Below are positions 1 to 64,000 of a stretch of 64,000 bases of DNA, piece after piece; within the stretch, counting starts at the first letter, position 1, and each line of letters opens with the position of its first letter. The notes under the pieces are model-generated. The model saw nothing but the letters and a program-made list of their open reading frames with translations. It had not been told where the DNA came from and did no database searches. A program made the translations under genes and the position numbers. Source of the stretch: Gammaproteobacteria bacterium (GTDB lineage: Bacteria; Pseudomonadota; Gammaproteobacteria; Steroidobacterales; Steroidobacteraceae); assembly GCA_025359205.1 (NCBI GenBank), contig JANYHD010000023.1, positions 62,001 to 126,000 of the forward strand. Reading direction: 5' to 3'.

Positions 1-199
1 TCTCGCGGTAGGGCAGGCCGCGCCCCAGGTCGCGCACCACCGCCCAGCGGTCGGCCATGGCCTGCAGCTCGGCCGGCGAGCACAGGTCACGCAGGAAAGC
101 GCGGCACTCGCTGGCCGTGCGCAGCGTCAGCAGCGCCTCGGCCAGCCGTTGCTCAGCCAGCGACTCCTGCCGGTCAGAGATGTTCTTGTGGGGTTTCAT
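1..199 (-). CDS. TrpR/YerC-family transcriptional repressor, N-terminal part (runs off the window)
   Basis: Only the first 66 codons are present; the gene continues beyond base 1. The translation opens MKPHKNISDRQESLAEQRLA and continues with FLRDLCSPAELQAMADRW and a segment ending GRGLPYRE, which matches the TrpR-type helical repressor fold: a helix pair, then a leucine-rich helix leading into the helix-turn-helix (in this family the Pro/Ser-Tyr-Arg-Glu-Ile stretch starts the first HTH helix). Within the superfamily it looks more like the YerC/YecD TrpR-related group than classical TrpR, so tryptophan need not be the corepressor. The ATG at 197-199 has AGGA upstream. A perfect 20-bp palindrome sits 12 bp upstream over the predicted promoter, suggesting autoregulation (inference). 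Confidence 0.75.
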   Translation of the reverse strand, partial: MKPHKNISDRQESLAEQRLAEALLTLRTASECRAFLRDLCSPAELQAMADRWAVVRDLGRGLPYRE

Positions 200-210
200 G
201 CCTGTCCTAA

Positions 211-230
211 TGTATTAACGCGTTAATACA
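211..230. promoter_or_regulatory. Perfect 20-bp palindromic operator of the TrpR-like gene
   Basis: TGTATTAACGCGTTAATACA reads identically on both strands. It is an AT-rich island in very GC-rich surroundings and lies just upstream of the TrpR/YerC-like start codon. Known TrpR operators are similarly sized palindromes with a central dyad overlapping the -10 element. The likely ligand is the product of the adjacent gene (inference). Confidence 0.65.
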
Positions 231-239
231 CTACATCAA
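212..239 (-). promoter_or_regulatory. Predicted promoter of the TrpR-like gene, overlapped by the operator
   Basis: On the minus strand TTGATG (234-239) and TAATAC (212-217) are separated by 16 bp. The palindrome 211-230 covers the -10 and most of the spacer, so a bound repressor would block polymerase. The start codon lies 13 bp downstream of the -10. Confidence 0.5.
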
Positions 240-285
240 CCGGGGGGCGCCGGCAAGCCCACCGCAGGCAGGCGCCAGCGCCGCG

Positions 286-329
286 AGCCGGCCGCGAACC
301 CGCCGCGAATCCGCCGCGACCTTGCCGCG
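286..329. repeat. Four imperfect tandem copies of an 11-nt GCCGCG-containing unit
   Basis: Units at 286-296, 297-307, 308-318 and 319-329 all end in GCCGCG (agccggccgcg, aacccgccgcg, aatccgccgcg, accttgccgcg). The repeat lies in the 223-bp non-coding gap between the TrpR-like gene and the cystathionine gamma-synthase. The 11-bp period is about one helical turn, but GC-rich low complexity could produce the same pattern. Confidence 0.5.
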
Positions 330-422
330 CCGTGGCCGCAGGCGGCCGTGGCCCGTCCGCCCGCGGCTTGACGCGCTCGGCGCGCCGCCCCTAGACTCGC
401 GGCCCGAAATTCGGAGAACGGC

Positions 423-1595
423 GTGACTTCCAGCACCGAAAAACCCGCTGCCAGCGAGACCCGCGCCGTGCGCGCTGGCCTGGCCAGCGACCTGTCCACC
501 GGCGCGGTCGTGCCGCCGATACACCTCAGCACCACCTACGCTTTCCGCGGTTACGACGACAAGCGCACCTACGACTATTCGCGCTCAGGCAACCCGACCC
601 GCGACCTGTTGGGCAGCGCGCTGGCCGACCTCGAAGAGGGCGCCGGGGCGGTCATCACCGGCTCCGGGATGGGCGCCATCACCCTGGTGGGGCACCTTTT
701 CAAGGTGGGCGAGCGCATCGTCGCGCAGCACGACTGCTACGGCGGCAGCTACCGGCTGTTCGAGGAGTGGCAGCGGCGCGGTGAATTCAGCGTCGATTTC
801 GTCGATTTTGGCGACGCCGCAGCCGTGAGCGCCGCACTGTCGCGGCCGGCCGCGCTGGTGTGGATCGAGACGCCGAGCAACCCGCTGCTGCGCATCACCG
901 ATATTGCCGCGGTGGCCGAGCAGGGACACAAGGCCGGCGCGCTGGTGGTGGTGGACAACACCTTTCTATCGCCCGCCTGGCAGCAGCCGCTCCGGCTCGG
1001 GGCGGACATCGTCGTGCACTCGACCACCAAGTACATCAACGGCCACAGCGACGTCGTGGGCGGCGCGGCGGTGGGCAAAACCGCCGAACTGCATGAGCGT
1101 CTGAGCTGGTGGGCCAACACGCTGGGGCTGACCGGCTCACCCTTCGACAGCTACCTGACCCTGCGCGGGCTGCGCACGCTCCATGCCCGCCTGGCCGTGC
1201 ACGGCCGCAATGCGCAGGGCCTCGCGGAGTTCCTGGCCGGCCACCCGGCTGTCAGTCGCGTCTGGTATCCGGGCCTGCCCACGCACACGGGTCACCAGCT
1301 CGCCGCGCGGCAGCAGCAGGGCTTCGGCGCGATCGTGTCGTTCGAGCTGCGCGACGGCATCCCGGCCGTGAAGCGCTTCGTGGAAGGGCTACGCTGCTTC
1401 ACGCTGGCCGAATCGCTCGGCGGCGTGGAAAGTCTGGTGGCCCATCCGGTGACCATGACTCATGCCGCGATGGACGAACCCTCGCGCCGCGCGGCCGGCC
1501 TCACCGATGGCTTGTTGCGCCTGTCGGTCGGTATAGAGGCGCTGGAGGACCTGCGCGGTGACCTGGCTGAGGCCCTGGGGCGCGCCCGGGGTTGA
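423..1595 (+). CDS. metB: Cystathionine gamma-synthase / O-succinylhomoserine (thiol)-lyase family enzyme
   Basis: A 390-residue PLP enzyme of the Cys/Met metabolism family, the usual length for MetB. It would join an activated homoserine ester to cysteine (gamma-replacement) on the way to methionine. The PLP lysine is Lys203 in [13 protein letters not shown]; upstream lie SGNPTR and GSGMGAI (phosphate binding) and IETPSNP. The C-terminal [17 protein letters not shown] is typical of gamma-synthases and lyases. The GTG start at 423 has GGAG about 7 bp before it. Family members MetB, MetZ and methionine gamma-lyase are hard to separate by eye, so the exact substrate is inferred. A second, more distant member is at 61960. 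Confidence 0.85.
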
Positions 1596-1660
1596 CGGTC
1601 TGGCCTCAAAGGCCAATCGCCTGTAAAATCCGTGGGTTAGTCATCCACGAGGGGGGTCCT

Positions 1661-2236
1661 ATGGCTGCGATCTCTATCCATCCTTCCGTTGACAATGGCA
1701 TCAGGCCTACCGCCAAGGATTTCGCCGGCGGCACCCTGGTTTGCAAGTGCGCGCAGAATCCGGTCGAGGTCACGGTCAAGTCACAGTCGGCGCACAACCA
1801 CGCCTGCGGCTGCACCAAGTGCTGGAAGCCCAAGGGCGCGCTTTTTTCGGTCGTGGCGGTGGTGCCGCGCGACAAGCTCAGCGTCAGCAAGAATGCCGAG
1901 AAGCTCGCCGTCGTCGATACCGCCGCGACCATCCAGCGCCATGCCTGCAAGGGCTGCGGCGTGCATCTGTACGGCCGCGTCGAGAAAACCGGGCATCCGT
2001 TTCATGGGCTGGATTTCATCCATACCGAGTTGTCGCCGCAGACCGGCTGGTCGGCGCCGGAATTTGCCGCGTTCGTGTCCTCGATCATCGAGGCGGGCGC
2101 CGATCCGGCGCAGATGGGCGCGGTGCGCGCCCGGCTCAGGTCCCTCGGCCTCGAGCCCTACGACTGCCTGTCGCCGGCGCTCATGGACTACATCGCGACG
2201 CATTTGGCCAAGGCCGCGGGTGTGCTGAAGGGGTAG
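1661..2236 (+). CDS. gfa: S-(hydroxymethyl)glutathione synthase (glutathione-dependent formaldehyde-activating enzyme)
   Basis: A 191-residue protein of the Gfa family, which speeds condensation of formaldehyde with glutathione. Zinc-binding cysteines are visible: Cys28 and Cys30 (LVCKC), Cys49, Cys51 and Cys54 (ACGCTKC), and Cys96 and Cys99 (HACKGCG). The ATG at 1661 follows GAGGGGGG, a strong if over-rich ribosome site, and gives the normal family length. It is the first gene of a run with adhC and formate dehydrogenase, supporting a role in formaldehyde detoxification. Upstream, 1601-1615 forms a small TGGCCT/AGGCCA hairpin of unknown meaning. Confidence 0.93.
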
Positions 2237-2282
2237 GCTGGATGCAGGGCCGCCTTGACGGTCGAAGCGCGAGGAACTGACC

Positions 2283-3392
<1,110 letters not shown>

Positions 3393-4187
3393 ATGACAGA
3401 CGTTATGGTGAGTCCGACCGCGACCGTGGCGGCGCGCCGCATGGACGGCGCAGCGCTGCAGGACATAACCGAGACACTGGCGGTCGAAACGCCCGTGGCC
3501 ATGCATTTCAATGGCCTGTCGCACGCGGTTATGATGGCGACACCCGCGGACCTGGAAGATTTTGGCCTGGGGTTTGCCTTGACCGAAGGCATAGTCAGGA
3601 GGGCGGATGAGCTCAGGCTTGTTGAGCAGAACTGGACGCCGCACGGCGTGGCGCTGAACATGCGGATACCCGAGGTGCGCTTTGCCCTGCTCGAGACCCG
3701 CGAGCGCAATCTCACCGGCCGCACCGGCTGCGGCCTGTGCGGCACCTCGACACTCGAAGCGGCGATCCGGCCGGTGCGCCGCGTCACGGCGCTCGCTCCG
3801 GCTATCGACGCCGCGGCGTTGCGCGCCGGCATGGAACGCCTGGCGACACTGCAACCCTACAATGAAGCCAGTGGCGCGGTGCATGCCGCGGCGCTGCTGA
3901 CCATGGATGGGGGATTTTTCGTGCGCGAAGATGTCGGGCGCCACAACGCCATCGACAAGGCGGTCGGTGCCGTGATGCGCGCAGGCGGCGTGCCGCACAC
4001 GCTGCTGGTCACCTCGCGCGCGTCGTATGAAGTGGTGCATAAGGCGGCCGAGGTCGGTTGCTCGCTGGTCGCGGCGATTTCCGCGCCCACTACGCTAGCG
4101 CTTCAGCTCGCGGTGGAGGCGGGAGTTACGCTCGTCGGTTGGGCGCGTCCGCCTCGATTCACGGTTTACTGTGGGGAGCTGACGTGA
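3393..4187 (+). CDS. fdhD: FdhD/FdsC sulfurtransferase for formate dehydrogenase maturation
   Basis: A 264-residue FdhD-family protein. Members carry sulfur from a cysteine desulfurase to the bis-MGD cofactor of formate dehydrogenase, which is needed for activity. The essential cysteine pair is visible as TGCGLCG (Cys113, Cys116), and the conserved FVREDVGRHNAIDKAVG block follows in the C-terminal half. It starts on the base after adhC ends and overlaps fdsG by 4 bp (GTGA). In known fds operons the FdhD homologue is called FdsC and sits between fdsA and fdsD; here it leads the operon. Confidence 0.93.
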   Translation: MTDVMVSPTATVAARRMDGAALQDITETLAVETPVAMHFNGLSHAVMMATPADLEDFGLGFALTEGIVRRADELRLVEQNWTPHGVALNMRIPEVRFALLETRERNLTGRTGCGLCGTSTLEAAIRPVRRVTALAPAIDAAALRAGMERLATLQPYNEASGAVHAAALLTMDGGFFVREDVGRHNAIDKAVGAVMRAGGVPHTLLVTSRASYEVVHKAAEVGCSLVAAISAPTTLALQLAVEAGVTLVGWARPPRFTVYCGELT

Positions 4188-4693
4188 GCGCGCGCCGTCC
4201 GGTGAGCGTGACGCTGCGGGTCGAGCCCGGTTCCGACCTGCCAGCCGATGAGCGCGCGGCCGTGCTCGAGGCGGTGCAAGCCTGCCGCTCGCTGCAGGGC
4301 TCGCTGCTGCCGGTGCTGCATGCGATCCAGGACCGCTTAAGCTGGGTGCCGCCGCGAGCTGTGCCGCTGATCGCTTTCGAGCTCAACCTCTCGCGCGCGG
4401 AAGTGCACGGCGTGCTGAGTTTCTATCACTATTTTCGCCAGACGAAGCCGGGTCGCCACGTTGTCTACTTGTGTCGTGCTGAGGCTTGTCAGGCGTCAGG
4501 CGCAGTGGCGCTCGAGGCGCATGCGAAGCGCAGGCTGGGCGTCGATTTCCACGGCACCAGCGCTGACGGCCGCTACACGCTCGAGCCCGTCTACTGCCTG
4601 GGCAACTGCGCCTGCGGACCCTCGCTGATGATCGACAAGGAGTTGCACGCCGGTGTCACGCCGGCGCGCTTCGACGAGCTGGTGGCGGAATGA
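4184..4693 (+). CDS. fdsG: NAD-dependent formate dehydrogenase gamma subunit (NuoE-like [2Fe-2S] protein)
   Basis: A 169-residue thioredoxin-fold ferredoxin like NuoE. The [2Fe-2S] ligands are Cys97, Cys102 (YLCRAEACQ), Cys138 and Cys142 (CLGNCACGP). The N-terminal helical part (LLPVLHAIQDRLSWVP, GVLSFYHYF) is typical of the family. The GTG at 4184 overlaps the fdhD stop and gives the expected length. It would pass electrons between the formate-oxidising alpha subunit and the NAD-reducing beta subunit in the cytoplasmic complex. Confidence 0.92.
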   Translation: MSARRPVSVTLRVEPGSDLPADERAAVLEAVQACRSLQGSLLPVLHAIQDRLSWVPPRAVPLIAFELNLSRAEVHGVLSFYHYFRQTKPGRHVVYLCRAEACQASGAVALEAHAKRRLGVDFHGTSADGRYTLEPVYCLGNCACGPSLMIDKELHAGVTPARFDELVAE

Positions 4694-4697
4694 GGCC

Positions 4698-6257
4698 ATG
4701 AGTACGACCGTCTACGTACCGCGCGATGCCACGGCCGTGGCTCTGGGTGCCGAAGCGGTCGCGCTGGCGATTGCCGCGGAGGCCGCGCGACGCAAGCTGG
4801 ATGTACGCGTGGTGCGCAACGGTTCACGCGGCGCGTTCTGGCTCGAGCCATTGGTGGAAATACTGACGGGCGATGGCCGCGTCGCATACGGTCCAGTGCA
4901 CGCCAGCGACGTCGCCAGCCTGTTCGAGAGTGGTTTCCTCGCAGGCCAGAGCCACGACTTAGGTCACGGCGCCGTGGAGTCGATTCCTTACCTGCACAAG
5001 CAGGAACGCCTGACGATGGCGCGCTGCGGGGTCATCGATCCGCAAAGTCTCGCCGACTACCAGGCGCATGGAGGCTATGCCGGACTCAAGGCGGCGCTCG
5101 CGCTGGACGGCGCGACCATCGTCCAGGTGGTCACGGATTCCGGCCTGCGCGGCCGCGGCGGCGCGGCTTTTCCGACCGGCATCAAGTGGCGCACGGTGCT
5201 CGATACGCAGGCGCCGCAGAAGTACATCGTCTGCAATGCCGACGAAGGCGACTCGGGCACCTTCTCCGATCGCCTGTTGATGGAAGGCGACCCGCTCTGC
5301 CTGATCGAAGGCATGAGCATCGCGGCGCTCGCGGTCGGCGCGACCCGCGGCTACATCTACCTGCGCTGCGAGTACCCGCACGCGCATGCTGCCCTGAACG
5401 CGGCGCTTGCTGCGGCGCGTGGCGCCGGGTTCCTGGGCGGCGATGTCGCCGGATCGGGCCGGGCTTTCGACATCGAGGTGCGGCTCGGTGCCGGCGCCTA
5501 CATCTGCGGCGAGGAGACTTCGCTCCTGGAATCGCTCGAGGGCAAGCGCGGCCAGGTGCGTTTCAAGCCGCCGCTCCCGGCGATCAAGGGACTGTTCGAC
5601 AGCCCGACGGTGGTGAACAACGTCATCACCTTTGCCAGCGTGCCGATCGTGCTCGCGCGCGGCGCGGCCTATTACCGCGACTTTGGCACCGGTCGCTCGC
5701 GCGGCACGCTGCCCGTGCAACTGGCGGGCAACATCAAGCGCGGCGGACTCGTGGAGTGCGCCTTCGGCGTGACGCTGCGCACGCTGCTCGAGGATTACGG
5801 CGGCGGCACGCGCTCGGGCCGGCCGATCCGCGCGGTGCAGGTGGGCGGGCCGCTCGGCTCCTACTGGCCTGAATCGAAATTCGACACGCCGCTCGACTAC
5901 GAGGCCTTCACGCAGGGCGGCGGCATGCTTGGGCACGGCGGCATCGTCGTGTTCGACGATACGGTCGACATGGCCGCACAGGCCCGCTATGCGCTCGAGT
6001 TCTGCGCCATCGAGTCCTGCGGCAAGTGCACGCCCTGCCGCATCGGCTCGACGCGCGGCGTCGAAGTGATCGATCGGCTGCGCGCCGGCGACCGGCCGGC
6101 GCAGCAGGAAGCGCTGCTGCGCGACCTGTGCAACACGCTGACCCACGGTTCGCTGTGCGCGCTGGGCGGCCTCACGCCGCTCCCGGTGCTGTCCGCGCTG
6201 GAACATTTCCCTGAAGATTTTGTCAAACCCATGGCTGCGATGGCAGCCGGAAGCTAG
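4698..6257 (+). CDS. fdsB: NAD-dependent formate dehydrogenase beta subunit (NuoF-like, FMN and NAD binding)
   Basis: A 519-residue NuoF-like flavoprotein with an N-terminal thioredoxin-like part. FMN/NAD-binding motifs are GLRGRGGAAFPTGIKW (about 149-164) and NADEGDSGTFSDR (180-192); GAYICGEETSLLESLEG follows. The [4Fe-4S] cluster ligands are Cys441, Cys444, Cys447 (SCGKCTPC) and Cys487 (HGSLCALGG). It reduces NAD+ with electrons from formate. The ATG at 4698 begins 4 bp after the fdsG stop, and its stop is 4 bp before fdsA. Confidence 0.95.
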   Translation: MSTTVYVPRDATAVALGAEAVALAIAAEAARRKLDVRVVRNGSRGAFWLEPLVEILTGDGRVAYGPVHASDVASLFESGFLAGQSHDLGHGAVESIPYLHKQERLTMARCGVIDPQSLADYQAHGGYAGLKAALALDGATIVQVVTDSGLRGRGGAAFPTGIKWRTVLDTQAPQKYIVCNADEGDSGTFSDRLLMEGDPLCLIEGMSIAALAVGATRGYIYLRCEYPHAHAALNAALAAARGAGFLGGDVAGSGRAFDIEVRLGAGAYICGEETSLLESLEGKRGQVRFKPPLPAIKGLFDSPTVVNNVITFASVPIVLARGAAYYRDFGTGRSRGTLPVQLAGNIKRGGLVECAFGVTLRTLLEDYGGGTRSGRPIRAVQVGGPLGSYWPESKFDTPLDYEAFTQGGGMLGHGGIVVFDDTVDMAAQARYALEFCAIESCGKCTPCRIGSTRGVEVIDRLRAGDRPAQQEALLRDLCNTLTHGSLCALGGLTPLPVLSALEHFPEDFVKPMAAMAAGS

Positions 6258-6261
6258 CGCT

Positions 6262-9135
6262 ATGCAATCCATTGCCGACATTGACCTGGGTACTCCTGAG
6301 CGCCGCTCGGAGACGCAGGTCACGCTGCAGATCGACGGCTGCGAAGTCACCGTGCCCTCCGGCACTTCGGTCATGCGGGCCGCCGCGCTCGCCGACCTGA
6401 AGATCCCGAAGCTGTGCGCCACCGACCTGCTCGAGGCTTTTGGTTCCTGCCGCCTGTGCCTGGTGCAGATCGAGGGCATGAAGGGGTACCCGGCCTCCTG
6501 CACCACGCCGGTCGCCCAGGGCATGAAGGTGACGACGCAGAACGGCGAGCTGGCGCAGCTCCGTCGCGGCGTCATGGAACTCTATATCTCCGACCACCCG
6601 CTCGACTGCCTGACCTGCCCGGCCAACGGCCACTGCGAGCTGCAGGACATGGCGGGCGCAGTGGGCCTGCGCGAAGTGCGTTACGGTTACGCCGGCGCGA
6701 ATCACCTGGATGCGCCCAAGGACGAATCGAATCCTTATTTCACCTTTGATGCCAGCAAGTGCATCGTGTGTTCGCGCTGCGTGCGCGCCTGCGACGAGCA
6801 GCAGGGCACGCTGGCGTTGACCATCGCGGGACGCGGCTTTGACTCACAAGTAGCGGCGAGCCAGGGCGAGTCATTCCTTGAATCGGAGTGTGTTTCCTGT
6901 GGTGCTTGCATACAGGCCTGCCCGACGGCGACGCTGTCGGAAAAATCACTGATCGAACAGGGCCAGGCCGAGCACAGCGTCGTCACCACCTGCGCTTACT
7001 GCGGCGTCGGCTGTTCGTTCCGCGCCGAGATGCGCGGCGAAGAAGTGGTGCGCATGGTGCCGAACAAGGATGGCCACGCCAACCACGGCCACAGCTGCGT
7101 CAAGGGACGCTTCGCGATCGGCTACGCCACGCACCCGGATCGCATCACCAAACCGATGATCCGCGCCAGCATCGCCGATCCCTGGCGCGAAGTGAGCTGG
7201 GAGGAGGCGATCGGACACGCTGCTTCAGAGATGCGGCGCATCCAGGGGAAATACGGCCGCGACAGCATCGGCGGCATCACCTCGAGCCGCTGCACGAACG
7301 AAGAGACCTTCCTGGTGCAGAAGCTGGTGCGCGCCGGCTTCGGCAACAACAACGTCGACACCTGCGCCCGCGTCTGCCATTCACCGACCGGCTATGGGCT
7401 CAAGACGACGCTGGGCGAATCGGCCGGCACGCAGACCTTCGACTCGGTGATGGACAGCGACGTCATCATGGTGATCGGCGCGAATCCGACCGATGCCCAC
7501 CCGGTGTTCGCCTCGCAGATGAAGCGGCGCCTGCGCCAGGGCGCGCAGCTGATCGTCGCTGATCCGCGCCAGATCGACCTGGTGCGCACGCCGCACATCG
7601 AGGCGGCGCAGCACCTGGCGCTGCGGCCGGGCACGAATGTGGCGCTGATCAACAGCCTCGCGCACGTGGTGGTGCGCGAAAGGCTGGTGAAGGAAGATTT
7701 CGTGCGCGAGCGCTGCGAGGTGGATTCCTTCGAGAAGTGGCGACACTTCGTCGGCGAAGATCGCAATTCGCCCGAGGCGATGGCGGCCGTCACTGGCGTG
7801 CCCGCAGAGCAGGTGCGCCAGGCGGCGCGGCTGTACGCTACGGCGCGCAACGGCGCCATCTACTACGGCCTGGGCGTGACCGAGCACAGCCAGGGTTCGA
7901 CCATGGTCATGGGCATCGCCAATCTCGCGATGGCCACCGGCAACGTTGGCCGCTCCGGCGTGGGCGTCAATCCGCTGCGCGGCCAGAACAACGTGCAGGG
8001 CTCCTGCGACATGGGTTCCTTCCCGCATGAGTTCCCGGGCTATCGACACGTGTCGGACGATGCGACCCGAGCGCTCTTCGAGCGGCAGTGGCACGTCAAC
8101 CTGCTGGCCGAGCCGGGCCTGCGTATCCCGAACATGTTCGAGGCCGCGCTCGACGGCGAGTTCAAGGGCCTGTACATCCAGGGCGAGGACATCGCGCAGT
8201 CCGATCCCAACACGCAGCACGTGACCGCCGCGATGACATCCATGGAATGCATCATCGTCCAGGACCTGTTCCTGAACGAGTCGGCGAAGTTTGCCCATGT
8301 GTTCCTGCCCGGTTCCTCCTTCCTCGAGAAGGACGGCACCTTCACCAATGCCGAGCGGCGCATCTCGCCAGTGCGCAAGGTGATGCGCTCGAAGTCGGGC
8401 TATGCGGACTGGGAAATCACCCAGCTGCTGGCCAATGCGCTGGGTTTGAAGATGGACTACACGCACCCGCGCGAGATCATGGACGAGATCGCCGCGCTCA
8501 CGCCCACCTTCGCCGGAGTGAGCTTCGCGAAGCTCGACGAGCTCGGCAGCATCCAGTGGCCCTGCAACGACGAGCACCCCGAAGGCACGCCCTTCATGCA
8601 TGTCGGCAGCTTCGTGCGCGGCAAGGGCAAGTTCATGGTGACTGAGTACGTGGCCACAACGGAAAAGGTAAATGCGCGCTTTCCGCTGATACTCACCACT
8701 GGCCGCATTCTCTCGCAGTACAACGTCGGCGCGCAGACGCGGCGCACCGAAAACGTTGCCTGGCACGACGAAGACCGGCTCGAGATCCATCCGCATGACG
8801 CCGACGAGCGCGGCGTGAAGGAGGGCGATTGGGTGGGCGTGCAGAGTCGTGCCGGCGAGACCGTGCTGCGCGCGCGCGTCACTTCGCGGGTGCAGGCGGG
8901 CGTGGTCTACACCACCTTCCATTTCCCGGAATCGGGCGCCAACGTCATCACCACCGAGAATTCGGACTGGGCTACCAACTGCCCCGAGTACAAAGTTACG
9001 GCGGTGCAGGTGACCCGGGTTACGCAGCCCTCGGCTTGGCAGCGGCGTTACCAGGCGTTCAGCGAGCGGCAGGCCTCGCTGCTCGGCGAGGCCGGTCACG
9101 CGGCCAAGCCCGCCAACGGGATGCCCGTTCGGTGA
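6262..9135 (+). CDS. fdsA: NAD-dependent formate dehydrogenase alpha subunit (Mo/W bis-MGD catalytic subunit)
   Basis: A 957-residue catalytic subunit that oxidises formate to CO2. Domains in order: an N-terminal [2Fe-2S] domain (Cys52, Cys63, Cys66, Cys80), a His/Cys cluster segment (CLTCPANGHCELQD), a two-[4Fe-4S] ferredoxin segment (CIVCSRCVRAC and CVSCGACIQACP), a further [4Fe-4S] motif (CAYCGVGC with SCVKGRF), then the molybdopterin oxidoreductase domains and the C-terminal dinucleotide-binding domain. The active-site metal ligand is a cysteine (Cys372 in RVCHSPTG) rather than selenocysteine, as in FdsA of other proteobacteria. Its stop overlaps the fdsD start. Confidence 0.95.
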   Translation: MQSIADIDLGTPERRSETQVTLQIDGCEVTVPSGTSVMRAAALADLKIPKLCATDLLEAFGSCRLCLVQIEGMKGYPASCTTPVAQGMKVTTQNGELAQLRRGVMELYISDHPLDCLTCPANGHCELQDMAGAVGLREVRYGYAGANHLDAPKDESNPYFTFDASKCIVCSRCVRACDEQQGTLALTIAGRGFDSQVAASQGESFLESECVSCGACIQACPTATLSEKSLIEQGQAEHSVVTTCAYCGVGCSFRAEMRGEEVVRMVPNKDGHANHGHSCVKGRFAIGYATHPDRITKPMIRASIADPWREVSWEEAIGHAASEMRRIQGKYGRDSIGGITSSRCTNEETFLVQKLVRAGFGNNNVDTCARVCHSPTGYGLKTTLGESAGTQTFDSVMDSDVIMVIGANPTDAHPVFASQMKRRLRQGAQLIVADPRQIDLVRTPHIEAAQHLALRPGTNVALINSLAHVVVRERLVKEDFVRERCEVDSFEKWRHFVGEDRNSPEAMAAVTGVPAEQVRQAARLYATARNGAIYYGLGVTEHSQGSTMVMGIANLAMATGNVGRSGVGVNPLRGQNNVQGSCDMGSFPHEFPGYRHVSDDATRALFERQWHVNLLAEPGLRIPNMFEAALDGEFKGLYIQGEDIAQSDPNTQHVTAAMTSMECIIVQDLFLNESAKFAHVFLPGSSFLEKDGTFTNAERRISPVRKVMRSKSGYADWEITQLLANALGLKMDYTHPREIMDEIAALTPTFAGVSFAKLDELGSIQWPCNDEHPEGTPFMHVGSFVRGKGKFMVTEYVATTEKVNARFPLILTTGRILSQYNVGAQTRRTENVAWHDEDRLEIHPHDADERGVKEGDWVGVQSRAGETVLRARVTSRVQAGVVYTTFHFPESGANVITTENSDWATNCPEYKVTAVQVTRVTQPSAWQRRYQAFSERQASLLGEAGHAAKPANGMPVR

Positions 9136-9374
9136 GCGTGGATCGCCTGGTGCAAATGGCGAATGACATCGGCCATTTCTTTGCGGCCGAGCCCAAACGG
9201 GCGGACGCGGTAGCCGGCATCGCGGGGCACATCCAGCGCTTCTGGGATCCGCGCATGCGCCGGCAGATAGCTGCCCACCTGGCAGCCGGCGGCGAGGGCC
9301 TGGACGATCTCAGCCGCGAGGCTATCGCCAGCCTGAAGCCGCCGCAGGCGCCGCCGCCGCCGCCAGCGCGCTAG
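9132..9374 (+). CDS. fdsD: Formate dehydrogenase delta subunit
   Basis: A small 80-residue protein with the FdsD features: LVQMANDIGHFFAAEP near the N-terminus and IQRFWDPRMRRQIAAHL in the middle, followed by a proline-rich tail. FdsD is needed for activity or assembly of the NAD-dependent enzyme in other bacteria. The GTG at 9132 overlaps the fdsA TGA by 4 bp, so translation is probably coupled. It ends the operon and converges with the cytochrome gene at 9421. Confidence 0.9.
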   Translation: MSVDRLVQMANDIGHFFAAEPKRADAVAGIAGHIQRFWDPRMRRQIAAHLAAGGEGLDDLSREAIASLKPPQAPPPPPAR

Positions 9375-9389
9375 ATGCCGTAGATCCGG

Positions 9390-9404
9390 GCCGCGAGCCG
9401 CGGC
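9390..9404. other. Small GC hairpin between convergent genes
   Basis: GCCGCG and CGCGGC are separated by AGC between the fdsD stop and the end of the cytochrome gene. There is no T run, so it is at best a weak or Rho-assisted terminator. Confidence 0.3.
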
Positions 9405-9437
9405 TATTCCGGGTCGTACACTATTCCGGGTCGTATA
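9404..9437. repeat. 17-bp tandem duplication at the 3' end of the cytochrome gene
   Basis: ctattccgggtcgtaca (9404-9420) is followed directly by ctattccgggtcgtata (9421-9437), differing at one base. The second copy encodes the last codons and stop of the cytochrome gene on the minus strand; the first is an untranslated duplicate. This looks like a recent slippage duplication. Confidence 0.8.
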
Positions 9438-9834
9438 CCTTGTGGCAGTCGTCGCAGCTGTCGTTCATTTTCTTGAATTGCGCCTTGGCCTCGGGGCAGT
9501 TCGTGGCCGCAGTGGCCGGCGCGGCAGCGGCGATCGACTGCAGCACGTTGCCCAGGCCATCGGCACTCTTGCGAAAGCGCTCTTCCTGCTTGTAGGTGAG
9601 CGGGAAGGCCAGTGCAATTTCCTGCTGGAGCAAGGCGATGCGTGCGCGCTCGGCCTCGACTGTGGCGCACTGGCCCGCCTGCGAGGCGGCATCGAGCCGT
9701 TCACGGTGGAAACCCATCAGCGTCATCACCGCGCGCGGATGCTGGTGTGGCTCGGCGAGGCGATGGGCAATGGTATTGCCGGCGAAGCCGCCGGCGATCG
9801 CGCCGGCGAGCAACACAATGACGTACTTGATCAT
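9421..9834 (-). CDS. Cytochrome c'/c-556-like small c-type cytochrome
   Basis: A 137-residue protein with an N-terminal hydrophobic segment (KYVIVLLAGAIAGGFAG) acting as a signal peptide or membrane anchor, a helical middle with HPRAVMTLMGFHRERLD, and a single C-terminal haem site CDDCHKVYDPE. A C-terminal CxxCH after a four-helix stretch is the cytochrome c' / c-556 layout; a Met or Leu in the first helix would occupy the sixth ligand area. It would be periplasmic, attached to the inner membrane or released. GGAG lies before the ATG. It follows leuB by 25 bp on the same strand and could be the last gene of the ilv-leu operon, but no functional link is obvious. Confidence 0.7.
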   Translation of the reverse strand: MIKYVIVLLAGAIAGGFAGNTIAHRLAEPHQHPRAVMTLMGFHRERLDAASQAGQCATVEAERARIALLQQEIALAFPLTYKQEERFRKSADGLGNVLQSIAAAAPATAATNCPEAKAQFKKMNDSCDDCHKVYDPE

Positions 9835-9859
9835 GCGGACTCCATGGCAGGGCTGGGTT

Positions 9860-10921
9860 TCAGTTCAGTTGAGCAATGACAGCGGCGCCGCAGGCGCGGG
9901 TGGTGGCGGATCGCGTTCCGGACGATGCGATATCGGGGGTCCGAAGTCCGCCCGCAATCACCGCAGAGACAGCGGCCTCCACGGCCGCGGCTTCGCGTTC
10001 CAGTTGCAGCGAGTGCCGCAGCAGCAGGGCCGCACTGAGGATGGCGCCGATCGGGTTGGCGATGCCCTGGCCTGCGATGTCCGGGGCTGAGCCGTGGATC
10101 GGCTCGTACAGGCCGCGACTGCCTTCGCCCAGTGAGGCCGAGGGCAGCAGACCGAGCGATCCAGCGAGCATCGAAGCCTCGTCGGTCAGTATGTCGCCAA
10201 ACAGGTTCTCCGTGACCGCCACGTCGAAGTCGCGCGGCCGGCGGATCAGGTGCATGGCGGCCGCGTCCACCAGCATGTGTTCGAGTTGCAGCTCCGGGAA
10301 TTCGCTGCGCACCACGCGTTCGGTCACTTCGCGCCACAGGCGCGAGGTTTCCAGCACATTGGCCTTGTCGATCGAGACGAGCTTGCGCCGGCGGCCCATA
10401 GCCAGCCGCGCGGCGACGCGCACCACGCGCTCGACCTCGCTCACCGAATAGCTGCACTGGTCGCTGGCCGTGGTGTCAGTGCGGGTCCTGGCCCCGAAAT
10501 AAATGCCGCCGGTGAGTTCGCGGACAAACACCAGGTCGACGCCCTCGAGTACTTCAGCCTTCAGGGTCGACGCGTCGCGCAGTGCCGGGTGGAGCGACAC
10601 CGGCCGCAGGTTCGCAAAGACGCCCAATTCCTTGCGCAGCCGCAGCAGTCCCTGCTCAGGGCGCAGCTTGAGTTGCGGCGCTGACCATTTCGGGCCGCCG
10701 ATCGCGCCCAGCAGCACCGCATCCGCGCCCAGGCACAACTCGAGCGTGGCCGGCGGCAACGGGTCGCCATGCAGATCAATGGCGATACCGCCGAAAGGCG
10801 CGTCGATCAGTTCAAACTCGTGGCCGTGACGCGTCGCGACGGCCTGCAGCACCTGCACGGCCTCGGCCGTGACTTCCGGGCCGATGCCGTCGCCCGCGAC
10901 GACCGCGATGCGCGCCTTCAC
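9860..10921 (-). CDS. leuB: 3-isopropylmalate dehydrogenase
   Basis: A 353-residue beta-decarboxylating dehydrogenase of leucine synthesis, turning 3-isopropylmalate into 2-oxoisocaproate with NAD. Family landmarks are GDGIGPEV near the N-terminus, [24 protein letters not shown] (metal-binding aspartates) and [16 protein letters not shown] (NAD adenine loop). The GTG start at 10921 overlaps the leuD stop (GTGA). Length matches the family. Confidence 0.96.
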
Positions 10922-11493
10922 GCATTGGCCTGTTCGTAGCGCGCGATCGCGGCTTCCTGCGAGCGCAGGTAGCCCAGTTCGTCGACGCCGTTGAGCAGGC
11001 AGTAGCGCGCAAAGCGCTCGATCTGGAAGGGCAGCTCGCGGCCGCCGGGCAATACGACGCGATTGCCTTCAAGGTCGATCAACAGTTCGCTGCCGGGGTT
11101 CGCGAGCAACCAGGCAACCCCCGCCTCGTCGACGACGATGGGCAGCAGGCCATTCTTGAGCGAGTTGCTGCGGAAGATGTCGGCGATCTCGGTGCTGATC
11201 ACCGCGCGGAAGCCGTAGTCCAACAGGGCCCAGGGCGCGTGCTCGCGCGAGGAGCCGCAGCCGAAATTGCGTCCGGCCACCAGTACTTCGCAGCCTGCCG
11301 CCGCGCCCTGGTTGAGCACGAAATCAGGCCGCGGCGTGCCGTCGGCCGCGTAGCGCCAGTCGGCGAACAGCTGCTTGCCCAGGCCTAAGCGCACCGTGGT
11401 GCGCAGGAACCGGGCCGGGATGATCTGGTCGGTGTCGATGTTGGTCAGCGGCAGCACAGCCGTGCGCGCGCGAAATTGCCTGATCGGTTCCAT
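10918..11493 (-). CDS. leuD: 3-isopropylmalate dehydratase small subunit
   Basis: A 191-residue swivel-domain partner of LeuC, which together isomerise 2- to 3-isopropylmalate. The opening [17 protein letters not shown] and the motif [15 protein letters not shown] are diagnostic. It starts 6 bp after leuC and overlaps leuB. Confidence 0.96.
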
Positions 11494-11499
11494 GGCGGC

Positions 11500-12900
11500 C
11501 TACCCGTTGAGCAATTCGCGCGGATCGGTGACACGGCCGCGCACGGCGCTGGCCGCGGCGGTCAGCGGGCTGGCCAGCAGGGTGCGCGCGCCGCGGCCCT
11601 GCCGGCCCTCGAAATTGCGGTTGCTGGTGCTGACCGAAACCTGGCCGGCGCCGACGTTGTCGCCGTTCATGCCGATGCACATCGAGCAGCCCGATTCGCG
11701 CCATTCGCCGCCGGCGTCGATGAACACCCGATCCAGCCCCTCGGCTTCGGCCGCGGCCTTGACCTGCTGCGAGCCCGGCACCACGAGCAGCTGCACGCCG
11801 CGCGCCACCTTGTGGCCGCGCAGCACGCTGGCGGCATCGCGCAGGTCAGACAGCCGGCCGTTGGTGCAGCTGCCGACGAACACGACGTTCACCGGCTGGT
11901 CGCGGATGGGCGCGCCGGCCTCGAAGCCCATGTAGGCGAGCGCCTTGGCGAACACGGGATCGTCAGGGTGCCGCGGAATGGCGCCGCTGATCGGCATCAC
12001 CATGCCGGGGTGCGTGCCATAGGTGATCATCGGTTCGAGCGTAGAGCCGTCCAGTGCCAATTCACGGTCAAAGACCACTCCCGGATCGCTCGCCAGCGCC
12101 CGCCAGGCTGCAACGGCCTCGTTCCAGGCCGACCCGGCCGGTGCCCGCGGGCGGCCGGCCAGGTACTCGAAGGTCGTTTCATCGGGCGCGATCAGCCCTG
12201 CGCGTGCGCCGGCCTCGATCGACATGTTGCACACGGTCATGCGCTGTTCCATGTTGAGCGTGCGCACCGCGCTGCCGCGGTACTCCAGCACGTGCCCGGT
12301 GCCGCCACTGACGCCGGTGCGGCCGATGATGGCCAGGATCAGATCCTTGGCTGCGACGCCGGCCGGCAGGGCGCCCTCGACGTTGATGGCGAAAGTCTTC
12401 GCACGGCGCTGCAACAGGCATTGCGTCGCCAGCACGTGCGCCACTTCGGTGGTGCCGATGCCGAAGGCGAGGGCGCCAAAAGCGCCGTGCGTGCTGGTGT
12501 GGCTGTCGCCGCAGACCACGGTCTTGCCCGGCTGCGTGAGCCCCAGCTCAGGGCCGACGATATGCACGATGCCGCGCAGCCGGTGCTGCAGGTCGAACAG
12601 CTCGATGCCAAATTGCGCGCAGTTCTTCTCGAGTTCGGCGATCTGGTGAGCGGCCGATTCGACCGTGATCGGCGCACCGCCGAACACCTGCTCGGTGCGC
12701 GTCGGCGTGGAGTGGTCCATCGTGGCCAGCGTGAGGTCGGGACGGCGCACGCGCAGCTGCTGTTCGCGCAGCATCGTGAACGCCTGCGGCGTCGTGACCT
12801 CGTGCACCAGGTGCAGGTCGATGTACAGCACCGCGGGCGTATCGGCCGTCTCCGGGACGACTTCGTGCCGTTCCCAGATCTTCTGGTACATCGTCTTCAT
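11500..12900 (-). CDS. leuC: 3-isopropylmalate dehydratase large subunit
   Basis: A 466-residue aconitase-family enzyme. The [4Fe-4S] ligands are visible in GSCTNGR and in [11 protein letters not shown]; substrate-binding signatures [14 protein letters not shown] and DHSTPT are present. It starts 9 bp after the end of ilvE on the same strand and works with LeuD in the cytoplasm. Confidence 0.96.
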
Positions 12901-12909
12901 GCTTGGCCG

Positions 12910-13872
12910 TCAGCCGGCGGCGGCCACGCGCGGCTTGGCCTGCATGTCGACAAAGTCGAGCCAGCCCCACTTGTCGGCCGTGCGGCCGTCGAACAGGCCG
13001 AAAAAGGCCTGCTGGATGCGCTCGGTAATAGGGCCGCGCTTGCCGGTGCCGACAGTGATGCGATCGACCGAGCGGATCGGCGTCACCTCGACGGCGGTGC
13101 CGGAGAAGAACAATTCATCGGCCAGGTACAACAGTTCCCGTGGCACCGCGCACTCGCGCACTTCGAGCCCAAGCTCGCGCGCCAGGCGCATCACCGTGTC
13201 GCGCGTGATGCCGCCGAGCACCGAGTGCGCCAGCCCCGGGGTCATCAGCACCCCGTCCTTCACCACGAACAGGTTCTCGCCACCGCCCTCGCTGACCGTG
13301 CCGTCGGTCGACAGGCCGATGCCTTCGGCAAAGCCGAGGCGCTTGGCCTCCATGCTGATGAGCTGGCTGGAAAGGTAATTGCCGCCGGCCTTGGCCATCG
13401 CCGGCAGTGTGTTCGGCGCCACGCGCTGCCAGGAGGACACGCACACGTCCACGGCCTCGCTCTCGCCCTCGGTGCCGAGATACTTGCCCCATTCCCAGGC
13501 CGCGATCGCCACGTCGACCGGCGGGTCGATCTTCGGCACCACGCCCATTTCACCATAGCCGCGGAACGCAATGGGCCGGAGGTACGCGCCCTTGGCGAGA
13601 TTGTTGGCCGCGATGGCCTCGCGGCAGGCGGAGTCGATCTGCTCGGGCTGGAACGGGATCTGGATGCGGTAGATCTTGGCGGAGTCGAACAAGCGCCGCG
13701 TGTGATCCTGCAGGCGGAAGATGGCCACACCCTGCGGTGTGGCATAGGCGCGGATGCCCTCGAACACTGAAGAGCCATAGTGCAGGGCGTGCGCCAGCAC
13801 GTGCACCGTGGCCTTCTCCCAGGGCACAAGCTTGCCGTTGAACCAGATGTAGGGTGTTGCGGGTATGGGCAT
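12910..13872 (-). CDS. ilvE: Branched-chain amino acid aminotransferase
   Basis: A 320-residue class IV PLP transaminase catalysing the last step of valine, leucine and isoleucine synthesis. Landmarks are YIWFNGKLVPWEKA, ALHYGSSVFEGIRAY, LRPIAFRGYGEMGV and the Schiff-base lysine in AKAGGNYLSSQ. The ATG at 13872 is preceded by AAGGA and gives the normal family length; a longer reading upstream has no family similarity. It sits between leuA and leuC, so the last transamination step is co-transcribed with the leucine genes. Confidence 0.95.
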   Translation of the reverse strand: MPIPATPYIWFNGKLVPWEKATVHVLAHALHYGSSVFEGIRAYATPQGVAIFRLQDHTRRLFDSAKIYRIQIPFQPEQIDSACREAIAANNLAKGAYLRPIAFRGYGEMGVVPKIDPPVDVAIAAWEWGKYLGTEGESEAVDVCVSSWQRVAPNTLPAMAKAGGNYLSSQLISMEAKRLGFAEGIGLSTDGTVSEGGGENLFVVKDGVLMTPGLAHSVLGGITRDTVMRLARELGLEVRECAVPRELLYLADELFFSGTAVEVTPIRSVDRITVGTGKRGPITERIQQAFFGLFDGRTADKWGWLDFVDMQAKPRVAAAG

Positions 13873-13906
13873 GGTCCTTAGTTCTCCGGATGGTTGCGCG
13901 GCGGCT

Positions 13907-15487
<1,581 letters not shown>

Positions 15488-15506
15488 GGGCTTCTCCAGT
15501 CAATGT

Positions 15507-16499
15507 CTAGCGCGTGGCCTGCAGCCAGGGCATGCGCGCGCGTAACTTCGCGCCGACCTTCTCGATCGGCTGGTTCAGGTCGGCCTTCAGCATGCGCTGG
15601 TAGTTCTTGCCGCCGGCCTCGCTCTCGCGGATCCATTCGCGCGCGAAGCGCCCGCTCTGGATCTCCTTGAGGATGCGGCGCATCTCGTTGTGCGTGCGCT
15701 CGTTGACCACGCGCGGTCCGCGCGTCAGGTCGCCGAACTTGGCGGTGTCGCTGATGTACTTGTGCATCTTGGTGATGCCGCCCTCGTGCAGCAGGTCGAC
15801 GATCAGCTTCAGTTCGTGCAGGCACTCGTAGTAGGCGACTTCCGGCTGGTAGCCGGCTTCCACCAGCGTCTCGAAGCCCTTGACCACCAGCTCGGTGGCG
15901 CCGCCGCAGAGCACGGCCTGCTCGCCGAACAGGTCGGTTTCGGTCTCTTCGGCAAAAGTGGTCTCGAGCACGCCGCCGCGGGTGCCGCCGATTCCATGCG
16001 CGTAGGCGAGGGCGCGCTGGTGCGCATTGCCGGTCGCGTCCTGCGCCACCGCGATCAGGCAGGGCACACCGTACCCCTGCTGGTACTGGCGGCGCACCAG
16101 GCCGCCCGGGCCCTTGGGCGCAATGAGCACCACGTCGAGGTCCTTGCGCGGCTTGATCTGCTTGAAATGCACGTTGAAGCCGTGCGCGAACAGCAGCGTG
16201 GCGTGCCGGGCGAGTTTCGCCTTGATGGCCTGGTACAGCGCCTTCTGCGCCATGTCGGGCACCAGCATCGCCCCCAGGTCAGCGCCTTCGACGGCGTCGA
16301 TCGGCTCGGCAACCTTGAGGCCGTCGCGCTTCGCGTTCTTCCAGCTGGCGCCGCCCTTGCGCACGCCGACGACGATCTTGAAGCCGCTGTCCTTGAGATT
16401 GAGCGCGTGCGCGCGGCCCTGGCTGCCATAGCCCAGGATGGCGATGCGTGCGCCCTTCAGCGCCTTCTTGTCCACGTCCTTCTGCGAAAACAACTTCAT
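15507..16499 (-). CDS. ilvC: Ketol-acid reductoisomerase, class I (short form)
   Basis: A 330-residue enzyme, the length of the short class I form. It isomerises and reduces acetolactate or acetohydroxybutyrate with NADPH. The Rossmann motif is [14 protein letters not shown]; catalytic motifs include [31 protein letters not shown] and [13 protein letters not shown]. It is the first structural gene of the operon and lies directly downstream of the predicted attenuator, so valine/leucine supply probably sets its expression. Confidence 0.96.
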
Positions 16500-16528
16500 G
16501 AAAAAAATCTCCCAATACGCCTAAGGTT

Positions 16529-16561
16529 AAAAAAAACCCCGCATCGGCGGCCGGTGCGGGG
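16529..16561 (-). terminator. Rho-independent terminator in the ilvC leader (attenuator)
   Basis: On the minus strand a CCCCGCA...TGCGGGG stem with an inner CGG/CCG extension is followed by eight T residues (16529-16536) and lies 29 bp before the ilvC ATG. A competing GTGCGGG (minus strand of 16607-16613, inside the leader peptide coding sequence) is an exact 7-base complement of the CCCGCAC in the upstream arm, giving an alternative antiterminator pairing. Confidence 0.85.
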
Positions 16562-16588
16562 TTCTGGTGTTGTTGCGTCCTTCGGACC

Positions 16589-16666
16589 TTAGCTCAACAT
16601 GCAGCACCCGCACTGACTGCTCCGCAGCAGCAGATTCTTGGCGAGCAGTACGACGGAAGGCTGCAT
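16589..16666 (-). CDS. ilv leader peptide (branched-chain amino-acid-rich attenuator peptide)
   Basis: A 25-codon reading frame starting MQPSVVLLAKNLLLRSS, with Val-Val-Leu-Leu at codons 5-8 and three successive Leu (CTG CTG CTG) at codons 12-14. It ends 28 bp before the terminator hairpin. Ribosome stalling at scarce Val- or Leu-tRNA would leave the downstream coding part free to pair with the terminator arm, permitting read-through into ilvC. It has no Shine-Dalgarno sequence; the predicted transcription start is at or next to its A, so it may be translated from a leaderless mRNA. The peptide itself probably has no other function. Confidence 0.8.
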   Translation of the reverse strand: MQPSVVLLAKNLLLRSSQCGCCMLS

Positions 16667-16672
16667 GGCGGA

Positions 16673-16701
16673 ATAACACCACGGCATCAAGTACTTGTCA
16701 A
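16673..16701 (-). promoter_or_regulatory. Promoter of the ilvC-leu operon
   Basis: On the minus strand a consensus TTGACA (16696-16701) is followed after 17 bp by TGTTAT (16673-16678). The A of the leader-peptide ATG (16666) is the seventh base after the -10, i.e. where transcription should start. Confidence 0.7.
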
Positions 16702-16711
16702 CGCAATTGGT

Positions 16712-16717
16712 TATTCT
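16712..16717 (+). promoter_or_regulatory. -10 element for leucyl aminopeptidase, probable leaderless transcript
   Basis: TATTCT lies with its last base 7 bp before the ATG at 16724, the spacing expected if transcription begins at the start codon. No Shine-Dalgarno sequence is present. The -35 region is weak. The promoter is back to back with that of ilvC. Confidence 0.5.
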
Positions 16718-16723
16718 AGCGGC

Positions 16724-18112
16724 ATGCTTCTCGATCATGCCGAAGGCCAGAGTGCCACCCCCTTGTGGCTGGTTGGCGAATCCACATTGCCCCAATGGCT
16801 CTCGAGGCTCGATCCGGCCGCGGCCGTCTGGCTGACCCGCCACGGATTCCAGGCCGAGCGCGCGCGCGTCATGACGGTGCCCGGGCCATTGGGTGGCATC
16901 GCAGCGGCTGTGGCAGGGTTAGGAGCGCAGTCCGATATTGCGCCACCCTCGCTGTGGGATGGCGCGGTCTGCGCAGAACGGCTCCCCGCTGGCCTCTACG
17001 CCCTGGCCACGCCGCTCTCGAGCGCGGCTGCGACCCAGTTCGCGCTCGGCTGGCTGCTCGGTGGCTACCGCTACGTCCGTTTCCGCAGCCAGCACAAGTG
17101 CGCGCCCGCGGCACAGCTGCTGGCGCCGGAAGGGTGCGACACGGCCTACGCCAGGGCCGCCGCCGCGGCCATTTCCTGGGCGCGCAACCTGGTCAATACG
17201 CCACCCAACGAACTGGGTCCCGCTGAGCTGGCAGAGGCAGCACAGTCACTGACCTTGGAATTTGGGGGCCAGTACAACGTCTGCGAGGGCGAGGCGCTGC
17301 GAGCGCAATATCCCCTGGTCGCCGCCGTGGGGCAGGCCAGCCCGCGCGCGCCGCGGCTGATTGATTGCCGCTGGCCGCGGCCGGGCGCGCCGCGGGTGAC
17401 GCTGGTGGGCAAGGGCGTGTGCTTCGACAGCGGTGGCCTCGACCTGAAACCCTCCGCCGGCATGTTGCTGATGAAAAAAGACATGGGCGGCGCGGCCTGC
17501 GCATTGGGGCTGGCGCGGCTCCTGCTCGCGATGGACGCGCCGGTGCAGCTGCGACTACTCATACCCGCGGTGGAGAACAGCGTGGGCGGCGCGGCCTACC
17601 GGCCCGGCGACGTGTGGAGCTCCCGCAAGGGGCTCACGGTGGAAATCGGCAACACCGACGCCGAAGGGCGCCTGGTGCTCGCCGATGCGCTCACTGATGC
17701 AGATGCCGAGCGGCCGGACCTCCTCATCGACCTGGCGACGCTGACCGGGGCGGCGCGCACCGCGCTGGGGCCCGACCTGCCGGCGGTGTTCGCATCGCCG
17801 CCCGCGCTCGCCGAGGCCGCCCGCGCGGCCGGAGAAGCGGTGTGCGATCCGCTTTGGCCGATGCCGCTGTGGGCCGGCTACGACGAGGAACTGGCCAGCC
17901 GCGTGGCCGACCTGAACAACGTATCCTCGGGTTCGTTCGCCGGAGCCATCATCGGGGCGCTGTTTCTCAAGCGCTTTGTGACCGCGACGCCCGAGTGGCT
18001 GCATGTCGATCTCTACGCCTGGAATCCCAAGGATCGACCCGGTCGGCCGCAGGGCGCCGAGGCGCAGGGGCTGCGTGCCCTGTACGCCCTGATCCGCAAG
18101 AAATTTGGCTGA
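16724..18112 (+). CDS. Leucyl aminopeptidase family protein (M17)
   Basis: A 462-residue M17 metallopeptidase that would release N-terminal Leu and other residues from peptides in the cytoplasm. The C-terminal catalytic domain shows KGVCFDSGGLDLKP, KKDMGGAA (metal and catalytic lysine) and the family signature NTDAEGRLVLADAL. The N-terminal domain is shorter and more divergent than in E. coli PepA, so a close orthologue of PepA is less certain than family membership. Divergent from the ilv-leu operon and upstream of ilvD, which suggests a role in supplying branched-chain amino acids from peptides (inference). Confidence 0.88.
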   Translation: MLLDHAEGQSATPLWLVGESTLPQWLSRLDPAAAVWLTRHGFQAERARVMTVPGPLGGIAAAVAGLGAQSDIAPPSLWDGAVCAERLPAGLYALATPLSSAAATQFALGWLLGGYRYVRFRSQHKCAPAAQLLAPEGCDTAYARAAAAAISWARNLVNTPPNELGPAELAEAAQSLTLEFGGQYNVCEGEALRAQYPLVAAVGQASPRAPRLIDCRWPRPGAPRVTLVGKGVCFDSGGLDLKPSAGMLLMKKDMGGAACALGLARLLLAMDAPVQLRLLIPAVENSVGGAAYRPGDVWSSRKGLTVEIGNTDAEGRLVLADALTDADAERPDLLIDLATLTGAARTALGPDLPAVFASPPALAEAARAAGEAVCDPLWPMPLWAGYDEELASRVADLNNVSSGSFAGAIIGALFLKRFVTATPEWLHVDLYAWNPKDRPGRPQGAEAQGLRALYALIRKKFG

Positions 18113-19403
18113 CCCGGCCGATAATCCAAGCCCCGTCGTCGAGGCCATGTATGCCCGCGAGATGTGGCCGTGGGCGCTGCTCGGCATCGGCTGCGGCCTG
18201 GTCGAGGGCGGCACCGTCGCGGTGCTGGTCAAGCGCGGCTTCGCCGGGCTCGTCACGCCCCAGGCCGTGGATTTTGCCGTCGCCGTCGTCAGCGGCGCAC
18301 CCGCACTCGCCAACATCTCCAGTTTCGCCTGGGCCAACCTGGCTCATGGTCGCGCCCGGGTCGGCGTGCTGGCCAGCATCCAGGCCGCATTTGCCGTCGC
18401 AGTTGGGCTCGTGGCGCTGGCGCCCATCGCTCCCGGAGGCCTCGCGCTCACGCTCATGGCCGTGATCGTCGCGCGCGTGCTGTGGGCGGGCATCCTCACG
18501 GTGCGTGCGGCGGTCTGGAGCGCCAACTATCCCCGCCACGTGATGGCGCGGATCACCAGCCGCATCGTCATGGCGAGCTCGCTCGGCATCGCGCTGGTGG
18601 CACTGCTGGCTGGGTGGATCCTCGACGCGCACGCGCGCTCGGCACGCTGGCTCTACCTGTTTGCATCGCTGTGCGGCCTGGTCGCCGCGCTGCGTTACCG
18701 CGCGGTGCGCGTGCGGCGCGAATACCAGTTGCTCGCGGCGGAGGCGGAAATCGGCGCGACCGACGGCGCCTTCAGCTTAAGCGTGTTCCGGCAGATCCTC
18801 CGCGAGGATGCGCCATTTCGCAGCTACATGTTCTGGATGAGCCTGTACGGTTCCGGAAATCTCATGATGACCGCGCAGCTCGTGGTGCTGTTCAGCGACC
18901 GGCTGCACCTGGGCAGCCTCACGCAGATCCTGCTGCTCACGGTCGTGCCGCTGCTGCTGATGCCACTGTTCCTGCCGGCGTGGGCGCGGCTGTTCGATCG
19001 CGGGCACATCATCGAGTACCGCTCGCGCCAATGCTGGGCGCTGGTGGCTGCAATCGTCCTGTTGACGATCGGAGTCACGCTGAAGCTGCCATGGCTCCTT
19101 TGGCCTGGCGCCGTGCTGATCGGCGTCAGCTACGCGGGCGCCAACCTGGGCTGGAATCTGGGTCATAATGATTTCGCCTCGCCCGGCCGCGCGCAGCACT
19201 ACATGGGCGTGCACGTGACTTTGACCGGCGTGCGCGGCCTGATTGCGCCGGCTCTTGGCATGACCTGCTACGAGCTGGTGGAATGGCGTTGGCCAGGCTG
19301 GGGTGCGGCAGTGCTGCTATTGCCTCTGGCTCTGGTTACGGCTGGCGCACTTGGATTCGTCAGCATGCAGCACACGATGCGCGAAACATCCGTAAGAAGA
19401 TAA
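18105..19403 (+). CDS. MFS-like membrane transporter of unknown substrate
   Basis: A roughly 430-residue hydrophobic protein with about ten to twelve predicted membrane segments (for example LTQILLLTVVPLLLMPLFLP and AAVLLLPLALVTAGALGFV). The two-half layout with a charged central loop (YRAVRVRREYQLLAAEAEIG) suits the major facilitator fold, but no substrate motif is recognisable. The start is uncertain: TTG at 18105 overlaps the aminopeptidase gene; an in-frame ATG at 18147 (MYAREMWPW) is an alternative. Its stop is directly followed by the ATG of ilvD, so the three genes form an operon. Branched-chain amino acid or peptide export/import would fit the context, without direct proof. Confidence 0.7.
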   Translation: MADPADNPSPVVEAMYAREMWPWALLGIGCGLVEGGTVAVLVKRGFAGLVTPQAVDFAVAVVSGAPALANISSFAWANLAHGRARVGVLASIQAAFAVAVGLVALAPIAPGGLALTLMAVIVARVLWAGILTVRAAVWSANYPRHVMARITSRIVMASSLGIALVALLAGWILDAHARSARWLYLFASLCGLVAALRYRAVRVRREYQLLAAEAEIGATDGAFSLSVFRQILREDAPFRSYMFWMSLYGSGNLMMTAQLVVLFSDRLHLGSLTQILLLTVVPLLLMPLFLPAWARLFDRGHIIEYRSRQCWALVAAIVLLTIGVTLKLPWLLWPGAVLIGVSYAGANLGWNLGHNDFASPGRAQHYMGVHVTLTGVRGLIAPALGMTCYELVEWRWPGWGAAVLLLPLALVTAGALGFVSMQHTMRETSVRR

Positions 19404-21089
19404 ATGAAAAAACGTTCAGAACATATTGATATTAGAAAGCATTCGAGCTTGGTCGTCGATGGCCTCAAGCAGACTGCGGCGCGCGCCATGCTACGCGCGG
19501 TGGGTTTCGGCGACGCCGATTTCGCCAAGCCGCAGATCGGCATCGCCTCGACCTGGTCCGATCTCACGCCCTGCAACATGCACATCGACGAGCTCGCACG
19601 TGAGGCGGGTGTGGGCGCGGACGCGGCCGGGGGCAAGAGCGTGCCCTTCAACACCATTACGGTGTCGGATGGCATCTCCATGGGTTCGCCTGGCATGCGC
19701 TACTCACTGGTGTCACGTGAGGTGATCGCCGACTCGATCGAAACCGTCGTCGCAGCGGAGGGCTTCGATGGTGTCGTCGCCATCGGCGGCTGCGACAAGA
19801 ACATGCCCGGCTGCGCGATGGCGATCGCGCGGCTCAACCGTCCCGCCGTGTTCGTCTATGGCGGCACGATCCGCCTCGGCGCCCAGCGGCGCGACATCGT
19901 CTCGGTGTTCGAGGCGATCGGTGCGCGCGCCGCCGGCAAGATCAGCGATGCCGAAGTGGCCGAGGTCGAGCGCACGGCGATACCAGGGCCTGGCAGTTGC
20001 GGCGGCATGTATACCGCCAACACCATGGCCTCGGCGATCGAGGCGCTGGGCTTGAGCCTGCCTGGGAGTTCCGCCCAGGAAGCCGTCGGGCAGCCTAAGC
20101 GCGCGGACTGCCGCCGCGCGGGCGCGGCCGTGGTCGCGCTGCTGCGTGCGGGCATCCGTCCCTCCGACATCCTCACGCGCAAGGCCTTTGAAAACGCCAT
20201 CACCGTCAGCATCGCGCTCGGCGGCTCGACCAACGTGGTGCTGCACCTGCTGGCGATCGCGCAGGCCGCGGGCGTCAGGCTCAGCCTCGCCGACTTCACA
20301 CGCGTCGGGAAGCGGACGCCTTTACTGGCAGACCTGCGGCCGAGCGGCCGCTACGCGATGTCGGAGCTGATTGCGATCGGCGGCATCCAGCCGCTCATGA
20401 AGACACTGCTGGATACAGGCCTGCTGCACGGCGATTGCCTGACGGTGACCGGGCAGAGCGTGGCGGAAAACCTGGCGCAGGTCGCGCCGTATCCGGCTGG
20501 CCAGGAAATCATCCGGCCGCTCGCGCGCCCCATCAAGAAGGACAGTCACATTGTCATCCTGCACGGGAGCCTCGCGCCCGAAGGCGCCGTGGCCAAGATC
20601 ACCGGCAAGGAAGGCCTGGCCTTCGCCGGCAAGGCGCGTGTTTATGACGGCGAGGAGCGCGCCACGAAGGCGATCCTCGCTGGCCGTGTCAAGGCCGGAG
20701 ACGTGGTCGTGATCCGCTACGAGGGGCCGAAGGGCGGGCCCGGCATGCGCGAGATGCTGAGCCCTACCGGGGCGATCGTCGGGCGGGGCCTCGGCGACAA
20801 GGTTGCACTGATCACCGACGGCCGCTTCTCCGGCGGCAGTCACGGCTTCGTGGTCGGCCATGTCTCGCCCGAGGCGGCGGTCGGCGGGCCCATCGCGCTG
20901 CTGCGCAACGGCGACCGCATCGCGATAGACGCCGTCCGGCGCCGCATCGACGTGGATCTGCCGGCGGCGGAGCTGCGCCGGCGAGCGCGGAAATTGCGGG
21001 CCCGCAAGCCCTATGCCACCCGCGGTGTCCTGGCCAAGTACGCCCGCGCCGTAAGCAGTGCATCATTGGGCGCTGTCACCGATCGGTAG
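19404..21089 (+). CDS. ilvD: Dihydroxy-acid dehydratase
   Basis: A 561-residue IlvD/Edd-family Fe-S dehydratase that makes the 2-oxo acid precursors of valine, leucine and isoleucine. Cluster and Mg ligands are seen in [18 protein letters not shown] and [14 protein letters not shown]; the C-terminal [19 protein letters not shown] is conserved. The start abuts the preceding stop (TAAATG). The first 15 codons are clearly AT-richer than the rest of the gene, which may aid initiation. It completes the ilv genes of the divergent operon. Confidence 0.95.
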
Positions 21090-21234
21090 TAATTGAACCC
21101 AAAAAAGAAGGTTGTAACGGCTGGAAGTTGCAGCTAGAGTCGCAAAACCTGAGGCGCGCGCGCTGTTTGCGTGCCGAGCCTCGAGGTCTACAGCGGCGAC
21201 GACTAATAAAATTTCGGGGCTGAACGAAACCAAA
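21090..21234. other. Intergenic region with hairpin and -10-like element upstream of tonB
   Basis: GAGGCGCGCGC and GCGTGC...GCCTC (about 21152-21184) can fold into an imperfect stem with a three-base bulge. TAAAAT at 21207-21212 is a plausible -10 for the tonB operon. No clear -35 and no T run are seen. Confidence 0.3.
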
Positions 21235-21855
21235 ATGACATCGCGCTACCACGACAACAGTTACAACCAGCGCCGCATGGTCGCGTTCGCCGCGATCGTA
21301 GGCGTACACCTCTTCATCGCCTGGGCCTTCATCTCCGGCTTCGGCCAGAGGGCGCTCAAGCAGGGCGTGCAGATACTCGAAACCACCATCATCAAGCAGG
21401 ACCTGCCCAAGGACCTGCCGCCGCCGCCGCCCAAGCCCGAGATGGATCGTCCGCCGCCGCCTTCGGTGCCGATCCCGATCATCAACGTCACGGTACCGAT
21501 TGATACTCCGACGATTGTCGTGACCAAGGCGCCGCCGCCGCCGCGTCCCGTGGCCATCGTGGCCTCGACGCCGGTGAAGACCGTGGCGCAGCCTGACTGC
21601 GGCGAAGACTATTTCCCTTCGCAGGAACTGCGGCAGGGTCACGCGGGCTCCGCGGTGGTGCGCGTCTGCGTGGGTGTCAACAACAAGATCGACGGCCCGA
21701 TCGAGCTGGTCAACAGTTCGGGATTCCCGGCGCTCGATGAAGCGGCCGGCAAGTGCATGTCCGCCGGGCGCTTCAAGGCGGGCACCGTGGAGGGCAAGCC
21801 CACGCGCGCATGCAAGGATTACAAGGTCACGTTCAAGCCCAAGGACGCGCAGTAA
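21235..21855 (+). CDS. tonB: Energy transducer TonB
   Basis: A 206-residue TonB protein: a short cytoplasmic N-terminus, a membrane anchor about residues 14-33 (MVAFAAIVGVHLFIAWAF), a proline-rich periplasmic spacer (DLPPPPPKPEMDRPPPPS, later APPPPRP), and a C-terminal domain with a cysteine pair (CGEDYFPSQEL and VRVCVG). It would transmit proton-motive force from ExbB/ExbD to outer-membrane receptors. It is followed by exbB and two exbD genes; a TonB-dependent receptor lies at 57908. Confidence 0.88.
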   Translation: MTSRYHDNSYNQRRMVAFAAIVGVHLFIAWAFISGFGQRALKQGVQILETTIIKQDLPKDLPPPPPKPEMDRPPPPSVPIPIINVTVPIDTPTIVVTKAPPPPRPVAIVASTPVKTVAQPDCGEDYFPSQELRQGHAGSAVVRVCVGVNNKIDGPIELVNSSGFPALDEAAGKCMSAGRFKAGTVEGKPTRACKDYKVTFKPKDAQ

Positions 21856-21892
21856 GCGCGCCCGGTTGCCGAGGAATTGGATTTCATTAACA

Positions 21893-21906
21893 CGGTCTGC
21901 AGACCG
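21893..21906. promoter_or_regulatory. Perfect 14-bp palindrome between tonB and exbB
   Basis: CGGTCTGCAGACCG is self-complementary and lies 20 bp before the exbB ATG. It may be an operator or an RNA hairpin that separates expression of tonB from exbB. The bound factor is unknown. Confidence 0.4.
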
Positions 21907-21926
21907 GATTAGCAAGAGGATTAAAC

Positions 21927-22655
21927 ATGGATATCCCCGTCGCCGCTCCCTCCGAACAGCAGGTCTATGGTCTGATCCCGCTGTGGGTCAACGGCAATAT
22001 CGTCAGCCGCGCCACGCTGATCGTGCTGCTCATCATGTCGCTCGGCTCATGGTTCATCATCTTCACGAAGGTGTGGGACCAGCGGGCCATGAAGAAATCG
22101 GCGAAGATCGTCGAGAAAAGCTTCTGGACTGCCGACTCCATCAAGGAAGGGGTAGATCGCCTCCCCAAGGGCAACGATTTCCGCTTCATCGCCGAGGACG
22201 GCTTGCGTGCCGCCTCGCACCATGAAGGGCGCCTCACCGACCGTATCGATCTGCACGAGTGGATCACGATGGCGCTGCAGCGCGCGACCGATGAGGTGAA
22301 CGGCAACCTGACCAATGGCCTGGCGTTCCTCGCGACCGTCGGTTCGACCGCGCCGTTCGTCGGTCTGTTCGGCACGGTCATGGGCATCCTCAACGCGCTG
22401 ATCGCCATCGGCGTCGCCGGCCAGGCGAGCATCGACAAGGTGGCCGGCCCGGTCGGCGAGGCGCTGATCATGACGGCCATCGGCCTGTTCGTGGCGGTGC
22501 CCGCGGTGATGGGCTACAACTGGCTGCTGCGCCGTAACAAGGGCCTGCAGGACACCATCCGCAACTTCTCCGGCGACCTGCATGCCTACCTCGTGGGCGG
22601 CGCGCGCGTCGGCGGTGGTGGTGACGCGGCGGCAGCGGGCGCACAGCGCAAGTAA
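21927..22655 (+). CDS. exbB: ExbB/TolQ proton channel subunit
   Basis: A 242-residue MotA/TolQ/ExbB-family inner-membrane protein. Three membrane segments are visible: ATLIVLLIMSLGSWFIIF near residue 30, NGLAFLATVGSTAPFVGLFG and ALIMTAIGLFVAVPAVMGY. The conserved GLFGTVMGI(L) motif follows the second one. It forms a proton channel with ExbD to energise TonB. AGAGG precedes the ATG. Confidence 0.92.
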   Translation: MDIPVAAPSEQQVYGLIPLWVNGNIVSRATLIVLLIMSLGSWFIIFTKVWDQRAMKKSAKIVEKSFWTADSIKEGVDRLPKGNDFRFIAEDGLRAASHHEGRLTDRIDLHEWITMALQRATDEVNGNLTNGLAFLATVGSTAPFVGLFGTVMGILNALIAIGVAGQASIDKVAGPVGEALIMTAIGLFVAVPAVMGYNWLLRRNKGLQDTIRNFSGDLHAYLVGGARVGGGGDAAAAGAQRK

Positions 22656-22690
22656 GCCTTTCGTAGCGAGCCTCTAAAGGTACCAGCGCC

Positions 22691-23125
22691 ATGTCAATGA
22701 ACGTGAAGAGCGACGACGGCGATGAACACGGCATGATGGCGGACATCAACACCACGCCGTTGGTCGACATCATGCTCGTGCTGCTGATCATCTTCCTGAT
22801 CACGATCCCGATCATCACCAAGACGGTGCCGCTGCACTTGCCGAAGGTCGCGAACATTCCGACCAAGACCAAGCCGGAGAACATCACCATCTCGGTGGAT
22901 GGGCAGGGGCAGATCTGGTGGAACGGCAAGCTGGTGCCCGACCGCGACGAACTGATCAAGAAGGTGGTGGTCGAAGCAATCAAGGTGCCGCAACCCGAGG
23001 TGCATATCCGCGGCGACGCGGGCGTGCGCTACGAGGCCATTGGCCGCACGCTGTACTGCATCCAGCGCGGCGGCCTCACCAAGGTCGGTTTCATCACCGA
23101 GCCCGACAAGTCCCTGGGCCGTTAG
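22691..23125 (+). CDS. exbD: ExbD/TolR biopolymer transport protein (first copy)
   Basis: A 144-residue ExbD with a cytoplasmic N-terminus, one membrane helix carrying the essential aspartate (Asp26 in INTTPLVDIMLVLLIIF) and a periplasmic domain (VPLHLPKVANIPTK onward). It pairs with ExbB as the proton-conducting element. Placed 35 bp after exbB and 42 bp before a second exbD. Confidence 0.92.
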   Translation: MSMNVKSDDGDEHGMMADINTTPLVDIMLVLLIIFLITIPIITKTVPLHLPKVANIPTKTKPENITISVDGQGQIWWNGKLVPDRDELIKKVVVEAIKVPQPEVHIRGDAGVRYEAIGRTLYCIQRGGLTKVGFITEPDKSLGR

Positions 23126-23167
23126 TCCCTTCAGCCATACAGATCAGAGCAGGCGGAGTCAGCAGTC

Positions 23168-23587
23168 ATGTCAATGAGCGTAGGCGGGGACAAGTCCGAC
23201 GTGATGTGCGATATCAACACGACGCCGTTGATCGACGTCATGCTGGTGTTGATCGTGACGCTGATCATGTCGCTGCCGATCCAGACGCACGCGGTGAAAC
23301 TCGACATGCCGCCGCCGACCAACCAGCCGCCGCCGCCGGTGCTGCCCGAGGTCATCAATCTGGATGTCGACTTCGACGACGGCATCTACTGGGACGGCAA
23401 CAAGGTCGATATCAACCAGGTCGAGGGCTACTTCCGCACCGAGAGCAAGAAGGATCCCCAGCCCGAGATCCACCTGCGTCCCGACAAGCGCTCGCACTAT
23501 GACGTCACCGCGAAGGTGCTGGCCGTGGCGCAGCGCAATGGCATGACCAAGATCGGCTTTGTGAATACGACCGAGTTTTCTGAGTAA
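23168..23587 (+). CDS. ExbD/TolR biopolymer transport protein (second copy)
   Basis: A 139-residue second ExbD, with Asp23 in INTTPLIDVMLVLIVTLIM. The two copies share the N-terminal MSM start, the membrane helix and the same periplasmic layout but differ in the spacer, which here contains PPPTNQPPPP. Xanthomonas tonB clusters also carry two exbD genes (exbD1/exbD2), so this is a known arrangement; the second copy may act with particular receptors. Confidence 0.9.
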   Translation: MSMSVGGDKSDVMCDINTTPLIDVMLVLIVTLIMSLPIQTHAVKLDMPPPTNQPPPPVLPEVINLDVDFDDGIYWDGNKVDINQVEGYFRTESKKDPQPEIHLRPDKRSHYDVTAKVLAVAQRNGMTKIGFVNTTEFSE

Positions 23588-23663
23588 CAGCGGGCAATGG
23601 CCTCAATCGGGGCCCATGGCGGGCGCTGCGGGAACCACGGGTCCAGTTCGCCCATCAAACTAT

Positions 23664-23692
23664 CTGACATGTTTCGCTTGCGGTCATATTCT
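23664..23692 (+). promoter_or_regulatory. Predicted internal promoter before the TPR gene
   Basis: CTGACA (23664-23669) and TATTCT (23687-23692) are spaced by 17 bp inside the 120-bp gap between exbD2 and the TPR protein. Transcription would start near 23699, just before GAGG and the ATG at 23708. Confidence 0.5.
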
Positions 23693-23707
23693 GACCAGAG
23701 GTTGAGA

Positions 23708-24922
23708 ATGAGTCGCGTCGCACTAGCTTTAGCTTTGGTCCTGGGATTCGCAGTAGCGGGTGGCGTGGCGCACGCCGATGAGCCGCAGGTGAGCCGCGCC
23801 GTCGCCAAGAGCCTGAAGGCTGCCAACGATGCGCTGCAGGCGAAGAATTATGACGAGGTGATCGCCAAGACGCGCGAAGCGGCGGCCATTACCCCGCGCA
23901 CCGCCTACGACGACTACGTCATTCACTACATGCAGATGCCGGCCTTCGCCGCGAAGAGCAACTACGCCGAGACCGCCAGCGCGATCGAGGCGATCATCGA
24001 TTCGCAGTACCTGCCCGCGAACATGAAGCCGCAGCTGCTGCGCACATTGATGAGCATCGACTATCAGCAGAAGGACTATGACAAGGCGATCACATACGGC
24101 CAGCGTGCACTCGCCGCGGGCGATCTGAGCACCGACACGCCGCTCATTGTTGCGCAGGCCTTTTACCTCACCAACAAGTACAAGGAAGCGCTTGCTGGCA
24201 TGGAAGCGATCGTGGCGCGCGACGAGCAGGCGGGCCGCAAGCCCGCCGAGAAGAGCCTGAACCTCGTCTGGAGCTGTGCGCTGAAGCTGAAGGATGACGC
24301 CGCTGCGGCCAGGGCGGTCGAGAAGCTGATCCTGCACTATCCGAAGCCCGACTACTGGCGGAATGCGATGGCGGGCGTGCTGGCCAACAAGACCACCGAC
24401 GATCGGCTGTTGCTGATGACCTACCGGCTGATGGCGCAGGTCGGCATACTCAGTCGCGGTGCCGATTTCACCGAGATGGCGCAGATCGCGCTCGACCAGG
24501 GGAACCCCGGCGAAGCGCAGACCATACTCGAACAGGCCTTCACCAAGAACCTGTACACCGAGGCGCACGACAAGGAGCGCAGCCAGCGCCTGCTGGACAA
24601 GGTGAGGCGCAGCGCTGCGGATGATCGGGCCACCCTGCCGAAAGCGGAGCGGGAAGCGTCCAATGCCGCCACGGGCGATGGCCTGGTGCAGATTGGCGCC
24701 GCGTACCTGGGCTTTAGTCAGCCCGACAAGGCGCTCGCCAGCATCAGCGCCGGCATCGCCAAGGGCAACCTGAAGTACACTGACGAGTCGTACATGCTGC
24801 TGGGCATTGCCTACCAGCGCAACAAGAACACGGCCGAAGCCATCAAGGCTTTCAATCGTGCGAACAACGATCCCAAGTACGCGCGCATTGCGAAGCTCTG
24901 GGCGCTCGAAGCGCGCTCCTGA
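23708..24922 (+). CDS. Periplasmic tetratricopeptide-repeat protein of the TonB operon
   Basis: A 404-residue protein starting with a clear signal peptide (SRVALALALVLGFAVAGG, cleavage after AHA). The mature part is helical with repeated TPR-like units: VAKSLKAANDALQAKNYDEV, then repeats with DYDKAITYGQRALA, NKYKEALAGMEAIV, and near the end RNKNTAEAIKAFNRA. The ATG at 23708 is chosen because it begins the signal peptide and follows GAGG; an in-frame start upstream would add 37 residues with no signal character. TPR proteins linked to TonB/ExbBD systems are known in gammaproteobacteria; this one may organise the complex in the periplasm (inference). Confidence 0.8.
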   Translation: MSRVALALALVLGFAVAGGVAHADEPQVSRAVAKSLKAANDALQAKNYDEVIAKTREAAAITPRTAYDDYVIHYMQMPAFAAKSNYAETASAIEAIIDSQYLPANMKPQLLRTLMSIDYQQKDYDKAITYGQRALAAGDLSTDTPLIVAQAFYLTNKYKEALAGMEAIVARDEQAGRKPAEKSLNLVWSCALKLKDDAAAARAVEKLILHYPKPDYWRNAMAGVLANKTTDDRLLLMTYRLMAQVGILSRGADFTEMAQIALDQGNPGEAQTILEQAFTKNLYTEAHDKERSQRLLDKVRRSAADDRATLPKAEREASNAATGDGLVQIGAAYLGFSQPDKALASISAGIAKGNLKYTDESYMLLGIAYQRNKNTAEAIKAFNRANNDPKYARIAKLWALEARS

Positions 24923-24932
24923 GTATCCGCCG

Positions 24933-25415
24933 ATGAGCATCAAGGCCGGCGAGCGGATGCCTGCGGGCAAGTTCAAGGTCATGGGCGAGAGCGGCCCGCA
25001 GGAGCTGACCACCGCGCAGCTGTTCGACGGCAAGCGCGTGGTGCTGTTTTCCGTGCCGGGCGCGTTCACGCCGACCTGCAGCGCGCGCCATCTGCCAGGC
25101 TACATTGACCATGCCGCCGAACTGCGCGCCAAAGGCGTCGATACGATCGCCTGCATGGCGGTCAACGACGTCTACGTGATGGGCGCCTGGGGCAAGAGCG
25201 CCGGTGCGGGCGACACCGTGCTGATGCTCGCGGACGGCAGCGGGGAATACGCGCGCGCGCTGGGGCTCGAGCTCGACCTGATGGGTGCCGGGCTCGGTAT
25301 GCGCGGCCAGCGCTTCGCGCTACTGGTCGACAACGGCATTGCGACCAAGGTGCTGGTCGAAGCTGCGAGCGAATTCAAGGTCTCCGCCGCCGACTACCTG
25401 CTGGGCCAGCTCTAG
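24933..25415 (+). CDS. Peroxiredoxin of the Prx5 (AhpE/PMP20-like) type
   Basis: A 160-residue thioredoxin-fold peroxidase. The peroxidatic cysteine is Cys49 in VPGAFTPTCSARHLPGY, the Prx5 signature. Other landmarks are VDTIACMAVNDVYVMGAW and MGAGLGMRGQRFALLVDNG. A partner is not apparent in the window; glutathione or glutaredoxin recycling is typical of the group. The ATG at 24933 lies 10 bp after the TPR gene. Confidence 0.92.
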   Translation: MSIKAGERMPAGKFKVMGESGPQELTTAQLFDGKRVVLFSVPGAFTPTCSARHLPGYIDHAAELRAKGVDTIACMAVNDVYVMGAWGKSAGAGDTVLMLADGSGEYARALGLELDLMGAGLGMRGQRFALLVDNGIATKVLVEAASEFKVSAADYLLGQL

Positions 25416-25455
25416 CCAGCGCCGGCCCGGGCCCGCGGGTATGCTACCCGTCACC

Positions 25456-26730
25456 ATGACCGATTCCCCCATCGCACCCAGCGACTCGCTGAAGAACGTT
25501 CGCTATGAAATCCGCGGGCGACTGGCGCGACGCGCGCAGGAGCTGCAGCGCCAGGGCTATGAAATCATCTCCCTGAATATTGGCAATCCCGGGCTGTTCG
25601 GCTTCCGCACGCCCGAGACCATGCGCCTGGCGATGATCGAGAACCTGCCCGAGGCCGAAGCCTACTGCCACCAGAAGGGCATCTTCCCGGCGCGCGAGGC
25701 CGTGGTGATGCAGCAGCAGGCCCGCGGTGTCAGCGGCATGAGCGCCGAGGAAGTGTTCATCGGCAATGGCGTGAGCGAGCTCATCGACCTGGTGCTGCGT
25801 GCGCTGCTGAACGACGGCGACGAAGTGCTGGTGCCGAGTCCCGACTATCCGCTGTGGACGGCCGCGGTGAACCTGAACCGCGGGCGCGCCGTGCACTACC
25901 CCTGCCGGCCCGAGGCCGGTTTCCTGCCCGATCCGGCCGAGCTCGAATCGCTCATCACGCGCCGCACCCGCGCGCTGGTGGTGATCAATCCCAACAACCC
26001 GACCGGCGCGGTGTATCCGCGCGCGACGCTCGAGGCGCTGGCGCGCATCGCCGAGCGGCACCGGCTGGTGGTGTTCAGCGACGAGATCTACGACCAGATG
26101 GTCTACGCGGGCGCCGAGTTCGTGCCGATGGCGACGCTGGTACACGACACGCTGTGCGCGACCATGTCGGGGCTGTCCAAGGTCTATCGCGCCTGCGGCT
26201 ACCGAGTGGGTTGGGCGGCCTTTTCGGGGCGCACGCACGGCGCCAGTGACTATTTCTCGGCACTGGAGCTGCTCAGCTCGCTGCGGCTGTGTGCCAACGT
26301 GCCCGGCCAGTGGGCGGTGCAGACCGCGCTCGGCGGCCACCAGAGCATCCGGGAACTGGTGTCCCCGGGTGGACGCCTGTGCGAGTCGCGCAGCGCGATC
26401 ATCGACATGGTGGCCGCAAGCCGTTACCTACAGCTCTCGCCGCCGATGGGCGCCATGTACGCTTTCGTCGGTGTCGATCGCGCCGCAGTGCCGCAGTTCG
26501 ACGACCAGCAGTTTGCGCTCGAACTGCTCGAGCACCGACACGTGCTGGTCGCGCCGGGCGTGAGTTTCAACGTGCCGTACCGGAATCATTTCCGCATCAC
26601 GTCGCTCCCAGATGCCCCGACCTTGCGCGTGGTGTTTGCGCGCATGGAAGAACAGCTGGCCGAGATGGCTGCGCGACCCGATGAGGCGAGCACCGGCCGC
26701 GTTGTGAATGCCGGCGATCGCTTCAAGTAA
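25456..26730 (+). CDS. alaA: Aminotransferase class I/II, alanine transaminase AlaA-like
   Basis: A 424-residue fold-type I PLP aminotransferase. The N-terminal LKNVRYEIRGRLARRAQELQ and LNIGNPGLFGF resemble E. coli AlaA; NPNNPTGAVY, FSDEIYDQMVYAG and the PLP lysine in SGLSKVYRACGYRVGW are all present. It would interconvert pyruvate/glutamate and alanine/2-oxoglutarate. The ATG at 25456 matches AlaA length; an in-frame ATG at 25441 would add five residues. The C-terminus is followed by an unusually AT-rich stretch. Confidence 0.85.
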   Translation: MTDSPIAPSDSLKNVRYEIRGRLARRAQELQRQGYEIISLNIGNPGLFGFRTPETMRLAMIENLPEAEAYCHQKGIFPAREAVVMQQQARGVSGMSAEEVFIGNGVSELIDLVLRALLNDGDEVLVPSPDYPLWTAAVNLNRGRAVHYPCRPEAGFLPDPAELESLITRRTRALVVINPNNPTGAVYPRATLEALARIAERHRLVVFSDEIYDQMVYAGAEFVPMATLVHDTLCATMSGLSKVYRACGYRVGWAAFSGRTHGASDYFSALELLSSLRLCANVPGQWAVQTALGGHQSIRELVSPGGRLCESRSAIIDMVAASRYLQLSPPMGAMYAFVGVDRAAVPQFDDQQFALELLEHRHVLVAPGVSFNVPYRNHFRITSLPDAPTLRVVFARMEEQLAEMAARPDEASTGRVVNAGDRFK

Positions 26731-26790
26731 AATATTAATAAAGTTCTTTAATAGACTGATATTAATATAGAAAATAACGTCATTCTGTCG
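26728..26790. promoter_or_regulatory. AT-rich island with repeated ATATTAAT before addB
   Basis: This 63-bp stretch is far richer in A and T than its surroundings. ATATTAATA (from about 26732) and ATATTAATAT (about 26759-26768) form both direct and inverted repeats. It probably holds the promoter, and perhaps a repressor site, of the nuclease-helicase operon. Confidence 0.45.
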
Positions 26791-29448
26791 GTGCTCAGGC
26801 AGGGCGGCACGGTCGTCGTGCAAAGTCGGCAACGCGCCGTCGCAGTGCGGCTCGCGCACACGCGTTTACAGCTGAAGGCAGGTTCCACGGCGTGGAGCTC
26901 CTGCGACGTGTTGCCGTTTGGGGCCTGGCTGGAGCAGGCGGCCTCCCAGGCGCGCCACGGTGCCCTGCGCGGCCTGCGTCGCCTCGGGGCTGCCGAGGAG
27001 TGGCTGCTCTGGCGCAACGCCGCCCTGCAGGCCTGCGAAGGCAACGAGCTGTTGCAGCCGGCGAGCCTTGCGGACCCGCTGCGCCGGTCCGCTGCGCTGG
27101 TCCGCGATCATGGACTCACCTGGCCTGGTGCGCCGAGCACCGAAGCACAGGTGCTGGAGCGTGCTTGCCGCCACGTCGAACGGCGTTGCGCCGAGCTGGG
27201 CGCATACAGCGCACAGGACTGGCCGCTGATCCTGCGCGGCGCACCGCCAGCGCAGCGGCCGCTGCTGTTTGCGGGCTGCGATTCCTTCGGTGCGGCCCTG
27301 TGCGCGCGGCTGGTGGAGCTGGGGGCAATCTTCACGCCTGCCGATCCCGCTGATCCCGCCGAACCCGCGAGCGCCGCCGCTGACGCCAAGGCCTGTGCCA
27401 ACCCGACCGACGAGCTGCGGCGTGCGGCGCAATGGTGCCGCTCAGAGCTGGGCCGGAACCCGGCAGCGCGGCTGCTGGTGGTCGTGCCGCAGCTGGCGCA
27501 GCGGCGTGCGGCAGCCGTGCTGGCCTTCGAGCACGAGCTGGGTGAATCCGCCTTCGTCATTGAAGGCGGGCAGCCGCTCGATGAGTACCCGATGGTCAGC
27601 ACCTCGCTCGCATTCCTGCGGCTGTGCGGCGGGCCGCTGGAATTTCGCGAACTGGCCGCACTGCTGCGCTCGCCCTACATCGGTTGCGGCCCGATATCGC
27701 AACGCGCCGAGCTGGAACTGACGCTGCGCGAGCGCAACGTGCACGCGGCCGACCTGATGTTACTGGGCGCGCTGGCGCGCGAGCTGGGCAGCGGCGGCGA
27801 GGCGCTGGCGGTTGCATTGGCCGAGGTGGCGCCCGCCGCCATGCCGCGGGGACAGCGAACCAGCGCGGCCGAATGGGCACGGCGCTTTGCCTCGGCGCTT
27901 GCGGCGGGTGGCTGGCCTGGTGCGGCACCGCTGGGCAGCGAAGAACAGCAACAGTGCGAGCGCCTGCGCGCGCTGATCGGCGAGCTGGCGCTGCTGGGCG
28001 CTGACGGCGCCGGGCAACTGGATCATGGCGCCGCGGTGGATCTGCTCGCTGGCATGGCGCGGCGCACCGCTTTCGAAGCGGCCAGCGGGGATGTTCCCGT
28101 CACGCTCACCGCCACGCTGGACGATCCGCTGGTGAGCTACGCGGGCATCTGGGTCGCCGGGCTCGGTGCCGAGCAGTGGCCGGCGCCACCGCGCCCTGAT
28201 CCCTTCATTCCGATCGCGGTGCAGCGCGCTGCAGGCTTGCCGCAGGCCAGTCCACAAGGACAGCTCGAGTCCGCACAGCGCACCCTGCGCGCGTGGCATC
28301 GCTGCGCAGAGCAGTTGGTGCTGAGCTGGCCGGAATCCGAGGGTGACATCAATCTGCAGCCCAGCGCGCTGGTGGCCCGGCCGCGCGGCCGTGACAAGCC
28401 CCGCGGGGCGCCGCCGCTGCTGGCCGATCCGTTGTACGCGGCGCTGCATGCGGCCGCCGTAGGCGAGGGGCGTCCACAGGAAGCGGCACGGGCCTGGCCG
28501 CGCGAGCGGACGCTGCCCGGCGGCACCCGGGCGCTGCAACTCCAGTCGCTGTGTCCGTTTCGCGCCGTGGCGGAGCTGCGTCTGCGCGCCGCGCCGGTGG
28601 GCGAACCCGTGCCCGGGCTCGACTACCGCGAGCGCGGCCAGCTGCTGCACCGTGCGCTGCAGCTGGTCTGGATGGAGCTGGGCGACTCACGCGCGCTGCG
28701 CGCCAGGTCCACCGATTCAACCGCGCTCGCGCAGCTCGTGCGGGTCGCGACCGAACGGGCGTTGCGTGAGCGGCTCGCACTGCGCGTGCAGCCGCTGGCG
28801 GCGCCGCTGGCACACAACGAACTTGAACGCGTCGCGCGGCTGATCCAGGCCCTGCTGCAGCAGGAGCTGGAGCGCGCCGACGCACATGAATTCCAGGTCG
28901 TGCAGCTCGAGGATCCGCAGCAAGCCGAACTCGCTGGCGTGCCGCTGCGATTGCGCATGGACCGCGTGGATCGGCTCGACGATGGCCGCGTGGTGGTGCT
29001 TGATTACAAGAGTGGCACCGCCGAGTCCTTCCGTCCACTGGCGGCACGTCCGCGCCAGGTGCAATTGCTGGCCTACGCACTGTTGGCGGAGGGCGAGGTG
29101 GCCGGCGTGGCCGCCGTACACCTGAACGCCGGCGAAGTGCGCTGGCGCGGTGCGGCGGCGCAACCGGCGCTGCTGCCTCGTCTGGCGAAGCCGCGTGGGC
29201 CGACCGCCCCATGGCCGGAGTTGCAGGCGCACTGGCGTGCCGTGGTCGATGCACTCGCGCTCGAGTTCGCCGCGGGCGCATCGGCCGTGCAACCTCAGCC
29301 CGGCGCCTGCCGGCTGTGCCACCTCGGCGCGTTGTGCCGCGTCGATGCAACGCGGCACGAGGCGCTCGATCCGGACTCCGAGGATGCGGGCGCCGATGGC
29401 GCCGCTGGCGCCGCTGGCGACAGCGATGGCGATGACCATGGAAGCTGA
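26791..29448 (+). CDS. AddB-like PD-(D/E)XK nuclease subunit of a double-strand-break repair complex
   Basis: An 885-residue protein of the AddB/RexB-like group often annotated as a probable DNA repair protein. The N-terminal two thirds resemble an inactivated helicase (SPYIGCG, ISEL-type motifs), and the C-terminal third is a RecB-type nuclease: LQLQSLCPFRAVAELRLRA, GQLLHRALQLVW, then the active-site MDRVDRLDDGRVVVLDYKSG. Cysteines in SLCPF and GACRLCHLGALC match the Fe-S staple of AddB nucleases. The start is doubtful: GTG at 26791 is the first standard codon after an in-frame stop at 26752; ATT codons lie upstream. The 3' end overlaps addA. Confidence 0.82.
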   Translation: MLRQGGTVVVQSRQRAVAVRLAHTRLQLKAGSTAWSSCDVLPFGAWLEQAASQARHGALRGLRRLGAAEEWLLWRNAALQACEGNELLQPASLADPLRRSAALVRDHGLTWPGAPSTEAQVLERACRHVERRCAELGAYSAQDWPLILRGAPPAQRPLLFAGCDSFGAALCARLVELGAIFTPADPADPAEPASAAADAKACANPTDELRRAAQWCRSELGRNPAARLLVVVPQLAQRRAAAVLAFEHELGESAFVIEGGQPLDEYPMVSTSLAFLRLCGGPLEFRELAALLRSPYIGCGPISQRAELELTLRERNVHAADLMLLGALARELGSGGEALAVALAEVAPAAMPRGQRTSAAEWARRFASALAAGGWPGAAPLGSEEQQQCERLRALIGELALLGADGAGQLDHGAAVDLLAGMARRTAFEAASGDVPVTLTATLDDPLVSYAGIWVAGLGAEQWPAPPRPDPFIPIAVQRAAGLPQASPQGQLESAQRTLRAWHRCAEQLVLSWPESEGDINLQPSALVARPRGRDKPRGAPPLLADPLYAALHAAAVGEGRPQEAARAWPRERTLPGGTRALQLQSLCPFRAVAELRLRAAPVGEPVPGLDYRERGQLLHRALQLVWMELGDSRALRARSTDSTALAQLVRVATERALRERLALRVQPLAAPLAHNELERVARLIQALLQQELERADAHEFQVVQLEDPQQAELAGVPLRLRMDRVDRLDDGRVVVLDYKSGTAESFRPLAARPRQVQLLAYALLAEGEVAGVAAVHLNAGEVRWRGAAAQPALLPRLAKPRGPTAPWPELQAHWRAVVDALALEFAAGASAVQPQPGACRLCHLGALCRVDATRHEALDPDSEDAGADGAAGAAGDSDGDDHGS

Positions 29449-32400
29449 CGCCGCTGCAGCATGGGAGGCCGCGAGCGCTCGCTCGGACGCCGAGGCCCGC
29501 CGCGCGGCGCTCGATACCAGCGCTTCATTCCTGCTGCAGGCGCCCGCCGGTTCGGGAAAGACCACGGTGCTCACCTGCCGGCTGCTGGCCTTGCTGGCCA
29601 CGGTCGATGCGCCCGAGGAAGTCCTGGCGATCACTTTCACGCGCAAGGCCGCCGCCGAGATGCGCAACCGCGTGCTCGACGCGCTGCACTGTGCTGCCGC
29701 GGGCGTGGGTGCTCAAGCGCTCGAAGCGGCGCAGGCGGCCGCTGCCTGGCAGCGCAGCCAGGCGCAGGGCTGGAACCTGCTCGCGTCCCCGGCGCGCTTG
29801 CGCATCATGACCATCGATGCGTATTGCCAGAGCCTGTGCGCGCAATTGCCGATCGCGACGCGCAGCGGCTTGCGGCTCGAGGTCGCACCGAATGCCCAGC
29901 CGTTGTACGCGGCCGCCGCACGGCGCTTGCTGGAGCGGGCGCTGCGCGATGTGGAGCTGGTCGAGGCCGCGCAGTTGTTGTTCGCACGCCTCGATAACGA
30001 TTGGCTGCGCCTGGAAGAACTGCTGGTGCTCATGCTGGCGCAGCGCGCGCATTGGTTGCCGCGGGTGCTGGTGGGCGAGGGCGCCGATGGTGGTGCACGG
30101 CTCGAGGCGCGCGTCGCGACCAGCCTCGCCGCGCTGATCGCCGGCCGTCTCGAGGCAGTGCGCGCGTTGTTGCCGGCAGCATTGCTGGAGCGCGGCCTCG
30201 CCCTGGCCGTGCATGCCTGCCGCACGCTCGGGCAGCCGTTTGCGGCGGACGCGCTGCGCGCGGATCCCGGCGACCTGCCGCGCTGGCGGGTGCTGTGCGA
30301 GCTGATGCTCACGGGCGAGGGCGAATGGCGCCGCAAGTGGAACAAGAACAATGGCTTCCTGCCGGAACACCAGCAGGAGAAACGCGAGCTGCAGGAATGG
30401 GTGGCGGAGCTCGCGGCATTGCCGCAAGCACTGGAGCTCGCCCGGGAACTGTGCGCACTGCCGGACGCGCGGCTGGCACCTGATGACGCGCGTGCGCTGC
30501 ATGCACTTGCATTGTTACTGCGGCATGCCGCAGCCGAGCTGCAGCTCGAGTTTGCGGCCCAGGGGCGGGTCGACTTTGCCGCTGTTGCGGGCGCGGCGCG
30601 CGCCGGGTTGACCGAGAACGGGCAGCCGACCGACCTCGCGCTGCGTACGGGCAATGCGATCCGCCACGTGCTGGTGGATGAATTCCAGGACACGTCCATC
30701 GACCAGTTCGAATTATTGCGTGCGCTCACGGCCGGCTGGGAAGAGGGCGACGGCCGCACGCTGTTCGCTGTCGGCGATCCAATGCAGTCGATCTACCAGT
30801 TCCGCGAGGCGGAGGTCGGCCTGTTCCTGCTGGCGCGCGAGCAGGGCGTGGGCGCCTTGCGCCTGGGATCGCTCCAGCTACGCTGCAATTTCCGCTCTGC
30901 GCCGCCGCTCATCGCCTGGGTGAACGAGCACTGCGGACGCATGTTTCCGGCGCGCGATGATCCGCGCCTGGCGGCCATCAGTTACCTGTCCTCGATCGCC
31001 GCGCGAGCGCAGTTGCAGGGCTGCGTGCAAGTGCACCCCATGGCGGTTCAGAGTGAAGCGGTTGAAGCCGCGCGTATCCTCGCATTGATCAATGAATGCC
31101 GCGCGCGCGCGCCACAGTGCTCGATCGCCGTGCTGGTGCAGGCGCGCACGCACGCGGCGCCGATTGTCGCGGCGCTGCAGTCGGGCGGTATTGCGGTCCG
31201 CGGCCTGCGCCTCGAGCCGCTGCGCGAGCGCGCTGTCGCGCGCGACCTGGTGTCGCTGGCGCGCGCCGTGCAGCACCTGGGCGATCGCAGCGCCTGGCTG
31301 GCATTGCTACACGCGCCCTGCTGCGGACTGTCGCTGCCGCAGCTGCAGGAACTGTGCGAGGGCGAGGGCGCGACGCTCTGGGAGCTGATCAACGACCCAG
31401 CCCGGATCACGGCGCTCGACGCGGACTCGGCTGCGCGGCTCGCGCGCGCGCGTGAGGCGCTCGCGCCTGCACTCAACGGCGCAGAGCGCGCGCTGCCGTT
31501 GTGGCAGCGCGTCGATCGCGCCTGGTTGCGGCTCGGCGGGCCGGCCGCCTGCGCCGAGGAGCGCGACCTGGCCGACGCACATGAATTCATCCAGGCGCTG
31601 GCCGCTGAAGCCGGCGCCGAATGCCTGGCGGGCGATGCCTTCGATGATTTCGCCCGCGACTTGTACGCGCTGCCGACGCCGGCAGACGCTGCGGTGGAGA
31701 TCCTCACCATGCACGGCGCCAAGGGGCTCGAATGGGATGTCGTGATCGTGCCTGGCATCGGCCGGCAGCCGCGCGGCGATCGCGAACCGCTGCTCAACTG
31801 GCTGGAGCTGCCAGGGAACGGTGCCGGCGCCGGTTCCGAACTGCTGCTGGCGCCGATCAGCGCAACGGGTACGCGCGCTGGGCGTTCACTGGCGCGGTAC
31901 ATCAAGCTGCTGCGGCGCATGCGCGCGCGGCTCGAGCGCGCACGGCTGCTGTATGTGGCCGCGACCCGCGCCCGCCACGAATTGCATTGGTTTGGCGCGG
32001 TGCCCGTCAATGCAAAGGGCGAGCAAGCGCCGCGCGCAAACACGCCACTGTCACTGCTGTGGCCCACGGTCGCGCGTGATTTCGAAGCCGCGGCGCGGGC
32101 CGCAGCGGAGACTGTGGCGGCTGCCGACGCAACGGCCGCAGCCGCGAATGCCGCGGTCCCGGCCCAGGCGGAGCCTGCACCGCCCGCATTCTGGCAACTG
32201 CCCGCGCGCTGGCAGCCCCGTGGATTGCCGGCTGCGCTTGCAGTTGAAGGACTCCAGTTGTCGCTGCGCGTGACGGGCGCCCAGCCCGAATACCTGTGGG
32301 TGGGCATGGCCGCGCGCGCCGTGGGCACGATCGTCCACGCCGAGCTGCAACGCCTGGCCCACCTGCCGGCCTTGCTCGCCGCGCCGGACATGACGCCCGC

Positions 32401-32878
32401 GGCCTACGAGCCCTGGCTCGCGGAATTGGGTGTGGAGCCCGGCGAGCGCGCCGCTGCGGGCGAGCGCATCCGCGCGGCGCTCGCGGCAACGCTGGTCGAT
32501 CCGCGCGGCCGCTGGCTGCTGGATGCGACGCACCCCGTCGCCCACAGCGAACTGCGTCTCAGCGGCGTGTACGAGGGGCGGATCGTGAACGTCAGCATCG
32601 ACCGACTGCTGGTGGACGCGGCCGGAACGCGCTGGGTGATCGACTACAAGACCAGCAGCCACGAGGGCGGCGACCTGGAAGGTTTCCTCGCAAGTGAGGA
32701 ACTGCGTTATCGCCCGCAACTGCAGCGCTATGCGAGCCTGGTCGCCGCCACGCCCGACGGCGCCATGGCAGGTGGCGCAGCTGGGTCGGGCAGCGTGCGG
32801 GCGGCCCTGTATTTTCCGCTGCTGGGCGCTTTCCGCGAAGTTGACCTGGGCGCTGACGCAGCGGTCGGCGCAGTGTGA
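29438..32878 (+). CDS. AddA-like UvrD/RecB-family helicase-nuclease
   Basis: About 1146 residues. SF1A helicase motifs in order: Walker A QAPAGSGKTT (about 34-43), Ia ITFTRKAAAEMRNR, II LVDEFQDTS, III GDPMQSIYQFREAE, IV QLRCNFRS, V LTMHGAKGLEWDVVIVPG and VI LLYVAATRARHELHWFG. The C-terminal RecB-like nuclease shows SIDRLLVDAAG followed by WVIDYKTSSHEGG. It would unwind and resect DNA ends with the AddB-like partner to feed RecA. ATGs at 29426, 29432 and 29438 are all possible starts; all overlap the addB 3' end. It ends 7 bp from the convergent gspN. Confidence 0.88.
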   Translation: MEADAAAAWEAASARSDAEARRAALDTSASFLLQAPAGSGKTTVLTCRLLALLATVDAPEEVLAITFTRKAAAEMRNRVLDALHCAAAGVGAQALEAAQAAAAWQRSQAQGWNLLASPARLRIMTIDAYCQSLCAQLPIATRSGLRLEVAPNAQPLYAAAARRLLERALRDVELVEAAQLLFARLDNDWLRLEELLVLMLAQRAHWLPRVLVGEGADGGARLEARVATSLAALIAGRLEAVRALLPAALLERGLALAVHACRTLGQPFAADALRADPGDLPRWRVLCELMLTGEGEWRRKWNKNNGFLPEHQQEKRELQEWVAELAALPQALELARELCALPDARLAPDDARALHALALLLRHAAAELQLEFAAQGRVDFAAVAGAARAGLTENGQPTDLALRTGNAIRHVLVDEFQDTSIDQFELLRALTAGWEEGDGRTLFAVGDPMQSIYQFREAEVGLFLLAREQGVGALRLGSLQLRCNFRSAPPLIAWVNEHCGRMFPARDDPRLAAISYLSSIAARAQLQGCVQVHPMAVQSEAVEAARILALINECRARAPQCSIAVLVQARTHAAPIVAALQSGGIAVRGLRLEPLRERAVARDLVSLARAVQHLGDRSAWLALLHAPCCGLSLPQLQELCEGEGATLWELINDPARITALDADSAARLARAREALAPALNGAERALPLWQRVDRAWLRLGGPAACAEERDLADAHEFIQALAAEAGAECLAGDAFDDFARDLYALPTPADAAVEILTMHGAKGLEWDVVIVPGIGRQPRGDREPLLNWLELPGNGAGAGSELLLAPISATGTRAGRSLARYIKLLRRMRARLERARLLYVAATRARHELHWFGAVPVNAKGEQAPRANTPLSLLWPTVARDFEAAARAAAETVAAADATAAAANAAVPAQAEPAPPAFWQLPARWQPRGLPAALAVEGLQLSLRVTGAQPEYLWVGMAARAVGTIVHAELQRLAHLPALLAAPDMTPAAYEPWLAELGVEPGERAAAGERIRAALAATLVDPRGRWLLDATHPVAHSELRLSGVYEGRIVNVSIDRLLVDAAGTRWVIDYKTSSHEGGDLEGFLASEELRYRPQLQRYASLVAATPDGAMAGGAAGSGSVRAALYFPLLGAFREVDLGADAAVGAV

Positions 32879-32885
32879 GCAGTCC

Positions 32886-33662
32886 TTAAAACGACCCTTC
32901 GAGCGTGAACGTGCGGCGGCCCTGCGCGTCGGGCGGGCCGATGTACTCGATGATCTTTATCAGCTCCGCGTCGCCTTCGGGGCGCACGGCGACCAGTCCC
33001 GACAGGTATTCGCGCCCATTGCGGATGCTGAGCGTGCCGCTGACCGCGAGCGGTCCGCCCAGGTCACGCAACTCGCCGCGGATCGCGGCGTTGCCGTCGC
33101 TGCTCGTACCGCCGCCACGGGTGGTGGCGCTGGCGCTCGACGCGCCGGGTGCGAAGCGCAATTCAAAGCTGCCGAAGGGCATGGGAGGATTGCGCCGGGC
33201 GAGTCCGCGCGCCGTGGCCGTGCCCTCGATCGAGACCAGCTGACCCGAGCGCAGCTCGAGCGCATCCAGTGCGAGCTCGACCTGGCCGCTCCAGCCCGCC
33301 GGAAAAAACGCCATGTATCCAGCGTCAACGGGCAATTGGGCATGGAGCTGCGTCAGCAGCAGATCGCCACCCAGCCGCAGCGAGGCGCGCGTCGAACCCG
33401 CGGCGTGCACATCAGCGCTGCGCAGGTCCGCGTCGAGGTGTCCGAGCAGCAGCGGCCAGGGATGCAACGACCAGCTGACCTGGTTCAATGTGCCGGTTGG
33501 AATCTGCAGTTGCGCGCAGCGGCCGCGCCAGAGTGTACCGCTGGGACTTTGGCACTCGACCGTGTTGGGTAGCGCGGCGAGCAACCAGCGCGCCGGTGCG
33601 CGCAGCAGCACGGTGAACGCAAACAGCAGCGTTGCAAGGGCGACCAGCGCGCGCGCGGACAT
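32886..33662 (-). CDS. gspN: Type II secretion system protein N
   Basis: A 258-residue GspN: one N-terminal membrane segment (LVALATLLFAFTVLLRAPARWLL) followed by a beta-rich periplasmic domain with PSGTLWRGRCAQLQ, a motif common in GspN. It is the last gene of the gsp operon. The ATG at 33662 is used because it places the membrane segment at the N-terminus. GspN is dispensable in some type II systems, and its role is not well defined. Confidence 0.82.
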   Translation of the reverse strand: MSARALVALATLLFAFTVLLRAPARWLLAALPNTVECQSPSGTLWRGRCAQLQIPTGTLNQVSWSLHPWPLLLGHLDADLRSADVHAAGSTRASLRLGGDLLLTQLHAQLPVDAGYMAFFPAGWSGQVELALDALELRSGQLVSIEGTATARGLARRNPPMPFGSFELRFAPGASSASATTRGGGTSSDGNAAIRGELRDLGGPLAVSGTLSIRNGREYLSGLVAVRPEGDAELIKIIEYIGPPDAQGRRTFTLEGSF

Positions 33663-33672
33663 ATCGCCGGCC

Positions 33673-34149
33673 CTAGGAGGCGCGCAGCACGATGGTGGCG
33701 CTGACCATGCCGGCGTTTGCGCTGCCGTCAATGCTCGCCGATACGATGCGCACACCGTGGCGCAGCACCAGCTCGCCCGCCCAGTTGAGGAGCGAGTCGA
33801 AGGCGACCTGCTCGAGCCGCACGCTGCAGGTGCCATCGCTCCCCGCCTGCGTGTTGAGCGCGCGGGCGATGCCGGTTTCATGCGCGACGCGGTCTGCGAG
33901 CGCAATCACGGACTCATTGCCGAGGCCGCGCGGGCCGCTGCGCATCGCACCAATCTGCGGGGCCACGGTCTGCAGCCAGGCCAGGTCGGCCTGCTGGGTC
34001 TGCACCTGGGCCTCGAGCCTCGAGACGCGCCGTTCCACCGGCAGCCACGCGCCCAGCAGCAATACCGCCACGGCGGCAACTGCGCCGATCAGCACCATGC
34101 GCTGTTCGCGCTGCGCCAGGGATTGGAACCAGCGCTGCAGCGCGCTCAT
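33673..34149 (-). CDS. gspM: Type II secretion system protein M
   Basis: A 158-residue GspM with a short cytoplasmic start (SALQRWFQSLAQREQRM), one membrane helix (VLIGAVAAVAVLLLGAWL) and a periplasmic ferredoxin-like domain. It overlaps gspL by 4 bp and would bind GspL in the inner-membrane platform. Confidence 0.85.
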   Translation of the reverse strand: MSALQRWFQSLAQREQRMVLIGAVAAVAVLLLGAWLPVERRVSRLEAQVQTQQADLAWLQTVAPQIGAMRSGPRGLGNESVIALADRVAHETGIARALNTQAGSDGTCSVRLEQVAFDSLLNWAGELVLRHGVRIVSASIDGSANAGMVSATIVLRAS

Positions 34150-35381
34150 CCGGAGGACCCGCCGCGCAGCTGGATATTGCCTTCGAAGGCGTCGCCCACG
34201 GATGTGCTCGAGGTCATTTCGGCCCGCCAGCCCTCGGCACGGAGCGACTGGTTGATGCGATCGATGCTCTGCGCATCGCTCGCGCGGATCTTCAGCTGCA
34301 GCTCACCATCGTGAAAGCTCAGTGACTGGACGCGCGCGCCAGGCGTGGCGTTGACCGCCTGTGCCAGCGACTGCAACGCGGGCAGGAAGCCCGATCGGCC
34401 GCCAGCGGCATTGGTATCGTGCAACTTCGCTTCAAGGCCTGGACGAATCGAAGCGCTGGCCCCGGCAAACTGCGGCCCGGCGATGGCGCTGATCTGTGTG
34501 TCCAGCTCGCCCGCCGCGTGCTTGAGCTGCCACAGCGCCAACAGTTGCGAGCCGGCGTGCAGCAGCAAAAGCGCCACAGCCAGTGCGGCCGCGGTACGCC
34601 AGCGAGTCCAGCCGGCGCCAAGTGTGCTGCGGGGCTCATAGCGGCCCTGCAGCAGATTGATGGGTGAGGCAACCTGCAGCTGCGCGGCCAGCCACGGCAG
34701 GGGACCAGCGCCCAGCAGCTGCGCTTTAAGGCTCCCTAACAATGATTGTGCGGCTTCAATCTCGGCCGAGCGGCGCTGCCAGTCGTGCGGGTTGGTATGC
34801 AGCAGCAGTTGCGTCGTACGCGCTTGCTCACCGAGCGCCACGGTCATCGCGCCGGCAAATCCACCCTCCGGCGCCGACAGCACCAGCGGCGGGCTGCTCT
34901 CGCCCGGGGCGAGCAGCAGCGTGTCGCCATCGAGCAGCGCGACCGTGTGGCCTGCGAGCCGCGGTAGCAAGGCTGCCTCGCTGCACAGCAGTTCCGGCGT
35001 GATGCCTGCGGAGGCGAGTCGCGCCAGCCATTCCTCCAGCAGCGCGCGCGCCACGACCGCCACGGCGGTCCGGCCGGACTGTGCCACCGGTGCGATCGCG
35101 AAATGCTGCGACTCGATGTCGTTGGCGAGTTGTTCCTCCAGCGCGAAGGGCACGAGCTGCGCCGCGCGCGCGCCCGCGCGGGCGGGGAGTTCGGCCTCGA
35201 GGCACAGCACTTCGGATGCGCTCACCAGCACCGCTACGCGCCGGCCGGTGGCCACGGCGGCCGCCGATTCGAGTGCGCCGTTCTGCACGGTGGCCAGCGG
35301 CCGGCCGGCAGCGTCCGTGACCAGCCACGAGGCCGCGGCATCGGCGGCGCGCGGGACACGCAAAATGAGCCATTCCGCCAT
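34146..35381 (-). CDS. gspL: Type II secretion system protein L
   Basis: A 411-residue GspL. The cytoplasmic actin-like domain occupies about residues 1-250 (MAEWLILRVPRAAD, then LLDGDTLLLAPG), followed by a membrane helix (TAAALAVALLLLHAGSQLLAL) and a periplasmic ferredoxin-like domain. GspL recruits the GspE ATPase; gspE itself is not in this window. Confidence 0.88.
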   Translation of the reverse strand: MAEWLILRVPRAADAAASWLVTDAAGRPLATVQNGALESAAAVATGRRVAVLVSASEVLCLEAELPARAGARAAQLVPFALEEQLANDIESQHFAIAPVAQSGRTAVAVVARALLEEWLARLASAGITPELLCSEAALLPRLAGHTVALLDGDTLLLAPGESSPPLVLSAPEGGFAGAMTVALGEQARTTQLLLHTNPHDWQRRSAEIEAAQSLLGSLKAQLLGAGPLPWLAAQLQVASPINLLQGRYEPRSTLGAGWTRWRTAAALAVALLLLHAGSQLLALWQLKHAAGELDTQISAIAGPQFAGASASIRPGLEAKLHDTNAAGGRSGFLPALQSLAQAVNATPGARVQSLSFHDGELQLKIRASDAQSIDRINQSLRAEGWRAEMTSSTSVGDAFEGNIQLRGGSSG

Positions 35382-35383
35382 GC

Positions 35384-36400
35384 TTATTCCGTGCCGAAGG
35401 TTCTTAGAATGGGGCGGATCTGCCCGCTCTGATCCTGGTTGATCAGACTGTACAAGGTGAATCGCGTGGTGCCAATAGTGATCCAGGTGCGCAGCCGGAA
35501 CCAGGAGGAGCGGGTGTCGATGTGCGAGGGCACGTAACTCTTCCAGTTGGAGGCCACGCTGGCGAGGTAGCCATTCCGATCTGGATAGCAGTTGAACTGT
35601 TGGCGCTGCTCGATGAATCCCTTCGGATCCAGGCTAAAATTGCGCTCCCCGGAGATCGCGTCGAGCACTTCGCCCGGCGCCGTGCAGATGTTGAGCCGCG
35701 TGTTGGGCGGCAATGCGGTGACCAAGGGCGCCAGCTTTTCATAGCTGGCGCGGTCCATGCCCATGGCCAGCAGTTCCGAGATGCTGGTGAGCGGCATGTT
35801 CGGCACGCGGTGCGGAGGCTGCTGCGCCAAGTAGTAGCTGTCTTCGGCGCCACCCGGGTAGCTGGGTTGATCATCGGTGTCGATCCAGTCGACCAGGCGC
35901 TCGGCATAGCTGGTGTCTATATTCAGCTCGGCAAGCAGCGCTTTGAATTGCTCGACCGCAATCGCGTTTTCAATCAGCGGCCCGCCGATTGCGCCCGGGA
36001 GCGAGGGCGTCACGGTCAGCGCCTGCGGCGCGGCCGGCGTCTGCGGCGTGACCGACATCACCACGCTGTTGAGGTTGAACTTGCCCGCTTGGTCTTCGAT
36101 CGCCAGCTCAAGCACGGCTTTAGCCGGGCCGCCGTCGATCTCAAAGGGCCCGTACGGCTTGGCCCAGTCCTGGTTTGGCGTCACGAACTGGGGATTCTTG
36201 TTGCGATTGGCGCGCAGGAGCTGAGCGCCTCCGGCTTCGGCAAGCTGCGCCAGTGCCAGGCTCTCCGCCACGGTGTATACCGCCGTACCACGCCGCCAGG
36301 CCAGCGTGCTTTGCCAGAGGATAGCCGTGGCCACGATCGCAGCGATGGCCACGAGTATCAGTGCAGTCAGGATCGCAACCCCTTGCTGCCGCCTGGTCAT
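35384..36400 (-). CDS. gspK: Type II secretion system minor pseudopilin K
   Basis: A 338-residue GspK, much larger than the other pseudopilins as is normal. The N-terminus RRQQGVAILTALILVAIAAI is the prepilin motif of GspK, which lacks the usual glutamate at +5. A long middle part has the metal-binding/alpha domain (VDWIDTDDQPSYPGGAEDSYY). With GspI and GspJ it caps the pseudopilus. Confidence 0.92.
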   Translation of the reverse strand: MTRRQQGVAILTALILVAIAAIVATAILWQSTLAWRRGTAVYTVAESLALAQLAEAGGAQLLRANRNKNPQFVTPNQDWAKPYGPFEIDGGPAKAVLELAIEDQAGKFNLNSVVMSVTPQTPAAPQALTVTPSLPGAIGGPLIENAIAVEQFKALLAELNIDTSYAERLVDWIDTDDQPSYPGGAEDSYYLAQQPPHRVPNMPLTSISELLAMGMDRASYEKLAPLVTALPPNTRLNICTAPGEVLDAISGERNFSLDPKGFIEQRQQFNCYPDRNGYLASVASNWKSYVPSHIDTRSSWFRLRTWITIGTTRFTLYSLINQDQSGQIRPILRTFGTE

Positions 36401-37080
36401 CCGATCACCTCGAAGATGCGCGTCAGCACGCCGTAGTCCTTGAGCCTGAGCGTCACTTCAATCGCAATCGGACGCGCTCGCAGCTGCACCGCCTGCGGCT
36501 GGCGTTGCAGGGCAGGGGTAAGCCATGTGTCCGACCAGACCTGCGATTCGTCCATGTAGCGCAAGCCCAGCACCTCGACCTGGTCGATCAGTTCGCGCTC
36601 CTCGGGCGCCGTGGCCGGCGTTGCATCCAGTACCGGCACCTGCAGGCGGATCAGCTTGCCGTCGCGCACCAGGTAGCTGACTCGCTGCAGCTCGCTGCGC
36701 GGGAGTCCGGCCGGATTGGCGTAGCCGCCGCGCGAGAAACTCAGCTGCACCACGCCATTGGGTGCCGCCGCGGTGGCCCCAGGAGTGGCGCCGCCACCGA
36801 CCGCGAGCGCGTTCTGGTCGACATACACCGCTGCCAGGTAGCCATTGCCGGTCAGATCGCGCACCGGCCGCGGCTGTATGAGTTCGACGTCCTGCTCGAT
36901 GATCCTGAACGCCTGCTGCAGCTTCGAGAGGCGCTCGCTCTGCTCCTCGACCTGCTTGCGGCTGCCAAGCGTCTGCGAGAGCGCGCCATAGCCCATGGCG
37001 AACATGATGGCCGTGATGAGCACGGCGACCAGCAGCTCGATCAGCGTGAACCCCCGCGTGCGAATGGCGCGGATGTTCAA
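36397..37080 (-). CDS. gspJ: Type II secretion system minor pseudopilin J
   Basis: A 227-residue minor pseudopilin. The prepilin peptidase site is RG/FTLIELLVAVLITAIMF. Start TTG at 37080 overlaps the gspI stop (TTGA). The C-terminal part has the beta-sheet typical of GspJ (VEVLGLRYMDESQVW). Confidence 0.9.
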   Translation of the reverse strand: MNIRAIRTRGFTLIELLVAVLITAIMFAMGYGALSQTLGSRKQVEEQSERLSKLQQAFRIIEQDVELIQPRPVRDLTGNGYLAAVYVDQNALAVGGGATPGATAAAPNGVVQLSFSRGGYANPAGLPRSELQRVSYLVRDGKLIRLQVPVLDATPATAPEERELIDQVEVLGLRYMDESQVWSDTWLTPALQRQPQAVQLRARPIAIEVTLRLKDYGVLTRIFEVIG

Positions 37081-37556
37081 GGGCCGCTGCCGTTTTGTTG
37101 CTGTCCGCTACTGCCGTCGTCCCAACCCTGCAGCTCGCTCTGCGTAGACATCAAGGCGTCGCCACGGAAGCCCACCACGGTCGCCAGCCAGTACTTGCTG
37201 GCCGCATCGCTTTGCTTGCCGCCGCGCGCCGCCTTGTCGTCATTGGCGCGCCGGATCTGGATGGTGATGCGTTTCACCCCGGGCACTTGTATGTCATCGA
37301 CGGTCTGCAGCCAATGCCAGTGGGAGCCGGCAAACTCGACGTCCTGTTCCTGCGTGCCCGTGGCGGGCATACCGGGCTTGAGTCTTTGGGTCGCCAGCTG
37401 GTTGAAGCCCACCCACGCCGCAAAAGTCCGCTCCCGCATCTGGATCACATTTTCCGCGGCGGAACCCAGGGCCTTGAACGCGGCGACCATGCCCATCGCC
37501 ACAATAAACAGCGCCACCAGCACTTCGATCAGCGTGAAGCCGCGCCGGGTGTTCAC
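37077..37556 (-). CDS. gspI: Type II secretion system minor pseudopilin I
   Basis: A 159-residue minor pseudopilin with prepilin site RRG/FTLIEVLVALFIVAMGM. The GTG start overlaps the gspH stop (GTGA), and its end overlaps gspJ. It is expected to nucleate the tip complex with GspJ and GspK. Confidence 0.9.
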   Translation of the reverse strand: MNTRRGFTLIEVLVALFIVAMGMVAAFKALGSAAENVIQMRERTFAAWVGFNQLATQRLKPGMPATGTQEQDVEFAGSHWHWLQTVDDIQVPGVKRITIQIRRANDDKAARGGKQSDAASKYWLATVVGFRGDALMSTQSELQGWDDGSSGQQQNGSGP

Positions 37557-38137
37557 GTGGACTGAACGGCTATGGGGCTGATTTCGACCTTGCCTGCGCT
37601 CGCGCCCGACAGCACGACGCTGCGGTGCGCGGCCGCACGCACCAGCGTCAGACGGAAGCGGGTGAGATCGCCGCTCGAGTAGATCATTACCTGCGGCGTG
37701 AGATCCAGGTTCGCCACCCGCTTGCGCGGGTCGCTCCGTGCGGGCAGCACGATCGGGCGGTCTTCCACGCTGAGTGCTATTTCAAGGCCGTCCGGGAGCG
37801 GGCGTGGGCGCAGCAGGTCGTCGAGCGGATCCTCGAGCCACTGGGCCTGGCGCGAGTCATACATCACGAAACGGTAACCACCCTGTTCACAGCGCAGGCC
37901 GTACTCGATCGTCTGCAGCGCGGCGCGCTCCTGCACATAGTTGATGAGCGCGGCAAGCCGGTCGCGCTCTTTCTCGAGCTGGCTGTCCTGCCCGCGATCG
38001 CCCAGCGAGAGCAGCATGGTGCCGAGCATCACGCCGATGATGACTATGACGACCAGCAGTTCGATCAGGGTAAAGCCCTGAGGCCCGCCTCGCGCGGAAC
38101 CGGTGTCGATCATCGGCAGTTGCGCCGCTCGTAACAC
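37553..38137 (-). CDS. gspH: Type II secretion system minor pseudopilin H
   Basis: A protein of up to 194 residues with prepilin site QG/FTLIELLVVIVIIGVM. The GTG at 38137 lies 12 bp after the gspG stop; an in-frame ATG at 38113 is equally possible and would shorten the leader by eight residues. The C-terminal part resembles GspH/FimT (YGLRCEQGGYRFVMYD). Confidence 0.88.
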   Translation of the reverse strand: MLRAAQLPMIDTGSARGGPQGFTLIELLVVIVIIGVMLGTMLLSLGDRGQDSQLEKERDRLAALINYVQERAALQTIEYGLRCEQGGYRFVMYDSRQAQWLEDPLDDLLRPRPLPDGLEIALSVEDRPIVLPARSDPRKRVANLDLTPQVMIYSSGDLTRFRLTLVRAAAHRSVVLSGASAGKVEISPIAVQST

Positions 38138-38149
38138 GGCGGCGTGCGG

Positions 38150-38641
38150 CTATTGATCCAGGTTCCAGTTGCCGATGTCGGCCTTGTATTCCTCGCCGCC
38201 GGGCTGGCCGTCGGCGCCCAAGGAGTACAGGTCGTATTCACCGGCGCCATGCGTGCCGGGATTCACGTACAGATAGTCGTTCTTCCACGGATCCTTGTTG
38301 AGGCGCTCCAGGTAGCCGCCCGGGCGCCAGTTCTTCGCGAGCGCCGGGTCGGGTTTCTGCACCAGGGCCTTGAGGCCCATCTCCGTAGTGGGATAGACGT
38401 AGTTATCGAGCTTGTACATCGTGAGCGCAGTCTCGATGGCCTGTATGTCCGACTTGGCCTTGGATACACGCGCTTTATCGACCTGTTCCAGGAATTTCGG
38501 CACGACCACCGCGGCCAGCAGGCCGATGATGACCACCACCACCATGATCTCGATCAGGGTGAAGCCCTCATGCACCCGGCGCAGGGAGCGGCGGGTTGCC
38601 TGCGCGGCGCGGGTTCCGGTCTGGTATAGCTGCGTCTTCAT
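38150..38641 (-). CDS. gspG: Type II secretion system major pseudopilin G
   Basis: A 163-residue major pseudopilin, first in the operon. Prepilin cleavage is expected between Gly26 and Phe27 with Glu31 at +5 (HEGFTLIEIMVVVVIIG). The C-terminal domain shows the calcium-site and loop motifs of GspG (YPTTEMGLKALVQKP, DPWKNDYLYVNPG, YDLYSLGADGQPGGE). The 26-residue leader is longer than usual. Confidence 0.95.
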   Translation of the reverse strand: MKTQLYQTGTRAAQATRRSLRRVHEGFTLIEIMVVVVIIGLLAAVVVPKFLEQVDKARVSKAKSDIQAIETALTMYKLDNYVYPTTEMGLKALVQKPDPALAKNWRPGGYLERLNKDPWKNDYLYVNPGTHGAGEYDLYSLGADGQPGGEEYKADIGNWNLDQ

Positions 38642-38697
38642 GGTGATTCCACAGTGGCTAAGGCGGTAGCATCGCAGCCACCGATGATAGCAAATGA

Positions 38698-39309
38698 GTG
38701 TTTCGACCCGCTGTGAAGTGGCCAGGTTCCCTGCTGGCGTCGCTCAACTGCGACGGAAGACTGGGCGCAGCGCTCCTGGCCTGCCTCGCCGTGCTGGTCG
38801 CGCTCGCCTGCGGCGGGCCGCAGCTGACCGAGCTGCTGCGCTACGAGCGTGCCGGCCTTGAACAGGGTGAATGGTGGCGGCTCGTTTCCGGCCATTGGGT
38901 GCACCTGGGGCCGGCTCACCTGCTGCCCGACGCCGCGGGCCTGGTGCTGCTCTGGGCTCTGTACGCGCGCGAATTGCGGCCCGGGTCGTGGCTGCTGGTA
39001 CTCGCCTGCGCGACGGCGGCCATAGACGCGGGCCTGTGGTGGGGCGAGAGTGCCATTCAATGGTACGTCGGCATCTCGGGCTTGCTGCACGGCGCCTGGG
39101 CTGCCGGTTCCGCCGCCGTGGCACTGAAGGGCGGAAGAGCCGGTTGGGTCATGCTCGCCTCGCTCGCAGCGAAGCTGGCTGTCGAGCACTACTCAGGCAC
39201 CCGATTCTTCACGAGCGGATTTCCGGTGGTGTCCGTAGCCCACGTCTATGGCGCGCTCGGGGCGCTGGTCGCCGTGGCTGCGTTGGCGCTGTTGCGCAAG
39301 CCGCTATAA
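38698..39309 (+). CDS. rrtA: Rhombosortase (rhomboid-family processing protease for GlyGly-CTERM proteins)
   Basis: A 203-residue multipass membrane protein of the small rhomboid type. The catalytic serine is Ser127 in YVGISGLLHGAW and the catalytic histidine His182 in VAHVYGALGAL. In this family the enzyme cleaves the C-terminal GlyGly-CTERM anchor of secreted proteins, most of which leave through type II secretion. It lies divergent from gspG, supporting that link. Starts at GTG 38698 or GTG 38713 are possible. No GlyGly-CTERM substrate gene is seen in the window. Confidence 0.82.
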   Translation: MFRPAVKWPGSLLASLNCDGRLGAALLACLAVLVALACGGPQLTELLRYERAGLEQGEWWRLVSGHWVHLGPAHLLPDAAGLVLLWALYARELRPGSWLLVLACATAAIDAGLWWGESAIQWYVGISGLLHGAWAAGSAAVALKGGRAGWVMLASLAAKLAVEHYSGTRFFTSGFPVVSVAHVYGALGALVAVAALALLRKPL

Positions 39310-39310
39310 T
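39283..39310 (+). promoter_or_regulatory. Promoter of the fab operon
   Basis: TTGGCG (39283-39288) and a consensus TATAAT (39305-39310) are separated by 16 bp. The -10 overlaps the stop codon of the rhombosortase gene, and the fabD ATG follows at 39355. Confidence 0.6.
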
Positions 39311-39354
39311 CCCGCGCGCGCCATGACAACTGCTGTGCGGACAAAGGATTTTCC

Positions 39355-40302
39355 ATGACCCTGGCGTGCGTGTTTCCGGGTCAGGGTTCGCAATCCGTGG
39401 GTATGCTCGCGGAGCTGGCCGCGCAGCATCCCGTCATACAGCGCACCTTTGCTGAAGCCTCCGACGCGCTGGGCTACGATCTCTGGCAGCGCGTGTCCGC
39501 GGGTCCCGCCGAGCAGCTCAATGCCACCGAGTGCACGCAGCCGGCGATGCTCACCGCAGGCGTCGCCACCTGGCGGCTGTGGCAGGAACAGGGCGGTGCG
39601 GCGCCCGCGCTCGTGTCCGGCCACAGCCTCGGCGAGTTCACCGCACTGGTGTGCGCCGGCGCCCTGGATTTTGCCGCGGCTGTCACGCTGGTGCGCGATC
39701 GCGGCCGCTACATGCAATCGGCCGTGCCCACAGGTGGCGGGGGCATGGCCGCAATCCTCGGGCTCGACGATGCCGCGGCCGAGGCAGCCTGCGCGGAGGC
39801 GGCGCAGGCGGAAGTTGTCGAAGCCGTAAATTACAACGCGCCCGGCCAGATCGTCATTGCCGGGCAGGCCAGCGCGGTCGAACGCGCCATCGCGGCGGCC
39901 AAGGCGCGCGGCGCCAAGCGGGCGGTGCTGTTGCCGGTGAGCGTGCCCGCACATTCCTCGCTGATGAAGAACGCCGCGGCGCAGCTGCGCGAGCGGCTTG
40001 CGGGCCTCGCCTTCGCCGCGCCGCGCATTGAGTACCTGAGCGCCGTCGACGCGCAGACCCACGACAATCCGGAAGAGATTCGCGCGCTCCTGGTGCGCCA
40101 GCTGGCGAGCCCGGTGCGCTGGAGCGCCGCCGTGCTCGCGCTCACGGCGCGGGGTGCGAACGTGTTGCTGGAATGCGGACCTGGCAAGGTGCTCACCTCG
40201 CTGAACCGGCGCATTGAACGTAGACCCGAGATCAGTTGCCTTGCCCTCGAAGACCAGGCCTCGCTGCGCGCCGCGCTCGACGCCACTGGGAGTGCGACAT
40301 GA
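39355..40302 (+). CDS. fabD: Malonyl-CoA:ACP transacylase
   Basis: A 315-residue FabD that loads malonyl groups on acyl carrier protein. FPGQGSQSVGM opens the protein; the nucleophile is Ser91 in SGHSLGEFTAL, and the catalytic histidine lies in VPAHSSLM. It is the first gene of a long operon and overlaps fabG by 4 bp. The usual upstream neighbours fabH, plsX and rpmF are replaced here by the rhombosortase and gsp genes. Confidence 0.95.
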   Translation: MTLACVFPGQGSQSVGMLAELAAQHPVIQRTFAEASDALGYDLWQRVSAGPAEQLNATECTQPAMLTAGVATWRLWQEQGGAAPALVSGHSLGEFTALVCAGALDFAAAVTLVRDRGRYMQSAVPTGGGGMAAILGLDDAAAEAACAEAAQAEVVEAVNYNAPGQIVIAGQASAVERAIAAAKARGAKRAVLLPVSVPAHSSLMKNAAAQLRERLAGLAFAAPRIEYLSAVDAQTHDNPEEIRALLVRQLASPVRWSAAVLALTARGANVLLECGPGKVLTSLNRRIERRPEISCLALEDQASLRAALDATGSAT

Positions 40303-41042
40303 CGACATCCACCGACGTAGCGCTCGTCACGGGCGCCTCTCGCGGCATCGGCCAAGCCATCGCCGCCTCGCTCGCGGCCACGGGTGCGGCCGTGATTGGC
40401 ACGGCCACCACGCCTGCGGGTGCGGCCGCCATCAGCGCCTGGTTGGGCGAGCGTGGGCTTGCCGGGCGCGGCGCGGTCTACAACGCTGCGGACCCGCAAG
40501 GCGCCGAGAAACTGGTGGCCGACCTCGAGGCCCACGAAGGGCTGCCGACGATTCTCGTGAACAATGCCGGCGTGACCCGCGACGGTCTGATGCTGCGCAT
40601 GAAGGACGAGGACTGGAATCAGGTGATCGACGTCAACCTGTCGGCCGTGTTCCGCCTGACCAAGCTGTGCCTGAAGCGCATGCTCAAGGAACGGCGCGGC
40701 CGGATCATCAACATCACCTCGGTCATCGGCGCGATCGGCAATGCCGGACAGGTGAATTATGCGGCTGCCAAGGCCGGCCTGATCGGCTTCACCCGTTCGC
40801 TGGCCCGGGAACTGGCCTCGCGCAACATCACCGTGAACGCGGTGGCGCCCGGCTTCATCGAAACCGACATGACGCGTGCGCTCTCCGAACAACAGCGCGC
40901 GGCCTACCAGGCGCAAATACCACTCGGGCGCTTTGGAACCTGCGACGACGTGGCTAACACCGTGATTTATCTCGCCGGAAGCCAGGCCGCCTACCTGACG
41001 GGCCAGACCCTGCACCTCAACGGAGGCATGTACATGGGCTAG
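40299..41042 (+). CDS. fabG: 3-oxoacyl-ACP reductase
   Basis: A 247-residue short-chain dehydrogenase. NADPH-binding TGASRGIG is at residues 11-18, [11 protein letters not shown] and the catalytic Ser/Tyr/Lys set ([24 protein letters not shown]) follow. It reduces 3-oxoacyl-ACP in fatty-acid elongation. The ATG at 40299 overlaps the fabD TGA. Confidence 0.95.
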
Positions 41043-41138
41043 GGGCAGGGGTTCCTGGTGCTGCTTTTACAACGACAAATCATCAGAAAAATCAAGTACT
41101 CGCAAAAAAATCGGGTGGCGGCCGCCGGGGTGTTCCCC

Positions 41139-41144
41139 TACAAT
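41139..41144 (+). promoter_or_regulatory. Possible -10 element upstream of acpP
   Basis: TACAAT lies in the 137-bp gap between fabG and acpP. A clear -35 is not visible (gtggcg at the right distance). Extra transcription of acpP would suit the high demand for acyl carrier protein. Confidence 0.35.
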
Positions 41145-41179
41145 ACGCCGCCGCCAATCGGCCAGAGGGATTTAAGAAG

Positions 41180-41422
41180 ATGAGCAACGTTGAACAACAG
41201 GTAAAGGCGATCGTTGCCGAGCAGCTGGGCGTGAAGGCCGAGCAGGTCACCAGCGCTGCCTCTTTCGTTGACGACCTGGGAGCCGACTCGCTCGATACCG
41301 TCGAGTTGGTTATGGCCCTTGAGGAAGAATTCGAAATCGAGATCCCGGACGAAGACGCCGAAAAAATAACCACCGTCCAGCAGGCGATCGACTACATCAA
41401 CGAGCGCCGCAACAAGGCCTGA
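41180..41422 (+). CDS. acpP: Acyl carrier protein
   Basis: An 80-residue acidic four-helix protein. The phosphopantetheine attachment serine is Ser37 in [20 protein letters not shown]. The sequence closely matches proteobacterial AcpP throughout. AGAAG lies before the ATG. Confidence 0.98.
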
Positions 41423-41452
41423 GCCTTAAGCGATCTGCTCGGGTTTCCCAAG

Positions 41453-42697
41453 TTGAGCAAACGCCGCGTCGTCGTCACAGGCCTCGGCATCGTCTGTCCG
41501 CTGGGCAGCACGGTCGCGGATGCGTGGGGCGCCACGCTGCGTGGCGAGAGCGGCATCGGCCCGATCACCCGCTTTGACACGAGCGCCTTTCCGGTGCGCT
41601 TCGCCGGCGCCGTGCGCGGCTTCGATCTCGCCACCTACCTGCCGCCCAAGGAAGCCCGGCGCATGGATCCGTTCATGCACTACGGCATTGCCGCAGGCGT
41701 GCAGGCGGTTACCGATGCCAGTCTGGATTTTGACCAGCTCGATCGTGACCGGTGCGGCGTGATCATGGGCGCCGGCATCGGCGGCCTGTCGACGATTGAA
41801 TCGGAGCACGATGCCTACCTGGCCGGGGGCGTGCGGCGAATAACGCCGTTCTACATCCCGGGCTCGATCATCAACATGCTCGCCGGGCACCTCTCGATCC
41901 GCTATGGCCTGCGCGGCCCGAATCTGGGCGTCGTCACGGCCTGCACCACCTCCACGCATGCACTCGGCCTGGCGGCGCGCGCCATCCAGTACGGCGATGC
42001 CGACCTGGTGGTCTCGGGCGGCGCCGAGATGGGCACGACGCCTACCGCCATCGGCGGCTTCTCGCAGGCGAAAGCCCTGTCGATGCGCAATGACGAACCG
42101 CAGAAGGCGAGCCGGCCCTGGGACCGTGACCGCGACGGCTTCGTGCTCAGCGACGGCGGCGGTGCGATGGTGCTCGAGGAGTATGAGTTTGCGAAGCGAC
42201 GCGGCGCGCGCATCTATGCCGAACTTGTGGGCTTTGGCATGAGCGGCGATGCCTACCACATCACCGCGCCGCCGGAAGATGGCGCGGGTGCGCGCCTGGC
42301 GATGGCGAATGCGCTGCGCGACGCCGGGCTCAACGCGGAGCAGGTGCAGTACCTGAACGCGCACGCCACGTCCACGCCGCTGGGCGACAAGGCCGAGACC
42401 GCCGCGATCAAGGCCTGCTTCGGCGACCATGCCCGCAAGCTTGCGGTGAGTTCCACCAAGTCGATGACTGGCCACCTGCTCGGCGCCGCCGGCGTCGTCG
42501 AAGCGATCTTCTGCGTGCTGGCGCTGCGCGACCAGGTCGCGCCGCCGACCATCAACTACGATCATCCCGATCCGGATTGCGACCTGGATTTCGTGCCGAA
42601 CACGGCTCGCGCGATGACCATCGACGTCGCGGTTTCCAACTCCTTCGGGTTCGGCGGCACCAACGGCACGTTGGTGCTGCGCCGCCTGCCCGGCTGA
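41453..42697 (+). CDS. fabF: 3-oxoacyl-ACP synthase II
   Basis: A 414-residue condensing enzyme. The Cys-His-His triad is visible: Cys164 in VVTACTTSTHAL, then LNAHATSTPLGD and STKSMTGHLLGAAG. The C-terminal NSFGFGGTNGTLVL is typical. Start is TTG at 41453, giving MSKRRVVVTGLG, the normal N-terminus. It elongates acyl chains and directs unsaturated fatty-acid synthesis with temperature in enterobacteria. Confidence 0.95.
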   Translation: MSKRRVVVTGLGIVCPLGSTVADAWGATLRGESGIGPITRFDTSAFPVRFAGAVRGFDLATYLPPKEARRMDPFMHYGIAAGVQAVTDASLDFDQLDRDRCGVIMGAGIGGLSTIESEHDAYLAGGVRRITPFYIPGSIINMLAGHLSIRYGLRGPNLGVVTACTTSTHALGLAARAIQYGDADLVVSGGAEMGTTPTAIGGFSQAKALSMRNDEPQKASRPWDRDRDGFVLSDGGGAMVLEEYEFAKRRGARIYAELVGFGMSGDAYHITAPPEDGAGARLAMANALRDAGLNAEQVQYLNAHATSTPLGDKAETAAIKACFGDHARKLAVSSTKSMTGHLLGAAGVVEAIFCVLALRDQVAPPTINYDHPDPDCDLDFVPNTARAMTIDVAVSNSFGFGGTNGTLVLRRLPG

Positions 42698-42712
42698 CGC
42701 TGCCCTGGACAC

Positions 42713-44092
42713 ATGAACGCGCGCAGCCTGCAGGTGCGCGAAGTAGCGGCGACGCCGGCGCAGTTGCGCTCGCTTGCGGCGCGCGCGCCGAAGCTATTCC
42801 CCGCGCTGTTTGACAGCACCGCATTGGGCCCGCTGGGGCGTTATTCGATCCTGGCCGCGGCGCCGCGTGCATCGCTGCTGCTGCGCGGCGATGGGCGGTT
42901 GGAAGCTCGTGGCGTTTCGCCTGGCAGCGCAGATTTCCTGGGGGCACTCGACGAATGGTGGACTGCGACACGAACCGCGCCGCCGGTCGCCAACGAAGCG
43001 GCGACGCTGCCGTTCCGCGGCGGCTGGCTGGTCTACCTGGGTTACGAGCTGGCCGGCCACATCGAAGCGGGCCTCCACCTGCCGGCGCTGCCCGCCGAGG
43101 CGGTCTGCGCGCTGGCCATGCGCGTGCCCGCTGCGCTCGTGCATGACCACGTGGCGGGGCGCACGTACCTGATCGCGGAGGGCGACGCCGCGGGCGCCGC
43201 GGACGAGATCGAGGCTGCGCTGGCATTGCTCCCGCCCGCGCACGCGCCGGCCGTGCCCACGGCCACCCGTGTCGTGGAACAGGCGCCCGGATTGTTCCAA
43301 CGCGCGGTGCTGCGCGCACAGGAGTACATCGCCGCTGGCGATGTCTACCAGGCCAACCTGTCGCGCGGCTGGCAGCTTGATTTCGCGACGCCTGCCGATG
43401 CGGGCGCATTGTACGAATGCCTGCGGTTGGCGAATCCCGCCCCCTTCGCCGTGCATGCCTCGCTCCCGGGCATGACCGTGCTCAGCTCCTCGCCGGAGCG
43501 CCTGGTGCGCGTCAGCGGCCGGCATGTCGAGACCCGGCCGATCGCGGGCACGCGCGCACGCCATGGCACGCCGGGGAGCGACGCCACCGAGAAGCGCGAG
43601 CTGCTCGCCAACGCCAAGGAGCGCGCTGAGCATGTCATGCTCATCGACCTGGAGCGGAACGATCTCGGGCGCATCTGTCATGCGGGCACTGTAGAAGTGA
43701 ACGAGTTCATGGTGACCGAAAGCTACCCGCACCTGCACCACATCGTCTCGAACGTGCGCGGCCGCCTGCGCGACGAGGTCACGCCGGGAGCCACTTTGCG
43801 AGCGGTGTTTCCGGGCGGGACGATCACCGGCTGCCCCAAGTACCGCTGCATGCAGATCATCGGCGAGCTCGAGGCCGAGCCGCGCGGGACGTATACGGGT
43901 TCGATCGGCTACCTGAACACCGACGGCGACATGGATTTCAACATCCTGATCCGCACGGCGACGCTTGCAGACAAGGCGCTGCGCTTCCGCGCCGGTGCCG
44001 GCATCGTGGCCGATTCCGACTGGCAGCGGGAACTGGCCGAGACCCGCACCAAGGCGCAGGCCATGCTGCGCGCCTTTGGGTCCCGCGCATGA
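42713..44092 (+). CDS. pabB: Aminodeoxychorismate synthase component I
   Basis: A 459-residue chorismate-binding enzyme. Landmarks: SSPERLVRVSGRHVETRPIAGTRARHG, ELLANAKERAEHVMLIDLERNDLGR and FPGGTITGCPKYRCMQII. The PIAGT motif with lysine-containing TGCPK is typical of PabB rather than TrpE. It makes 4-amino-4-deoxychorismate for folate together with a PabA amidotransferase not seen here. It is followed within 8 bp by pabC. Confidence 0.92.
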   Translation: MNARSLQVREVAATPAQLRSLAARAPKLFPALFDSTALGPLGRYSILAAAPRASLLLRGDGRLEARGVSPGSADFLGALDEWWTATRTAPPVANEAATLPFRGGWLVYLGYELAGHIEAGLHLPALPAEAVCALAMRVPAALVHDHVAGRTYLIAEGDAAGAADEIEAALALLPPAHAPAVPTATRVVEQAPGLFQRAVLRAQEYIAAGDVYQANLSRGWQLDFATPADAGALYECLRLANPAPFAVHASLPGMTVLSSSPERLVRVSGRHVETRPIAGTRARHGTPGSDATEKRELLANAKERAEHVMLIDLERNDLGRICHAGTVEVNEFMVTESYPHLHHIVSNVRGRLRDEVTPGATLRAVFPGGTITGCPKYRCMQIIGELEAEPRGTYTGSIGYLNTDGDMDFNILIRTATLADKALRFRAGAGIVADSDWQRELAETRTKAQAMLRAFGSRA

Positions 44093-44099
44093 GTCGCGC

Positions 44100-44915
44100 A
44101 TGAGTACGGCGCCCCCGATGCTCATCAACGGCGTGGCCGGCTCGCAAGTTCCGGCGCTGGATCGCGGCCTGCAGTACGGCGACGGGCTGTTCGAGACGGT
44201 GCGCTGCGAGCAGGGTGGACTGCGCTGGTTTGGACGCCACCTGGCGCGGCTCGGCGCCGGTTGCGAACGGCTCGGCATTGCCATGCCTGGCGGCGCCCTG
44301 CTGCGCTCCGAAGCGGTAGCGGTTGCTGCCGGCATGCCGCGCTCGCTCGTCAAGATCATCGTCACCCGCGGCGAGGCACGCGCACGCGGCTACCGTCCGC
44401 GCGGCGATGAAATTCCGACGCGCATCGTCAGCGCCCACCCCTGGCCTGCGGCGCCGGAGGCGGAATTTCGTGTCGGACTTTCCGCCGTGACGCTGGGAGT
44501 CAACCCGCAGCTCGCCGGAATCAAGCACCTCAATCGCCTCGAGCAGGTGCTGGCACAGCGCGCGGCCACGGACACGGGTCTGCAGGAAGTGTTGATGCGC
44601 TCTGGCCAGGGCGAGGTGGTCTGCGGCAGCATGAGCAACCTCTTCCTTTGGCAGGGCAGTGAACTGCTGACGCCTGGCCTCGATGCCTGCGGTGTCGCCG
44701 GCATCATGCGTGGGCTGCTACTCGAGCTGGCGCCGCGCCTGGGACTGGCCGTGCGGGTGGGGCCTGTATCGGTGGCGCAGCTGACGGCCGCCCGGGCGAT
44801 AATCGTCACCAATGTGCGCCTGGGCCTCCAGCCCGTACACTGGTACGAGGGCCGGCGTCTCGAGGTGGACGAGCGCGGCGCGCAGTTGCAGGAGCTGATC
44901 GATGCCACGCCCTAG
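44100..44915 (+). CDS. pabC: 4-amino-4-deoxychorismate lyase
   Basis: A 271-residue class IV PLP enzyme that releases 4-aminobenzoate from aminodeoxychorismate. LDRGLQYGDGLFETVR, the PLP lysine in GIKHLNRLEQVLA and VVCGSMSNLFLWQG are diagnostic. Start ATG at 44100 lies 8 bp after pabB. Its 3' end overlaps mltG by 14 bp. Confidence 0.93.
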   Translation: MSTAPPMLINGVAGSQVPALDRGLQYGDGLFETVRCEQGGLRWFGRHLARLGAGCERLGIAMPGGALLRSEAVAVAAGMPRSLVKIIVTRGEARARGYRPRGDEIPTRIVSAHPWPAAPEAEFRVGLSAVTLGVNPQLAGIKHLNRLEQVLAQRAATDTGLQEVLMRSGQGEVVCGSMSNLFLWQGSELLTPGLDACGVAGIMRGLLLELAPRLGLAVRVGPVSVAQLTAARAIIVTNVRLGLQPVHWYEGRRLEVDERGAQLQELIDATP

Positions 44916-45957
44916 CACCAGCACCAGATTCATCGCCGCCACGGCCGTGGCGCTGGTGGCGGCTGCGCTGGTCTTCCAGCATGAACTCGATGCGAGCATG
45001 AACGAGCGCTCGCTGGCCGCGGGCGGCACGCGCGTGCAGGTGCCCCCCGGCGCGAGCCTGCGGAGCGTGCTGGCTGAACTCGCGCGTTTGGAGGCCGTGC
45101 GCCGGCCGCGCCTGGTCGAGTGGTACCTGCGGCTGCACGGTGAGCGGCTGCGCGCGCAGGCGGGGATCTACGAGCTCGCGGAAGGCGCCACCGCGCAGGC
45201 GATCCTCGACCAACTCAATGCCGGCCAGGTGGTGCTCTCACAGCTGACCATCGTCGAGGGCTGGACTTTCGCGCAGATGCGCGCGGCGCTCAACACCAAT
45301 AGCGACCTTCAGCATGTGTGGCAGCACCTCGACGATGCCGCGCTGATGCGAGCGCTTGGGGCGCCGGGAATGGCAGCCGAGGGGCGCTTCTTTCCGGATA
45401 CCTACCGCTTCGCAGCCGGCACCAGCGACCGGCGCATCTACGAGCTTGCCTGGCAGCGGATGAGCGATCGCCTGCGCCAGGAATGGGCCGCGCGCGCGCC
45501 GATCCCAAGCGTGCCGAACGCCGAGGCGGCGCTGGTCCTCGCATCGATCGTCGAGAAGGAAACCGCCCGCGAGGACGAACGTGCCAAGGTCGCCGCAGTG
45601 TTCGCGAACAGGCTGCGCATCGGCATGCGGCTGCAGTCCGATCCGACCATCATCTATGGGCTCGGCGCACGCTACGACGGCAACCTGCACCGGCGCGACC
45701 TGGAAACCGACGGACCCTACAACAGCTACACGCGCCACGGCCTGCCGCCCACTCCGATCGCGCTGCCGGGCGGAGCATCGCTCCATGCGGTGCTGCATCC
45801 GGCCGACAGCAAGGCGCTGTACTTCGTCGCCACCGGCGCCGGCGACGGCAGCCATCATTTCTCGGCCACCTACGCCGAGCACAACGCGGCGCTGCACGCG
45901 TTTCTCAAGCGTACCGGCGCCGTGCCCGATGCGGCGGTCGGCGGAGGCGCGCGATGA
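44902..45957 (+). CDS. mltG: Endolytic transglycosylase MltG
   Basis: A 351-residue YceG-family enzyme: short cytoplasmic N-terminus, one membrane helix (RFIAATAVALVAAALVF), a LysM-like domain and the lytic domain with the catalytic Glu218 in LASIVEKETAREDERAKV, the same position as in E. coli. Also RLQSDPTIIYGLG and NSYTRHGLPPTPI. It cleaves nascent peptidoglycan and ends glycan strands. It overlaps tmk by 4 bp. Confidence 0.94.
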   Translation: MPRPSTSTRFIAATAVALVAAALVFQHELDASMNERSLAAGGTRVQVPPGASLRSVLAELARLEAVRRPRLVEWYLRLHGERLRAQAGIYELAEGATAQAILDQLNAGQVVLSQLTIVEGWTFAQMRAALNTNSDLQHVWQHLDDAALMRALGAPGMAAEGRFFPDTYRFAAGTSDRRIYELAWQRMSDRLRQEWAARAPIPSVPNAEAALVLASIVEKETAREDERAKVAAVFANRLRIGMRLQSDPTIIYGLGARYDGNLHRRDLETDGPYNSYTRHGLPPTPIALPGGASLHAVLHPADSKALYFVATGAGDGSHHFSATYAEHNAALHAFLKRTGAVPDAAVGGGAR

Positions 45958-46592
45958 GTGCTGGCCGTTTCATCACGCTCGAGGGCATCGAGGGCGCGGG
46001 CAAGTCCACCGTGGCCTTGGCACTGCGGGCCGAGCTCGAGGGGCGCGGCCTCGACGTGCTGCTCACGCGCGAACCCGGCGGCACGCCGCTCGCGGAATCG
46101 CTGCGTGAACTGCTGCTGCGCAAGGGCGGCGAAGTGCTGAATCCGGCCGCCGAGACGCTGCTGATGTTCGCGGCGCGCGCCGTGCATCTCGACAATGCGA
46201 TCCGTCCGGCGCTGGCGAGCGGCCGTTGGGTGATCTGCGATCGTTACACCGATGCCAGCTACGCTTACCAGGGCGGCGGGCGCGCCGTCAGCACGGCGCT
46301 GATCGACCAGCTCGCCGCGGCCGTGCATGCCGACCTCTGGCCCGATCGCACCCTGCTGCTCGACCTGCCGGTGAGCACCGGACTCGAGCGTGCGAAGTCG
46401 CGTCCCGGTGCGCCTGATCGCTTCGAATCGGAACAGCGCTCATTCTTCGAGCGGGTGCGAGCGGCCTACCTGCAGCGCGCGGCGCGCGAACCGCAGCGCA
46501 TCAGAATTATCGATGGCCAGGGCAGCGCCGCGGCAGTCGTGGCCGCCGCGCTCGCAGCCATTGCGGACCTGCTTCCGGCGGCAGCCCGATGA
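45954..46592 (+). CDS. tmk: Thymidylate kinase
   Basis: A 212-residue dTMP kinase. P-loop EGIEGAGKST at residues 10-19, the lid/base motif DRYTDASYAYQGGGR, and the DRFE lid arginine segment PGAPDRFESEQ. It makes dTDP for DNA synthesis and overlaps both neighbours by 4 bp. Confidence 0.95.
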   Translation: MSAGRFITLEGIEGAGKSTVALALRAELEGRGLDVLLTREPGGTPLAESLRELLLRKGGEVLNPAAETLLMFAARAVHLDNAIRPALASGRWVICDRYTDASYAYQGGGRAVSTALIDQLAAAVHADLWPDRTLLLDLPVSTGLERAKSRPGAPDRFESEQRSFFERVRAAYLQRAAREPQRIRIIDGQGSAAAVVAAALAAIADLLPAAAR

Positions 46593-47596
46593 GCCCGGCC
46601 ACGACGCTCGCGCCTGGGGGGAATCCGGAGCTGGATCTGTTCTGGCTGGCCCCGCAGCTGCAATCGCTCCGCCGCGCACGCAGCCAGGGGCGCCTGCCAC
46701 ACGCGCTGCTGATCCAGGATGCGCCCGGCGCCGGCGGCAGCCAGCTCGCGCTGCTGGCCGCACAGACCGCGCTGTGCACGGAGCCCGAGGCGCCCTGCGG
46801 CCACTGCCGTGAGTGCCTGCGCGTGGCCGCGCGCGCGCACCCGGACCTGTGGTTCCTGGCCCCGGAGGAAGACTCGATCCAGATCAAGGTTGCTCAGGTC
46901 CGCGAGCTCACCGACGAGCTGACACTGACCAGCCATGGTTCCGCAGCCAGCGTGGCCATCATCGATCCAGCCGACATGCTCACGCCCAGCTCCGCCAATG
47001 CGCTGCTGAAGACGCTGGAGGAACCGCGCGCGGGCGTGCTGATCGTGCTGGTGGCGCAGGTCAGCGCGCGCCTGCCGGCGACGGTGCTGAGCCGCTGCCA
47101 GCGCCTACAAGTGCGTCCGCCCTCGCGCAGCGAGTGCGTGGCGTGGTTGCGGGAACGGCGCGGTGAGGGTGATTGGGAGGCGGTCCTGGACGTGCTCGGC
47201 AACGCGCCGCTGCGCGCGTTGGCGGCGGAGCCGACGCAACTGCGCGCCCTGCGGGATGAGACCGAGTCTCATCTGACCGGCGCGCTCTCGGGTGGCCTCG
47301 ATATTGCGCCGGCCGCCGAGCGCTGGGCGCAGCGCGACAGCTTCGAACTGCGGCTCCTGTGCGCTGAGAACTGGGTCACACGCCGGATTGCAGCCCAGAG
47401 CGCCGGCGCCGGATCTTTGACAGAATTGCACACTGCAACGCACTTGCCAGCGGCGAATTCCTCTATGAATATACGCGGTCTGATCCGGCTCATGGACGCT
47501 CTGTACGAGCTTCGGCGGCTGGCGACGACGACGATCAACAAATCGCTCGCCGTAGAGCAGTTGCTGTGGCAGCTGCGCGCGGCGCGCAAGAGCTGA
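46589..47596 (+). CDS. holB: DNA polymerase III delta' subunit
   Basis: A 335-residue AAA+ clamp-loader subunit. LPHALLIQDAPGAGGSQLALL replaces a working P-loop, as usual for delta'. Zinc-binding cysteines occur in CTEPEAPCGHCREC, and SRCQRLQVRPPS contains the sensor region. The linked position tmk-holB-pilZ is conserved in gammaproteobacteria. Confidence 0.92.
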   Translation: MSPATTLAPGGNPELDLFWLAPQLQSLRRARSQGRLPHALLIQDAPGAGGSQLALLAAQTALCTEPEAPCGHCRECLRVAARAHPDLWFLAPEEDSIQIKVAQVRELTDELTLTSHGSAASVAIIDPADMLTPSSANALLKTLEEPRAGVLIVLVAQVSARLPATVLSRCQRLQVRPPSRSECVAWLRERRGEGDWEAVLDVLGNAPLRALAAEPTQLRALRDETESHLTGALSGGLDIAPAAERWAQRDSFELRLLCAENWVTRRIAAQSAGAGSLTELHTATHLPAANSSMNIRGLIRLMDALYELRRLATTTINKSLAVEQLLWQLRAARKS

Positions 47597-47602
47597 GTAT
47601 CG

Positions 47603-48025
47603 ATGGCGAAAGACAATCCGGCCAGGAGCGCCGATCCCACCGGGCGCAACGAAACGCTGCCGCGCGCCGACGTGGTGCGCCCTGCGGCTGCCAAGCCTGG
47701 CCTGCTCACGCTGACCATCAAGGACAAGAGCGCGCTGTACCTGGCCTACATGCCGTTCATCACCAACGGTGGCCTGTTCATCCCCACCAACAGCAATTAC
47801 CGCATCGGCGATGAAGTGTTCATGCTGTTGAACCTGATGGGCGAGGACGAGAAGCTCCCGGTCGCCGGCCGCGTCATCTGGGTGACGCCCAAGGGCGCGC
47901 AGGGCAAGCGCACGGCCGGCATCGGCGTGCAGTTCAGCGAACAGGATCGCGGGCAGACCCGCCACAAGATCGAGAATTACCTGGCCGGCGCGCTCTCCGG
48001 CGACAAGGCCACGCACACGATGTAG
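47603..48025 (+). CDS. pilZ: PilZ protein (type IV pilus assembly)
   Basis: A 140-residue PilZ-domain protein matching canonical PilZ next to holB. It contains LTLTIKDKSALYLAYMPFITNGGLFIPT and VAGRVIWVTP. The RxxxR c-di-GMP-binding motif is missing, as in the founding PilZ, so it probably acts by protein contacts in type IV pilus assembly. The usual downstream tatD is absent; the next gene faces it. Confidence 0.9.
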   Translation: MAKDNPARSADPTGRNETLPRADVVRPAAAKPGLLTLTIKDKSALYLAYMPFITNGGLFIPTNSNYRIGDEVFMLLNLMGEDEKLPVAGRVIWVTPKGAQGKRTAGIGVQFSEQDRGQTRHKIENYLAGALSGDKATHTM

Positions 48026-48057
48026 GGCGCAGGGCTGGCTCTGAGGCTGGCCCAACA

Positions 48058-49128
48058 CTAGCCCGGACGTCTGAGCTCAGGCTCGGCGCTGGACAACCCA
48101 CCCCGCAGCACGTAGGCATCGAAGCCGCGCTCCAGCAGGATGAAGGCGCCGGCAGCGCTGCGCCGGCCCGTGTCGCAATACACGACGTACGGTGTTGCGC
48201 GATCGAGTGTCGCCAGCTTCAGGCGGATGAAATACAGCGGGATGTTCAGCGCGCCCTCGACGGCGAGGTTCTGGTACTCCGAGGGCAGGCGCACGTCGAG
48301 CCACTTGCCGCCGCGCTTGATGACATCGCGCGCCTCTTCATAACTGACCCACTGCTGCAGCGGCTCGTTCATGAGTTCGCGGAAATCCTGCTTAGACAGT
48401 CGCATCAATACGCCGTCGGTCAGCATGGTGATGGTGGCGTTGCGCTTGGCCTCGGATATCAGCGCTTCTTCGCCGAAGGTGTCGCCGACCGACAGTTCGG
48501 CCAGGCGGATGCCCTCGCGGTTCAGCGGCGTCTCGCGCGTCACCACGCACTTGCCGCTGACGATGGCGTAGAAGAAATCGCCTTCCGTGCCCTGCTGGAT
48601 GATCACCTCGCCAGTGCGGCAGGCGGTGCGCTGCATGCGCATGAAGATCGCCTGGATGTTGGCCGGCGGAATGCGGTGGAAAGCCTTGGTCTGCAGGAGC
48701 GTGGTCATCCAGTCATCGCCCCCGCCGCCACCGAAATGGGCCTGCAGTTCGCCGACTTCGTAGGTGCCGGTCTGGTCCCAGGTGATCATCATGTCGAGCA
48801 GGTCGGAGTCGACCGCGATGTACTCGATGGCATCGACGGCGCGCGCAGTCAGGCGGCGCGGGAGTTTGGGGGACAGCGGATTCTTCGCCTCCGGCGTGCC
48901 GGCGCGGATCATGGCGACAGTGCGCTCGCCTTCGCGCAATTCGACCATGCCTGCGACCAGCCAGAAACTCTTGCGCTCGGTGTCGCCTTCCTTGAACAGG
49001 TTGCGATTCGCCGCCAGTTCGTTGACGGTGACCTTGCGGGCCAGCGCCGCCAGGTTGTCATTCTTCATGCCGTCGAGCGGCGACAGCCTGCGCAGCAGCG
49101 CCACATTGGCTGATCGGCCCTCATTCAT
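48058..49128 (-). CDS. Double cyclic-nucleotide-binding-domain protein fused to a rhodanese domain
   Basis: A 356-residue cytoplasmic protein. Residues about 1-120 form a first Crp-like domain (LFKEGDTERKSFWLVAGMVEL), residues about 140-250 a second one with a better phosphate-binding cassette (GDTFGEEALISEAKRNATIT), and the C-terminal 100 residues a rhodanese fold with the active-site cysteine in VVYCDTGRRSA. No DNA-binding domain is present. It may couple a cyclic nucleotide or redox signal to sulfur transfer; function unknown. It starts 68 bp after fadJ on the same strand. Confidence 0.82.
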   Translation of the reverse strand: MNEGRSANVALLRRLSPLDGMKNDNLAALARKVTVNELAANRNLFKEGDTERKSFWLVAGMVELREGERTVAMIRAGTPEAKNPLSPKLPRRLTARAVDAIEYIAVDSDLLDMMITWDQTGTYEVGELQAHFGGGGGDDWMTTLLQTKAFHRIPPANIQAIFMRMQRTACRTGEVIIQQGTEGDFFYAIVSGKCVVTRETPLNREGIRLAELSVGDTFGEEALISEAKRNATITMLTDGVLMRLSKQDFRELMNEPLQQWVSYEEARDVIKRGGKWLDVRLPSEYQNLAVEGALNIPLYFIRLKLATLDRATPYVVYCDTGRRSAAGAFILLERGFDAYVLRGGLSSAEPELRRPG

Positions 49129-49196
49129 GCGCGCACCTACATAACGGCTGTTCGGCCGATGTTAGCACAGCGGTTTTGGTGACTTCGTGACGCGGA

Positions 49197-51227
49197 TCAG
49201 GCCAGCGCAGACCAACCCGCGTCGGCATGAAAACGTGCGCCATGCCGCTGTTCGAGCTCGCCGAGGCGGGCGACAACCGCAGCCACGCCGCGCGTGCGGG
49301 CATAATTCAGCGGCCCGCCGCGGAAGGGTGCGAAGCCCGTGCCGAACACCACGCCGGCGTCGAGCAGGTCGGCGTCCGCCACCACTTGCTCGCGCAGGCA
49401 CGCCGCGCATTCATTCAGCAGCGCCAGGATCAGCCGATCGCTCAAGTCGGCGGGCGCCGCGGCGGTAACCGGCTCGCGCACGGCCTTGCCGTCCTTCCAG
49501 GTGTAGAAGCCCTGGCCGCTCTTGCGGCCGAGCTGTTTCGCGTTCACCAGCTCGCGCAGCCGCGCCGCGTACGGCGGCATCTCGCGGCCGAGTTCGCGGG
49601 TGATGATCTCGCCCACGTGCAGTGCCACATCCAGGCCCACCACGTCGGAGAGTTCGATCGGCCCCATCGGCATGCCGAAGTCCACCGCCACGCGGTCGAT
49701 CAGTGCGAGCGGGACACCTTCGCCGGCGGCGTACAGCGCTTCGTGCAGGTAAGGAAACAGCACGCGATTGACCAGGAATCCCGGACCGCTGCGGCAAGGG
49801 AGCGGGAGCTTGTCGAGGCGGCGGGCAAAAGCCATCGCGGCCGCGAGCGGCTCGGGCCGCGTCTGTGCCGAATGGATCACTTCGATCAGCGGCATCTGCG
49901 CTACGGGATTGAAGAAATGCAATCCGACCAGGCGACCCGGATCGGCCAGCCGCTCGGCGAGCAGCTCGAGCGTGAGGCTGGAGGTGTTGCTGCACAACAC
50001 GGCGGCGCTTGTCAGGCGCGGTTCGGCTTGGGCATACAGCGCGCGCTTCGCGTCCAGGTCTTCGAAGATCGCCTCGATCAGCACGTCGGCGCCCGGCACG
50101 CCGTCCCCGGCGACGTCGGCACGGAGCCGCGCCTGCGCCGCCGCGCGTTCCACGGGGTCGCGGATGCGTTTGCCGAACAACATCGCCGCGCGCTGCAGTG
50201 CCGGGTCGATGTATTTCTGTTCGCGATCCTGCAGCGTCACCTCGAGCCCGCGCAACGCGCACCAGGCGGCGATGTCTCCGCCCATGACGCCCGCACCGAT
50301 GACGTGCACGCGTTTGATGGGTGCGGGCGTCTTGCCGCCGAGGGATTTGAGCCGATCCTGCAGCAGAAACATGCGCACCAGGCCGCGCGCGGCCTCGCTG
50401 GTGAACAGCGCGGCGATCGAGCGTGCCTCGGCGTCGTAGGCGCGTTCGCCGCGCGCGCCGTAGCGCACCCACAGGTCGATGATCGCGTAGGGCGCGGGAT
50501 AGTGCTCGCGCCGTGCCTGGCGGGCAACGCGCGCTTCGAGCGAACTGCGCATGAGCGAGCGTACGCCCGGGAGGTTCAGCAGCCGGTCGAGGAGCGGCGG
50601 TCGATGCCTTGCTGGTCGATCGATCAGGATCTGCCGCGCCGCGGCGTCGAGTTCCGCGGGCGCAACCAGCCGGTCGACGAGGCCCACGGCCAGCGCGCGA
50701 TCGGCTCGCAGCGGTTTGCCTGTCAACATGAGTTCCATGGCCGCGCGCACGCCCAGCAGGCGCACGGCGCGCACCGTGCCACCGAACCCCGGGTGGATGC
50801 CGAGCTGCACTTCCGGCAATCCGAGCGCGAGGCGGCTGTCGTTGGCGCCGATGCGGTAGCTGCAGGCGAGCGCGAGCTCGAGCCCGCCACCGAGCGCGAA
50901 GCCGGCGATTGCGGCGACGGACGGGCAGGGCAGTGCCTCGAGCCGCGCGAATACCCGCTGGCCAACCCTGATGTGAGCCTGGGCCTCCTCTGCGCTTCGA
51001 AAGGCCGTGAACTCCCGGATATCCGCACCGGCGATGAAGCCGGAAGTCTTGCCCGAGCGGATGACCAGGCCGGCCGGCGGTGCAGCCGCCAGTTCAGCCA
51101 GGCGCGCTTCGAGCTCGAGCAGCACCGGTTGGCCGAGCGTGTTGGCGCTGCTGCCGGGACGGTCGAGCGTCAACGTGGCGATGTCACCGCTCCCTCGTTC
51201 CAGGCGCCAGGCGTTGGAGTCGTTCAT
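49197..51227 (-). CDS. fadJ: 3-hydroxyacyl-CoA dehydrogenase / enoyl-CoA hydratase bifunctional protein, FadJ/FadB-like
   Basis: A 676-residue bifunctional beta-oxidation alpha subunit. The N-terminal crotonase domain shows FIAGADIREF, GFALGGGLELALACSYR and GLPEVQLGIHPGFGGTVR with both catalytic glutamates. The NAD-binding domain opens VHVIGAGVMGGDIAAW; the dehydrogenase histidine is in VGLHFFNPVAQMPLIE and GFLVNRVLFPYLHEA follows. It is somewhat shorter than E. coli FadB (about 730). No thiolase gene (fadA/fadI) is adjacent. Starts with ATG 51227 behind GGGG, 13 bp after the EEP gene. Confidence 0.9.
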   Translation of the reverse strand: MNDSNAWRLERGSGDIATLTLDRPGSSANTLGQPVLLELEARLAELAAAPPAGLVIRSGKTSGFIAGADIREFTAFRSAEEAQAHIRVGQRVFARLEALPCPSVAAIAGFALGGGLELALACSYRIGANDSRLALGLPEVQLGIHPGFGGTVRAVRLLGVRAAMELMLTGKPLRADRALAVGLVDRLVAPAELDAAARQILIDRPARHRPPLLDRLLNLPGVRSLMRSSLEARVARQARREHYPAPYAIIDLWVRYGARGERAYDAEARSIAALFTSEAARGLVRMFLLQDRLKSLGGKTPAPIKRVHVIGAGVMGGDIAAWCALRGLEVTLQDREQKYIDPALQRAAMLFGKRIRDPVERAAAQARLRADVAGDGVPGADVLIEAIFEDLDAKRALYAQAEPRLTSAAVLCSNTSSLTLELLAERLADPGRLVGLHFFNPVAQMPLIEVIHSAQTRPEPLAAAMAFARRLDKLPLPCRSGPGFLVNRVLFPYLHEALYAAGEGVPLALIDRVAVDFGMPMGPIELSDVVGLDVALHVGEIITRELGREMPPYAARLRELVNAKQLGRKSGQGFYTWKDGKAVREPVTAAAPADLSDRLILALLNECAACLREQVVADADLLDAGVVFGTGFAPFRGGPLNYARTRGVAAVVARLGELEQRHGARFHADAGWSALA

Positions 51228-51240
51228 GAGCTGCCCCTCA

Positions 51241-51978
51241 TCACTTGCGGATTTCGAAATCGCAGACCAGCGGCCGGTGGTCAGAATAGCGTGCTTCGGG
51301 AATACGGAACCCCGTGACCTCGATGCCCTCGCTGACCAGGATGAAATCGAGTTCCACGCGCGGGGAGCGCGATGGATAGGAAGGCAGGCCGAGGGTGTTG
51401 GCGCTGCGCAGGCCGGAGGCGCGCATGAACAGGTAGATCTCGTGCGTGCCCCAGAAGGTGTTGAAGTCGCCGGCGATGATCACCGGCTTGGTGGCGCCGG
51501 CGATCAGGTCGTGCAGCGTGCGCAGCTGGTACTGGCGGTGCCGGTACTTCAGCGACAGGTGCACGAGGAACACGCACACTTCCTCGAGCTCGAGCTCGAT
51601 GATCAGGCGCTTGATACCGGTGTCGAAATAGTGGAAGCGCTCGCCACGCACGCTCGGCGCAGCCAGCAGCGCGTTGGATTGCTTGCGCACGATCGGCACC
51701 AGGTGATTGATGGAGCCCGACCCGTACTTGCATTCATAGGCCGTGTAGTGGCCGAGCGAGGCGGCTATGTGCTCGGCCTGGTTGACCATGCCGGTGCGGA
51801 TGGAACCGGTATCGACTTCCACCAGCCCCACCAGGTCCGGGTGCTCGTCGCGGATGAACTGCGTGATCTGGTCGAGTACCTTGCGGCTGCTGCGCAGGTA
51901 GCCGGCGCCCGGCAGCGGCAGATGGAAGGCCGGGCCGGTGCCGGTCGCATAGCGGATGTTGTAGACGAGCAGTCGCAA
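51241..51978 (-). CDS. Endonuclease/exonuclease/phosphatase (EEP) family hydrolase
   Basis: A 245-residue EEP-fold protein. Catalytic motifs: LLVYNIRYATG (N-terminal strand), DLVGLVEVDTGS (metal-binding Glu), VHLSLKYRHRQ, IIAGDFNTFWG and YSDHRPLVCDF (catalytic His). Members hydrolyse phosphodiesters in DNA or lipids; the specific substrate is unknown. TTG at 51978 is preferred because AAGGA lies six bases before it and the fold starts directly after; an upstream ATG at 52026 would add 16 unlikely residues and run into the divergent promoter. It is probably cotranscribed with fadJ. Confidence 0.8.
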   Translation of the reverse strand: MRLLVYNIRYATGTGPAFHLPLPGAGYLRSSRKVLDQITQFIRDEHPDLVGLVEVDTGSIRTGMVNQAEHIAASLGHYTAYECKYGSGSINHLVPIVRKQSNALLAAPSVRGERFHYFDTGIKRLIIELELEEVCVFLVHLSLKYRHRQYQLRTLHDLIAGATKPVIIAGDFNTFWGTHEIYLFMRASGLRSANTLGLPSYPSRSPRVELDFILVSEGIEVTGFRIPEARYSDHRPLVCDFEIRK

Positions 51979-52021
51979 CGCGTTCCTTAGCTCCCGGTAT
52001 GCAATTCCCGGGTGCTCACAG

Positions 52022-52027
52022 TACACT
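52022..52027 (+). promoter_or_regulatory. -10 element of the TIR-like gene, possibly leaderless
   Basis: TACACT ends 7 bp before the ATG at 52035 and no Shine-Dalgarno sequence is present, so the mRNA may start at the start codon. The -35 is not clear. Confidence 0.4.
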
Positions 52028-52034
52028 TAAAGCC

Positions 52035-52490
52035 ATGTCCCAGCGCGACCCCATAAGAGTATTCGTCACCCACGCCTGGGAACTCAGTGACGACTACCAG
52101 CGCGTGTTCGAGTATCTCGAGAGCGCTCGCAATTTCTATTATCGCAATTGCAGCAATCCGGATCAGCACCCGGTCGACAAATCGGTCGAGGGCCTGCGCG
52201 AGGAGTTGCGCCAGCAGATCGCCCCCACGGAAGTGGTCGTGGCGCTATCGAGCCTCTTTGCCACGCACCGCGATCTGCTGCAGTTTCAGCTGCACTACGC
52301 CAAGGCCAGCGACAAGCCGGTAGTACTGATGCCGGGCTTCGGGCGCGAGCTGGTGCTGCCGCGCGAGGTGGGCGAGCTGGCTGACATGCGCGCGAGCTGG
52401 GATGAGCGGGCGCTGGTGGATGCGATCCGGCGCCAGGCGCGCCACGAAGACACGACGCGCTGGGACACGATCGAATTCAAGATCGAATAG
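52035..52490 (+). CDS. TIR-like (MTH538/DUF1863, ThsB-like) domain protein
   Basis: A 151-residue single-domain protein. It opens DPIRVFVTHAWELSDDY, then FEYLESARNFYYRNCSNPD, LREELRQQIAPTEVVVALSS and KPVVLMPGFGRE, which matches the TIR-like MTH538 fold of ThsB in Thoeris defence and related solitary proteins. Known ThsB proteins make a cyclic ADP-ribose signal for ThsA; no ThsA-like effector is present in the window. It may therefore be a stand-alone NAD-using enzyme or have a partner elsewhere. Function is not shown. Confidence 0.7.
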   Translation: MSQRDPIRVFVTHAWELSDDYQRVFEYLESARNFYYRNCSNPDQHPVDKSVEGLREELRQQIAPTEVVVALSSLFATHRDLLQFQLHYAKASDKPVVLMPGFGRELVLPREVGELADMRASWDERALVDAIRRQARHEDTTRWDTIEFKIE

Positions 52491-52519
52491 GCCCGGATCG
52501 AATAGACCCGGCAGGCGCC

Positions 52520-52945
52520 TTAGGCGCCGCTGGCGTGCTTGTTCCGGGCGCCGCCGCTGCCCCCGCCTTCCAACGCAAGCAGCGCCGCCAACGCGGTGTT
52601 GCCGCGCGACGGAGCGCCGATGCGCGCGGGCGAGCGCAGCGTCGAGTTCTGGTTTTGCATCTCCAGTCCGTAGATGCGCACGATCAGCGCGGCAGAGCGC
52701 TGTGCTTCTTCGTTCGAGAATTTACGCACGGACGCGCGCACGACGTTGTCGCCAGGTAGTGCGCGCGCGGCATGCATGGCCTTGCTGAGCTCGGTGAAAT
52801 CCTGCTGCACTTCGAGCGGCAATTCCTGCACGTCGATGTCGCCGAGATGATTGGAGTAAGCCGTGGCAAGGCGATCCTTGAGCGCGCCATGGGACGCAAG
52901 CGCAATGACTGCGGCTTCGAGTTGGTCGGCGAGGGCGCTGTTCAA
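52520..52945 (-). CDS. Conserved-looking hypothetical protein
   Basis: A 141-residue mainly helical soluble protein (ADQLEAAVIALASHGALKDRL, LPLEVQQDFTELSKAMHAAR) with a glycine-rich, probably disordered C-terminal tail (LEGGGSGGARNKHASGA). I do not recognise a family. The TTG start at 52945 has AGGA seven bases before it. Codon use resembles its neighbours, so it is probably a true gene. It converges with the TIR-like gene. Confidence 0.6.
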   Translation of the reverse strand: MNSALADQLEAAVIALASHGALKDRLATAYSNHLGDIDVQELPLEVQQDFTELSKAMHAARALPGDNVVRASVRKFSNEEAQRSAALIVRIYGLEMQNQNSTLRSPARIGAPSRGNTALAALLALEGGGSGGARNKHASGA

Positions 52946-53269
52946 GTCGGGTCCTGGAGGCCTGCGGTTACCGGAGATAAATCGCTGGGCGCGTTACTTC
53001 AGGTAATGCCTTAATTGTTCTAAATATCGAAAGGCTTGCATATCATGGGTCTAGCGCGAGCATATCGCGTGGTGCCTGCAGTTATCAATGCATCTTTTAG
53101 GAGCGCCGGCGCCATTGCTGACAAAGGTTTTAATTACTAAATCGTTGGGAAACAGTGCGCTATAGATTTCTTCTCATGCCCTGTGTAACGTATAGCCCGA
53201 GGTATTTATGCTTGAGCAGGGGCTGAGCGCTAAAATCGTTGCCGTTCATGTCCCGGGTAGTGCCTGAAC
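52946..53269. other. 324-bp intergenic region, AT-richer than neighbours
   Basis: Both flanking genes are transcribed away from it. TAAAAT at 53231-53236 could be a -10 for the gene at 53270. The heptamer GCATATC occurs twice about 24 bp apart (near 53037 and 53060). A 31-codon frame at 53045-53140 is not convincing. No tRNA or terminator-like structure is seen. Confidence 0.4.
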
Positions 53270-53689
53270 ATGACTGAGACCTGGCGCGGTATTTATCCGA
53301 TCACCAGCTTCGTGCTCGAAGCGCTGGGACGGAAGCGCGACGCCAGCAGTGATGGCACTCTTTCGCCCGAAGAACATACTTTGCTGGCGGCCGTCGAGTT
53401 CTGGGCCGCTGCCGCGCACGGCACCCTTCATGAGCACCTGCGCCCGAACGTGCGCCAGAACCTGACCGAGGCGCGGCGCGCCTTTGCGGCCCTCGGCGCC
53501 GTGCGAGTCGTGAGCCTGCTGCGCGTCGCGTTCGAGGAGCTGGCGGACGGGCCGATGCGCCAGTCCGAGAGCGCGGTCATCGAACAACTGGATGAGCGCC
53601 TCGCACGCACCGACGACAATATCGAGGACCTGATCGCCCGCTATGCGGGCGCCATAGAGCATCCGACGGAAAGCGCTGCGGCGCAATGA
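53270..53689 (+). CDS. Hypothetical helical protein upstream of a MATE transporter
   Basis: A 139-residue soluble, largely helical protein (SPEEHTLLAAVEFWAAAAHG, QLDERLARTDDNIEDLIARY). No recognised family. It overlaps the MATE gene by 4 bp (ATGA), so the two are translationally coupled, which suggests a link to that transporter or simply shared transcription. Confidence 0.65.
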   Translation: MTETWRGIYPITSFVLEALGRKRDASSDGTLSPEEHTLLAAVEFWAAAAHGTLHEHLRPNVRQNLTEARRAFAALGAVRVVSLLRVAFEELADGPMRQSESAVIEQLDERLARTDDNIEDLIARYAGAIEHPTESAAAQ

Positions 53690-55107
53690 CCCAAGCCGTG
53701 GGTGCTGATCGGGTGCCGGCGCGGCGCTTCGACGCGGCCGGCGTGGCGCACGTCGACCAGCGCGCCATCCTCGCGCTGGCGATGCCGCTGATCGCCAACA
53801 GCGCGGTGCAGCTGGTGTTGAATCTCACCGACGTCTGGTTTATCGGGCGCATTTCCACGCAGGCGCTCGCGGCCGTGAGTGCCGTGCACTGGCTGGCCAT
53901 TGTCGTGCTGATGGTGCTTTCGGGCGTGGGCATGGCCGTTCAGACCGTCGCAGCCCAGGCGCACGGGGCGCGCCGCCAGGCCCGCGCCGCGCAGGCCGTG
54001 TGGATTGCGATGTGGGCGTTGTTGCTGTCCGTGCCACTGTTCGTCGCAGTCGGGCTGTCGATCCGCGGCATGTTGGCGCCTTTCGGGCTGCCGCCGGCCA
54101 TCGTCGATCTGGCTGCGGACTTCTGGCTGCCACGCGTGGGTGGGTCCTGCTTCGGCGCCGGCGTGTGGGCCCTGCTGGGCTTCTTCAACGCGATCGGGCG
54201 TCCCCGCGTCACCGTGCTGGTCACGGGGGTGATGGCGCTTGCGAACGCGTTGTTCAACGAGATCTTCATCTTTCACTTGCACCTGGGCGTGGCCGGCTCC
54301 GGCCTTGCCACGATGGTCGCGCAAGCCTGCGGCTTAGGGCTAGCGATGTACGCCTTCCTGCGCGGGCATTACCGCCACGGTTACCGCACGCACCTGACCT
54401 GGACACCGAACCTGCGCCGCATCTGGGCGCAGCTGCTGATCGGCTTTCCGATGGGCCTGCTGATGGCCGCGGACCTGATTGGCTTCTCGCTGTTCCAGAT
54501 CATGCAGGTGAAGCTGGGCGAAGTGGAGGGCGCAGCCTCGCAGGTCGTCATGATCATGACGGCCGTTTCCTACCTGCCCGGGGTCGGCATTGCGCTCGCC
54601 GGCACGACCTTGGTCGGACAGGCGATTGGCGCCGGTGATCGGGCCTGGGCTTATCGTCTGGGGAACCAGGTGATTCTCATGACAGCCCTTTACATGGGCG
54701 GCATGGGGCTGCTGCTGGCGCTCGCGGGCCCGTGGCTGCTGCCCTTGTTTGTCGGTGTCGGCGGCCTGCAGGCGGCCGCCGTTATCGCGCTCGGCGCGCA
54801 GCTGCTGTGGGTTGCCGCGGCCTATCAGTTCTTCGATGGCCTGAACCTGGCGAGCGGCTTGTGCCTGCGCGGCGCGGGCGATGCGATGCTGCCGGCCACG
54901 CTGGTCATCGTGCTGTCCTGGCTCGTGTTCGTGCCGTTGGCGCACATGCTGAGCTTCGCTCCCGGCCAGGGTTGGGTGGATTTCCTGCCGCAGTGGGGCC
55001 TCGGCGCCCGCGGCGGCTGGTTCAGCGTCGTGATCTACACCCTGCTCGTCGGCACGACGCTGGTCGCGCGCTGGCGCTCGCGGGCCTGGCAACAGCTTAG
55101 AATCTGA
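53686..55107 (+). CDS. MATE family multidrug/metabolite exporter (NorM-like)
   Basis: A 473-residue protein with about twelve membrane segments. It opens with ILALAMPLIANSAVQLVLNLTDVWFIG, which is the MATE N-terminal motif, and has an internal repeat half starting near GFPMGLLMAADLIGFSLFQIM. MATE proteins export drugs or metabolites using Na+ or H+ gradients; the substrate here is unknown. The start overlaps the preceding gene; the asparaginase-like gene follows by 3 bp. Confidence 0.88.
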   Translation: MTQAVGADRVPARRFDAAGVAHVDQRAILALAMPLIANSAVQLVLNLTDVWFIGRISTQALAAVSAVHWLAIVVLMVLSGVGMAVQTVAAQAHGARRQARAAQAVWIAMWALLLSVPLFVAVGLSIRGMLAPFGLPPAIVDLAADFWLPRVGGSCFGAGVWALLGFFNAIGRPRVTVLVTGVMALANALFNEIFIFHLHLGVAGSGLATMVAQACGLGLAMYAFLRGHYRHGYRTHLTWTPNLRRIWAQLLIGFPMGLLMAADLIGFSLFQIMQVKLGEVEGAASQVVMIMTAVSYLPGVGIALAGTTLVGQAIGAGDRAWAYRLGNQVILMTALYMGGMGLLLALAGPWLLPLFVGVGGLQAAAVIALGAQLLWVAAAYQFFDGLNLASGLCLRGAGDAMLPATLVIVLSWLVFVPLAHMLSFAPGQGWVDFLPQWGLGARGGWFSVVIYTLLVGTTLVARWRSRAWQQLRI

Positions 55108-55110
55108 GCC

Positions 55111-55593
55111 ATGCAGATCGCCATATTCACCACTGGTGGCACGATCGACAAGGTGTACTTCGACGCCAAGGGCAACTACCACGTCGGCTCGCCCATGGTG
55201 CGCGAGCTGCTGGTGCATGCACGGCTGGCCGAGATGCCGACAATCACTGAGTTATTGCGCAAAGACAGTCTGGAGATGACCGATTCGGACCGCCGGGTCG
55301 TGCGCGAGGCGGTCGCAGCCTGCGCGGCGGCGCGCGTGCTCATCACGCACGGCACGGACACCATGGTGGCCACGGCCACGGTCCTGGCGGGGATCGCTGG
55401 CAAGACCATCGTCCTGACCGGCGCCCTGCAGCCGGGACGTTTCAGCGACAGCGACGCCGAGTTCAACCTCGGGCTGGCCTTCGGCGCCGTGCAATTATGT
55501 CCAGTTGGGGTTTACGTAGTGGCCAACGGCACGGTATTTCCCGCTGACCGGGTGCGCAAGAACCTCGAATTAAACAGGTTCGAGCCGCTATAG
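55111..55593 (+). CDS. Asparaginase N-terminal-domain protein (half-length)
   Basis: A 160-residue protein covering only the N-terminal domain of the L-asparaginase family (full enzymes are about 330 residues). The two catalytic threonine motifs are intact: FTTGGTIDKVYF and ITHGTDTMVATA. No remnant of the second domain follows; the reading frame ends cleanly at 55593 with VRKNLELNRFEPL. Similar short proteins exist in databases to my knowledge, so it is probably a real family rather than a truncation. Whether it hydrolyses asparagine is unknown. Confidence 0.75.
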   Translation: MQIAIFTTGGTIDKVYFDAKGNYHVGSPMVRELLVHARLAEMPTITELLRKDSLEMTDSDRRVVREAVAACAAARVLITHGTDTMVATATVLAGIAGKTIVLTGALQPGRFSDSDAEFNLGLAFGAVQLCPVGVYVVANGTVFPADRVRKNLELNRFEPL

Positions 55594-55682
55594 CAGGGAT
55601 GCGCCATTCGCTGGCGCACGTCCTTGCGAACTGGCGACCCCTGTCACAGACCGCGCGCGCGCGGCGCGCTACTTTCTGACTT

Positions 55683-57044
55683 ATGTCCCTCCCTGTCGCG
55701 CCGATATCCCTTAAATCCCCGCGCCCGGCAATGCAGGCCGGCACCCTGGGGCAGCGCATCGTGGCCTCGCTCCCGCTCATGTGGGCCAAGTGGGTTTCAC
55801 TGCACGACGCCGCTGGCAATATTTACTGGCAGCAGGGCGAGGTGCTGGGCCCCGCCGAGCGCGAAGCGATCCGCGTGGCGCTTGAGAGCTTCGTCGGCAA
55901 GGGCGCACCGGCGCGTGTCAATCATCCGCTGCAGCGCGACCGTACGGCGCTGTTGCTGCGGGCAGAAGATGATTTTCATCCCTTCCTCGGGTTCGTGATG
56001 CTGGTGGTCGATGATCGCTGGCTGCGCGGCAAGGGCACGGCGGCGCCCGATCTGCCGATTCCCGTAGTGCGCGCCGTGCGCGAGTGGGGCGCGACGCTGG
56101 GTTGCGGCGCGCAGGGCCCGGCCATCGGCGCCACATCCTCCACAGCCGAAATGAAGGCGCCGCAACTCGTGGCCATGCTCGAGGGCGGGCCGCGCGTCGA
56201 CAACGCCGAGGCCGATCGGTACCTGGAGCGGCTCCGCGCTTTCGAAATTGAATTGCACGCGCAGCACCTGACGCCGATCCAGTCCGGCACCCGCATCCGT
56301 CGCTATGAAATCCTGATGCGCGCGGCCGGCCACCCGGTCTCGGACTCCGCGCCGCAGGAGCTGATCCGCGGCGCCGAGGCATTGGGGTTGGGCGCCGTGC
56401 TCGACCGGCGCGTGGTCGGCGAACTGCTGGTCTGGCTCGCGCAGCGCTCGGAGATCTGGTCGGGCGAGCCCGCGCAGTTCTCGGTGAACCTGACCACCGG
56501 TTCGCTCAGCGACAGCAACTTCCTCACCTTCGTGCGGCTGTGCCTGGAAAAAGCGCAATTGCCACGTGGCCTGATCGCCTTCGAAGCGCAGCACGAGTTC
56601 TGTCGCCGCGAGCCGCAATACTTTGCGCACCTGGCCGCCCAGCTCGAGCAGGCGGGCGCGGGCGTGGTGATCGACAACTTCATCCTCAGCGACACCGGCG
56701 TCGACCTGCTGATGCAGCCGGGCGTGCGGCTGGTGAAACTCGACCCGTGCATTACTCACGACCTCGTGAACGACCGCGGCCACCAGGCGCGCGTGGCGGC
56801 GATCGCGCAGGCGGCGCGGGTCGCGGGCGTGCACGTGGTAGCCAAGAATGTCGAATGCGAGCGATCCCAGGCGCTGCTGCAGGCGCTGGGCGTTGATTTC
56901 ATGCAGGGCTACGGAACCAGCGCGCCGGCGCCACTCCAGGCCATCGATGAGCAGCGCGAGCTGCGTGCCGAACGCGAGATCGTCGATCCGCACTACGGCG
57001 CAGAGCCAGCGGACGCGGAGCCGCGTCTCGCAGCCACCGGCTAA
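55683..57044 (+). CDS. Degenerate EAL-domain protein, probable c-di-GMP effector or inactive phosphodiesterase
   Basis: 453 residues. The N-terminal 180 residues resemble no domain I can name (MWAKWVSLHDAAGNIYWQQG, FLGFVMLVVDD, possibly PAS/GAF-like). The C-terminal 260 residues follow the EAL fold: RYEILMR replaces the EAL motif, NLTTGSL and FEAQHEF keep a metal-binding Asn and Glu, but DDFGTGYSS has become IDNFILSDTG, and the usual EGVE is AKNVE. KLDPCI and MQGYG are kept. Loss of an Asp and a Glu at the metal site argues against phosphodiesterase activity. Confidence 0.75.
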   Translation: MSLPVAPISLKSPRPAMQAGTLGQRIVASLPLMWAKWVSLHDAAGNIYWQQGEVLGPAEREAIRVALESFVGKGAPARVNHPLQRDRTALLLRAEDDFHPFLGFVMLVVDDRWLRGKGTAAPDLPIPVVRAVREWGATLGCGAQGPAIGATSSTAEMKAPQLVAMLEGGPRVDNAEADRYLERLRAFEIELHAQHLTPIQSGTRIRRYEILMRAAGHPVSDSAPQELIRGAEALGLGAVLDRRVVGELLVWLAQRSEIWSGEPAQFSVNLTTGSLSDSNFLTFVRLCLEKAQLPRGLIAFEAQHEFCRREPQYFAHLAAQLEQAGAGVVIDNFILSDTGVDLLMQPGVRLVKLDPCITHDLVNDRGHQARVAAIAQAARVAGVHVVAKNVECERSQALLQALGVDFMQGYGTSAPAPLQAIDEQRELRAEREIVDPHYGAEPADAEPRLAATG

Positions 57045-57052
57045 TCCGCCGC

Positions 57053-57529
57053 GTGGCGTTTTCAGACGAGCCGGATCCCGGAACCACCGAGAGGCGCAGG
57101 CTCGGCGAGCGCCGTTCGCACACCGTGCGCGCGCTGGTGGCTGGCGCCTGGCACGCGCGTCGTCGCAATCCACGCCGCGGCGAAGTTGTGCGGCCGGGCT
57201 CGATCGACTGGCATGCGCCGCAGTGGTTCGCGGCCGCCCTGTTGGTGTTGCTGCTGTCGATGGCGGACACCTTCCTGACGCTGGTGCTGGTCCAGCACGG
57301 CGCAATCGAAGTTAATCCGATCATGGCGCCGCTGGTGATCGGCAGCGGGCGCAGCTTCGCCTTCCTGAAACTTGCACTCACGGCGACGGCGGTGACGATA
57401 CTGGTGACGCTCACGCGCGTGCCGACTTTTGGTCGCCTGCTTGCTGGGCCGATACTGATAGGCACGGCCTTTCTCTACGCGTTGCTCATCAGCTACGAGC
57501 TGTGGCTGATCGATCGCTTCATAACCTGA
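57053..57529 (+). CDS. DUF5658-like membrane protein
   Basis: A 158-residue protein with a charged N-terminus (RRLGERRSHTVRALV) and three hydrophobic segments: FAAALLVLLLSMADTFLTL, a segment around LKLALTATAVTILVTL, and LIGTAFLYALLISYELWL. The DTFLTLVLVQHGAIEVNPIM motif is typical of DUF5658. Function unknown. GTG at 57053 follows the EAL gene by 8 bp, suggesting an operon. Confidence 0.65.
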   Translation: MAFSDEPDPGTTERRRLGERRSHTVRALVAGAWHARRRNPRRGEVVRPGSIDWHAPQWFAAALLVLLLSMADTFLTLVLVQHGAIEVNPIMAPLVIGSGRSFAFLKLALTATAVTILVTLTRVPTFGRLLAGPILIGTAFLYALLISYELWLIDRFIT

Positions 57530-57640
57530 GCAAGTCGCCAATTGGGGACAGCTACTGTCAAATCCCCGCTGCCGTTCCGGTCGCGAGTGGGATAGGCTGC
57601 ATGCGGAACTTTGGGGAGCGCCGTCCGGTCTTATCGTTCA

Positions 57641-57874
57641 ATGAGCGAGCCCACCAAAAACGAACTGATTTCTGCACACCTGGAGCGGGCTCCGTGGTGG
57701 CGCGTGGCTTTCGGCCGCCTCGCGACCGGCCGGCACCGTCGCCACCAGGAGACACTCGATCGGCTCGCCGAGCGCGACGTGACCGATACGATCGCCGAAG
57801 CCGACGTGAATTCGTGGCTGGCGATGCTCGAAGGCGAATCGCGAAAGCAGCCTGGCCGGCGCCGCGATCGTTAG
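57641..57874 (+). CDS. Small hypothetical protein
   Basis: A 77-residue, highly charged protein (WWRVAFGRLATGRHRRHQE, then TIAEADVNSWLAMLEGESRK). No family recognised and no membrane segment. The ATG at 57641 lacks a good Shine-Dalgarno sequence; TTG at 57611 in the same frame would add ten residues. It may be a real small gene, because its base composition is like its neighbours. Confidence 0.45.
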   Translation: MSEPTKNELISAHLERAPWWRVAFGRLATGRHRRHQETLDRLAERDVTDTIAEADVNSWLAMLEGESRKQPGRRRDR

Positions 57875-57907
57875 GCCCCGAATCTCCCGCTGATCAAAAC
57901 CCGCCGC

Positions 57908-60358
57908 TCAGAAGCGCAGACCCGCGCGCACGTAGTAGAACGCGCCGTTCATGCCGATTGGTGAGAGCACGTCGTAGGGAAAATTGCCGGCATAGTTGAT
58001 GTCGGAGCTCGACAGGTCCGGGTACGCATCGAGCGCATTATCGGCACCGATGGCCAGCGACAGCTGTTTCGTCACCTTGTATTCGGCTTCCAGGTCGAGC
58101 TGCGACTTTGCCGCGTAGGTCTGCGTGGGCACGAATCCCCCGCCGAAATCAAACACGCGCGTGGCGCTGCCATAGCGCGTGACCCGAGCCAGCAAGGTCC
58201 AACGCGGATTGCTCCATTCAGCCGTCAGAATTGCCTTGTTAGTGGGCGCGGCGCCCTCGAGCGTATTGCGCTCCTCGAGGCCGACGAGTGCGGTCGTGAT
58301 GGCGAGTGCCGCCAGCTGTGCGGGCGTCGCCGCAACGCCGTCGATGCGGGTCTTGGCGTAGGAGTAGGCACCGGTCAGCTTGAAGGTGCCGCCTGCCAGG
58401 TCAACGCGATAATTGGCGACGACGTCCACGCCGTCGGTGGTGGTATTCACGGCATTGGTGAAGAAGTTGACGCCCTCGACACCGGTAAGGCCGAACTGCG
58501 ATTGCAGCAGGGTGGTGAGGGCGGTGCTCTGCAGCCGCTCGGAGATGGTGATGCGGTCCTTGACACGGATGTGGAAGTAATCCGCTGTGAGGCTGAATTG
58601 CTCGCCGGCCTGCACAGTGAACCCGCCGCTGTAGTTGACCGACTTCTCAGCCTTCAGATCCTGGGCGCCGAGCGCGCGCGCAATCGGGCTGGACACAGGC
58701 AGCGTGAGCACCTGCGTCAGGGCGCCGCCGTTGCCGAAGCTCGTGGAAGTCAGCTTGTAGGAGATCTGGCTCAGCGAGGGCGCGCGGAAGCTGTTGGACA
58801 CCGCGCCACGCAGCGCGAAGGCGGGCGTCAGCTTGTAGATGCCACTGAGTTTTCCCGCAACCGCATTGCCGAAGTCGTCGTAATGCTCGAAGCGCCCGGC
58901 TACGTCCACCAGCAATGCACTGCCCGGGTGCAAAGAAACGTCGCCATAGACGCTGCCCACGGTGCGCGATGCATTCGCCTCGTCGGCTGGCGTCAGGCCC
59001 GGGCCGGCCTGCGCGCCCGCGTACTTGTCGGTCAACGGCCCGGCGGCATAGGAAGCCGCGTCACCGGCGCCGGTCTGATATTTCTCGTGGCGATATTCCG
59101 CGCCGACCGCGAGGTCCAGCGGTTGTGCCAGCCCGGCCTCGAGCTGCCGCGTGGCATCAAGGTTGAGCGTCAGCTGGTCAAACTTGAAGTCGCCGATCTT
59201 GAACGTGGTCGGGCTGGTCGGTCCCAGCGAGGCGTTGAGCGAATGCTGCAAGCCATAATCGAACTTGTTCTGCCCATAGGTCAGGCTGCTGTCCCAGGAC
59301 CATGCGGAGAGCTTGCCATCCAGCCCGGCGACCGCGGAAATATCCCGGTTGACACCCGTGGTCTGGGGACGATAGCCGTTCGGGTAGATCGCAAGCTGGT
59401 TCGCGGCACTGTCCGGATAGCGGAAGAACGCCGCACCCAGCGAATCGCGGTGGTCGTAGGTCGCGAAGGAGTAGAGCTCGACGCCGTTGTCCATCGGCAG
59501 GCGCAGGTTGTACCAGACGTCCTTGTCCTTGGCGTCGCCGTCACCGGGTGCGAAATTTCGCTGCCCGAGCGTGGCGTCATTGGCCGGCGTTTCGCTGTCG
59601 GAGATGAAGAATCCGCCGCCGTCGAAGCCGGCGCGATTCGTGCTGCCGCGATGGCGGAATTCCGCGCCGGCGTCCACGAAGCCGCTGCCGACGGCAAAGC
59701 CTTGCTTGAGCTGGGCGACCGTGGTCGCGCCATCGTGCAGGGTCTGGCCGGTGGGCTTGAATGAAGTGCGGTTCTGGCCGTAACTGATGCTGGCTTCGCC
59801 GCCCGCCGTGCTGTCGTCCAGGATGATGTTGATCACCCCGGCGATTGCATCAGAACCGTACTGCGCGCCGGCACCATCGCGCAACACCTCGATGCGCTTG
59901 ATGGCATTGAGCGGTATGGAATTGAAATCGACCGGCGTCGTGCCCTTGCCGATCTTCGATTCGAGATTGACAATCGCGGAGGTATGACGGCGCTTGCCGT
60001 TGACCAGCACCAGCACCTGGTCGGGGCTCATGCCGCGCAGCTGCGCGGCGCGCACGTGGTCGGAGCCGCCTGAGTTCGACTGGCGCGGAAAGTTGAAGGA
60101 GGGCGCGAGTGACTGCAGGGCCTGGCCGAGCTCGCCCGCAACCGCGCCGGTATGGGCGATGTCCTGCGCGGAAAGCACCTCGACCGGCACCGGCGAGTCG
60201 AGCACGGTGCGTCCCTTGACGCGCGTGCCGGTGACGATGACCTCATCGAGCTTGTCGACAGCCGGCGTCGCAGCCGTGTCGGCGGCGGCACGTGCGCGCG
60301 GCCCGTAACTCGTGGCCAGCATTCCAATCGATAGCGCGGCAAAGATGACAGGTCTCAT
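57908..60358 (-). CDS. TonB-dependent outer-membrane receptor
   Basis: An 816-residue receptor: N-terminal signal peptide (FAALSIGMLATSYGPRARA), TonB box LDEVIVTGTRVKG, plug domain (VPVEVLSAQDIAHTG, GMSPDQVLVLVNGKRRH, IEVLRDGAGAQYGSDAIAGV) and a C-terminal beta-barrel ending in the aromatic residue Phe (YYVRAGLRF). The ATG at 60358 is chosen because GGGAG stands before it and the signal peptide starts there; ATG 60379 would add seven residues. It imports a ligand that cannot be read from the sequence. No iron-box is visible. Confidence 0.9.
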   Translation of the reverse strand: MRPVIFAALSIGMLATSYGPRARAAADTAATPAVDKLDEVIVTGTRVKGRTVLDSPVPVEVLSAQDIAHTGAVAGELGQALQSLAPSFNFPRQSNSGGSDHVRAAQLRGMSPDQVLVLVNGKRRHTSAIVNLESKIGKGTTPVDFNSIPLNAIKRIEVLRDGAGAQYGSDAIAGVINIILDDSTAGGEASISYGQNRTSFKPTGQTLHDGATTVAQLKQGFAVGSGFVDAGAEFRHRGSTNRAGFDGGGFFISDSETPANDATLGQRNFAPGDGDAKDKDVWYNLRLPMDNGVELYSFATYDHRDSLGAAFFRYPDSAANQLAIYPNGYRPQTTGVNRDISAVAGLDGKLSAWSWDSSLTYGQNKFDYGLQHSLNASLGPTSPTTFKIGDFKFDQLTLNLDATRQLEAGLAQPLDLAVGAEYRHEKYQTGAGDAASYAAGPLTDKYAGAQAGPGLTPADEANASRTVGSVYGDVSLHPGSALLVDVAGRFEHYDDFGNAVAGKLSGIYKLTPAFALRGAVSNSFRAPSLSQISYKLTSTSFGNGGALTQVLTLPVSSPIARALGAQDLKAEKSVNYSGGFTVQAGEQFSLTADYFHIRVKDRITISERLQSTALTTLLQSQFGLTGVEGVNFFTNAVNTTTDGVDVVANYRVDLAGGTFKLTGAYSYAKTRIDGVAATPAQLAALAITTALVGLEERNTLEGAAPTNKAILTAEWSNPRWTLLARVTRYGSATRVFDFGGGFVPTQTYAAKSQLDLEAEYKVTKQLSLAIGADNALDAYPDLSSSDINYAGNFPYDVLSPIGMNGAFYYVRAGLRF

Positions 60359-60379
60359 TCTTGTCACTCCCTCATTCAT

Positions 60380-60545
60380 GATTGTGTCTCAAGCATTCCG
60401 GCCCGGGGTGATGTTGTAGGTAGCGAGGCCGGACAGGTCATGCCCTATACTGCGGGCAATCCTGGGATGCAGAAGTCTACAACCACAGGCCTTCCGGCGC
60501 TAAGACCCGTTGGCTATGACCTGATGCGGCGACGCCAGAGAGAGC
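60380..60545. other. Divergent intergenic region between receptor and APC permease
   Basis: TATACT at 60446-60451 is a -10-like hexamer for the permease; no convincing -35 is present. No palindrome or Fur-like site is seen. Confidence 0.3.
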
Positions 60546-61889
60546 ATGAAAGATTCGAGCCATGGAAAGCCGCGCCGTCACCTGACGGTCTGGCATGCGG
60601 TGTCGGTTTGCGTCGGCATGGTTATCGGCGCGGGCATCTTTTCAACGACGCCGATAGCCGCCGCCAACATGTCCACCAGCGGTGGCCTGTTGCTGGCCTG
60701 GGCCTTCGGCGGCGCCATGTCCCTGGCCGGTGCGCTGTGCTTTGCCGAGATGGCGGCGGCGTTCCCGGACGCTGGCGGTGATTATTATTTTCTCTACAAG
60801 GCCTACGGGCCGCGGCTCGGGTTCCTGTTTGCATGGTCGCGCTTCGCCGTGATTCACACCGGCTCGATGGCGATGCTGGCTTTCGTGTTCGGCGACTACC
60901 TGGGCCAGGTCATAGACCTGGGTGCGCATGGCAGCGCAATCTTTGCCGCGCTGATCGTCGTGGCGCTGGTGGGCGTCAACCTGGCCGGCATACGCTTCGG
61001 CATTCACACCCAGGTGGCGCTGATGAGCGTCGTGCTGTTCGGCCTCGCCAGCGTAGGTGCCGCGGGAGCCTGGATCAGCCTGCGCGGCCTGCCGCCGGCA
61101 CATCCGGCCTATCTGCCCGGAGCAGTGCCCGTGACCCACGTGGGCACGGCGCTAGTGTTCATCTTCCTCGCTTATGGCGGCTGGAGCGACGCCGCCACGC
61201 TGTCGGCGGAAATGCGCGATGGCGAGCGCGGCATCAAGCGCGCGCTGCTGTTGGGCATGGCGACGGTGACCGCGCTGTACCTGGTCGTCAACTGGGCGCT
61301 GCTGCGGGGTCTCGGGCTCGCGGGCCTGTCGGTGACCGATGCGCCAGCGGCGGAGCTGATGTTGCGCGCGTTCGGACGGCCGGGGCAGTTGATGATCGTC
61401 ACCGTGGTCGCGCTGACTTCGATCACGGTGCTGAACGCACTGCTGATCGCCGGGGCGCGCACGACCTACGCGGCGGCGCGTGATACCGTGACGCTGCAGC
61501 GGCTCGGGCGCTGGCACGTGGTGCGCGGCACGCCGCCGGCGGCGATCCTGGCGCTGGGCGCGGTGGCGCTGCTGCTGGTCGGCTTTGGTGCTTACACACG
61601 TCAGGGATTTGCCACGATGGTGGACTACCTCTCGCCCGTCTATTGGTTTTTCCTGGCCCTCAGCGGCGGCGCTTTCTTCATCCTGCGGCGCCGCTTTCCG
61701 CGCGTGCGCCGGCCGTACCACGCGCCGTTCTACCCGCTGCTGCCGCTGGCCTTCGTGCTCGGCAGCGTCTACGTGCTCTACAGCAGCCTGGCGCACGTGA
61801 AGGTGGGTGCCGTGACCGGGGTGCTGGTCATGCTGGTCGGCGTGCTGCTGCTCCTGCCGATGCGCTTTGTCGCCCCTAGTGAAGGCTGA
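60546..61889 (+). CDS. APC-family amino acid permease
   Basis: A 447-residue protein with about twelve membrane segments. VSVCVGMVIGAGIFSTTPIA is the conserved first-helix glycine motif of amino acid-polyamine-organocation transporters; AGGDYYFLYKAYGPRLGFLF and NLAGIRFGIHTQ also fit. Substrate unknown; the following PLP gamma-lyase-like enzyme makes a sulfur amino acid possible (inference). GAGAGAG lies before the ATG. Confidence 0.88.
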   Translation: MKDSSHGKPRRHLTVWHAVSVCVGMVIGAGIFSTTPIAAANMSTSGGLLLAWAFGGAMSLAGALCFAEMAAAFPDAGGDYYFLYKAYGPRLGFLFAWSRFAVIHTGSMAMLAFVFGDYLGQVIDLGAHGSAIFAALIVVALVGVNLAGIRFGIHTQVALMSVVLFGLASVGAAGAWISLRGLPPAHPAYLPGAVPVTHVGTALVFIFLAYGGWSDAATLSAEMRDGERGIKRALLLGMATVTALYLVVNWALLRGLGLAGLSVTDAPAAELMLRAFGRPGQLMIVTVVALTSITVLNALLIAGARTTYAAARDTVTLQRLGRWHVVRGTPPAAILALGAVALLLVGFGAYTRQGFATMVDYLSPVYWFFLALSGGAFFILRRRFPRVRRPYHAPFYPLLPLAFVLGSVYVLYSSLAHVKVGAVTGVLVMLVGVLLLLPMRFVAPSEG

Positions 61890-61959
61890 CAGCGCCGGAC
61901 GGATGGCTCACACTAGCGCGGCTCAGACTCGCGGCATGCACCTAGGCGGAGGGTGATTG

Positions 61960-63240
61960 ATGGCGGATACCTATCACAAACGCAAGGTCGGCAAACGCAC
62001 GCTCTCGCCGGTAACCCAGATGATGGGTTTCGGCTATGACCCGCATCTCTCCGAAGGCGCGCTCAAGCCACCGGTATTCCTGACCTCCACCTTCGTATTC
62101 CGCACCGCGCAGGACGGCAAGGATTTCTTCGATTACACCTCGGGCCGCAAGCCCTTGCCCGACGGCGCGCGCGGCGGACTGGTCTATTCGCGTTTCAACA
62201 ACCCGAATCTCGAGGTGCTCGAGGATCGCCTGGCGTTGTGGGACGAGGCCGAGTCCGCGGCGGTGTTCGCCTCCGGCATGGCCGCGATCGCGACCACGCT
62301 GCTCGCTTACCTCAAGGCCGGTGACGTGCTGCTGTTCAGCCAGCCGCTCTACGGGGGCACCGAGACGCTCATTGCAAAGGCACTGCCGAATTTCGGCATC
62401 CGTGGTATTGGCTTCACCGATGGGCTTTCGAAGGCGGACGTGGATGCCGCGGTCGAGCGGGCACTGGCGCTTGGTCGAGTTGGCCTCATCATGACCGAGA
62501 CCCCCGCCAATCCCACCAACTCGCTGGTCGACCTGGCGCTGATGGCCGCCACGGCCGACGAAATCGGGCGACGCCAGGGGCATCGACCACTGGTCGTGAC
62601 GGATAACACCATGCTTGGCCCCGTCTACCAGCAGCCGCTCAAGTGCGGCGCGGACCTCAACATCTACTCCCTGACCAAGTATGTGGGCGGGCATTCCGAC
62701 CTGGTCGCAGGCGGCGTATCCGGCCAGCACGAGCACATGCGGCCTATCAGGTTGCTACGCGGCGCGATCGGCACACAGCTCGATCCCAATTCGTCGTGGA
62801 TGCTGCTGCGCTCTATGGAGACGCTGCAGCTGCGTATGGAGCGCGCCTGCAGCAACGCCCGCACCGTGGCCGCCTTTCTCACCACGCACCCGAAGGTGAG
62901 TTCGGTCAATTACCTGGGCCTGCTCGAGCCCGGTGATCCACGCCGCGCGGTCTTCGACCGCCAGTGCACCTCCGCCGGTTCGACGTTTTCATTCGAGGTC
63001 AGGGGAGGGGAAGCGGCGGCGTTCCGCTGCCTCGATGCGCTGAGCGTGATCAAGCTCGCGGTAAGCCTCGGCGGCACGGAGAGTCTCGCCAGTCACCCGG
63101 CCGCCATGACCCACTCGGGTGTACCGGCCGAGGTGCGGCGGCGGCTCGGCATTTCGGAATCGATGATCCGCCTCTCGGTCGGTATTGAAGACGCGCAGGA
63201 CCTGGTCGAGGACCTGCGCCAGGCGCTCGAGCAGGCCTGA
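61960..63240 (+). CDS. PLP-dependent cystathionine gamma-synthase/methionine gamma-lyase family protein
   Basis: A 426-residue fold-type I enzyme. It has [29 protein letters not shown], the PLP lysine in [17 protein letters not shown] and [19 protein letters not shown]. An N-terminal extension ([20 protein letters not shown]) and the spacing [18 protein letters not shown] differ from the metB-like gene at 423, so it belongs to a separate subgroup. It could act on methionine, homocysteine or cystathionine. GGAGGG precedes the ATG at 61960. Confidence 0.85.
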
Positions 63241-63244
63241 GCAC

Positions 63245-64000
63245 ATGAAGACCAAGAAGGACATCGTCGACAACTGGCTGCCGCGCTACACCGGCACGGC
63301 GCTGGCCGACTTCGGCCCCTACGTGCTGCTCACGAATTTCGGCAATTACCTGCAGGTCTTTTCGCGCCTGGTGAATGCGCCAATCGTCGGGCAGGACCGC
63401 TCCATGCCCAATGCCACCGGCGATGGCATCACCATGATCAACATGGGGATGGGCAGCGCCAACGCCGCCACGGTGATGGACCTGCTTTCGGCGGTGGCAC
63501 CAAAAGCGGTACTGTTCCTCGGCAAATGCGGCGGTCTCAAGCGCAAGAACCAGATCGGCGACCTGGTGCTGCCGATCGCGGCGATCCGCGGTGATGGCAC
63601 CTCAAATGACTACCTGCTGCCCGAGGTGCCTGCGCTCCCGGCCTTCAGCCTGCAGCGCGCGATCTCCACAATCATCCGTGATCTGGCCTGCGATTACTGG
63701 ACCGGCACGGTCTACACGACCAATCGTCGTGTCTGGGAGCACGATGACGAGTTCAAGGCTTACCTGCGCAAGACGCGCTCTATGGCCATCGACATGGAGA
63801 CCGCGACCATCTTTGCCGCGGGCTTCGCCAATTCCATACCCACGGGCGCACTGCTGCTGGTGAGTGACCAGCCGATGGTGCCTGAGGGCGTCAAGACCGA
63901 GGATTCCGACCGGCGCGTGACCGACACCTTCGTCGAGCGGCACGTGCAGATCGGCATCGAGGCGCTGCGGCTGATCCGCCGCCACGGCAAGAGCGTCAAG
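63245..64000 (+). CDS. amn: AMP nucleosidase (short, single-domain type; runs off the window)
   Basis: 252 codons are present and no stop occurs before the window ends. From the known length of this type (about 255-260) only a few residues are missing. It opens KKDIVDNWLPRYTGTALADF, then GDGITMINMGMGSANAATVMD (phosphate/ribose site), FLGKCGGLKRKNQIGDLVLP, YWTGTVYTTNRRVWEHDDEF and SMAIDMETATIFAAGFANS, where the Glu of DMETA contacts ribose. It would cleave AMP to adenine and ribose-5-phosphate. It lacks the N-terminal regulatory domain of E. coli Amn. It starts 4 bp after the gamma-lyase-like gene. Confidence 0.88.
   Translation, partial: MKTKKDIVDNWLPRYTGTALADFGPYVLLTNFGNYLQVFSRLVNAPIVGQDRSMPNATGDGITMINMGMGSANAATVMDLLSAVAPKAVLFLGKCGGLKRKNQIGDLVLPIAAIRGDGTSNDYLLPEVPALPAFSLQRAISTIIRDLACDYWTGTVYTTNRRVWEHDDEFKAYLRKTRSMAIDMETATIFAAGFANSIPTGALLLVSDQPMVPEGVKTEDSDRRVTDTFVERHVQIGIEALRLIRRHGKSVK

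Follow-up and report, generated by a model that had tools for sequence, protein, structure and literature searches.

The ilvC-leuA-ilvE-leuC-leuD-leuB operon of a Steroidobacteraceae bacterium (GenBank assembly GCA_025359205.1) is very probably governed by ribosome-mediated transcription attenuation, with charged leucyl-tRNA as the main signal and valyl-tRNA sensed to some extent. The operon lies on the minus strand of the window, by which we mean the whole stretch of 64,000 nucleotides analysed (contig JANYHD010000023.1, positions 62,001 to 126,000; features in Table 1, numbered from the first base of the window). Its genes are separated by at most 34 nt or overlap slightly, and all six score above their NCBIfam model cut-offs (ilvE was scanned against the models from position 13863). 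Read 5' to 3' on the minus strand, the upstream region consists of TTGACA, 17 nt, TGTTAT (preceded by TG), six bases, an ORF of 25 codons plus stop (MQPSVVLLAKNLLLRSSQCGCCMLS), a spacer, a hairpin with eight T, GGGAG and then ilvC; the same 29 promoter bases are found in three relatives (L083, L084 and L150). Six Leu and two Val occur among the 25 codons of the leader peptide, and the Leu-Leu-Leu codons end 11 nt short of GTGCGGG (16613-16607), which is exactly complementary over 7 bases to CCCGCAC (16560-16554). An earlier note on this DNA had claimed an attenuator before the operon from a 25-codon leader with Val-Val-Leu-Leu and Leu-Leu-Leu, a strong terminator with a T run and an exact 7-base alternative pairing. 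Leader, complements, hairpin and T run were all confirmed base by base, every coordinate in the note is right, and only the likely promoter falls just outside them; the attenuator itself is supported by this anatomy, by conservation and codon choice in relatives, and by the lack of an IlvY match over the cut-off.

Table 1. Positions of the attenuator parts and of the operon genes in the window
Feature	Position	Strand	Basis or detail
Likely promoter	16673..16701	-	-35 TTGACA 16701-16696, 17-nt spacer, -10 TGTTAT 16678-16673
Leader ORF	16666-16589	-	ATG 16666-16664, stop (TAA) 16591-16589
Val-Val-Leu-Leu codons GTC GTA CTG CTC	16654-16643	-	Sequence
Leu-Leu-Leu control codons CTG CTG CTG	16633-16625	-	Leu cluster retained in relatives
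Antiterminator arm GTGCGGG	16613-16607	-	Inside leader ORF
Small hairpin GUCC-GAA-GGAC	16577..16587	-	Within composite antiterminator (fold)
Intrinsic terminator hairpin	16562-16536	-	GC-rich; first arm includes CCCGCAC (16560-16554)
Eight-T run after terminator	16536-16529	-	Sequence
GGGAG site of ilvC	16513-16509	-	Sequence
ilvC	16499-15507	-	First gene of operon; NCBIfam match
leuA	15487-13907	-	NCBIfam match
ilvE	13872-12910	-	NCBIfam match
leuC	12900-11500	-	NCBIfam match
leuD	11493-10918	-	NCBIfam match
leuB	10921-9860	-	NCBIfam match

When the 261 nt preceding ilvC were shuffled 4000 times with dinucleotide composition preserved, a terminator as good as the window's arose in three shuffles, and terminator, leader and pairing together in none; a leader-like ORF alone is common by chance (489/4000). 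The 7-base pairing of the window, taken alone, is within chance (p = 0.099, 100 shuffles) and was discarded as too weak for a sole criterion, so the case rests on the full set of parts and on the relatives. The leader RNA folds with a z of -3.48, with 1 of 200 shuffles equally good. A stock consensus scanner called neither promoter nor terminator at the attenuator, presumably since it demands A at position 2 of the -10, which is G here, and since the hairpin has a mismatch and a long loop. A second scan, likewise blank at the attenuator, found no minus-strand terminator within the operon, a result of little weight since it misses the attenuator itself.

The proposed switch, from start site through ribosome stalling and read-through to the leucine response, would work as follows. 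RNA polymerase probably begins on the leader AUG, and the leader would be translated as a leaderless mRNA. With leucine plentiful, a ribosome would reach the stop codon and cover GTGCGGG, and the terminator would form ahead of ilvC. With charged tRNA-Leu in short supply, the ribosome would stall at Leu-Leu-Leu, GTGCGGG and CCCGCAC would pair as part of a composite antiterminator while the second terminator arm is still untranscribed, and transcription would continue into ilvC-leuA-ilvE-leuCDB. Folding was modelled with a ribosome that covers 12-15 nt counted from the first A-site base; at the stop codon, such a ribosome covers the antiterminator arm. With the ribosome at Leu12, 13 or 14 and RNA synthesized through the whole first terminator arm, the antiterminator is predicted at 0.84, with 7 bp, then CUG/CAG, then UGUUG/CAACA around GUCC-GAA-GGAC. 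The antiterminator still stands at 0.54 with no ribosome and the second terminator arm not yet made, which counts against the model; the full-length fold does contain a first hairpin in which the antiterminator arm is sequestered, though the shorter RNA gives this same value. Once the second arm is present the terminator wins in the states modelled, with the antiterminator at 0.00 without a ribosome and 0.01 with a stalled one. Since a stalled ribosome does not keep the terminator from winning at equilibrium, the model relies on timing, and the fold results fit a kinetic switch.

Relatives were sampled from the best 80 of 581 named ilvC loci, loci from relative genomes and the window itself, which gave 152 entries with an ilvC start (window included) and 147 distinct upstream regions; the nearest named matches among these best 80 of 581 come from metagenome genomes that carry the label Proteobacteria, Gammaproteobacteria, Steroidobacter or Steroidobacteraceae. 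Under a conservative rule (terminator score of at least 22 within 220 nt, plus a run of three Leu/Val/Ile), 78 of the 147 upstream regions pass the terminator criterion, and 67 of those also have the three-residue run and were counted as positive. By genome, the attenuator set is present under this rule in 42 of the 68 relatives with at least 200 nt available upstream. The remaining 26 count against the proposal, some being attenuator-like by eye and others lacking a leader; loci that look like attenuators by eye yet were not counted include L101, L102, L108, L024, L134, L004, L007, L019 and L114.

Many relatives keep the leader frame together with the Leu cluster and the antiterminator arm, and many leaders close with a Leu run and then Arg-Cys-Gly, whose codons CGG TGC GGG are the antiterminator arm itself. 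The alternative pairing reaches p <= 0.05 in 30 of the 67 positives (median 7 bp, up to 13), with 11-13 exact paired bases in L092, L093, L008, L012 and L094. Both sides of the pairing are altered in L095 and L033, and L144 differs by one wobble pair; L123 and L125 pair in another register, the core pairing carries a mismatch in L086, L089 and L090, and the ungapped pairing of distant loci is often only 5 bp. A leader and arm from the same locus beat exchanged ones on average by 2.1 and 2.4 kcal/mol (Wilcoxon p 1e-6 and 0.003, relatedness ignored), although the window's terminator arm counts against this pattern, since foreign leaders pair with it better (average -22.2) than its own does (-19.1). 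The earlier note's expectation that leader codons and complement would be conserved in related species is thus borne out in many of them, and fails in several that have lost the leader or pair more weakly.

Outside the window's order, ilvC was matched in 193 of 232 genomes from other orders of the class, and 29 new loci were inspected. Two of these proved to be from the window's own order (L160 and L161), both with leader and terminator; among the other 27, leader and terminator are present in L168 and, by eye, in L166, and in 21 ilvC comes, by eye, after sequence ending like IlvN. One locus of the relatives sample, L033, belongs to an alphaproteobacterium (Sphingosinicella terrae) whose ilvC-ilvG operon has an attenuator of similar build, in which the two pairing arms are altered together (GGGAGCGG/CCGCTCCC); it was perhaps acquired by horizontal transfer.

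Across the 67 positive loci, Leu accounts for 28% of leader codons as against 10% of codons in ilvC, CTT for 25% of leader Leu codons as against 5% in ilvC, and GTA for 39% of leader Val codons as against 7%. Choice among synonymous control codons is expected of sensitive attenuators, as described in one account of them (PMC1183508). The window's own leader counts against the codon argument, with the common codon CTG for four of its six Leu.

Leader composition seems to be re-tuned with the pathway that the operon serves, being Leu-rich in the leuA group and richer in Val and Ile where ilvC is followed by ilvG, ilvE or a thrA-like gene, though counterexamples exist. Steroidobacter agaridevorans (L025) has a Val/Ile-rich leader. 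The Leu share of Leu+Val+Ile has a median of 0.72 in the leuA group (60 positives) and is 0.43, with more Ile, in seven loci with ilvG next, and 0.19 in four loci with ilvE or a thrA-like gene next; the p values of this composition test ignore relatedness, and the leaders of six loci (L134, L166, L168, L026, L112 and L051) were assigned manually. The leuA group comprises the 60 remaining positives, with leuA no more than 200 nt from ilvC in 55, 353 nt away in L150 and out of sight in L149, and with a threonine-dehydratase-like gene preceding leuA in L091, L092 and L096. It omits leuA-next loci that fail the three-residue rule, several of them low in Leu share (L004 0.37, L007 0.45, L120 0.44, L128 0.29, L130 0.17 and L067 0.27) and some with doubtful leaders; with the omitted loci retained, the test gives p 0.0005 (70 vs 5, relatedness ignored). 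ilvG directly follows ilvC in 22 loci, of which seven were used, the others not being taken as attenuator loci. The order in one locus, L145, is ilvC, ilvG, a small ORF, a threonine-dehydratase-like gene (just below the best cut-off), leuA and ilvE, the small ORF resembling by eye an AHAS small subunit. Like the attenuator parts, their conservation and the codon bias, this rule of composition is read from sequence. In L143, the ORF after ilvC is by eye an aspartokinase-homoserine dehydrogenase, and the Val/Leu/Ile-rich leader of this locus also has Thr codons; this leader may read threonine supply as well.

In the window, ilvD (19404-21089, plus strand) lies outside the ilvC-leu-ilvE operon, as do ilvB and ilvN in the genome, and for this reason the attenuator looks chiefly like a leucine switch. 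ilvB (-) and ilvN (+) are divergent neighbours at 100647-102995 of another contig of the same genome (C14; L189 and L193) and do not form one operon, and no second attenuator before ilvB or ilvN was seen by eye between the two divergent genes.

A sister group of eight loci (L107, L111, L110, L027, L021, L023, L020 and L116) has no Leu/Val leader upstream of ilvC, and leuC, not leuA, follows ilvC in seven of them (the sequence of L027 ends too early). The group has a palindrome over the promoter, perfect in L107 (GCATCATAG-N6-CTATGATGC), which was dropped as a candidate regulon operator: no further copy with up to two mismatches was found in G057, G020 or G042, and one in G016. Six of the eight (L107, L111, L027, L021, L023 and L020) keep the terminator. 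A terminator before ilvC with no such leader, together with the frequency of leader-like ORFs in shuffled sequence, would suit a terminator that is constitutive or under protein control and lies in a plain 5' UTR, the short ORF being incidental. We consider this very unlikely for the window, as leader frame, Leu cluster and antiterminator arm are conserved jointly, the leader codons are biased, and ATGs 6-9 nt after the -10 number 22 in the leader frame and 0 and 0 in the other two frames (58 positives with a promoter called). At 10-60 nt after the -10, the counts in the same 58 loci are 38 in the leader frame and 4 and 3 in the others.

In the window, the A of the leader start codon stands seven bases beyond the -10, the position expected for +1. 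Of the 18 distant positives, whose ilvC is at most 70% identical, 16 have a -10-to-start gap of 6-10 nt. Such a gap is seen in just 8 of the 40 closer positives, and these eight include the window and its three nearest relatives. Anti-Shine-Dalgarno pairing of -5 kcal/mol or better is found at 5% of leader starts and 91% of ilvC starts (58 loci), and is equally rare where the gap exceeds 18 nt (6% of 31 leaders). From the spacing of promoter and ATG and the missing Shine-Dalgarno, the leader is probably translated leaderless in the window and the short-gap relatives. An attenuator with an ordinary 5' UTR, in which transcription begins further upstream or initiation is not leaderless, is rather unlikely but deserves weight: more than 18 nt separate the -10 from the first leader start in 31 of the 58 loci, short gaps are infrequent in the closer relatives, and the window has an in-frame ATG upstream at 16687. 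That ATG, however, sits in the spacer of a promoter conserved in the nearest relatives, and both the short gaps of the distant positives and the rarity of anti-Shine-Dalgarno pairing at leader starts speak for the leaderless start. If the leader is leaderless, the promoter itself would set the transcription-translation coupling that attenuation needs.

An 8-base pairing in the window (CATGCAGC/GCTGCATG) could hide the leader start codon, and corresponding pairings of 7 bp are present in L085, 6 bp in L149 and L150, and 5 bp in L083. As a general feature such a hairpin was rejected, with a mean of 4.9 bp against 4.3 bp in controls (58 loci).

The IlvY model scores over its cut-off in five of 60 relatives (G060, G063, G072, G073 and G075), where the match always lies divergent from an ilvC that shares only 35-54% identity with that of the window. 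Thirty of the 60 relatives are attenuator genomes, and none of these has such a match. No match over the cut-off was found in the window's genome (best 104 bits, cut-off 246), and the divergent neighbour of ilvC in the window is aminopeptidase-like, not IlvY. IlvY and attenuator are mutually exclusive in this sample of 60, though they are not the sole options: most relatives without the attenuator are also without IlvY over the cut-off. The divergent aminopeptidase-like gene (16724-18112, plus strand) is below all NCBIfam leucyl aminopeptidase cut-offs, and a homologue is present at the same site in many relatives.

A structured leader with a terminator ahead of a biosynthetic operon could also belong to a ligand-binding RNA (riboswitch, T-box or similar) that governs the terminator. 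Rfam release 15 (4227 models) gave no match over the gathering score at 16000-17200, where the seven weak matches listed are consistent with chance. If transcription begins at the expected +1, nothing but the leader ORF and some 26 nt of spacer precedes the terminator. Such an RNA is extremely improbable beside a ribosome-mediated attenuator.

Attenuators of leu and ilv operons are familiar from E. coli and Salmonella (leuL, ilvL and ivbL), where ilvC stands outside the attenuated operons, under IlvY. The window has in common with these systems a leader ORF with runs of control codons, alternative hairpins, an intrinsic terminator and a biosynthetic operon, and differs in having ilvC at the head of the attenuated genes and a leader ORF that probably begins without a 5' UTR. 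Vitreschak and co-workers reportedly predicted attenuators across proteobacteria in 2004, and are said perhaps to have listed an ilvC-first operon in Xanthomonas (ilvC, ilvG, ilvM, tdcB, leuA). The gene order of L145 is similar to that of the Xanthomonas operon, whereas the window's operon is without ilvG and the dehydratase and its leader is mostly Leu. A search by title and start of abstract, with most subscription journals outside its range, returned no literature on such an attenuator in this group.

The earlier note's claim of a design different from that of E. coli ilvC stands, but an ilvC within an attenuated operon is not new, being described in S. aureus and C. glutamicum. The S. aureus ilv-leu attenuator, as described, has a Leu-rich leader and an operon that includes ilvC; unlike the window's, this operon begins with ilvD, belongs to another phylum and is also acted on by CodY (PMC5794164). 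The Corynebacterium ilvBNC attenuator is described with a leader rich in branched-chain amino acids, a terminator and an antiterminator, and its operon includes ilvC; in contrast to the window, AHAS genes are controlled first, the leader is Val-rich and the host is actinobacterial (PMC11857589, PMC10272879). The model put forward for C. glutamicum ilvBNC invokes initiation on leaderless mRNA (PMC11857589). In Sinorhizobium meliloti trpL, the attenuator RNA is described as starting at the leader ATG; this is an alphaproteobacterial Trp system with a reported 5' end, whereas we infer that of the window (PMC7298713). The main text of a genome-wide survey of premature terminators does not mention ilvC (PMC2965389).

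The attenuator is of a kind already known, and the window holds a new and widespread example of it; its interest lies in a leader that probably starts leaderless, in control codons that seem re-tuned and in the way attenuator and IlvY take each other's place. Evenly balanced, in our judgement, is the broader reading that leaderless leader ORFs throughout the lineage fuse promoter, start codon and switch, the first transcribed bases being the start codon, that gain or loss of genes in the ilvC-first operon shifts their control codons from Leu to Val/Ile, and that they replace IlvY. In annotation, such short ORFs should carry a leader-peptide label. A classical type of switch would here occupy the place where E. 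coli has a regulator protein; among close relatives this biosynthetic gene is accompanied in some by the transcription factor IlvY and in others by an RNA switch, whose codons seem to track the gene content of the operon.
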